From Bryobacterales bacterium (GTDB taxonomy: Bacteria; Acidobacteriota; Terriglobia; Bryobacterales; Bryobacteraceae): a stretch of DNA of 39,730 bases. How positions within the stretch are numbered: the first letter of the stretch is position 1; each line of letters begins with the position of its first letter. Below are positions 1 through 39,730 of the stretch, piece after piece. The position numbers and the translations under genes are program-made. The notes beneath the pieces were generated by a model, which did no database searches, was not told the DNA's origin, and worked only from the letters and a program-made list of their open reading frames with translations. The DNA lies in NCBI GenBank assembly GCA_025456495.1, contig JALOKO010000003.1:1-39730 (forward strand), written 5' to 3'.

Positions 1-657
1 GTGAGCGCGCAGGTGGCGGCCATAAGCCACCGCATGGAGGTGGACCACTTCCATCGGGTCCCCGCCACTGGGCTGAGCATGAATGAGATCGCCGATGTTC
101 TGCTGGAGACGGCGTCCCCGCTGTTTGTGGACCCTTACCGGCAGAACCGGCAGACCGGCGCCGTGGTGCTGGTGGACCCCATCAGCAACAATACCGTAGC
201 CGCCGGGATGATCCACCACGCCCGCCCCGACGAGGCGGCCGAACGGCGGCGTCGAGAACGCAGCGTCACCTTCACGGCGGGCCGCGTCACCGCCCTGGAG
301 CGCCAGCATCGTTACGGCCATCGTCCGGCGCTGGTGCTGCTGGAGGATGCCGTGGACGCCGAAGCCCTGGAGCGCGCCTGCTTCGATCGAGGCTGGCTGG
401 CCTTGTGGATTGACCACCCCGTCCCGACGCTGCATGCCGCGGACGCTTGGCTGCGCGCCGCGCTGGGGGCAGGGAACCTGGTCTTGCTTAGCCGCTGTAG
501 GCTGGAGGAGGGGGCGCTGCCTGACGGCGTTCCAGTTTTGCGAGTGGCCGCTAGCGTGGGTGCTCGCGACGCTGCCGTCCGCCATGCCCTGGCGCAACTG
601 GCAGCTTGGGGAGTGGTGCCCGCCGAGGACCAGGCGGGAGACGGAGAGGGAATCTAG
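1..657 (+). CDS. cysN: Sulfate adenylyltransferase subunit 1 (CysN) C-terminus fused to an APS-kinase-like remnant; 5' truncated by window edge
   Basis: C-terminal CysN motif 'LFVDPYRQNRQTGAVVLVDPISNNTVAAGMI', then 'VTALERQHRYGHRPALVLL...' resembling the start of a CysC domain but with no P-loop. ORF is open at base 1. Confidence 0.85.
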   Translation: MSAQVAAISHRMEVDHFHRVPATGLSMNEIADVLLETASPLFVDPYRQNRQTGAVVLVDPISNNTVAAGMIHHARPDEAAERRRRERSVTFTAGRVTALERQHRYGHRPALVLLEDAVDAEALERACFDRGWLALWIDHPVPTLHAADAWLRAALGAGNLVLLSRCRLEEGALPDGVPVLRVAASVGARDAAVRHALAQLAAWGVVPAEDQAGDGEGI

Positions 658-658
658 T

Positions 659-2347
659 ATGGCTACCGAAGCGAAGCTATCCGGCGCGGAACTCACCAAA
701 GCAGGGAGCAACTACCTGCGTGGCACGGTGGGCGAGGAGCTGGGCAATGACCTTACCTATTTCTCAAAGTCCGCCATCGCCGTGCTGAAGTTTCATGGCG
801 TCTACCAACAGGATGACCGCGACATCCGCAAGGAACGTCGGGACCGTGAATACTCCTGCATGGTGCGCGTGGGGATCCCCGGCGGCATCCTCACCCGTCA
901 GCAATATCTGGAACTGGACCGGCTGGCCGACCACATCGGCGATGGCAGCCTGCGCATTACCACCCGGCAGGGTATCCAGTATCACTACGTGGGCAAGAAG
1001 GATCTATGGAGCCTGATGCACGCGATCAACGAAAGCGGCCTGGGCACCTTTGCCGCATGCGGGGACGTGGTGCGCAACGTGGTGTCGTGCTCAGCGCCCA
1101 TTGTGGATCCGCAACGTGTGGATGTCTATCCGTATGTGCGTCTGCTGGCCAGGGAACTGAAGCCGAAAACCCAGGCCTATGTGGAACTGTGGGTGGACGG
1201 CGAGAAGGCGGCCAGCCTGGAGCCGGTGGAAACCGAAGAGCCGCTGTATGGCGATCGTTACCTGCCGCGCAAGTTCAAGATCGGCTTCGCCTACCCGGGT
1301 GACAACACCAGCGACATTTACGCCAACGATGTCGGCATCGTCCCTCATTTCGAAGGCGGAGGGCTGCTGGGCTTCACCATCCTGGCGGGCGGCGGCATGG
1401 GGCAAAGCAATGGCGTGAAGGGCAGCTTTCCGCGCGTCTCTGATCCCATCTGCTTCGTGCAGCCCGATGACCTGCTGGAGGTGGTAAAGGTGATTGTCAC
1501 CATCCACCGTGACTTCGGCAATCGCGAGAACCGCAAGCTGGCCCGATTGAAGTATGTGCTAGCCGATTGGGGGGTGCCGCGCTTCCGCGCTGAGGTGGAG
1601 GCGCGCATGGGCAAGACGCTGTCTGACCCCAAGCCCCTACACTGGCATCGCGCCGATGACTATCTGGGATGGCACAAGCAGGTGGATGACCTGTGGTTCC
1701 TGGGCCTGCGTGTGGTGGCTGGGCGCATCAAGGATACGGCCGAATTGCCCCTGCGCGCGGCCTTGCGGGAAGTATTGCAAGCGGTGCCCTGCGGCGTCCG
1801 CTTCACCGTGCAGCAGAACCTGTATCTGTCTGAGGTTCCGGCTGCCCGCAAGGCGGAAGTGGAAGCCATCCTGGCCCGGCATGGGGTGCGCCTGCCGGCG
1901 GAGTTCCCGCCCATTCTGCGGCATTCCATGGCATGCCCTGCGCTTCCTACCTGCGGTCTGGCGATTACCGAAAGCGAGCGCATTCTGCCCGATGTGTCTG
2001 CCATGATTCAGGCGGAACTGGACGAGTTGGAACTGGGTGAGGAGGCCGTCCACGTGCGCACCACGGGCTGCCCGAATGGATGCGCGCGTCCCTACACTGC
2101 CGAGGTAGGCATCGTGGGCCAGAGCGTGGAAATGTACAGCCTCTATCTGGCCGGTTCTCCGCTCTCCACGAGGCTGGCGCAGTTGTACACGCACAACGTG
2201 AAGATCCATCAGATTGGCGCCACGTTGCGTCCGCTGCTTGAGGATTTCCGTGCCGAGCGGCAGCCCGGCGAAGCCTTCGGGGATTACTGTTATCGCGTGG
2301 GCCTGGATACGCTGCGGCATCGCCATCTGGCCGTGGCGGCGGATTAG
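659..2347 (+). CDS. cysI: Nitrite/sulfite reductase hemoprotein (siroheme/4Fe-4S)
   Basis: Start refined to ATG 659 (MATEAKLSGAELTKAGSNYLRG). Siroheme/Fe-S motifs 'CPALPTCGLAITESE' and 'TTGCPNGCARPYTAEVGIVG'; sulfur-assimilation context. Confidence 0.93.
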   Translation: MATEAKLSGAELTKAGSNYLRGTVGEELGNDLTYFSKSAIAVLKFHGVYQQDDRDIRKERRDREYSCMVRVGIPGGILTRQQYLELDRLADHIGDGSLRITTRQGIQYHYVGKKDLWSLMHAINESGLGTFAACGDVVRNVVSCSAPIVDPQRVDVYPYVRLLARELKPKTQAYVELWVDGEKAASLEPVETEEPLYGDRYLPRKFKIGFAYPGDNTSDIYANDVGIVPHFEGGGLLGFTILAGGGMGQSNGVKGSFPRVSDPICFVQPDDLLEVVKVIVTIHRDFGNRENRKLARLKYVLADWGVPRFRAEVEARMGKTLSDPKPLHWHRADDYLGWHKQVDDLWFLGLRVVAGRIKDTAELPLRAALREVLQAVPCGVRFTVQQNLYLSEVPAARKAEVEAILARHGVRLPAEFPPILRHSMACPALPTCGLAITESERILPDVSAMIQAELDELELGEEAVHVRTTGCPNGCARPYTAEVGIVGQSVEMYSLYLAGSPLSTRLAQLYTHNVKIHQIGATLRPLLEDFRAERQPGEAFGDYCYRVGLDTLRHRHLAVAAD

Positions 2348-2377
2348 CCGCACGCGGAACGCGCACCCGACGCAGAG

Positions 2378-3097
2378 ATGATTGGCTGGGATGCAATGCC
2401 CTATTACTATCCGGTGTTTCTAAACCTCGAGGGTCGGCGCTGCCTGGTGATCGGCGGGAATGGCATGGCCACCGAAAAGGCGCTGGGCCTGCACGCGGCG
2501 GGCGCCCGGGTGACGGTGATTGCGGAGCAGGTGAGCGAGGAACTGGCCGAAGCAGCGGTGCTGGGGCACGTGGATTGGCGACCTCGCGGGTGGCAGGCAG
2601 GTGACCTGGAGGGCTTCTATCTGGTGGTGTGCGCTCCGGATGACCGCAGCATCAACGCCGCCATCCATCAGGAGGCTGAAGCGCGCGGCATCCTGTTCAA
2701 CGCGTTGGACGACCCGCCCCATTGTGGCTTTATCTTCGCATCCGTTCACCGGCAGGGTGACCTGGTGATGGCCATCAGCACCAGTGGCGTGGCCCCCGCG
2801 CTGGGTGTGCAGTTGCGCCGGTGCTTGGGGGAATTGCTGGGTCCGCAGTACGCTGACTTTCTCACTATGGCCCGCGAGTATCGCGATGCCATCACTACCC
2901 AATTGCCGGCCTTCACGCCGCGCCGCGACCTCTGGTATCGCATCGTCGATTCCGACATCATCCCGCTCTTGAAGCAGGGCGATGAGTCCGCTGCGCGCGG
3001 CCTGTTTGAGGGCTTTCTGCGCGAGGCGGGCGTGACCCCGCAGCGCGTCCCCATCACCACCCCTCAGGAGGAGGATTCCCATGACTGCGCAGCTTGA
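2378..3097 (+). CDS. Precorrin-2 dehydrogenase / sirohydrochlorin ferrochelatase (Met8/CysG N-terminal type)
   Basis: 'YYPVFLNLEGRRCLVIGGNGMATEKALGLHAAGARVTVIA' Rossmann start typical of CysG-N. Alternative start at 2396 (MPYYYP). Confidence 0.9.
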   Translation: MIGWDAMPYYYPVFLNLEGRRCLVIGGNGMATEKALGLHAAGARVTVIAEQVSEELAEAAVLGHVDWRPRGWQAGDLEGFYLVVCAPDDRSINAAIHQEAEARGILFNALDDPPHCGFIFASVHRQGDLVMAISTSGVAPALGVQLRRCLGELLGPQYADFLTMAREYRDAITTQLPAFTPRRDLWYRIVDSDIIPLLKQGDESAARGLFEGFLREAGVTPQRVPITTPQEEDSHDCAA

Positions 3098-3773
3098 CCT
3101 TAGCGCCTTCGACGCGCTGCCGCCTGAGGAGATCGTGCGCCGCGCCTTGGCGGAACTGTCCGCGCCTGCCTGCTTCACGTGCAGTTTTCAGGCGGAGGAT
3201 ATGGCTGTCCTGCATTTGTTGCGGCAGGTGCAGCCGGATATTCCCGTGTTGTTCCTTGAGACCGGCTACCACTTCCCTGAGACGCTGTCCTACCGCGACC
3301 GGTTCGCCGCCAAGTGGAACCTGAACCTGCGCAACCTGCAGGCGTCGATGAGCGTGGCCCAACAGGAAAGCCAGTTCGGCATCCTCAACCAGACTGACCC
3401 GACGCGCTGCTGTGACCTGCGCAAGGTGGGTCCGCTGTGGGAGGGCCTGCGCGGCTACCAGACCTGGTTCACAGGCCTGCGCCGCGAACAGTCCCCCACC
3501 CGCGCCAACATGAAGATGGCCGAACGGCACGTGCTGCCCACGGGAGAGGAACTGGTCAAGGTGAATCCCATCGCGGCCTGGAAGTGGAATGAGGTGTGGG
3601 CCTACCTCAGCATCCATGAGATTGAGGCGCTGCCCTTGTATGACCAGGGCTACACCAGCATTGGATGCGCGCCGTGCACGGCCAAGCCGACGGGCGACGA
3701 TTTGCGCAGCGGACGTTGGGGTGGACGGAAGCTGGAATGCGGTATCCACACCTTTACGGAGGCCCGCCAGTAA
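3081..3773 (+). CDS. cysH: Phosphoadenylyl-/adenylyl-sulfate reductase, APS-type with Fe-S cysteine pairs
   Basis: 'FTCSFQAEDMAVLH', 'TRCCDLRKVGPL', 'SIGCAPCTAKP', 'ECGIH'. Overlaps the preceding ORF by 17 nt. Confidence 0.94.
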   Translation: MTAQLDLSAFDALPPEEIVRRALAELSAPACFTCSFQAEDMAVLHLLRQVQPDIPVLFLETGYHFPETLSYRDRFAAKWNLNLRNLQASMSVAQQESQFGILNQTDPTRCCDLRKVGPLWEGLRGYQTWFTGLRREQSPTRANMKMAERHVLPTGEELVKVNPIAAWKWNEVWAYLSIHEIEALPLYDQGYTSIGCAPCTAKPTGDDLRSGRWGGRKLECGIHTFTEARQ

Positions 3774-3789
3774 CGGCGGGGCAAGGGCG

Positions 3790-4635
3790 ATGACGCGTGT
3801 GTATCTGGTGGGGGCGGGTCCTGGGGATCCTGATTTGTTGACGGTGAAGGCGGCCCGGTTGCTGGCCAGCGCGGACGTGATTCTGTACGACCGGCTGGTG
3901 TCAATGGAGATTCTGGCGCTCGCCCGGCCCGGCGCGGAACTGGTGTACGTGGGCAAAGAGGATGGCTGCGCACAGGAAACCCAACGGCGCATCTTCGCGG
4001 AACTGGCGATGAACGCGCTGCGTGGCCGGACCGTGGTGCGGTTGAAGGGTGGAGACCCGATGGTGTTTGGTAGGGGCGCCGAGGAGTGGGCCTATCTTTC
4101 CCGATTGGGCGTGGCGGTGGAGGTGGTGCCGGGCATCAGTTCCGCGGTGGCTGTACCCGCGCTGGCGTCCATTCCGCTGACGGCGCGGGGCGTGGCGCGC
4201 AGTTTCGCCGTCACCACGGGGCATGCCAAGGATGGCGAAGCCCAGGATTGGCGGGCCTTCCGCGAGGTGGATACGCTGGTGATCCTGATGGGGGTGAAGC
4301 ACCGTGCGAACATCGCCGCGACGCTGATGGGCCATGGCCGCCCGCCCGGGGAGCCCTGCGCCTTCATCGAAAACGGCAGCACTCCGCGGGAGCGTGTGGT
4401 GTTGGCCACCTTGGCCGACGTGGCTGCAGGCGCGGTGGAGGTAGCATCGCCCGCCATTTGGGTTTGCGGGCGGGTGGTGGCCTTGCGCGCGCAATTGCTG
4501 GCAGGCGCGCCGCCGACCGCCCTGCTGGAGTTGCCGCTGCCTTCGGTTACTGAGCGGACCCTATCCGTGGCGGCCGGCCCGGGTGAGCCTGCCCCTTGTG
4601 CGCCCGCGCTGGTTTTCCCCAGCCGCAAGCATTGA
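3790..4635 (+). CDS. cobA: Uroporphyrinogen-III C-methyltransferase
   Basis: Start refined to ATG 3790. 'MTRVYLVGAGPGDPDLLTVKAARLLASADVILYDRLV', 'VRLKGGDPMVFGRGAEE', 'VVPGISSAVAVPALASIPLTARG'. Confidence 0.95.
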   Translation: MTRVYLVGAGPGDPDLLTVKAARLLASADVILYDRLVSMEILALARPGAELVYVGKEDGCAQETQRRIFAELAMNALRGRTVVRLKGGDPMVFGRGAEEWAYLSRLGVAVEVVPGISSAVAVPALASIPLTARGVARSFAVTTGHAKDGEAQDWRAFREVDTLVILMGVKHRANIAATLMGHGRPPGEPCAFIENGSTPRERVVLATLADVAAGAVEVASPAIWVCGRVVALRAQLLAGAPPTALLELPLPSVTERTLSVAAGPGEPAPCAPALVFPSRKH

Positions 4636-4661
4636 CGCTCTTCCGTCTTGTTCGCTATCGT
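4632..4661 (+). promoter_or_regulatory. Candidate sigma70-type promoter for the lysine operon, overlapping the cobA stop codon
   Basis: TTGACG (4632-4637), 18-nt spacer, TATCGT (4656-4661), about 14 nt before riboswitch P1. Confidence 0.5.
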
Positions 4662-4674
4662 GAAAGTTACCGCT

Positions 4675-4942
4675 GATAGAGGCGCGGCGGCCATCAATAG
4701 GCTTCCCATACACCGGGCCGTTCCCGGGGGATAGCGCGAAAGGGGCCGGGCAGGGCTTCCAGGTGATCCGTCCTGGAGCGTTGCCGGGAAGCAGTTCCTC
4801 CGCCGAAGCGAGCCGGGCACGAACGGTTGCCGGCGCGCTGGTGACCCGGGCTAAATCCTGGGCACTGTCACCTCCGCTGATCTTCCATCGGGAAGATTGG
4901 CCGTGTCCCTTTGGAAGGAGATGCGAGGGGTGGAGCGCTATC
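4675..4942 (+). promoter_or_regulatory. Lysine riboswitch (L-box)
   Basis: Ordered conserved blocks: GATAGAGGCGCGG (4675), GAAAGGGG, CGCCGAAG (4801-4808), CCCGGGCTAAATCCTGGGCACTGTCACC, GGTGGAGCGCTATC (ending 4942). P1 GATAG/CTATC pairs; ATCTTCC/GGAAGAT hairpin at 4880-4897. Lies directly upstream of DAP-pathway genes. Confidence 0.92.
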
Positions 4943-5024
4943 GGGCCGTGTCGCAATGTGTAGGCCGCCATCCGGGGCCTTCCAGGCACACGAACCCGCC
5001 CGCCTCTCCCCTCCACGCAAAGCC

Positions 5025-6053
5025 ATGCATGCTTTTGAGCTAACCCGGCGCCTGATTGATATCGAATCCATCACCATGAATGAAAAGGAAGTGGGCGACT
5101 TCCTGCACGGCTATCTCAGCGAACTGGCCGCGGATACAGGTGGCGTGGTGGAGCGCATGATGGTGAGCGAAAGCCCTGAGCGCTTCAACCTGTTGGCCAC
5201 TTGGGGCGAACCCGTGGTGACACTCTCCACGCACTTGGATACAGTGCCGCCCTTCATCCCGTCGCGTGAAGATGATGAGTTCATCTGGGGGCGCGGGGCC
5301 TGCGATGTGAAGGGCATCATCGCCGCCATGATTGGCGCGGTGCGGCAGTTGCTGACAGAGAATCTGACGAACTTCGCGCTGCTGTTCGTCGTGGGCGAGG
5401 AACGCAACAGCGCGGGAGCAATTGAGGCCGCCAAGCATCCTCGTGGCAGCCGATTCCTGATCAACGGCGAACCAACCGAGAACCTCCTGGCATTGGGGTC
5501 AAAGGGCGCTTACCGGTTCACGCTTAAGGCCAGTGGTCGCATGGCGCACTCGGCATATCCGGAATATGGGGAGTCCGCCATCCTGAAGCTGCTAAACGCG
5601 TTGCAGCGGCTGCGGGGGATGGAGTTTCCCAGCCATCCCGTCCTGGGCAGCGCCACCACCAACATTGGCATTGTGCGTGGCGGTCGCGCGCCGAACATCA
5701 TCCCTGACGAGGCGGAAGCGGAAGTGTTGATCCGGCTGGTGGACGATGGCGCCGAGGTGCGGCGGCTGGTGAAAGAGGCGATGCGCTTCCAGGTGGACGT
5801 GCAGGAAGTGCTTACCATTCCGGCGGTGCATCTGGAGAAACTACCCGGCTTCAAGACCACGGTGGTGTCCTACACCACGGATATTCCCGCGTTCGAGGGC
5901 GCTTGGGGCAAGCCCTTCCTGATGGGGCCGGGCTCTATTCTGGTGGCCCATACCAAAGACGAGCGCATCCCCAAGAAGCAGTTGCTGGAAGCCATCGACA
6001 TCTATGCCCGGATGGTACGGCAGTTGCTCACTACGGGCGAGGCGGCCGCTTAG
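5025..6053 (+). CDS. M20 family metallopeptidase (ArgE/DapE-like deacylase); DapE role suggested by context
   Basis: Start refined to ATG 5025 (MHAFELTRRLIDIES). 'LSTHLDTVPPF', 'IWGRGACDVKGIIAAMI', 'VGEERNSAGA', 'MAHSAYPEYGESAI'. Confidence 0.88.
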   Translation: MHAFELTRRLIDIESITMNEKEVGDFLHGYLSELAADTGGVVERMMVSESPERFNLLATWGEPVVTLSTHLDTVPPFIPSREDDEFIWGRGACDVKGIIAAMIGAVRQLLTENLTNFALLFVVGEERNSAGAIEAAKHPRGSRFLINGEPTENLLALGSKGAYRFTLKASGRMAHSAYPEYGESAILKLLNALQRLRGMEFPSHPVLGSATTNIGIVRGGRAPNIIPDEAEAEVLIRLVDDGAEVRRLVKEAMRFQVDVQEVLTIPAVHLEKLPGFKTTVVSYTTDIPAFEGAWGKPFLMGPGSILVAHTKDERIPKKQLLEAIDIYARMVRQLLTTGEAAA

Positions 6054-6199
6054 CGCAGGCGCCGCCACGGCAAGTGCGCGCAGCCCGGCCCCGGTGCGGT
6101 TCCACATCACCTTGCCCGGTGGCCTGCCAACCCTTGCCCCGTCGCGATGCCGTATCCGGCACTGCGGCACCCGTTACGAACCACGAAGGATTTTCGCAC

Positions 6200-7252
6200 A
6201 TGGCACAGACGATTGAAGTTGGAGTTCTGGGCGCTACCGGGATGGTGGGCCAGCAGTTTATCCGCCTCCTGGAGGGGCATCCGCAACTGAAGCTTACCTG
6301 GTTGGGCGCCAGTGACCGCTCTGCCGGCAAGCTGTATCCGGAGGCTTGTTCGTGGCGACTGGACGGCCCCATGCCAGCAATGGTGCGTGGCCTGACCGTC
6401 AAGGAATGCAAGCCCGCGGGCGCCCCGCCCATTGTCTTTTCGGCGATGGATGCGTCCGTGGCCACTGAGATTGAACGCGCCTTCGCCGAGGCCGGGCACT
6501 GGGTGATTTCCAATTCGCGCAACCATCGGATGGAGCATGACGTGCCCCTGCTGGTGCCGGAGGTGAACGCGCTTCACCTGGCGCTGGTGAAGCAACAGCA
6601 GGCCAATCGCGGATGGAAGGGCGGTATCCTCACGAACCCGAATTGTTCCACCGTAGGCCTGACGATGGGGCTGGGCCCGCTGCGGCAGTTCGGCATCCAG
6701 CGGGTGCTGGTGGCCACCATGCAGGCTGTCTCGGGCGCAGGCTATCCAGGCGTGGCGTCGCTGGACATCCTGGGCAATGTAGTGCCCTACATCGGCGGCG
6801 AGGAAGAGAAGATGCAGACCGAGACGCAGAAGATCCTGGGTGCGCTGGGCGATGGCTGCATTGTTCCCCTGGATGCGAAGGTGAGTGCGCACTGCAATCG
6901 GGTGCCAGTGATCGATGGGCATACCGTGGCGGTAAGCGTGGAGTTTGCGAAGGATCCAGGGATGGACGCCGTTCGTGATGCCTTCACGCGATTCCGCGGC
7001 CGTCCGCAGGAATTGAACCTGCCCAGCGCCCCCACGACGCCTGTGCTTTTGGTGGATGATCCCACGCGTCCGCAGCCGCGCCGGGATGCGATGGCGGGCA
7101 ATGGCATGACGGTTACCATGGGCCGCTTGCGCCCGTGCGAAGTGTTCCACTACAAGTTTGTAGCGCTGGTCCACAACACGATTCGCGGCGCGGCGGGGGC
7201 TGCCATCCTGAATGCTGAGCTGCTGCTGGCGGAAGGATACCTGAACGCATGA
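6200..7252 (+). CDS. asd: Aspartate-semialdehyde dehydrogenase
   Basis: Start refined to ATG 6200 (MAQTIEVGVLGATGMVGQQFIRLL). 'ILTNPNCSTVGLTMGLGPL', 'VSAHCNRVPVIDGHTVAVSVEF'. Confidence 0.95.
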   Translation: MAQTIEVGVLGATGMVGQQFIRLLEGHPQLKLTWLGASDRSAGKLYPEACSWRLDGPMPAMVRGLTVKECKPAGAPPIVFSAMDASVATEIERAFAEAGHWVISNSRNHRMEHDVPLLVPEVNALHLALVKQQQANRGWKGGILTNPNCSTVGLTMGLGPLRQFGIQRVLVATMQAVSGAGYPGVASLDILGNVVPYIGGEEEKMQTETQKILGALGDGCIVPLDAKVSAHCNRVPVIDGHTVAVSVEFAKDPGMDAVRDAFTRFRGRPQELNLPSAPTTPVLLVDDPTRPQPRRDAMAGNGMTVTMGRLRPCEVFHYKFVALVHNTIRGAAGAAILNAELLLAEGYLNA

Positions 7253-8619
7253 TCGTCATGAAGTTTGGGGGTAGTTCGCTGGAGTCGCCTGAGGCCATTC
7301 AGCGTGTCTGCCACATTGTGAAGGAGCGCGTGCCGCAGGCGCCGCTGGTGGTGGTGAGCGCCCACGGAGCCACTACGAATCGCCTTCTGCAGGCGGCACG
7401 GGAAGCCCGCGCGGGACGGCGCGAAGGGATGGAAGATCTGCTGCGACAGTTGCGGGAATACCATCACGAACTGGTGCGGGACACGCTCAGCAATGGGCGC
7501 GCGGAGACAGCGCTGGGCGCGGTGGATGACCACTTCGACAAGCTGCTGGAGGTGCTGCGAGGCGTGGCTGTGCTGGGCGAACTGACGCCGCGCACGCTGG
7601 ATACAGTGATGAGTTTCGGTGAGCGTATCTCGTCGCGGTTGGTGGCGCTGGCGCTGTGCGAGCAGGGCGTGGCCGGCAGCGCCGTCGATGCACGGGACTA
7701 TATGGTGACCGACGAACGGCACACGCAGGCGCAGCCGAACCTGGCGGCCACCTACGCCAGGCTGGTTCCGCTGCGGGCGGCCATCCGCCAGGGGCAGGTA
7801 CCGGTGCTGGGTGGCTTTATCGGCGCGACCGAGGAAGGGGTGACATCGACGTTGGGCCGGGGCGGTAGCGACTTCTCTGCGTCCATCATCGGCGCGGGCG
7901 TGGAGGCTGATGAGATCCAGATCTGGACCGATGTGGATGGTGTGCTGACCTCTGACCCGCGCGTCATCTCGAACGTGCATCGCCTACGCGCCATCAGCTT
8001 TGCCGAGGCCAGCGAACTGGCCTACTTCGGGGCCAAGGTGCTGCATCCGGCCACCATGCTGCCCGCCATGCAGAAAGGCATCCCGGTGCGCGTGCTGAAC
8101 TCGCGCCGCCCGCATGTGGAGGGCACGCGCATCGTCCCCGACGTCCAACCCTGCCGCAATCCGGTGAAGGCTATCGCGTGCAAGAAGGGCATCACTGTGG
8201 TGAATGTCCACTCCACGCGCATGCTGATGGCGCACGGCTTCCTGCGACGGATGTTTGAGGTGTTCGACCGCTTTGAGACGCCGGTGGATATGGTGTGTAC
8301 TTCCGAGGTGAGCGTCTCGTTGACTCTGGACAATACGGACCGGCTGGTGGAGATTGTAGCGGAGCTGGAACGCTTCTCTACTGTGTCCGCGGAAGGCGCG
8401 CAGGCCACTGTGGCCATCGTTGGGGACAGCATCCGCTACACGCCCGGGATTACCGCGCGTGCGTTGGCGGCCTTGGGCGGAGTGAACGTGCGTATGATCT
8501 CGCAAGGGGCGTCGCTATTGAACCTCAGCCTGGTGGTGGCTGAAGACCAGTTGCATACGGCCATGCAGGCGCTGCACGACGAGTTCTTTCAGGATCTTGA
8601 CCCGGAGGTGTTTGCCTGA
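7249..8619 (+). CDS. lysC: Aspartate kinase (monofunctional, ACT domains)
   Basis: 'MIVMKFGGSSLESPEAIQRV', 'TLGRGGSDFSASIIGAGVEADEIQIWTDVDGVLTSDPR', C-terminal ACT. ATGA overlap with asd. Confidence 0.96.
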   Translation: MIVMKFGGSSLESPEAIQRVCHIVKERVPQAPLVVVSAHGATTNRLLQAAREARAGRREGMEDLLRQLREYHHELVRDTLSNGRAETALGAVDDHFDKLLEVLRGVAVLGELTPRTLDTVMSFGERISSRLVALALCEQGVAGSAVDARDYMVTDERHTQAQPNLAATYARLVPLRAAIRQGQVPVLGGFIGATEEGVTSTLGRGGSDFSASIIGAGVEADEIQIWTDVDGVLTSDPRVISNVHRLRAISFAEASELAYFGAKVLHPATMLPAMQKGIPVRVLNSRRPHVEGTRIVPDVQPCRNPVKAIACKKGITVVNVHSTRMLMAHGFLRRMFEVFDRFETPVDMVCTSEVSVSLTLDNTDRLVEIVAELERFSTVSAEGAQATVAIVGDSIRYTPGITARALAALGGVNVRMISQGASLLNLSLVVAEDQLHTAMQALHDEFFQDLDPEVFA

Positions 8620-9332
8620 TGCGCGTGGCGCTGGTGGGTTACGGCAAGATGGGCAAGGCGATTGAGGCGCTGGCCCCGGAAGCGGGCGCAGAGATTGCGC
8701 TGGTTCTGGATGAGCACAACAACCGCGATGGCAATGCCATCACACGCGGCGCCTTCGCCGATGTGGATGTGGCCATTGAGTTCACCGCGCCTGCCATCGC
8801 GCCGGGAAACCTGCTGCGGCTTGCTGAGGCGGGTGTGCCTACTGTGACCGGCACCACGGGCTGGTATGCGGCCTTGGACGAGGTGCGCGCTGCCTTCGCC
8901 GGACGCCAGGGAAGCCTGGTGTGGAGCCCGAATTTTTCCATTGGCGTAAACCTGTTTGACCGTCTGGCCGCTGAGGCCGCGCGGCTGTTCGCAGCGCATC
9001 CCGCTTATGGTTGCTGGGCCTGGGAAATGCACCACAACCAGAAGCTGGACGCGCCCTCCGGTACCCTTAAGGCGCTGGTGGAAACCATGCGCGATGCGGG
9101 CTACAGCCACGCCATCGACATCAGTTCCACCCGGGCGGGCAAGGCGCCCGGCACCCACGAGATTGGCTTCGATTCGCAGGTGGACACCATCGAGTTGCGC
9201 CACACGGCACGAAGTCGTGATGGCTTCGCGGGCGGTGCACTTTATGCCGCAAAGCTCTTACTGCGACAGCCCGGCATTTACCGTTTCGCCGACCTGCTGT
9301 TCCCTAGCACCTCACCCAAGGAGAGCGCCTGA
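8619..9332 (+). CDS. dapB: 4-hydroxy-tetrahydrodipicolinate reductase
   Basis: 'MRVALVGYGKMGKAIEALAP', 'EFTAPAIAPGNL', 'VTGTTGWYAAL', 'WEMHHNQKLDAPSGTLKALVE'. Confidence 0.95.
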   Translation: MRVALVGYGKMGKAIEALAPEAGAEIALVLDEHNNRDGNAITRGAFADVDVAIEFTAPAIAPGNLLRLAEAGVPTVTGTTGWYAALDEVRAAFAGRQGSLVWSPNFSIGVNLFDRLAAEAARLFAAHPAYGCWAWEMHHNQKLDAPSGTLKALVETMRDAGYSHAIDISSTRAGKAPGTHEIGFDSQVDTIELRHTARSRDGFAGGALYAAKLLLRQPGIYRFADLLFPSTSPKESA

Positions 9333-10207
9333 TGATTACCGGATGCGGCACCGCGTTGGTTACACCGTTCCACGAGGACGGCTCCATTGACACCATCACC
9401 TTTCAGCGTCTGGCGGCGCGCCAGGTGGAGGCAGGCATCGACTTTCTGGTGCCTTGCGGAACCACAGCCGAAAGTCCGACGCTGAACGAGGACGAGCAGT
9501 TGCTGCTGATTCGCATCGCCTGCGAAGTGGCGGCGGGCCGTGTGCCAGTGATGGCCGGCGTGGGCGGCAACCACACGGCTGCCTTGCAGCGACGCGCTGA
9601 GAAGGTGGAGGCGCTGGGAGTGCAGGCCTTGCTGTCGGTAACGCCGTACTACAACAAGCCCTCGCAGGAGGGCCTGTTGGCGCATTACCGCGCACTGGCG
9701 GCCAGCACTTCGCTGCCCATCGTGCTGTACAGCGTGGCCGGTCGTACGGGCGTCAACCTGGAGCCAGAAACGGTGCTGGCGCTGGCCGAGACGCCCAACA
9801 TCGCGGGCATCAAGGAAGCCTCAGGCAACATCGCGCAGATTGCCCGCATCGCCGCGCAGGCTCCGGCTGGCTTCGCTATCTACGCGGGTGATGATCTGCT
9901 GGCGATTCCCGTGATTGCGCTGGGCGGGCACGGCGTGATCTCCGTGGCGTCGAACGAAATTCCGGGGGAGATGGCAGGCATTGCACGCCATGCCTTGAAT
10001 GGCGACCTGGATAGCGCGCGCATTCTGATGAAGCACTACCTGCCACTGATGGACGTGAACTTCATTGATTCAAACCCCGTTCCGGTCAAGACCGCAATGG
10101 CCCTTATGGGCCTGCTGCAGCCCCATTGGCGATTGCCCCTGGTGGCCACCAGCACACCCAGGCAAGCCCGCATTCAAGCCGTACTCGAACAAGTAGGATT
10201 ACTGTAG
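9332..10207 (+). CDS. dapA: 4-hydroxy-tetrahydrodipicolinate synthase
   Basis: 'GCGTALVTPFHEDGSID', 'CGTTAESPTLNEDE', 'SVTPYYNKPSQEGLLAHYRALA', 'GIKEASGNIAQIARI'. Confidence 0.96.
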   Translation: MITGCGTALVTPFHEDGSIDTITFQRLAARQVEAGIDFLVPCGTTAESPTLNEDEQLLLIRIACEVAAGRVPVMAGVGGNHTAALQRRAEKVEALGVQALLSVTPYYNKPSQEGLLAHYRALAASTSLPIVLYSVAGRTGVNLEPETVLALAETPNIAGIKEASGNIAQIARIAAQAPAGFAIYAGDDLLAIPVIALGGHGVISVASNEIPGEMAGIARHALNGDLDSARILMKHYLPLMDVNFIDSNPVPVKTAMALMGLLQPHWRLPLVATSTPRQARIQAVLEQVGLL

Positions 10208-10934
10208 ATGTCACACGAACTCCAAGCCGCGATTGAGGAACTATTCGCGAACCCGCCAGCCCTATACACGCCCGCGCATACGGCGTTGTTCGCGCGATTC
10301 AAACACCTGTTGAATGTGGGACAGATTCGCGCGGCGCAACCGGACGCGGACACGCCTACTGGGTGGCGCGTGAACCCCTGGGTGAAGCAGGGTATCCTGC
10401 TTGGCTTTCGCATGGGAACTCTGGTGGACATGAGTGTGGAGACCGCGCGCCAGCCTTGGTTTGACCGTTCCAGCTATCCCGTGAAGCAACTCCGCGTGGA
10501 GGATGGCGTGCGCGTGGTGCCTGGTGGATCCAGCATTCGCGATGGCGCGTATGTGGCCCGCACGGTGACCTGCATGCCGCCCATGTACATCAATGTCGGC
10601 GCATATGTCGGTGATCATCGAAGACGACGTGATGGTGGGCGGCAATTGCGGCGTTTATGAAGGCACGGTGGTGAAGCGCCGCGCGGTGCTGGCCACCGGA
10701 GTGCTGTTGAACCAATCGACACCGGTGTTCGACCTGGTGCGCGGAGAGATTCTGCGGGCCACCGATGGCCAACCCCTGGTGATCCCCGAAGACGCGGTGG
10801 TGGCGCCCGGCAGTCGCGCCATCACACAAGGGCCGGGCAAAGACTGGGGCCTTTCCGTATCCGCCGCCATCATCGTGAAGTATCGCGACGCCAAGACCGA
10901 AGGCAAGGTGCAGTTGGAGGACCTCCTGCGGTAG
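10208..10934 (+). pseudogene. dapD: 2,3,4,5-tetrahydropyridine-2,6-dicarboxylate N-succinyltransferase, with internal deletion and frameshift near 10607-10612
   Basis: ORF 10208..10660 carries the N-terminal part through '...MPPMYINVGAYV'. ORF 10593..10934 in another frame resumes at 'VIIEDDVMVGGNCGVYEGTVVKRRAVLATGV...VKYRDAKTEGKVQLEDLLR'. The expected ~41 residues between are absent. Confidence 0.85.
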
Positions 10935-10961
10935 CCCTTGCCTTCGGCGCCCGGCTTGGCA

Positions 10962-12674
<1,713 letters not shown>

Positions 12675-12777
12675 CGCCCATTCCTAGCTACATCCGCGCG
12701 GGCGGCCAGCCAGGCTGGGCAACCGACAGCGGAGGTCCAATGGGACGCGACTTCCTGATTGTACAGCGGGGACAATC

Positions 12778-13713
12778 GTGGCTGCGTGGGACCGAATCGG
12801 TAGTGCGACGAGCAAGTTCCCTCTCATGTTTGGGGCGAAGACTTCCGATATGTACAACGGGGTCCCTAGTACCGTGTCGACGCCGCAAACCGAAATCCAT
12901 GCCTTGCCGCAGCATCACTGGGCGCTTCGTTGCCTGCCCCCGTTGCCGGCCTCCGCGGCCCGCATGCTGCGGCTGTTGAACGACAACTCGGCGGGTATCC
13001 GGGAGTTTGCCGATGTCATCAGCACCGATGCCAGCTTTGCCTGGGAAGTGCTGCGCGCGGCCAACTCACCGTTGTTCAGCCTACCCTATGAAATCGACGA
13101 CCTCTTCCACGCCGTGAGCATTATTGGAGTGGAACGGGTCCGCGGGATGGTGTTCGTCGCCGCCCTGTCTTCCGGCTTCCGTCACGCGATGCGCGAACAA
13201 AGCCTGTTGGCTTGCTGGAAGCACTCGCTGGCGGTGGCCTACCTGGCCGCCGAGTCCGCAGTGGGCTTCCAGGTGGATGCGGGCAAGGCGTACACGGCCG
13301 GCCTGTTGCATGACCTGGGGCGCTTGGCCTTGATGACCGCGTTCCCCGCCAAATACGCGTCGCTGATTGAGCAATCTCTCCGCGAGGAAGTGGAGATGAA
13401 CGTTCTGGAAGAGCAGTTCTTTGAGATCAACCACTGCGTTGCCGGGGCGTCGATCGCTGCCGCGTGGTCGTTGCCGGTGTCGCTGGCCGAAGTCTGCCTG
13501 AAGCATCACGACGACCCGCTGGACAATCCGTCACCGCTGCTGCAGAACATTGTCGCCGCGAATCGAATGGCGCACACGTTGGGCTTTCAGCCGGTGTATG
13601 AGAAGCGGCTGGTGCAGCCAGCCTCTGACCTACCGAACGGGGTTCCCAATCATTTGGAGGAATCCACCGCGTTGCTGCACCAGAAGATTGACGCTTACTG
13701 CTTGAGTGTGTAG
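12778..13713 (+). CDS. HDOD domain protein (start uncertain; 12850 also possible)
   Basis: 'LPPLPASAARMLRLLNDNSAGIREFADVISTDASFAWEVLRAANSPLFSLPYEIDDLFHAVSIIGVERVRGMV', 'AGLLHDLGRLALM'. Confidence 0.85.
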   Translation: MAAWDRIGSATSKFPLMFGAKTSDMYNGVPSTVSTPQTEIHALPQHHWALRCLPPLPASAARMLRLLNDNSAGIREFADVISTDASFAWEVLRAANSPLFSLPYEIDDLFHAVSIIGVERVRGMVFVAALSSGFRHAMREQSLLACWKHSLAVAYLAAESAVGFQVDAGKAYTAGLLHDLGRLALMTAFPAKYASLIEQSLREEVEMNVLEEQFFEINHCVAGASIAAAWSLPVSLAEVCLKHHDDPLDNPSPLLQNIVAANRMAHTLGFQPVYEKRLVQPASDLPNGVPNHLEESTALLHQKIDAYCLSV

Positions 13714-13764
13714 GCGTGCCGCTGCCGCGGGGCTGGTGGGTTGCGTCCAGACGGTGCAAGAGGG

Positions 13765-13809
13765 GACGCAGCGATCGATGACGCAGCGATCGATGATGCG
13801 GCGATCGAG
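13765..13809. repeat. 15-bp tandem repeat, 3 copies (third diverged)
   Basis: gacgcagcgatcgat / gacgcagcgatcgat / gatgcggcgatcgag. Confidence 0.85.
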
Positions 13810-13883
13810 ACCACCGCGAGACGCAGCCTAGCAACAGGCCCAGACGGCAGTGCGCTGTGATAGCGTAGCCCTCAGGAATTCCC

Positions 13884-15248
13884 GTGATGACTGAGGTGTC
13901 TATGAATCGCCGCAACCTGTTCCAACTGGCCTCCACGCTTGGCGCCGGAACACTGCTGGGCCAACGCCAGGCAGCCGCGCAACAGCAGGCCGCACGCGCC
14001 ACTCGGGCACTGCCGTCACCCATCATCCGCGATATCCAGGTGATTGAAACCGCGCCTCAGGGCCTGCGCCTGGTGGTGGTGAAGGTGATCACAGATCAGG
14101 ACGGGCTGTACGGTTACGGCTGCGGCACCTTCACCCAACGGGCTGACCTGGTGAAGCCAGCCGTGGAGCGCTATCTGAAGCCGCTCTTGGTGGGGCGTCC
14201 CGCTGACCGCATTGATGACACCTGGCAGATGGCCTACAACGGCAGTTACTGGCGGAATGGACCGGTGTTGAACAATGCCTTGAGCGGCGTCGATATGGCG
14301 CTTTGGGACATCAAGGGCCGCCAGTGCGGGCTACCGGTGTATCAGTTGCTGGGCGGCAAGCTGCGCGAGGCCGCCGATTGCTATGGGCATGCTTCCGGTG
14401 AGGATGCCGCTGCTGTCATCGAAAGCGCCAAACAGTGGATGGCTCGCGGCTTTCGTCACGTGCGGATGCAGGTGGGCGTGGCAGGGATGGCGGGCTACGG
14501 ATCCGGCGCTGGCGCGGCGCAGGTGGCCAAACTGCATGACGACCGTGTGTACGAGCCAGCCGCCTACATACGAGCCACCCTGGACATGTTCGCCAAGGCG
14601 CGCCAGGAGCTAGGGATGGAGGTGGAACTGCTGCACGATGTCCACGAGCGCATCTCGCCCACCCAGGCCTTGCAACTGTGTAAGGACATGGAGCAGTTCC
14701 GGCTCTTCTTCCTGGAGGATCCGCTGTCGCCGGAGGACATTGCCTGGTTCCGTCTCATCCGCCAGCAGTGCACTACTCCGATTGCGATGGGCGAGTTGTT
14801 CAACAGCCCGCACGAGTGGACGCCGCTGATTAGCGAACGGCTGATTGACTACATCCGCGTCCATGTGTCGCAAGCAGGTGGGTTGACGCCATGCCGCAAG
14901 ATGGCCACCTTGGGCGAGGTCTTCGGCGTCCGCACGGCATGGCACGGACCCGGCGACGTGAGCCCCATTGGCCATGCCTGCAATGTCACCTTGGACCTTG
15001 CCTGCTATAACTTCGGCGTGCAGGAATACTCGGCATTCGGGGAGCGCAGCCAGGAGGTCTTCCGCAACTGCCCGCGCATGGAGAACGGCTATTTGTATGC
15101 GAACGAGGCGCCGGGCTGGGGGATTGAAGTAGACGAGAAGGCCGCCGCCAAGTATCCCTTTGGCAGCTTTGAGCAGGGGGAACGGAAAGACCTGAATGGC
15201 GGTTGGGGTGTCATCCGCCGCCGCGACGGCACGGTGATTAAGCAGTAG
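13884..15248 (+). CDS. Enolase-superfamily (mandelate racemase/muconate lactonizing, ManD/RspA-like) protein with Tat-like signal
   Basis: 'MNRRNLFQLASTLGAGTLLG' leader; 'ALSGVDMALWDIKGRQCGLPVYQLLGGKLREA', 'FLEDPLSPED', 'TAWHGPGDVSPIGHACNVTLDLA'. Confidence 0.85.
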   Translation: MMTEVSMNRRNLFQLASTLGAGTLLGQRQAAAQQQAARATRALPSPIIRDIQVIETAPQGLRLVVVKVITDQDGLYGYGCGTFTQRADLVKPAVERYLKPLLVGRPADRIDDTWQMAYNGSYWRNGPVLNNALSGVDMALWDIKGRQCGLPVYQLLGGKLREAADCYGHASGEDAAAVIESAKQWMARGFRHVRMQVGVAGMAGYGSGAGAAQVAKLHDDRVYEPAAYIRATLDMFAKARQELGMEVELLHDVHERISPTQALQLCKDMEQFRLFFLEDPLSPEDIAWFRLIRQQCTTPIAMGELFNSPHEWTPLISERLIDYIRVHVSQAGGLTPCRKMATLGEVFGVRTAWHGPGDVSPIGHACNVTLDLACYNFGVQEYSAFGERSQEVFRNCPRMENGYLYANEAPGWGIEVDEKAAAKYPFGSFEQGERKDLNGGWGVIRRRDGTVIKQ

Positions 15249-15344
15249 TCGCGGGAAGCGCCACCAGCGGCAGACCCGTCGCCCAGGAACTTTGCGGCGG
15301 GATGCGGTGTCTAAGTGGGGCAACCTGGCAAGGTCAAGGGAGGC

Positions 15345-16910
15345 ATGATGCACCCGTATGGATGTCTGCTTCTGATGCTGGCTCTGATCGCCACGCCGAT
15401 TGCGCTTGCCGTCACCATCGAAGGGCAGGTGCTGCGGGACGACACGGGCGCCGCGCTGGTGTCGGCGGACGTGCGCGTGGCTCGACAAGGCGAACGTTTG
15501 CTGGCGGCGCATCTGGAAACCGACCGCGATGGCCGCTTCCGGGCGGAAGACCTGCCGGAGGGCCGCTATGTTCTCACCATCGGTAAGCCGTCCTTTCAGG
15601 ATGTGGCGCTGGAGTTGCCCGTCGACGCCGGCCCCATCCAGGTACGGCTGATCCGGTTGGCGTCTATCTCCGGAACCGTGCGCGCGCGGGACGGAAGCCT
15701 GCTGGCCAACGCCCGCGTTTACGCGATGGAGCGCACGCGCTCGGGGTCCATTCGCGAGCTGAACATGGCCGCCGCCAGCGCGTTCAGCAAAGCCGATGGA
15801 AGCTATCAGCTACGGGGTCTGCCTCCGGGGAACTATGTCCTGGCAATGGGCATGCAGGGCAACAATCGGTCAATGGGCGCCATGTATCCGGACAACCGTA
15901 GCCCGCGCATCTTTGAGTTGAAGGGTGGCGAGGTGATTGACCGCTGTGACTTTGTGGCGGAGACGGGCGAGGTATTCAAGGTGAGCGGGAAGGTGGCCAT
16001 CCCAGAGCACCTTGCCAAGACGCGCGTTCCATCCGGGCCACCGGGAGCCACCATGGACGCGCGCTTTTCAGTGGGACTTGCGCCGGTTGACCAGCCCATG
16101 TTGCAAGTGGCCTGGACGCGGACGGAGCCGGATGGCAGCTTCGAGTTTCCCGCCGTTCCCTGGGGCAGCTATGAGCTGTTCGCTGCTGGTCCGGTGATTG
16201 GCTTCAGCTTCCGCGGCAGCATGCTGGCGGGCGATGGCGCCCTTGCGTTCGGACGAATGCCCGTGCAGGTGACCGCCGATGTGAGGGACCTGGCCGTACA
16301 AGTTCAGCCGCCTCGTACAGTTCGTTTGCAGTGGATACCCGGACGTGCCTCCATCGCGGATTGTCCCAAGACCCTGGCGGTACGTTTGACGGCGCTGGAG
16401 GCGCGGGGCAGCGATCTTACCCGACTAGTATCCCTTCCCTTGGGCGACGTGGTTACCGTGGAGAATCTGGCGCCCACCCGCTATCAGGTGGAGACTGCAA
16501 GCGCGGCTGCTGTCTGCAGCGTGCTGGGCGCAGCGGAGTTGAACTTGCGGAACGGGCAACCCGATGAGCCAGTCACCGTGGAGGCCGCAGGCCATGGTTC
16601 TCTGGCGGGCGAAGTGCTGGATCGCCTGCCGGGTGGGATCTACGAAGTGGCGCTGTTGCCCCTGGGCGTGGCGGCGGGTGAAGCGATGACGCTGCAGACG
16701 GTGGACGCGCAAGGCAAGTTCCGCTTCGCCAAACTGCGACCGGGAAGATATGGGGTGGCCATCCGCTTGCAGCACGGCGGAGGATACAGCGAAGGAGTGG
16801 GCGAGAGGACCGCAGGGCTGGTCTCTTCAATTACCGAAGTGGAAGTGCTGGGCGGCAATGTGGAGATGTTGCTGCATGCGCCCGTGGCGGAAGGGACGGC
16901 CAATCGATGA
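15345..16910 (+). CDS. Exported carboxypeptidase-regulatory-like (Cna-B-like) multi-domain protein
   Basis: Signal peptide 'MMHPYGCLLLMLALIATPIALA'; repeated 'IEGQVLRDDTGAALVSADVRV' and 'ISGTVRARDGSLLANARVYA' beta-sandwich motifs. Start refined within ORF 15315..16910. Confidence 0.78.
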   Translation: MMHPYGCLLLMLALIATPIALAVTIEGQVLRDDTGAALVSADVRVARQGERLLAAHLETDRDGRFRAEDLPEGRYVLTIGKPSFQDVALELPVDAGPIQVRLIRLASISGTVRARDGSLLANARVYAMERTRSGSIRELNMAAASAFSKADGSYQLRGLPPGNYVLAMGMQGNNRSMGAMYPDNRSPRIFELKGGEVIDRCDFVAETGEVFKVSGKVAIPEHLAKTRVPSGPPGATMDARFSVGLAPVDQPMLQVAWTRTEPDGSFEFPAVPWGSYELFAAGPVIGFSFRGSMLAGDGALAFGRMPVQVTADVRDLAVQVQPPRTVRLQWIPGRASIADCPKTLAVRLTALEARGSDLTRLVSLPLGDVVTVENLAPTRYQVETASAAAVCSVLGAAELNLRNGQPDEPVTVEAAGHGSLAGEVLDRLPGGIYEVALLPLGVAAGEAMTLQTVDAQGKFRFAKLRPGRYGVAIRLQHGGGYSEGVGERTAGLVSSITEVEVLGGNVEMLLHAPVAEGTANR

Positions 16911-18775
16911 GCGGGTCTTGCCGGATGTTTCTTCATTTGCATGCGATACCGCGGTGGCTGACATGGCTGAGGCGTCCCGCTCTGGAGCAGTTGCAAACGG
17001 CTTCGTTGGGTATGGCGGCCGTGCCGGGTATGGCTGCTGCGCTGTGCCTGCTGTTGGTGGGCCAAGCCATCGCCCAGCCGAGCCCTGCCGCCGGGCTTGC
17101 CGCACAACCTGGTGTGATAGAGGGTCGCGTGATGGATGCCGACACCGGTGAGCCCATTGCTGAAGCCACGGTGTGGGTGGATACCGCCAAGGTAGGCTTC
17201 TTCGGAGGGAAGTTTGGAGTGACGCCCGGCCAGCCGTCGGATGGCTTTGCGGAGTCGGGCGAGGATGGAGCGTTCACGTTGCGCGGTGTGCCGCCCGGCA
17301 AGCGAAGCATCACGGCGATGGCGCCCAAGGGCATCTTCAATGAAGCGCGACTGAGTCGTCAGGTGGGACCAGGGCAGACGCTGGGCGATTGCGTTGTGCG
17401 AATGCGCAATCCCGCCTCCGTTCGCGGTCGCGTGGTAGACGAAAAAGGTGAGCCTCTGGCGGGTGTGCAAATTCATCTGGTGGTGGAGGAGTATCACGCC
17501 GGAAAGGTAAGGCAGTATCTGAGGCCGGGCGGCATGTCGGACGAGAACGGCGAATACCAGATCGAGTCGGCTGTAGCTGGGCGCGCGGTTCGCCTGATGG
17601 CCGAGCGGGTGGCGCGAGGCGCGGAGGCCTCCGCTGATTCCAACGCGCCCATTGACCCCAAGCTCCGGCGCCCTGCGTTTTCCCGCGTGTTCTATCCCGA
17701 TGCGCCAGATCTGCAAGGCGCCACGGTGCTGAAGTTCCGCAGTGGCGAGGAACGCGGTGGTGTGGACTTTGTGATGCGACGAGAGCCGTCCCGTTGCATC
17801 GCGGGGAAGCTTCTGGCGCCAACGGAGGTGAAGGGGATCCGCGTGATGCTGCAACACGCGGAGCCAGCGTATGGGTCAACGCGCCGTGGTGGCAGCTTCG
17901 GCATGACGTGGAGCGCGTCGTTGGATGGAAGACGCGAGTTTCGCATCTGCCAATTGGCGGCGGGGCGCTACCGGCTGCGGGCGCACGATACCGCGGAGGG
18001 TCGCAATGCGGCCATCAGCGCGTATGCGGCAGAATGGATCACGATTACGGACCGCGACCTATCCGACCTGGAGATCCCGATGGTGGCCCCGTGGAAGTTG
18101 AGCACGGAGCTGGAGTGGGCAGCCGCTGCGCCCGAGGCGCCTCCCACGCAGCCCACCATGGTGGCGCTGGAGCCGCTGGACCGGGCCTTCTTCATGGGTG
18201 AGCAGCGGAACGCCCGCATCGAAGCCATTCCGGGTCGTGGGGAGATGGGGGCGGTACTGGTGGACGAGTACAGTGTGAGCGTGCGATTGCCGCGCAGCGG
18301 TCCGTCGGCCCCCGGTTCTGGCGCGCCTACATCGCCCGCCCCAGGCCTTTATGTAAAGGAGATCCGCTATGGGGATGCGGCGGTGCTGGCACAAGCGATG
18401 CGCGTGGGCATGCAACCCGCTGATACGGCCCTGAAGGTGCGGTTGGGGCATGATGCGGGAACGGTGACGGTGCGAGTGACGGACCAGAAGCGGAATCCGG
18501 TTTCAGACGCCCAGGTGTTTCTGCTGCCTAGTGATGCCGCCGATGAGGGGGCGCTAGCCGAGACGCTATTGCGCGGGCAGACTGACCAATACGGCAGCGT
18601 AACCTGGCAACGTGAGGTGGCGCCGGGAAGCTATCGCGCCGTCGCGATTCTGACGAACTTTGACTATTCGCCGGAAGCCGTCCGCATCCTCTGGCAAGCC
18701 CGCGACAGAGCGCCGGAGGTCCGTGTGGCCCCGAATGGAAACGCCGAGGTGGGGGTGCAGGTGGTGCAGCAGTAG
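16907..18775 (+). CDS. Exported carboxypeptidase-regulatory-like protein
   Basis: 'VIEGRVMDADTGEPIAEATVWV', 'SVRGRVVDEKGEPLAGVQIHLV'; hydrophobic leader; ATGA overlap with the previous gene. Confidence 0.75.
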   Translation: MSGSCRMFLHLHAIPRWLTWLRRPALEQLQTASLGMAAVPGMAAALCLLLVGQAIAQPSPAAGLAAQPGVIEGRVMDADTGEPIAEATVWVDTAKVGFFGGKFGVTPGQPSDGFAESGEDGAFTLRGVPPGKRSITAMAPKGIFNEARLSRQVGPGQTLGDCVVRMRNPASVRGRVVDEKGEPLAGVQIHLVVEEYHAGKVRQYLRPGGMSDENGEYQIESAVAGRAVRLMAERVARGAEASADSNAPIDPKLRRPAFSRVFYPDAPDLQGATVLKFRSGEERGGVDFVMRREPSRCIAGKLLAPTEVKGIRVMLQHAEPAYGSTRRGGSFGMTWSASLDGRREFRICQLAAGRYRLRAHDTAEGRNAAISAYAAEWITITDRDLSDLEIPMVAPWKLSTELEWAAAAPEAPPTQPTMVALEPLDRAFFMGEQRNARIEAIPGRGEMGAVLVDEYSVSVRLPRSGPSAPGSGAPTSPAPGLYVKEIRYGDAAVLAQAMRVGMQPADTALKVRLGHDAGTVTVRVTDQKRNPVSDAQVFLLPSDAADEGALAETLLRGQTDQYGSVTWQREVAPGSYRAVAILTNFDYSPEAVRILWQARDRAPEVRVAPNGNAEVGVQVVQQ

Positions 18776-18899
18776 CGGGAATCCGCTCAGCAGCTTCGAC
18801 GCAGCTGCGGTGTGCCCTGCTAGCCTCCGGGTGTGCCGTAAACGATTGCCGACAAATGGGCCGTGGATTCTCTCCCGTTCTTCCGGGATGTCGCGCCAA

Positions 18900-19706
18900 T
18901 CAACGCTGTGCTGCCACTGAGCGGGTCTTGGCGAGGTGGTCGCTGATGGTGGCAACGGTGTCCAGCCAGATGCCTTGGGCGGGGTCGCTGGCGTAGGTCC
19001 AGACGGCACGGATGGCTTCGATGCTGGTGGTTTGCGGGGCAGGGTCGCCGAAGTCGTGGCCGGCGAACACCAGCCAGCGGCCCTCCTTCATGGCGGCTTC
19101 TACTTGCGCTACCAGTTGGTCTCCGCGATAGCCGTCGCAGTGGGTGCCCATCAGGTAGGCCAAGTCACAGCGTTGAGGGTCGTTGGCGGCTTCGTTCAGG
19201 TATCCGCGCCCGGTGCGGAAGCGACGCGCGATCAACGGGACATAGCTGCGACGCTCCTCGCCACGACCCACCCAGGTTTGCCCGCAGGGATAGGCGAAGC
19301 TCACGGGGCGCACTCCGAAGGTTTCCTCAATCTCGGCTGTGGCTCGGTCGAGATCGGCTTCCATGCGGCCCAGTGTGTAGTCCTCCAGAGCATTGTCCCT
19401 GCTGAAGCGGTAGTTCACGGTGCAGGGGTGCGAGTGAGAATGATGTCCCATCTCGTGCCCGGCTGCGATGGCTTGCTTCCAGCCCCAAACCCGCTGTCTG
19501 AAGCCCGATGGCGACACATAGAAGGTGGCCTTCAAGCCGAGGTGATTCAGCACCGGAATGCCGAAGTCAATCTGGCTGACGCGAGCATCGTCGAAGGTGA
19601 AACTGACCGCGCCACGCTTGCCCGATGGCCAGTGAAACGGTCCGGGTTGCGCGAGGGCCTTGGCGCCGACGGCGGCCGCCAGCAGGCTTCTTCGTGACAA
19701 GGGCAT
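18900..19706 (-). CDS. Polysaccharide deacetylase (NodB-like) with Tat-like signal
   Basis: 'MPLSRRSLLAAAVGAKALA', 'GAVSFTFDDARVSQIDFGIPVLNHLGLKATFYVSP', 'GHEMGHHSHSHP', 'FAYPCG'. Confidence 0.88.
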   Translation of the reverse strand: MPLSRRSLLAAAVGAKALAQPGPFHWPSGKRGAVSFTFDDARVSQIDFGIPVLNHLGLKATFYVSPSGFRQRVWGWKQAIAAGHEMGHHSHSHPCTVNYRFSRDNALEDYTLGRMEADLDRATAEIEETFGVRPVSFAYPCGQTWVGRGEERRSYVPLIARRFRTGRGYLNEAANDPQRCDLAYLMGTHCDGYRGDQLVAQVEAAMKEGRWLVFAGHDFGDPAPQTTSIEAIRAVWTYASDPAQGIWLDTVATISDHLAKTRSVAAQR

Positions 19707-19797
19707 GGTGGCTTCGTTGTACCACTGCGAAGGGAAAGTGGCAACTCTGATGCTGGGTGGCTGCTATACTTGCAGCATTCTGGAGGTGTTCGTGTCC

Positions 19798-20319
19798 ATG
19801 CGTCATGCGCTCGGTTTTGTGCTACTCGCCGCTCTTGCCCTGTTACTGGCGGCCATGCCCGCAAGGGCGCAATCGGTGGCCCTGGAAGGAATTCGGGGCG
19901 AGTTCAAGGCGGTATCCACTTCGGTGATGAAGGCCGCCACCAAAGCGCCCGAAAGCCTGTACGCCTACCAGCCCACGCCGGAAGTGTTCACGTATCGCAA
20001 GATGATGTTGCACATCGCTGGCGCCAGCTACAGCCTTTGCGCCAGCTTCCAAGGCAAGCCGGGCCAAGGCCCGAAGGTGGACGCGGACAAGCAGGCGTCC
20101 AAGCAGGAAGTGCTGGAAACGCTAACGGCAGCGTTCAGTTACTGTGACGCGGCGATGGCTGCCTCCAACGACGCCACGCTGGCGGAGGTGGTGACTGCGC
20201 CTTCCGGCACGAAGCGTCCCAAGAGCTATTACGCCAGCCACCTGATTGCCCACACCAGTCTGCATTTTGGCAACATCGTAACCTACATGCGGATGAACAA
20301 GATGTCCCCGGGCGACTAG
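19798..20319 (+). CDS. DinB-family protein with N-terminal signal peptide
   Basis: Start refined to ATG 19798 with GGAGGT upstream. Signal 'MRHALGFVLLAALALLLAAMPARAQ'; 'MMLHIAGASYSLCASFQGK', 'HLIAHTSLHFGNIVTYMRMNKMSPG'. Confidence 0.75.
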   Translation: MRHALGFVLLAALALLLAAMPARAQSVALEGIRGEFKAVSTSVMKAATKAPESLYAYQPTPEVFTYRKMMLHIAGASYSLCASFQGKPGQGPKVDADKQASKQEVLETLTAAFSYCDAAMAASNDATLAEVVTAPSGTKRPKSYYASHLIAHTSLHFGNIVTYMRMNKMSPGD

Positions 20320-20322
20320 ATC

Positions 20323-20988
20323 ATGCGTTCGTTCTTTCTGGGCGTGTTCCTGTTGGCGTTGGCCGGATTGGCCGTCGCGCAGGAGGTGCGCGTACTGGTG
20401 GTGTACCACTCGGAGAGCGGCAACACGGAGACCATGGCCCGCGCGTTGGCGCACGGTGCCCGGCAGGTTCCCGGCAGTCAGGTGCTGTTGCGCACGTATG
20501 AGGAAGTGGCCAAGGAAGATCTGGCCGCGGCTGACGCCATCGCACTGGGTTCCCCGGTTCATATGGGGGACGTTGCCTGGCAGGTGCGCCAAGCGATCGT
20601 GCGGTGGAGCATGGACTTCGGCTATTGGGAAAGCCGCGCCCTCCAGAATAGGCCAGCGGCTGTGTTCGCCACCGGCGCGATGCCTTCCAACGGGAAGGAA
20701 TTCACGATGATGAGCCTGGGCGGCAGCCTGCTGCAGTTGGGCATGGTGCTGGTGAGCCCCTACGGCAGTTTTGGCGCTTCTGCAACCACGGCGCGGCCTG
20801 ACCCCGGCGTGGACGATGCCGAAAAGAAAATCGCCACCGACCTGGGCGAACGCCTTGCGCGCATCGCCCAGCAGATGAAACGGGGAGCACGCCAGCAGGA
20901 CGCCGTTCCCCTCACCTCCGGCGCGTCGGTCAGTTCAGGCTCATCGGGCGGACGGCGGGAAGCAACGCCTTCCGCACCAGTTCATTGA
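20323..20988 (+). CDS. Flavodoxin-fold/WrbA-like protein with N-terminal signal peptide
   Basis: 'MRSFFLGVFLLALAGLAVAQEVRVLVVYHSESGNTETMARALAHG', 'AIALGSPVHMGDVAWQV'. Confidence 0.82.
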   Translation: MRSFFLGVFLLALAGLAVAQEVRVLVVYHSESGNTETMARALAHGARQVPGSQVLLRTYEEVAKEDLAAADAIALGSPVHMGDVAWQVRQAIVRWSMDFGYWESRALQNRPAAVFATGAMPSNGKEFTMMSLGGSLLQLGMVLVSPYGSFGASATTARPDPGVDDAEKKIATDLGERLARIAQQMKRGARQQDAVPLTSGASVSSGSSGGRREATPSAPVH

Positions 20989-23900
20989 ACTTCGCCAGAT
21001 CCCCGTCCATGGCCTGCCGTAACCCCGCTAACTGCGCGTTGATGCGCGTCACGAGGTCTTCGAACACCACGTAACTCTGGTCAGTTGGGGCAAAGTCGGC
21101 ACCGCCCACAACGCCCGCCAGAGCCGCCAGTTTGTTGTTCAATTGGATGGGAAAATTCAGCGGGTCCTGCGAACTGCGGTTCTTCGTCTGGTAAAGCATC
21201 TCCTCAATGCTGGTGAGTTTTTTGATGAGCGCTTCGGCGGCCTGCACGGCGTCCTCGGCGGCCTTCTCGGTTTTGTTGCGCTTGGCGAACTCCTGCAACT
21301 GCGCGCGCAAATCTCGAATGCGCAGGATGCTTTCGTGCGTCTCAGTGAGCTTGTCGCGAATCTGCAGCAGCAAGCTGAACTGCTTTTCGAAGCCCTCAGC
21401 GCTGGTGGGGATTCGCGGATCTTTGCTGACGGTGAAGCTCTGCGTAAGCGTCTTGTCAGCCACCGTCAGCCGCACCTGATACTCGCCCGGCACGGCCTTG
21501 GGGCCGGCCAACTGCCCGCCCCACAGGATCATGCCCTTGATGCGTTTGGCGTCGGGGTAGCGAAGGTTCCATATAAAGCGGTTCCAGCCTCGTTTGGCTT
21601 CGAACTTGGCTTCCGCGTCAGCGTCCGGGTCTGGTTTTTCGTCCTTCAACTTGCTGTCGAACTTGCGGATGAGGGCGCCTTTGGCATCGAGAATCTCGAT
21701 GGTGAAGCGCTTGTCGGGCTCCGCCGCAAGCCAGTAGTGGAACACCGCGCCGTTGGGCGGATTGGCTCCAAAGGCGGCGCTGCCACCCTCGTCGTCAAAG
21801 CCGCCGCCACCCTGCATGCGATAGGCCGCTTCCGGTTTCAGCAGCGACACGCTAGCCTTAGCCTCCGCGCTGAGCGTGGCTGCCTGGCGCAGCGCGGCCA
21901 GGTCGTCCAGCACATAAAAACTGCGCCCTTGCGTGGCCACCACCAGGTCGTCCTCGCGGGCATGCACGGCAAGGTCAGTGATGGGAACAACGGGCAGGTT
22001 CAGTTGCAAAGACCCCCACGTATCGCCCTGGTTGAAGGATACGTACATGCCGGACTCAGTGCCGGCGTAGAGCACGCCGCGCGCGTTCGGATCCTCCCGC
22101 ACCACGCGGGTGAAGGCGTCATCGGCGATGCCGTTGACGATCTTCGTCCAGGTTTGCCCGTAGTCTGTGGTCCTGAAGAGATAGGGCCGGAAGTCGTCGG
22201 ACTTGTACATGGTGGCGGCTACCCAGGCCGTGGCCGGGTCGTGGGGTGAGGCATCGATGGAGTTCACCTGGATCCACTCCGGCATTTCCTTGGGCGTCAC
22301 GTTGCGCCAGCTCCTGCCGCCATCCTGCGTGAGATGGATGAGGCCGTCATCGCTGCCGGCCCAGATCACTCCCGCGCGCCGAGGCGATTCGGCCACGGTA
22401 AAGATGGTGTTGTAGTATTCCACGCCGGTGTTGTCCTTGGTGATCGGGCCACCGGTGGGACCCTGCTTGCTCTTGTCATCGCGCGTGAGGTCCGGGCTGA
22501 TAGGTGTCCAGGTTTGCCCCTCGTTGGTGGTCTTGAACAGGAGGTTCCCGGCAGTGTAGAGCACCTTGGGGTCATGAGGAGAAAACAGGATGGGGAAGTT
22601 CCATTGGAAGCGGTACTTCATGCCCTCGGCCCCATAGCCCATCGGGTTGTCGGGATAGACGGTGATGGTGCGGCTGCTTCCCAGGCGGTGGTCATAGCGC
22701 GTGAGCAGGCCGCTGTAGGAACCGGCGTAGACAATGTTGGCATCGCGCGGGTCAGGCGCAATCCAGCCGCTTTCCCCGCCGCCTACCGGCCACCAGTGCT
22801 GCTGCGTGATGCCATAGCTGGTGGTGCGGCTGGCGATGCGCACGGTGGTGTTGTCCTGCTGCGCGCCGTAGATGTTGTAGGGGAACTCGTTGTCGGTGAC
22901 CACCCGGTAGAATTGAGCCGTGGCCTGGTTCTGGGGGGTCCAACTCCTGCCGCCATTCAGGCTGACGTTGGCGCCGCCATCGTTGGCTTGCACCATGCGC
23001 TGGTTGTTGTCCGGGGCGATCCAAAGGTCGTGGTTGTCGCTGTGGGGCGTGTCGATGACGGTGTAGGTGCGGCCGCCATCGTCACTGCGATGGAACTGCA
23101 CGTTCAGAACGTAGAGGCGGTCCTTCAACTGGGGATCTGCGTAGAGGCGCGAGTAATACCAAGCGCGCTGCCGCAGGTTGCGATCTTCGCTGACGCGCGT
23201 CCACTTGACGCCCGCATCGTCTGAGCGGAAGACGCCACCCTCTTCGGCCTCCACGATGGCGTAAACGCGATTGGAATCCACCGGAGACACCGTCACGCCG
23301 ATCTTGCCCAGCACCCCCTTCGGCAGGCCGTCGTTGCGCGTGATCTCCGTCCAGGTCTCGCCCGCATCGGTAGACTTGAACAGGCCGCTGCCCGGGCCGC
23401 CGCTATCGAAGGAATAGGGTGTGCGGCGTACCTGCCACAGCGCGGCGTACAGGACACGGGGGTTGTTGGGGTCAATCACCAGGTCGATGGCCGCGGTGTC
23501 GGCATCGCGAAACAGAACCCGCTTCCAGGTTCCGCCACCGTCGGTGGACTTGTATACGCCGCGTTGCTGGTTGGGCCCGAACAGATGGCCCATGGCCGCC
23601 ACATACAGCACGTCGGCGTTGGTGGGATGGACGCGCACGCGGGAGATATGGCGGCTATCCGCCAAGCCGATTGGCGCCCAACTTTTGCCAGCATCCACGC
23701 TCTTGTACATGCCATCACCATGCGACACGTTGCCGCGCACGGGGGCTTCGCCCATGCCCAGGTACAACACATTGGCATCTGACGGGGCCACCGCGATGGC
23801 GCCCACGGATCCGGTGCGGATCCACTGGTCTGTCATGGGCGCCCAGTTCAGACCGCCATCCGTGGTCTTGTAGACGCCGCCCCCGGTAGCGCCGAAATAG

Positions 23901-24079
23901 TAGGTTTCCGGCTGAGAGGCAACTCCGGCCACGGCGGTTACGCGTCCCCCGCGATAGGGGCCGATCTGGCGGTAATGGAATCCCTCATAAGCGCCTGGCG
24001 AGACGGGCTTCTCGGCGGCGAGGGCGCAAAGCGCGAGGCATCCCACGGCGATCCAACGGGCGATCTGCATGACGGACAT
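20930..24079 (-). CDS. VPS10/sortilin-like BNR-repeat (WD40/YVTN/BNR-like propeller) exported protein, 1049 aa
   Basis: Many 'GGVYKTTDGGLNWAPM', 'GMYKSVDAGKSWAPIG', 'GLFKSTDAGETWTEIT'-type repeats; signal peptide; helical C-terminal region. Confidence 0.88.
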   Translation of the reverse strand: MSVMQIARWIAVGCLALCALAAEKPVSPGAYEGFHYRQIGPYRGGRVTAVAGVASQPETYYFGATGGGVYKTTDGGLNWAPMTDQWIRTGSVGAIAVAPSDANVLYLGMGEAPVRGNVSHGDGMYKSVDAGKSWAPIGLADSRHISRVRVHPTNADVLYVAAMGHLFGPNQQRGVYKSTDGGGTWKRVLFRDADTAAIDLVIDPNNPRVLYAALWQVRRTPYSFDSGGPGSGLFKSTDAGETWTEITRNDGLPKGVLGKIGVTVSPVDSNRVYAIVEAEEGGVFRSDDAGVKWTRVSEDRNLRQRAWYYSRLYADPQLKDRLYVLNVQFHRSDDGGRTYTVIDTPHSDNHDLWIAPDNNQRMVQANDGGANVSLNGGRSWTPQNQATAQFYRVVTDNEFPYNIYGAQQDNTTVRIASRTTSYGITQQHWWPVGGGESGWIAPDPRDANIVYAGSYSGLLTRYDHRLGSSRTITVYPDNPMGYGAEGMKYRFQWNFPILFSPHDPKVLYTAGNLLFKTTNEGQTWTPISPDLTRDDKSKQGPTGGPITKDNTGVEYYNTIFTVAESPRRAGVIWAGSDDGLIHLTQDGGRSWRNVTPKEMPEWIQVNSIDASPHDPATAWVAATMYKSDDFRPYLFRTTDYGQTWTKIVNGIADDAFTRVVREDPNARGVLYAGTESGMYVSFNQGDTWGSLQLNLPVVPITDLAVHAREDDLVVATQGRSFYVLDDLAALRQAATLSAEAKASVSLLKPEAAYRMQGGGGFDDEGGSAAFGANPPNGAVFHYWLAAEPDKRFTIEILDAKGALIRKFDSKLKDEKPDPDADAEAKFEAKRGWNRFIWNLRYPDAKRIKGMILWGGQLAGPKAVPGEYQVRLTVADKTLTQSFTVSKDPRIPTSAEGFEKQFSLLLQIRDKLTETHESILRIRDLRAQLQEFAKRNKTEKAAEDAVQAAEALIKKLTSIEEMLYQTKNRSSQDPLNFPIQLNNKLAALAGVVGGADFAPTDQSYVVFEDLVTRINAQLAGLRQAMDGDLAKFNELVRKALLPAVRPMSLN

Positions 24080-24285
24080 TGGTTACTCCCCTGGCGACCT
24101 GCGCCAACAGCGACAGCGTAACAAAGCCGGGGCGGATTCGCTTGAGGCCGGGGACGGCAGCCGGGGCCTGGGGGTGGCGGAAGCGGGGCGACAACAGCCG
24201 GAGCGGGCGGCGCCACGAGGATGCCTGCCATGCTGGCGCGATGCAGGTTGTCCACGCGCACCGCAATTGCTGCGAGAATAGCGCT

Positions 24286-25335
24286 GTGACTTGGTTGGTG
24301 ACGGTACTGCTGGTGGTTGGCGGCTTGGTGGCTGGAGCCCTGCTGTTGCTTTGCGCCGGGCTTGCGTACCAGGCTTTGGGGGAAAGGCGAGACGCGCGCC
24401 GACTTCCGCCTCCCGGTACAGTGGTGACCGTGCTGGGCCAGCCTCTGCATTACCACGAAGCGGGCAATGGAGAGCCCACGGTGGTGCTGGAGGCGGGCAT
24501 CAGCGCCTCAAGCTTAAGTTGGGCGCGCGTGATGCCACGGCTCGCCCCCCATGCACGAGTGATTGCCTATGACCGGGGCGGGTTGGCGTGGAGCGGTGCG
24601 GCGGGCCATGCGCGCGTGGCCTCCCGGTTGGTGGAGGAACTGCACGCGTTGCTGGAGGTCGCATCAGTGCGCGGCCCGGTGCTGCTGGTGGGCCATTCCT
24701 ATGGCGGTTTGCTGGCCTTGCTCTTCGCGTGCCGCTATCGGGAGCGCGTGGCTGGCGTGGTGTTGGTGGACTCCGTTCCGCGCGTCGATTGGAGGCCCCT
24801 TCAGCCGGCGCAACAATTGCGCTTGAATCATGGAATCCGACTGGCGCTGCGGGGCGCGCTGCTGGCGAAGCTTGGCGTTGTGCGACTGGCGCTGGCGCTG
24901 ATGATGGGCGGTGCGCGCCGTTTCCCTCGCGCTATCGCCAAGGCCAGCAGCGGTCGCGCCACGTCCGCCATTGAGCGGCTGATTGGCGAAGTACGGAAGT
25001 TGCCCGAAGAACTGTGGCCCGCTGTCCGCGCGCACTGGTGCGTCCCCAAGACCTTTCTGTCGATGGCCTCGCACTTTGAAAACCTCCCTGAAAGCGTCGA
25101 GGAGTATTCGCGCGAGGCCTTTCCTCCGCACGTGCCGCTGACGGTGCTGTCGGCAGAGTCAGCCCACGCGGAGGCCATTGAAGAGCACGCGGCGGATAGC
25201 CGGATGTCCTTGGTGGGGACACACCGTGTGGTGCCGGGCAGCGGCCATTGGATTCACCTGGACCAGCCGGATGCGGTGGTGGATGCCGTGTTGGAGATGC
25301 TGGATTTCTTGCGCTCGCTGGAGCGCACCGCCTGA
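24286..25335 (+). CDS. Alpha/beta hydrolase with N-terminal membrane anchor
   Basis: GTG start at 24286 (VTWLVTVLLVVGGLVAGALLLLCAGL). 'VVLEAGISASSLSWARVMPRL', 'VIAYDRGGLAWSG', 'LLVGHSYGGLLALLFA', 'GSGHWIHLDQPD'. Confidence 0.85.
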   Translation: MTWLVTVLLVVGGLVAGALLLLCAGLAYQALGERRDARRLPPPGTVVTVLGQPLHYHEAGNGEPTVVLEAGISASSLSWARVMPRLAPHARVIAYDRGGLAWSGAAGHARVASRLVEELHALLEVASVRGPVLLVGHSYGGLLALLFACRYRERVAGVVLVDSVPRVDWRPLQPAQQLRLNHGIRLALRGALLAKLGVVRLALALMMGGARRFPRAIAKASSGRATSAIERLIGEVRKLPEELWPAVRAHWCVPKTFLSMASHFENLPESVEEYSREAFPPHVPLTVLSAESAHAEAIEEHAADSRMSLVGTHRVVPGSGHWIHLDQPDAVVDAVLEMLDFLRSLERTA

Positions 25336-25475
25336 CGGCCGGGGGCGGTGGGGACGTTGGCGTCGCGCAAACCAGGCTGATCTGCATCGGATCCTCCGCC
25401 AACCTGCCACTCGTGCCCACTTATCTTGCCTTTGTGTGTCCGGTGTGTTAACTTGGGAAGGTTGGACAAACGTCA

Positions 25476-25552
25476 GGGGACGTAGTTCAGTTGGTTAGAA
25501 CGCCTGCCTGTCACGCAGGAGGCCGCGGGTTCGAGCCCCGTCGTCCCCGCCA
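25476..25552 (+). tRNA. tRNA-Asp (anticodon GTC), CCA encoded
   Basis: GGGGACG acceptor pairs CGTCCCC; TAGTTCAGTTGGTTAGA D-arm; CCTGCCTGTCACGCAGG anticodon arm; GCGGGTTCGAGCCCCGT T-arm; CCA at 25550-25552. Confidence 0.98.
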
Positions 25553-25599
25553 ACATCCCGCCCGTTTTTTGTTTCCATTGACATTTCTGAAAACCCCGG

Positions 25600-25621
25600 C
25601 ACAATAGAAAGAACTATTGTG
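25600..25621. promoter_or_regulatory. Perfect inverted repeat (8-6-8), candidate operator upstream of the RraA-like gene
   Basis: CACAATAG-AAAGAA-CTATTGTG. TTGACA at 25578-25583 with 16-nt spacing to CACAAT, so the IR would overlap the -10 and start site. Confidence 0.65.
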
Positions 25622-25638
25622 TTTTCAAACGTGTACCC

Positions 25639-26379
25639 ATGAGACAGCGTCCTTACTTGCTCTCGATCCCCTTGTTACTGCTGATTGTGCTGTTTTTTGG
25701 CCTGGCGGCCAGCAATCGCCCTCCGGAAGAGCCGCTGGTGGCTGGCTTTCGGGGTGTGACCGTGGCCTCAGTCGCCGATGCCGTTGACCAGGTTGCGGGG
25801 CAGCGCGGCTTCCTGGAACACGAGTTCCGGCCGATGGTGGAGGGCGTGGTGGTGGGTCGTGCGCGGACCGCGCTGGTGAGGCCAGCCAAGCCTGAGAACG
25901 CAACTCCGGTGCTGGCGACCAAGCACTCCATTGAAATGATCGACAGCGCGCAGCCCGGGGAAGTGGGCGTGATTGTGATGGAGAACGGCCTGAACGTGGC
26001 CGCCATCGGGGGATTGATGGCCACCGCGGCCAAGGCGCGCGACATGGCGGGGATGGTGATTGACGGGGGCGTGCGCGATGTGGCGGAAATCCGCCGCCTA
26101 GGCCTGCCCGTGTACGCCCGCAGTGTGACGCCAGCCACGGCCGTGGGCCGCTACGCCAGTGTGATGAAGGACGAACCGGTTTGGTGCGGGGGCGTTCTGG
26201 TACACCCGGGCGACATTATTGTCGCCAGCGAGGATGGCGTGGTGGTAGTGCCCAAGCAACACGCCGAAGCGGTGCTGAAGCTGGCCTTGGAAATCGACGA
26301 CCGGGAAAGCCGCATGGTGCCCGTCATCCAGCAACTGCGCTCACTGGGCGAAGCCGTCAAGAAGTTCAACCGCATCTAG
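25639..26379 (+). CDS. RraA-family protein with N-terminal hydrophobic anchor/signal
   Basis: 'MRQRPYLLSIPLLLLIVLFFGLAASN' leader; 'GGLMATAAKARDMAGMVIDGGVRDVAEIRRLGLPVYAR', 'VHPGDIIVASEDGVVVVPKQHA'. Confidence 0.85.
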   Translation: MRQRPYLLSIPLLLLIVLFFGLAASNRPPEEPLVAGFRGVTVASVADAVDQVAGQRGFLEHEFRPMVEGVVVGRARTALVRPAKPENATPVLATKHSIEMIDSAQPGEVGVIVMENGLNVAAIGGLMATAAKARDMAGMVIDGGVRDVAEIRRLGLPVYARSVTPATAVGRYASVMKDEPVWCGGVLVHPGDIIVASEDGVVVVPKQHAEAVLKLALEIDDRESRMVPVIQQLRSLGEAVKKFNRI

Positions 26380-26488
26380 CAGCCGCAACCGGGCCGCTGC
26401 GCAGCAGATCTTCCACCGTATCCTTGCTCTTGTCCACCCGCCGTCTCTTGGCGCGTTTTCTCACTGGACTTTACGGTCTGAAAATGAT

Positions 26489-26514
26489 GTAATGCGGGCG
26501 AGCGTTCGCATTAC
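26489..26514. promoter_or_regulatory. Perfect inverted repeat (8-10-8) upstream of the corrinoid cassette, candidate operator
   Basis: GTAATGCG-GGCGAGCGTT-CGCATTAC. Confidence 0.55.
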
Positions 26515-26646
26515 TTCCGCTCTGGCGCCGACGGCGGTAGCCTCGTCCGCAACGTGATCGACAATGTGGGGGGGGCTGACGCGAACGCGAGACATCGTCG
26601 CCATGATCGATGCCGTTCACGAGTTCCATGGAAGGAGCTAGCCCCG

Positions 26647-27294
26647 ATGCCGGACCTGAACCAGTTGTACGCTGCAGTTGTCGAAGGGGACCAGAAGCTT
26701 GCCATCGCTGTCACCGAAGAGGCGATTGCGGCTGGCATTCCGGCAATGGACCTCATCAATGGCTACATGATTCCGGCCATGGACGAAGTGGGCAGGCGTT
26801 ATGAATGCGAGGATTACTTCGTACCTGAACTCTTGTTGTCCGCCCGGGCAATGAAGGGCTCGCTTTCCCTGCTGCGACCACTGCTGGCGGCGCAAGGGGC
26901 AGAGCCCGTGGCGCGCGTGGCAATCGGTACGGTGAAGGGCGACCTGCACGATATCGGCAAGAACCTGGTGGCGTCCATGCTGGAGGGTGGTGGGTTTGAG
27001 GTGTACGACCTGGGCGCGGACGTGCCGCCGGAGCGCTTCATTCAGGCCATTCGAGAGCAGCGGGTTTCCATCATCTGCCTGTCCGCGTTGCTGACGGTTA
27101 CCATGCCATCCATGCGCACTACGATTGAAGCCTTGCGGGAGGCGGGTGTGCGCGACGAAGTGAAGATTCTGGTGGGTGGGGCTCCGGTGACGCAGCAGTT
27201 TGCTGACCAGATTGGCGCCGATGGCTACGGCGCGACGGCGAGCGTGGCGGTGGCGTTGGCGCGTCAGGCGGCGGGCGTTGCCGCGCATCACTAG
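26647..27294 (+). CDS. Corrinoid (B12-binding) methyltransferase protein, MtbC/MttC-like
   Basis: Start refined to ATG 26647 (GGAAGGAG upstream). B12-binding motif 'VKGDLHDIGKNLVASMLEGGGFEVYDLGADVPPE', 'LSALLTVTMPSM', 'VGGAPVTQQFADQIGADGYG'; N-terminal helical cap. Confidence 0.93.
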   Translation: MPDLNQLYAAVVEGDQKLAIAVTEEAIAAGIPAMDLINGYMIPAMDEVGRRYECEDYFVPELLLSARAMKGSLSLLRPLLAAQGAEPVARVAIGTVKGDLHDIGKNLVASMLEGGGFEVYDLGADVPPERFIQAIREQRVSIICLSALLTVTMPSMRTTIEALREAGVRDEVKILVGGAPVTQQFADQIGADGYGATASVAVALARQAAGVAAHH

Positions 27295-27314
27295 ACGGGT
27301 AAGGGGGGCGCGGA

Positions 27315-28202
27315 ATGACCACGATTGGGGAAATGTTGGCCCAGGGGCCCCTGTTGACGGATGGCGCCTGGGGCACCCAGTTGCAGGCTAACGGGTTGGC
27401 GATGGGGGATTGCCCGGATGTCTGGAACCTGACGCATCCGGATGCCGTGCGCGCGGTAGCGGCTGCCTACGTGGACGCGGGCAGTCGCGTAGTGCTTACC
27501 AACACCTTTCGTGCCAATGCCATCGCGCTGGGTGACTACGGACATGCCGATGATCTGGTGCGCGTCAACCAACATGGCGTGATGCTGAGCCGCGAGGCGG
27601 CTGCGGGCAAGGCCTACGTGTTCGCCTCAATCGGACCCAGCGGGAAGCTACTGGTGATGGGCGATGTTTCGAGGGATGACCTGCGGCGGGTGTTCGCCCA
27701 GCAGGCGGAAGCCCTGGCCGGCGCTGCACCGGATGCGCTGTTGCTGGAAACCTTCAGCGACCTGGACGAGGCGCTAATTGCCTTGGATGCGGCGAAGAGC
27801 ACGGGACTGCCCGTGGTGGTGAGCTTTGCCTTCGACAGCGGGAAGCAGCGCGACCGCACCATGACCGGGTTACGCCCGGAGGACGCCGCCCGCGTCATGC
27901 AGGAAGCAGGAGCCGATGCCGTGGGCGCAAACTGCGGCAACGGCATGGAGGCGTTTCCCGCGGTTTGCGCGCGCATGCGCACCGCGTCGACGCTTCCCCT
28001 CTGGATGAAGGCCAACGCGGGAATGCCGCAGATGGTGGACGGCCGCGCGGTGTATGTGGAGGAAGCAGTGTCGTTTGCGGCCCATCTGCCCGGGCTGTTG
28101 CAAGCTGGCGCCTCGTTCGTAGGTGGTTGCTGCGGCACCTCGCCGGCTTTTGTGGCTGCTCTGGCGGCTGTTTGGCGGGAGGGCGCATGCGTGTCCGCTT
28201 AG
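27315..28202 (+). CDS. Homocysteine S-methyltransferase family protein
   Basis: 'LLTDGAWGTQLQANGL', 'LTNTFRANAIAL', zinc-ligand signatures 'GANCGNG' and 'FVGGCCGTSPAFV'. Confidence 0.92.
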   Translation: MTTIGEMLAQGPLLTDGAWGTQLQANGLAMGDCPDVWNLTHPDAVRAVAAAYVDAGSRVVLTNTFRANAIALGDYGHADDLVRVNQHGVMLSREAAAGKAYVFASIGPSGKLLVMGDVSRDDLRRVFAQQAEALAGAAPDALLLETFSDLDEALIALDAAKSTGLPVVVSFAFDSGKQRDRTMTGLRPEDAARVMQEAGADAVGANCGNGMEAFPAVCARMRTASTLPLWMKANAGMPQMVDGRAVYVEEAVSFAAHLPGLLQAGASFVGGCCGTSPAFVAALAAVWREGACVSA

Positions 28203-28963
28203 TGGCTTGCGAGGTGTTGTGTCGAGAGTTGAGCGCGTGTCTTGCGGAAGGTCAGTTGGTGGTGGATCCTGAGTTCCTGCCGAAGGGCCTGCACGACGAC
28301 GGGGGACCTGCCATGCGGGCGCGACTGCAGCAGTTGATTGACCAGACCGATCCCACGCGCTACCAGGCGGTCCTGCTGGGTTATGCGCTGTGCGGAACGG
28401 GGACGGCGGGGCTGGTGGCGCGCGAGATTCCCGTGGTCATTCCCCGTGCGCACGATTGCATTGCGCTGCTTCTGGGCAGTCGCGCCGCCCATGACGCGCA
28501 GATGGCGGTGGATCCTGGAACCTTCTTCCGTTCGCCGGGATGGGTGGAGCGCGGCGCGGACTTGCTGCAATTGAGCCGCAGGGCGGAACAGGAGGGGCAT
28601 ACGCTGGAGGACCTCATCCGGCGCTACGGCGAGGACAACGGGCGCTATCTGTTTGACGAGTTTCATCGCTACCGCGCCAGGTATTCGCGCCTGGTCTACA
28701 TCGATACAGGGGTTGCCGGCGGGCGGGGCTTGCAAGCGTGGGCGCGCGATGAGGCGTCGCGTAACGGATGGCGCTTTGAAACTGTCGAGGGCAACCAGGG
28801 ATGGTTCCGAAAGCTGCTGGAAGGAAGCTGGGACGACGACTTCGTCGTGTTGCGTCCGGGCGAGCAAAGCGTACACACCTACGATGACGACATCCTGCGC
28901 GCTGAGCCCGGACAGCGGCCCCAGCCACAGTTGGTTCCGCCCGCAAAGGAGGCATCGGCATGA
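28187..28963 (+). CDS. DUF1638-family protein
   Basis: Start refined to ATG 28187. 'VLLGYALCGTGTAGLVAREIPVVIPRAHDCIALLLGS', 'YIDTGVAGGRGLQAWARDEASRNGWRFETVEGNQGWFRKLLEG'. 16-nt overlap with previous gene. Confidence 0.8.
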   Translation: MRVRLVACEVLCRELSACLAEGQLVVDPEFLPKGLHDDGGPAMRARLQQLIDQTDPTRYQAVLLGYALCGTGTAGLVAREIPVVIPRAHDCIALLLGSRAAHDAQMAVDPGTFFRSPGWVERGADLLQLSRRAEQEGHTLEDLIRRYGEDNGRYLFDEFHRYRARYSRLVYIDTGVAGGRGLQAWARDEASRNGWRFETVEGNQGWFRKLLEGSWDDDFVVLRPGEQSVHTYDDDILRAEPGQRPQPQLVPPAKEASA

Positions 28964-29970
28964 CCGGCAAACAGCGTATTCTGGCCACACTGGAAGGACT
29001 ATCCCGCGATCATCTCCCCCTGATGCCCATCACGATGATGTTCGCCGCCGATACCGCGGGTGTGCGCTACGGAGAGTATGCGCGCGACTATCGGGTGCTG
29101 GCGGAAGCGCAACTGCGCACCGCGGAAAAGTACGGCTTCGATTATGTGTCGGCGATTTCTGACCCCGCGCGCGAGGCGGCTGACCTGGGCGCGGCCATCG
29201 AGTACTTCGATGATCAACCACCGGCCATTATCGAGGAGCGGGCGCTGCTGCTGGACAAATCCAGGTTGGGGTTGCTGGCGCTGCCGGACCATAGCCAGTG
29301 CGGGCGCATGCAGGATCGGCTGTTGGCGGTGGAGGCGCTGGCTTCCCGAGTGGGAGAGGATCTGCTGGTGGAAGGCTGGGTGGAGGGCCCTTGCGCGATG
29401 GCCTCTGACCTGCGGGGCATCAACAACCTGATGCTGGATTTCCACGACGATCCGGACTTCGTCCGTGACCTCTTCGCGTTCGTGATTGCCATGGAGGTGG
29501 ATTTCGCCAAGGCGCAGATTGCCGCGGGGGCGGGAATCATCGGCATCGGTGACGCAGCGGCATCCCTGGTTGGCCCGCGCATTTACCAGAGCTTCGTGCT
29601 TGCCGGCGAGCAGCAGATGATCCGTGAGATTCATGCGGCGGGGGCCAAGGCACGCCTGCACATCTGTGGCAACACGCGCCGCATCTTGACCGGCATGGGG
29701 CAAACCGGCGCCGACATGATCGATCTGGATTCCCCCTCCCCGGTGGCTGAGGCGCGCGCGGCCATGAGCGCTTCGCAGCCCTTGCTGGGCAATCTGGATC
29801 CGGTGCGCACGCTGCGCGACGGGAGTCCGGAGTCCGTGACCAGCGCCATCGCCCAATGCCATGTCGAAGCAGGCGAGGCCTTCCTGGTGGGCGCCGGCTG
29901 TGAGATTGCCCGGGGTACGCCAGAGGCTAACGTGTTCGCAATGGCGCGCTACGCGGCATCCCATGCCTGA
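28960..29970 (+). CDS. Uroporphyrinogen decarboxylase-family methyltransferase (MtaA/MtbA/CmuA/MtvB-like)
   Basis: 'MTGKQRILATLEGLSRDHLPLMPI', 'EGPCAMASDLRG', zinc-type 'ARLHICGNTRRIL', 'LLGNLDPVRTLRDG', 'FLVGAGCEIARGTPEANV'. Confidence 0.88.
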   Translation: MTGKQRILATLEGLSRDHLPLMPITMMFAADTAGVRYGEYARDYRVLAEAQLRTAEKYGFDYVSAISDPAREAADLGAAIEYFDDQPPAIIEERALLLDKSRLGLLALPDHSQCGRMQDRLLAVEALASRVGEDLLVEGWVEGPCAMASDLRGINNLMLDFHDDPDFVRDLFAFVIAMEVDFAKAQIAAGAGIIGIGDAAASLVGPRIYQSFVLAGEQQMIREIHAAGAKARLHICGNTRRILTGMGQTGADMIDLDSPSPVAEARAAMSASQPLLGNLDPVRTLRDGSPESVTSAIAQCHVEAGEAFLVGAGCEIARGTPEANVFAMARYAASHA

Positions 29971-31483
29971 GCGCCGCACGCTGACTCTGCATCCGCGTCC
30001 GGGTGAACGCCTACGCGATCTGCTGTTGGCCAGCGGGATGGAGTTTCCCTGCGGCGGTGAGGGAAGCTGCGGGCAATGTCGAGTGCGCGTATCGCGTGGC
30101 GCCGTGCCAGCGACGGCCGCAATGAGCGCTTGTCTGGACGCGAAGGAACTGGCGGCTGGCTGGCGCTTGGCCTGCCTGGCGGAGTTTGACAGCGCCGAGC
30201 CCTGCAACCCTGTGGAGGTGGAGTTTCCGCCATGGCAGGGGGACGCTGCTTCGGGCGCCGTTGCGATCCTTGGCGATGAGGGGGTCCTGGCAGTAGAACC
30301 TCGGGAGGGGCTGGGCGCGGTGGTGGATGTGGGAACCACCACGTTGGTGGCGCAGGCTGTTGACCTGGCATCGGGTTTGCTGCTGTCCACGGAATCTGCA
30401 CTGAACGCGCAGTCCCGCTGGGGAGCGGACCTGATGAGCCGCATCCACCATGAACTGCAACAGCCCGGCGAACTAACAGCGCTTATCCGGCAGCAAGTGG
30501 GCGAATTGCTGACGCGCGCCAGCCATGGGCACCCGATAAGTGAGGTGCTGCTGGTGGGCAACACGGTGATGCACCACCTTTTTTGTGGCTTGTCCATCCA
30601 GGCGCTGGCCGCCGCGCCCTTCCGCACGCCGCACCTGGACGCAAACACCCTTCGCGGCTCCACGCTGGGCTGGACGTTTGCGCCTGACGCAACCGTTACC
30701 TTCCTGCCCAACCTGGGGAGCTTCGTGGGCAGCGACGTGCTTGCAGGATTGGCGGCGGTGGGGATGGAAAGCCGAGTAATGCCTGAGGCGCTACTGGACC
30801 TTGGCACCAACGGCGAGATCGCTCTGGCCACGGAGGGCGGCATCCTGTGCGCATCCACAGCTGCGGGTCCTGCCTTCGAGGCCGCCAATATTCGCCATGG
30901 CATGCGCGCGGCCCAGGGCGCCATCCATCGGGTGGATGTGGTGGATGGCCAGTTGCGCGCTGAGGTGCTGGGGAACGGAACTGCCTATGGCGTCTGCGGC
31001 AGTGGCTTGGTGGACGCGGTGGCCTGCGCGCTGGACACAGGCATGCTGAGTCCACGGGGGCGTCTGCGGTGGGGACTCTCCGCGATTGTGCTGGCCGATG
31101 GCGTAGTCATTACCCAGCGGGATATTCGCGAGCTGCAGTTAGCGAAAGCTGCTATCGCCAGCGGCCTGCGTCTGCTGCAGGATGTCGCGGGCACAAGGCC
31201 TTCTCGACTTCATCTGGCCGGGGCTTTCGGCAACTACCTCCGCCCGTCTCGTGCCGTGCGCATCGGCCTGCTACCCACAGGCGAGGGGGATGGCTACCCA
31301 CCCTGTGTGTTGGCGCCTGCCGGCAACACCGCTCTGCGTGGCGCGCGTATGCTGTTGCTGGCGCCCAACCGCCATGCCAAGGTTTTCGATGGCCTGCGCC
31401 ATCGCGCTCACCACGTTGAGCTGGCTGCGCTCCCACGGTTTCAGGAGGAGTTTGTCGATGCGCTCTTGTTCCCTGAGGCGTGA
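29963..31483 (+). CDS. ASKHA-domain reductive activator of corrinoid proteins (RACo-like) with N-terminal [2Fe-2S] ferredoxin domain
   Basis: Start refined to ATG 29963. Ferredoxin motif 'CGGEGSCGQCRVRV...C'; ASKHA motifs 'GAVVDVGTTTLVAQAVDLASG', 'NTVMHHLFCGL', 'LLDLGTNGEIAL', 'HLAGAFGNYLRP'. Confidence 0.92.
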   Translation: MPERRTLTLHPRPGERLRDLLLASGMEFPCGGEGSCGQCRVRVSRGAVPATAAMSACLDAKELAAGWRLACLAEFDSAEPCNPVEVEFPPWQGDAASGAVAILGDEGVLAVEPREGLGAVVDVGTTTLVAQAVDLASGLLLSTESALNAQSRWGADLMSRIHHELQQPGELTALIRQQVGELLTRASHGHPISEVLLVGNTVMHHLFCGLSIQALAAAPFRTPHLDANTLRGSTLGWTFAPDATVTFLPNLGSFVGSDVLAGLAAVGMESRVMPEALLDLGTNGEIALATEGGILCASTAAGPAFEAANIRHGMRAAQGAIHRVDVVDGQLRAEVLGNGTAYGVCGSGLVDAVACALDTGMLSPRGRLRWGLSAIVLADGVVITQRDIRELQLAKAAIASGLRLLQDVAGTRPSRLHLAGAFGNYLRPSRAVRIGLLPTGEGDGYPPCVLAPAGNTALRGARMLLLAPNRHAKVFDGLRHRAHHVELAALPRFQEEFVDALLFPEA

Positions 31484-31504
31484 CGGGTTGAGGGCACGCT
31501 AGGC

Positions 31505-32092
31505 CTAGATCATCTCGCGCAGCAGTTCCGCGCGCGGATGGGGGATCACCACCTTGTTCACCAGCAGTCCCCGGGCGCCTACCACGCGCGCCCCTGCGTC
31601 GATGGCGGTATCGACATCGGCCACTGAGCCGGTGAGCGTCACGAAGGCCTTCCCTCCTAGCGCCATCGCCAGCCGGATCTCCAGCAGTTGCACATCCGCC
31701 GCCTTCACGGCCGCGTCAGCCCCTTCAATCAGAGAAGCGACGCTGAAGGCTTCCAGCACTCCTAGGGCGTCCAAGGCTTGCAGCTTGTTGGTTCCGGCGA
31801 TGGCGGGAAACACAGCCTCATGCAAGTTGGCGATGACAAACGAATCAATCACAGACACGCTTCCGGCGCGCTTTCCAGCGGCTACCGCGGTTTGCACCTT
31901 TGCCACATCGCCGCGCACCATCACCATGAATTTTCCAGAGCAGATGGACCGCGCCAACACAATCCGCACGCCGGCGGACTTCAGCATTGCATCGCATACC
32001 TGAAAGCCCGCCGCGATGCTGCCAAGCTCAATGAGCCCGATGGAGTTCTCTGAAGATCTGCCGTCATCGCTCGCGCTGAAGTGGGTGTTCAT
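31505..32092 (-). CDS. Bacterial microcompartment tandem-domain shell protein (BMC-T, PduT-like)
   Basis: Start refined to ATG 32092 (AGGAAG upstream). Domain 1 'SIGLIELGSIAAGFQVCDAMLKSAGVRIVLARSICSGKFMVMVRGDVAKVQTAV', domain 2 'ALGVLEAFSVASLIEGADAAVKAADVQLLEIRLAMALGGKAFVTLTGSVADVDTAIDAG', C-term 'KVVIPHPRAEL'. Confidence 0.92.
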   Translation of the reverse strand: MNTHFSASDDGRSSENSIGLIELGSIAAGFQVCDAMLKSAGVRIVLARSICSGKFMVMVRGDVAKVQTAVAAGKRAGSVSVIDSFVIANLHEAVFPAIAGTNKLQALDALGVLEAFSVASLIEGADAAVKAADVQLLEIRLAMALGGKAFVTLTGSVADVDTAIDAGARVVGARGLLVNKVVIPHPRAELLREMI

Positions 32093-32098
32093 GTCTTC

Positions 32099-32150
32099 CT
32101 GCCGAAACGGTCTGCCGATGTTATCCGCCGACACGATCTGCCGACACTGT
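32099..32150. repeat. Four heptamers (CYGCCGA; TCGGCRG on the minus strand) with exact 13-bp period, just upstream of the BMC-T start codon
   Basis: ctgccgaaacggt / ctgccgatgttat / ccgccgacacgat / ctgccgacactgt starting at 32099, 32112, 32125, 32138. Confidence 0.8.
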
Positions 32151-32157
32151 ATCATGC

Positions 32158-32202
32158 GGGGCGGACCGCGCCATACTGGAATGACTTGGCGCGGACCGCG
32201 CC
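32158..32202. promoter_or_regulatory. Twin palindromic elements (14/15 identical, 30 bp apart) in the BMC-T/grpE divergent region
   Basis: GGGGCGGACCGCGCC (32158-32172) and GGCGCGGACCGCGCC (32188-32202). The second lies between TTGGCG (32186-32191) and GATAAT (32210-32215), spacer 18 nt. Confidence 0.65.
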
Positions 32203-32310
32203 TTCTGGCGATAATAAGGGGTGAAGACTCCACAGCAGCCGTGGTTCTCGCGGCTTCGGAAGGGCCGTGGCAGCCCGGCTATCTCCAACTGGTTGCATCA
32301 CAAGAACGAT

Positions 32311-32898
32311 ATGAGCGAACGGAACGAAGCAGACTTTGTCGCGGATGGGGTGTCCTTGAGCCCGGATGAGGGCACGCCATCGTCCACGGAATCCACGCCG
32401 CCCGATGCGATGGCGCACTTGGAGCGCGAGAACCTCGACCTGAAGGACCAGTTCCTGCGCATGCGCGCGGAGTTTGACAACTTCCGCCGTCGCGTCGCTA
32501 AGGAAAAGGAAGAGATTCACGAGTACGCCAGCATGGAGGCCGTGCGGCCCTTGCTGGCTATCGCCGACGATTTCGAACGGGCGCTTGCGGTGGAATGCGC
32601 GGACTCCGGCTACGCCAAGGGGATGGAACTCATCTATCACCGCATGGGCGAGGCCTTACGCAAGATGGGGGTGGAGCCGTTGCCCGCCAAAGGGCATCCG
32701 TTTGACCCCAATCAGCATCATGCCATCGACATGGTGAAGACCGCCGATGCCCCGGACAATACGGTGCTGGACGTTTTCCAGCAGGGATATACCTTCAAGG
32801 GCAAACTGATCCGCCCCGCGGTGGTAAAGGTGGCCGTTGCTCCGGGAGAGTCCGTTGCGCCTAATGAGGATGTCCCTGTCCCTGGAGACGGGGCCTAG
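32311..32898 (+). CDS. grpE: Nucleotide exchange factor GrpE
   Basis: Start refined to ATG 32311. '[42 protein letters not shown]', '[20 protein letters not shown]', '[24 protein letters not shown]'. Confidence 0.95.
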
Positions 32899-33044
32899 CG
32901 GGGCGGTCTAGTGGCGTTCGCCCGATGCAGCCCGTCGAGGCGGGCGGCTATCCAGGCAGCATCGTGCATCCACGGGGTAGGGATCTCCTGAACGAACGAA
33001 GCAGCCCAGCCAGAGAAGACAACAGCCCCGGCAGAGAAGGAAAA

Positions 33045-34172
33045 ATGGTGACGAACCGCGACTATTACGAGATTCTGGGCGTAGCGAAAGGCTCCAGCGA
33101 GCAGGAATTGAAGTCCGCGTATCGCAAGCTGGCCATGAAGTACCATCCGGATCGCAATCCGGGTGATGCCGCGGCGGAGGAAAAGTTCAAGGAAGCGGCG
33201 GAGGCCTACAGCGTGCTGAGCGACCCGCAGAAGCGCGCGGCCTATGACCGCTACGGCCATGCGGGCGTGCAGGGGGCCGCTGGCGGAGGCGGGAACTACG
33301 ATCCCACCATCTTTGCGGATTTCAGCGACATCTTCGGGGACTTCTTCGGCTTCGGCGACCTCTTTGGGAGCAGTGGAGGGCGGCGCCGTAACCGTCCCGT
33401 GCGCGGCGAGGACTTGCGCTACGACCTGGAAATCGGCTTCGATGAGGCGGTGTTCGGGACAGGCGTGGAAATCCAGGTGCCCCGTCACGAGACCTGCGAG
33501 ACCTGCAATGGGTCCGGAGCGGCGTCCACCAATGGCATTGCAGTGTGCCAGGTTTGCAAGGGTTCAGGAACCCAAACTATCCAGCAGGGTTTCATCACCA
33601 TGCGACGCACCTGTGGCAATTGCGGAGGCACTGGCCAGATTCTGCGCGACCCCTGCAAGACATGCAATGGGCGGCGCTACGTGCGTAAGGAACGCAAGCT
33701 GAAGGTGAACATTCCGGCTGGTGTGGACGATGATACCCGCCTTCGTTTGCAAGGGGAAGGGGAGGCGGGCGCCAATGGCGGACCGGCTGGCGACCTTTAC
33801 GTAGTTCTTCGCGTGAAGGAACACCCGCTGTTCCATCGCGACGGGCAGGATCTTCACATCCGGGTGCAGGTGAACGTGGCGCAGGCCGTGTTGGGCGACG
33901 AAATTCTGGTGCCCACCCTGGGAGGTGAGGAACCGTTGAAGATCCCGGAAGGCACACAGCCCGGAAAGCAGTTTCGGATGAAGAATCAGGGCGTACCGTA
34001 CCTGAATGGCTCCGGCAGAGGCGACCTGTATGTCCACCTGGATGTGGTGATCCCGGACAAACTCAGCAAGGACCAACGCAAGCTGTTTGAGCAACTGCGC
34101 GAGGTGCTTCCCGCTGCTGACGCCCCCAAGGAGAAGGGCATCTTTGAGAAGGTGAAGGACTACTTCGTCTAG
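33045..34172 (+). CDS. dnaJ: Chaperone DnaJ (type I, zinc fingers)
   Basis: Start refined to ATG 33045. '[37 protein letters not shown]', CxxCxGxG-type zinc motifs (last one is CKTCNGRR), G/F region. Confidence 0.96.
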
Positions 34173-34239
34173 CGCGCTGCCTCAGTTGGCGCGCTGCCTC
34201 AGTTGGCGCGCTGCCTCAGTTGGCGCGCTGCCTCAGTTG
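34172..34239. repeat. 17-bp tandem repeat, 4 perfect copies
   Basis: gcgcgctgcctcagttg x4, beginning at the last base of the dnaJ stop codon (TAG 34170-34172). Confidence 0.97.
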
Positions 34240-34285
34240 GCGTGTGACGGCGCTCGATCGTGGCGTGTCACCACCGGTCAGCGAT

Positions 34286-37200
34286 TTACTTCGCCGTGCG
34301 GGCGCCGTGGATTTCCTGCAAGCTCCACACCCGGATGGGATCGCGGTGGGCGCTGGCTACTGCTTCCGCGCAAGCCAAGGCGCCGCTGATGGTGGTAATG
34401 CAGGGGATGCGGTTTAGCAAAGCCGTGCGACGAATCTGCCGTTCGTCGCTGAAGGTGGTGGCGCCGGTGGCGGTGTAGATGACCAGTTGCGCCCGGCCCG
34501 CCTTCATGAAGTCCACGGCATTTGGACGGCCTTCGTTCACCTTGAAGATGGTGGCGCATTCCAGTCCCGCCGCCTTCATCGCGTTGGCGGTCCCGCGCGT
34601 GGCCACCAGCTTGAAGCCATGCTGCACCAGCTTGCGCGCCACCTCCACGGCTTTGGGCTTATCCTTATCACCCACTGAGATAAACACCGTACCGGTTTCG
34701 GGAATGGGGGTTCCCGCACTCCGCTGCGCCTTGGCAAAGGCTTCGCCGAAGTTATCCCCAACGCCCATCACTTCCCCGGTGGAGCGCATCTCGGGTCCCA
34801 GTGCTGGATCAACACCCGGGAATTTGTTGAAGGGGAACACCGGCGACTTCACGAAGTACTGCGGCACGGGTAGGACCCCGCTTTCGGGCGCCCCGGTGAG
34901 GTGCGCGAAGTCCTTTAGCTTCTTGCCCAGCATCAGCCCCACCGCCACTTTCGCAAGGGGAACGCCGGTGGCCTTGCTGACATAGGGGACCGTGCGGGAG
35001 GCCCGTGGGTTCACCTCAATCACGTAGACGGCGCCGTTTTCCACGGCGAACTGCAGGTTCATCAAGCCCACGACCTTCAGCGCCCGCGCCAACTTGCGGG
35101 TGTACTCGATGATGGTGTTCTTTGTGGCCTCGCTCAACGAAAAGGCCGGCAGCACGCAGGAGCTGTCGCCGGAATGAACGCCAGCTTCCTCAATGTGCTC
35201 CATGATGCCGGCAATCAGCACCTCGTCGCCATCGCAGAGCGCGTCCACGTCCACCTCGACGGCGTCCTGAAGGAAGCGGTCAATCAACACCGGACGCTCT
35301 TGAGAAAACACCACCGCTTCGCGCATGTAACGGCGGACGGTCTCCTCGTCATAGGCGATCACCATTGCCCGTCCGCCCAGCACATAGCTGGGACGCACCA
35401 GCACGGGGAAACCCAGATTGCTGGCGATGTCGATGGCGCCCTCCACGCTGGTGGCTGACCCGTTCGGCGGACTGGGGATATCCAACTCGTCAATCAGCTT
35501 GCCGAAGCGCTTGCGATCTTCGGCGATGTCGATGTTGTCCGGGTCAGTGCCGATGATCGGAACCCCGGCCTTCTTCAGCGGCAGCGCCAGCGTCAGCGGA
35601 GTTTGGCCGCCGAACTGGACGATCACACCCGTCGGCTTTTCCGTGTCGCAGATGTTCAGCACTTCCTCCAGCGTGAGCGGCTCAAAGTACAGGCGATCAC
35701 TGGTGTCGTAATCCGTGGACACGGTTTCCGGATTGCAGTTCACCATGATGGACTCATGGTCAAATTCCTGCAGCGCGAAGGAGGCGTGGCAGCAGCAGTA
35801 GTCGAACTCAATCCCTTGCCCGATACGATTGGGTCCGCTGCCCAGAATCATCACCTTGGGCCTGGTGGTGGGTTCGGCTTCGCATTCGCTTTCGTAGCTG
35901 GAATAGAGGTACGGCGTGAAGCTTTCAAACTCGGCCGCGCAGGTGTCCACTCGATTGAACACCGCGTGGACGCCCGCCACCTTTCGCTTGGCGCGGACAT
36001 CCAGCTCAGTGGTGCCCCAAACGCTGGCCAACTGGCCGTCAGAGAAGCCCATGCGCTTGGCGCCCCGCAGCAGATCGCTGTCCGATTGCCAGCTTGCGTG
36101 CGCCTCCCGCAAGCGAGGCACTTCGTCCACCACGTCCTTCATCTGGCGGAGGAACCACGGGTCAATCCGCGTCATCTCGTGGATTTCCTCCACGGAATAG
36201 CCCTTCTCCATGGCAAAGCGCACATAGCCCAATCGTTCCGGAGTGGGCGTGATGAGCTTCTGCGCGATGAGCGATTCGTCCAGCGCTTCCTCGGCCTTGG
36301 CGCTCTTACCTGTCTCCAGGCTGCGGATGCCCTTGGAGAGCGCCTGCTTGAAAGTCCGGCCAATGGACATCACTTCGCCCACGCTCTTCATTTGCGTGCC
36401 CAGAGTGGAGTCACTGCCGGGGAATTTCTCGAATTGCCAGCGCGGGATCTTCACCACCACGTAATCCAGCGTCGGCTCAAAGCAGGCGGGCGTCTTGAGG
36501 GTGATGTCGTTGGCGATCTCGTCCAGCCGGTAGCCCACTGCCAGCTTTGCCGCGATCTTCGCGATGGGGAAGCCAGTGGCCTTGGACGCCAAGGCCGAAC
36601 TGCGCGACACGCGCGGGTTCATCTCAATGACCACCATCCGCCCGTCCCAGGGGTTGATGGCGAACTGCACGTTTGACCCGCCGGTGTCGACGCCGATTTC
36701 GCGCAGGCAGGCCAGGGCCCCATCGCGCATCATCTGATACTCGCGATCCGTGAGCGTTTGCGCCGGCGCCACGGTGATGGAATCGCCCGTATGCACGCCC
36801 ATCGGGTCGAAATTCTCAATGGAGCAGACGATGATGGCGTTGTCGGCCAGGTCGCGCATCACCTCCAACTCATATTCCTTCCACCCCAGTGCGCTTTCTT
36901 CCATCAGGGTTTCGTGAACGGGCGATAGGTCCAGGCCGCGCTCAAGAATCTCGATGAGTTCCTCGCGGTTGTAGGCGATACCGCCACCGGTGCCGCCAAG
37001 GGTGAAGCTGGGACGCAGGATGGCCGGATAGCCAATTGTGTCGATGAAGTCCAGACCTTCGTCCACAGTGCGCACCAGACGGGAACGCGGCGTGGCCAGG
37101 CCGATCTTGTTCATTGCGTCCTTGAACAGCAGGCGGTCTTCGGCCTTCTTGATGGCCTCGATTTTGGCGCCAATCAGCTCGACGCCGTACTTGTCCAGGA

Positions 37201-37519
37201 TTCCCTTTTCCGCCAGCTCCACAGACAGGTTCAGGCCCGTTTGGCCACCTACGGTGGAGAGCAGCGCGTCCGGCCGTTCGCGAGCGATCACTTCTTCCAG
37301 GAAGGGAACGGTGAGCGGTTCGACGTAGGTGCAGTCAGCCAGCTCCGGATCGGTCATGATCGTGGCCGGATTGGAATTCACCAGCACTACCTGATAACCC
37401 TCTGCCTTGAGGGCCTTGCAGGCCTGGGTTCCGGAGTAGTCAAACTCGCAGGCCTGCCCGATGACGATGGGGCCGGAGCCGATAATCAGAATCTTGTGAA
37501 GGTCGTTGCGGCGTGGCAT
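34286..37519 (-). CDS. carB: Carbamoyl-phosphate synthase large subunit
   Basis: '[58 protein letters not shown]', duplicated ATP-grasp halves, C-terminal MGS-like domain. Confidence 0.97.
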
Positions 37520-37521
37520 CG

Positions 37522-38652
37522 TTAGCGTGGGTTCTCGTCCATCAAGCGGGCAAAGTCAGTGAACAGGTACAGCGAATCGTTGGGGCCGGGTGACGCTTCC
37601 GGGTGATACTGCACACAGAACAACGGGTAGTTGCGGTGGCGGAACCCTTCCAGGGTGTGATCGTTCAGGTTCACGTGCGTCAGTTCGATGTCGTTGGCGT
37701 TCAGGGAACCCGGGTCCACGGCGAAGCCATGGTTTTGGGCGGTGATCTCCACCCGGTTGGTGAGCTTGTTCAGTACGGGATGGTTGCCGCCCCGATGGCC
37801 GAACTTCAACTTGAAGGTTCTGCCACCCACGGCGCGGCCCAGTACCTGGTGCCCCAGGCAGATGCCGAAGATGGGCGCGCGTCCCAAGAGCTTGCGGATT
37901 TCTCCGGCGGGGCCTTCCAGCGGCTCTGGGTCACCGGGTCCGTTGGAGATGAAGATTCCGTCGGGCTTCAGCGCAAGGACGTCCTCGGCTGAGGTCCCAG
38001 CAGGAACCACCGTGACGCGCGCGCCGTTGTGCCTGAGCCGTCGCAAGATGTTCCGCTTGATGCCGAAATCGAAAGCCACGACATGATGTCGCGCGGGAGG
38101 CGCTTCCCCCAACAGTTCACTGGGGCTGGCGACAGGCATGCCCTCGTCCCAGGCGTATGCGGTGCTGGTGCTGACTCCGGTGGCCAGATCCAGGCCCACC
38201 ATGGACGGCGCGTTCCTGGCCTTATCCAGCAGAGCCTCAGCGCTTTGGGGAACGGTGGACAGGGCGCCGCGCATGACACCCCGCGTGCGCAAATGCCGCA
38301 CCAACGTGCGGGTGTCGATGTCTGAGCCGATGGGGATATTGTGCTGGCCCAGGTAGGCGTCGGCATCCTGTTGGCTACGCCAGTTGCTGGCTAGCGGTGA
38401 GAAGTCCCGCACCACCAGCCCTTCAATGTGCGGCGTACCTGCTTGGGGGTCTGTGTCGTTGGCGCCGTAGTTGCCAATCTGGGGGTTGGTGAGAACGATG
38501 ATCTGGCCGGCGTATGATGGGTCAGAAAAGATTTCCTGGTAGCCGGTGATGGAGGTGTTGAACACCACTTCCCCAACCCGCTCCGTCTGCGCGCCAAATG
38601 CCCGGCCTTCGAATACGCGGCCATCTTCCAGAGCGAGTATTGCTTTGTTCAA
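37522..38652 (-). CDS. carA: Carbamoyl-phosphate synthase small subunit (probable TTG start)
   Basis: '[20 protein letters not shown]', '[54 protein letters not shown]'. GGGGAGG upstream of TTG 38652; the longer ATG ORF reaches 38745. Confidence 0.92.
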
Positions 38653-38891
38653 CCCGTATCGCCTCCCCTGCGGGGCGCGCAGGAGGGCTCGCGGTGGCTG
38701 CGAGTGACGCGCACCCGCGCATCTTTCCAATTTCAACACGAGCACGCCTTCAGGGGCAACCCTCCGCGTGTATGTTTATGCGTTTGGCTGATTAAAATCG
38801 TCACCTCGCCCTTCCCGTAGATGCCCAGCCACCCAAGCCGCCCACCGCTGCCTTCCTTCCTTCCCCTCGCGCCCGGCTCTACACTAGAGGC

Positions 38892-39413
38892 ATGGGCGCC
38901 ATTCCCACCCTGGTATCGCCAACTGAGTATCTCGAAACCGCCTTCCCGGACGGTGACCATGAGTACGTCGATGGGCAGGTGGTGGAGAGAACGATGGCTG
39001 AAAAAGACAACAGTACAGCGCACAGACGCATCATCTTGCTTTTGCTCGATTTGAGGACAGCCACCAGCTCCCGGCGTTTCCTGAGCTTCGGTTGAGAGTA
39101 TCGGCCGAACGCTATCGAATCCCCGATCTCCCGGTATGTCAGGGTGTCGAACCCGACGAGCAGGTCTTCACCACCCCCCCCACTGCTGGTCATCGAGATC
39201 GTCTCCCGTACTGATTCCGTTCACGACCTCAACCAAAAGATTGCCGACTACCGCGCCTTCGGCGTCCACCATATCTGGATCATTGATCCCTACAACCGCG
39301 GCGCCATGCACTACACCCAGGATGGCGTGCAAGAGGTGCGCGACGGCTATCTCCGCCTGCCCGAAGCCGACGTCATCATGCCCCTGGGAGACGTTCTGCC
39401 CAAGCGCAAGTAA
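38892..39413 (+). pseudogene. Uma2-family (DUF820) restriction-endonuclease-like protein, twice frameshifted
   Basis: 'PTLVSPTEYLETAFPDGDHEYVDGQVVERTMAEKDNS' (38892..39095), alternate-frame 'EDSHQLPAFPELRLRVSAERYRIPDLPVCQGVEPDEQVFTTPP', then 'LLVIEIVSRTDSVHDLNQKIADYRAFGVHHIWIIDPYNR' back in the first frame. Confidence 0.82.
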
Positions 39414-39649
39414 AGCCCACGCCCCTCCCATTGGCTAGAAACTCCGCCACTTCCGCTCATCCCCTACTGCCCAGCAGGGACTCCGCCCTGTCCTGCCTCT
39501 ACGCAGCCATCCCGCCCCGCAGCCCTGCCGCTGCACCCTATCCGAAAACAGCGTGACTCGTGAATAATCGTCGCATCGTGTATTGTCCCCACGCATCCGA
39601 TACGGTGGAGCCAAGGCTCCCTCTCACTCCAACAGATACAGAGGCAATC

Positions 39650-39730
39650 ATGGCGAACATCCTGCACATCAACGCATCCCCCAGAGAAGGCTCTCGTTCC
39701 CTGGCCGTAGCGAAGGCCTTTCTGGATGAA
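39650..39730 (+). CDS. Flavodoxin-fold FMN-dependent NADH-azoreductase-like protein, 3' truncated by window
   Basis: ATG 39650: MANILHINASPREGSRSLAVAKAFLDE..., typical AzoR/AcpD N-terminus. Confidence 0.65.
   Translation, partial: MANILHINASPREGSRSLAVAKAFLDE

Follow-up and report, generated by a model that had tools for sequence, protein, structure and literature searches.

In Phaeobacter inhibens, MetH is split, with DUF1638 and RamA-like genes tied genetically to separate methionine synthase parts and the pterin gene unlinked (Price 2018, PMC5764234). An earlier note on the DNA analysed here had mentioned such a tie to a multi-part MetH, and the tie is real. In MtgBCDE of Ruegeria pomeroyi, the demethylase MtgB shares its corrinoid protein (PMC12478193). 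For type 1 mlp clusters, recycling into methionine was proposed by Kountz and Balskus (PMC10418091).

Here ‘the window’ refers to the whole 39,730-nt stretch of a Bryobacterales contig (JALOKO010000003.1) that was analysed. It contains five plus-strand open reading frames encoding a corrinoid protein, a homocysteine S-methyltransferase (HMT), a DUF1638 protein, a UroD-family protein (UroD) and a RACo-like protein (RACo), confirming the earlier observation.

26380-26646, + strand: 267 nt of intergenic DNA in front of the operon; no Rfam riboswitch found
26647-27294, + strand: corrinoid (B12) protein, 215 aa; Pfam PF02607 and PF02310 above cut-off
27315-28202, + strand: HMT, 295 aa; PF02574, 214 bits
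28187-28963, + strand: DUF1638 protein, 258 aa; PF07796, 108 bits
28960-29970, + strand: predicted MtaA-like UroD-fold methyltransferase, 336 aa; PF01208
29963-31483, + strand: predicted RACo-like ATP-dependent corrinoid activator, 506 aa; PF00111, PF17651 and PF14574

A gap of 20 nt separates the corrinoid protein gene from the HMT gene, and the subsequent genes overlap by 16 nt (HMT/DUF1638), 4 nt (DUF1638/UroD, an ATGA stop/start) and 8 nt (UroD/RACo). The Pfam domains (B12-binding with cap, S-methyl_trans, DUF1638, URO-D, and Fer2/Raco_middle/RACo_C_ter) each score above cut-off. The five-gene, translationally coupled cassette of the earlier note is thus borne out, as is its statement that the cluster has no folate-binding gene. 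No pterin-binding gene lies within the five-gene cluster and no folate methylase in the whole window, where the contig extends just 8 kb downstream of the operon. The corrinoid protein gene and the Ram-type activator gene are on the same strand. Riboswitch control was dropped, as no cobalamin or SAM riboswitch was found near the operon at the gathering threshold in the window and five relatives.

Conservation of the five-gene operon covers Acidobacteriota and certain related bacteria of soils and sediments. Many Bryobacterales, and Planctomycetota as well, have the genes in identical order, and the range of UroD orthologs extends to Verrucomicrobiota and Hydrogenedentota. DUF1638 is found in 47 of 49 UroD-ortholog genomes (Fisher p = 6e-32, kinship ignored), and the ATGA overlap is retained at 22 of 34 loci. 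Because order recurs, DUF1638 co-occurs and the overlap is retained, the cluster does not arise by chance, refuting the possibility, which the earlier note had named as counting against it, that the five genes do not co-occur in relatives. Within the window's genus, the operon is patchy, being absent from two of five genomes.

In a UroD tree, linked and stand-alone genes are intermixed (15 changes vs 26 in shuffles), indicating that linkage was repeatedly gained or lost; the tree gave no decision on function. UroD orthologs are sometimes solitary. GFO/IDH/MocA and sugar-transporter neighbours, which might have hinted at methylated sugars, are confined to a subset of loci and were set aside.

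The corrinoid protein consists of a B12 cap and a B12-binding domain, with DLHDIG (DxHxxG) at residue 99, SAL at 146 and GGAP at 177. Its closest solved structure is 1y80 (E 3e-58; MetH chains about 1e-26), and it scores under every NCBIfam cut-off. HMT retains, as sequence motifs (NC..., GGCC), the predicted zinc cysteines C207 and C272/C273, so that the three zinc-binding cysteines of PF02574 are present, and its alignment to the homocysteine domain of Thermotoga maritima MetH (E 4e-40) shows NC and GGCCGT conserved. Because HMT keeps the three zinc cysteines of MetH, homocysteine is supported as the methyl acceptor. RACo has a 2Fe-2S ferredoxin domain (CGGEGSCGQC...CLA) and an ASKHA domain, its C-terminal part matches 3zyy (E 6e-58), and it carries the 2Fe-2S, Raco_middle and RACo_C_ter domains of RACo/RamA proteins.

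In DUF1638, C8, H36, C69 and H89-D90-C91 are invariant in an alignment of 38 homologs. A role could not be assigned from structure; the AlphaFold2 model is confident (pLDDT 89), but the fold search gave no match in the PDB (lowest E 7e-3, with probability 0.16; TM no higher than about 0.27), and the sequence search gave no usable match.

MtaA is a thiol methyltransferase, and the nearest fold to the AlphaFold2 model of UroD (pLDDT 96) is that of Methanosarcina mazei MtaA (4ay8/4ay7, TM 0.85), with 27% identity and zinc ligands aligned. UroD scores 156.7 bits against TIGR01463 (MtaA/CmuA family), under the curated cut-off of 235.4, though it has both the MtaA fold and the zinc site. The predicted site, H234, C236 and C314, is invariant across 45 homologs and is of the His-Cys-Cys type of type 1 mlp MtaA-like proteins. 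Such coordination is a mark of S/Se-methyltransferases in the UroD superfamily, whose O-demethylases have lost one or both Cys (PMC10418091). The invariant site and the nearness of UroD to MtaA in fold and sequence favour that the operon acts in demethylation.

Reading together the gene content, order, co-occurrence, key residues and fold shown here, with the canonical MetH and no detectable folate partner described below, we propose, with a probability of about one half, that the operon encodes a corrinoid-dependent demethylase with homocysteine as methyl acceptor. First, UroD would take a methyl group off a small methylated substrate and place it onto the corrinoid protein's Co(I). The substrate at the His-Cys-Cys zinc would most likely be a thioether, thiol or selenide; among small molecules, methylated compounds of sulfur or selenium are the likeliest hypothetical methyl source. 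Second, HMT would transfer the methyl group from the corrinoid to zinc-bound homocysteine, yielding methionine. Third, RACo would reduce accidentally oxidised Co(II) to Co(I) at the expense of ATP, and DUF1638 may aid this reactivation or the handling of the corrinoid protein. It counts against this reading that thioether and selenide substrates are hypothetical and that no sulfur, selenium or methionine-salvage gene linked to the operon was seen.

Relatives carry additional methyltransferases. A 425-aa UroD (F4), which has His at the position of UroD's third zinc Cys, co-occurs with UroD in 39 genomes and adjoins the corrinoid gene (COR) in relatives. Methanol-type MtaB appears at three loci, with the order COR-MtaB-HMT-DUF1638-UroD-RACo at L142, in one cluster with UroD and the corrinoid protein at L150, and as HMT-MtaB-DUF1638 at L175. 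That F4 and MtaB join the core supports donors delivering methyl groups to it, and other donors in relatives would dock onto the same core. Two loci, L104 and L129, contain F4, COR, DUF1638, UroD and RACo with no HMT nearby. Two others, L179 and L180, have the core with HMT but without this UroD, L180 having a different UroD. These loci without HMT or this UroD, together with the solitary UroD orthologs, weigh against the proposed demethylase, and so do the many relatives whose UroD lies next to another donor enzyme and would, as in methanogens, work on the acceptor side.

Searches of the window's genus (G000, G003 and G004) and of G101, a genome in a single contig, found neither F4 nor MtaB nor MttB, leaving UroD as the remaining candidate donor enzyme there. 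For the window's own genome, this search covered the UroD, MttB and MtaB families in an assembly that is 79% complete, in which the only other UroD found is hemE. Extra UroD proteins of G003 and G004 were rejected as donors, since they were not found in the window's genome and are probably exported, having an N-terminal stretch that resembles a twin-arginine/secretion signal (MKRRTLLSLP...).

Alternatively, UroD could be an acceptor-side enzyme like methanogen MtaA, moving the corrinoid methyl group to a thiol, possibly homocysteine or a different thiol of the cell, with a separate donor enzyme that is linked in relatives (F4, MtaB) but unlinked or unrecognised here, and HMT would then be a second or alternative acceptor enzyme. 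This is unlikely, but it survives best among the alternatives. MtaA is indeed the nearest homolog and fold, and many relatives pair UroD with another donor; L142 and L150 unite UroD, MtaB and corrinoid protein as an MtaABC set, L104 and L129 do without a nearby HMT, and the His in F4 fits a non-thiol donor. On the other hand, HMT is retained where this UroD is absent (L179, L180), the genus and G101 show none of the three donor types, and HMT would already serve as the homocysteine acceptor, so that a second thiol enzyme would need an acceptor of its own.

The host genome contains canonical MetH with an activation domain, split over two contig ends. One (C56) holds the homocysteine, pterin and B12 domains and the start of the activation domain, and the other (C161) holds the rest of PF02965; we infer one gene from their complementary coverage. 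The operon as a replacement MetH was therefore rejected, and it is unlikely to be the cell's sole methionine synthase. Canonical MetH is also present in 46 of the 49 UroD-bearing relatives, suggesting that the operon has another job. The earlier note had named a complete canonical MetH elsewhere, together with no methionine phenotype, as evidence against its proposal, and the MetH half of this is what the genome holds.

No stand-alone methyl-folate:corrinoid methyltransferase was found in the 79% complete genome, whose PF00809 genes are MetH, a dihydropteroate synthase (DHPS) belonging to a folate operon and a DHPS-like gene (C275). The last is unlikely to be a hidden methyl-folate:corrinoid enzyme, scoring 24 bits with that model and 144 bits as DHPS (cut-off 162.6). 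Because methyl-folate:corrinoid methyltransferases are rare among UroD genomes (3/49) and unassociated (p = 0.73), methyl supply by demethylation is further favoured.

These results make it improbable that the operon is a Phaeobacter-type split B12-dependent methionine synthase, supplied with methyl-tetrahydrofolate by an unlinked or unsequenced pterin-binding protein and having UroD as an accessory. Its corrinoid protein, HMT, DUF1638 and RamA-like protein are of the kinds needed beside the P. inhibens pterin protein (PMC5764234), G028 has a methyl-folate:corrinoid methyltransferase about 2 kb from a cluster-type HMT, and the host assembly is incomplete; however, MetH is present, the folate-dependent enzyme was not found in the 79% complete host genome and is missing from nearly all UroD genomes, and a conserved, translationally coupled UroD would be left unexplained. 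Least probable is recycling of one by-product (methyl-selenide, methanethiol or a methylthioadenosine-derived thioether), with methionine as a disposal route, along the lines suggested for type 1 mlp clusters, which would agree with the Mlp-like UroD, corrinoid protein, Ram-type activator, absence of a folate methylase from the window and patchiness in the genus, but not with a single Mlp-type protein, no linked selenium or salvage gene, and mlp cluster descriptions without DUF1638.

Of the two pathways in the earlier note, demethylation to homocysteine is thus favoured by the homocysteine-type HMT, the thiol-type UroD zinc site and the relatives' extra donor methyltransferases on the same core. 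Its RACo-reactivated split methionine synthase is disfavoured; the resemblance of four of the five proteins to Phaeobacter split-MetH kinds stands, but a replacement-MetH role does not.

The core resembles a hub between corrinoid and homocysteine to which different donors can be fitted. Somewhat more tentatively than the demethylase itself, we suggest a folate-free modular hub in Acidobacteriota and others, where thiol-type UroD, non-thiol 425-aa UroD and methanol-type MtaB would load one corrinoid protein for transfer to homocysteine, with DUF1638 as a standard partner and methionine as the entry of environmental methyl groups. Some prokaryotes of soils and sediments have substrate:corrinoid methyltransferases without the expected folate second methyltransferase, a gap ascribed, in Thermoplasmata, to an undescribed protein (PMC11264602), and in thawing peat the demethylases expressed by Acidobacteriota include those for methanol and methoxyl groups (PMC10805028). 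If methyl groups do pass to homocysteine, the operon would fill such a missing second step in a large group of bacteria, and methylated-compound turnover would be tied to methionine and SAM supply. DUF1638, with its known methionine phenotype, gains consistent genomic partners for testing.

Like MetH, the operon has related corrinoid and homocysteine modules, but as separate proteins with no folate or SAM-activation domain, and its corrinoid protein is nearer to methyltransferase corrinoid proteins. Like type 1 mlp clusters, it has an MtaA-like UroD with His-Cys-Cys, a corrinoid protein and a Ram-type activator; those clusters have no folate methylase within 20 kb, and here none was found in the window, which reaches 8 kb past the operon. 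It differs in having one Mlp rather than two or more (Mlp2 and Mlp3), in carrying HMT and DUF1638, and in occurring in Acidobacteriota, Planctomycetota and others, whereas type 1 mlp clusters are mainly in Firmicutes. It shares with the three-component systems MtaABC, MtvABC and MtgABC a (candidate) donor enzyme, a corrinoid protein and an activator, with MtaB at the same place in relatives, but where those systems have a CoM or tetrahydrofolate methyltransferase as the second one, it has the homocysteine-type HMT (and/or UroD). As in the P. inhibens and R. pomeroyi systems, a stand-alone corrinoid protein and HMT are accompanied by DUF1638 and a ferredoxin-DUF4445 (RamA-like) protein. Unlike those systems, it has a built-in UroD-family enzyme, gathers five genes in one operon and coexists with canonical MetH, and no pterin-binding MtgD was found in its 79% complete genome. 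Thus, the parts are already known, four of them matching the Phaeobacter split-MetH set, and their combination is new.

The operon is real and conserved. Its five ORFs lie at the positions assigned in the earlier note, overlaps of 16, 4, and 8 nt were re-found, and all the claimed protein families were borne out, with every Pfam match above its cut-off. The operon and its flanks are as follows.

25476-25549 (+): tRNA gene, upstream of an RraA-like gene and the operon
26647-31483 (+): operon for a corrinoid protein (COR), a homocysteine methyltransferase (HMT), DUF1638, a UroD-family protein (UroD), and a corrinoid activator (RACo)
31505-32233 (-): gene for a protein with two bacterial microcompartment shell (BMC) domains

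The BMC-domain gene is immediately downstream of the operon and convergent to it, with grpE/dnaJ adjoining, and no further shell gene was noticed within the window using Pfam. Elsewhere in the window, a lysine riboswitch (RF00168, 47.7 bits, 4669-4948) and its downstream genes (M20 peptidase, asd, lysC, dapB, and dapA) are a regulated lysine operon; the genome carrying it appears to be of Bryobacterales.

The corrinoid protein retains the DxHxxG motif as DLHDIG, and its closest solved structure is 1y80 (E 3e-58), MetH chains being far weaker (~1e-26). HMT aligns with the homocysteine half of Thermotoga MetH, all three zinc cysteines being retained, and the RACo-like protein consists of a 2Fe-2S domain and both RACo domains. 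DUF1638 has invariant Cys/His residues, and its fold found no match in a PDB search. The genetic tie of DUF1638 and RamA-like genes to a multi-part MetH, named in the earlier note, does exist in P. inhibens, where the two proteins jointly show methionine auxotrophy as the phenotype (PMC5764234). We infer that DUF1638 is a helper in corrinoid-protein reactivation.

A neighborhood survey, which the earlier note had suggested, showed that the five genes co-occur in relatives in the same order, in roughly a dozen genomes from this family and at ~16 of the best 80 loci when 84,980 species genomes were scanned. These loci are mostly of Bryobacterales, with Planctomycetota cases as well (L092 of Aquisphaera and L121). 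One locus labeled 'Arcobacter sp.' (L163, DYJN01000084.1) has the operon with Bryobacteraceae as its nearest relative, and is probably mislabeled or misbinned. Verrucomicrobiota and Hydrogenedentota likewise have UroD orthologs (59-66% identity), frequently standing alone. Across 201 relatives, 47 of the 49 genomes with a UroD ortholog have DUF1638, as do 12 others (p = 6e-32, shared ancestry ignored), and the ATGA stop/start overlap of DUF1638 and UroD is retained at 22/34 loci. At L049 (7681-9539, -), HMT adjoins UroD with a gap of ~17 nt and no intervening DUF1638, which is located on a separate contig (G093:C26).

DUF1638 is found alongside donors from several families. In many relatives, the gene for a divergent second UroD protein of ~425 aa (F4) immediately precedes the corrinoid gene, and F4 occurs together with UroD in 39 genomes. 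In two genomes with stand-alone UroD, cluster-type HMT and F4 genes share a contig and are a few kb or less apart. DUF1638 is also within clusters of the donor methyltransferase MttB that bear a methyl-folate:corrinoid enzyme, which amounts to another DUF1638 system within this group, one tied to folate.

Gene arrangements around the corrinoid core
L142: COR-MtaB-HMT-DUF1638-UroD-RACo (MtaB, methanol methyltransferase)
L150: UroD-F4-COR-MtaB-DUF1638-RACo-HMT
L175: HMT-MtaB-DUF1638
L179, L180: COR-HMT-DUF1638-RACo without operon-type UroD; a different UroD beside RACo in L180
G063 C41; G068 (= G207) C137: cluster-type HMT near F4
G026:C66, G090:C11 (L177), G105:C149, G186:C418: DUF1638, MttB, and above-cut-off methyl-folate:corrinoid methyltransferase on the same stretch

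The common denominator of the loci is a corrinoid core with a variable donor and HMT as the usual acceptor.

The AlphaFold2 model of UroD is confident (pLDDT 96), and M. mazei MtaA resembles it most in fold (TM 0.85, identity 27%). The UroD zinc ligands (H234, C236, and C314) show no variation across 45 homologs. In the UroD superfamily, a His-Cys-Cys set is characteristic of S- or Se-methyltransferases, and O-demethylases have lost one or both cysteines (PMC10418091). The fold, the invariant ligands, and this published rule together suggest a sulfur or selenium compound as the UroD substrate. In F4, judged by motif position, His replaces Cys at the position of C314, which would fit a non-thiol donor. 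Two same-genus UroD-family proteins (L169, ~6991-8049, -; L170, ~2636-3715, -) have a zinc-like pattern HVC/GADC and an apparent N-terminal export signal (MKRRTLLSLP...); a UroD-fold protein, if exported, would be unusual.

UroD could be an acceptor enzyme like MtaA or a donor enzyme. The only UroD-family proteins found in the host are hemE and the cluster UroD. No MttB, MtaB, or F4 was found in the host genome either; these absences are weak evidence at 79% completeness, but all three are also absent from the genus's other cluster-bearing genomes (G003 and G004) and from single-contig G101. This lack of another recognized donor tips the balance to donor.

The host assembly (4.17 Mb, 583 contigs, 79% complete, including this 39.7-kb contig) carries a canonical MetH that seems to be broken up by contig ends.

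C56: domains for homocysteine, pterin, and B12, plus the beginning of the activation domain
C161: remainder of the activation domain

The MetH activation domain is also present in 46/49 relatives with a UroD ortholog. Of the two courses proposed earlier, a split methionine synthase replacing MetH is therefore disfavored, and demethylation feeding homocysteine, hence methionine, is the best supported, at a probability of about one half. As claimed, no pterin subunit is detectable in the operon. The other pterin-binding genes found in the 79%-complete host assembly are a dihydropteroate synthase within a folate operon and a dihydropteroate synthase-like gene reaching just 24 bits with the methyl-folate:corrinoid model. 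Methyl-folate:corrinoid methyltransferase exceeds the cut-off in 11/201 genomes and 3/49 with a UroD ortholog, showing no association (p = 0.73). In one relative (G028:C17, 39626-43492), such a gene lies ~2 kb from cluster-type HMT, and the two could form a genuine split methionine synthase.

A literature search, with most subscription journals outside its coverage, found no description of this gene combination. Four of the operon's protein kinds recur in the Phaeobacter/Ruegeria system, from which the operon differs in having no detectable pterin subunit. UroD, the corrinoid protein, and the activator are common to type 1 mlp clusters, but the operon does not have the two MtaA-like Mlp proteins that define them. 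It is also like a three-component methyltransferase system, except that its second enzyme is a homocysteine methyltransferase. The operon is a new combination of known parts.
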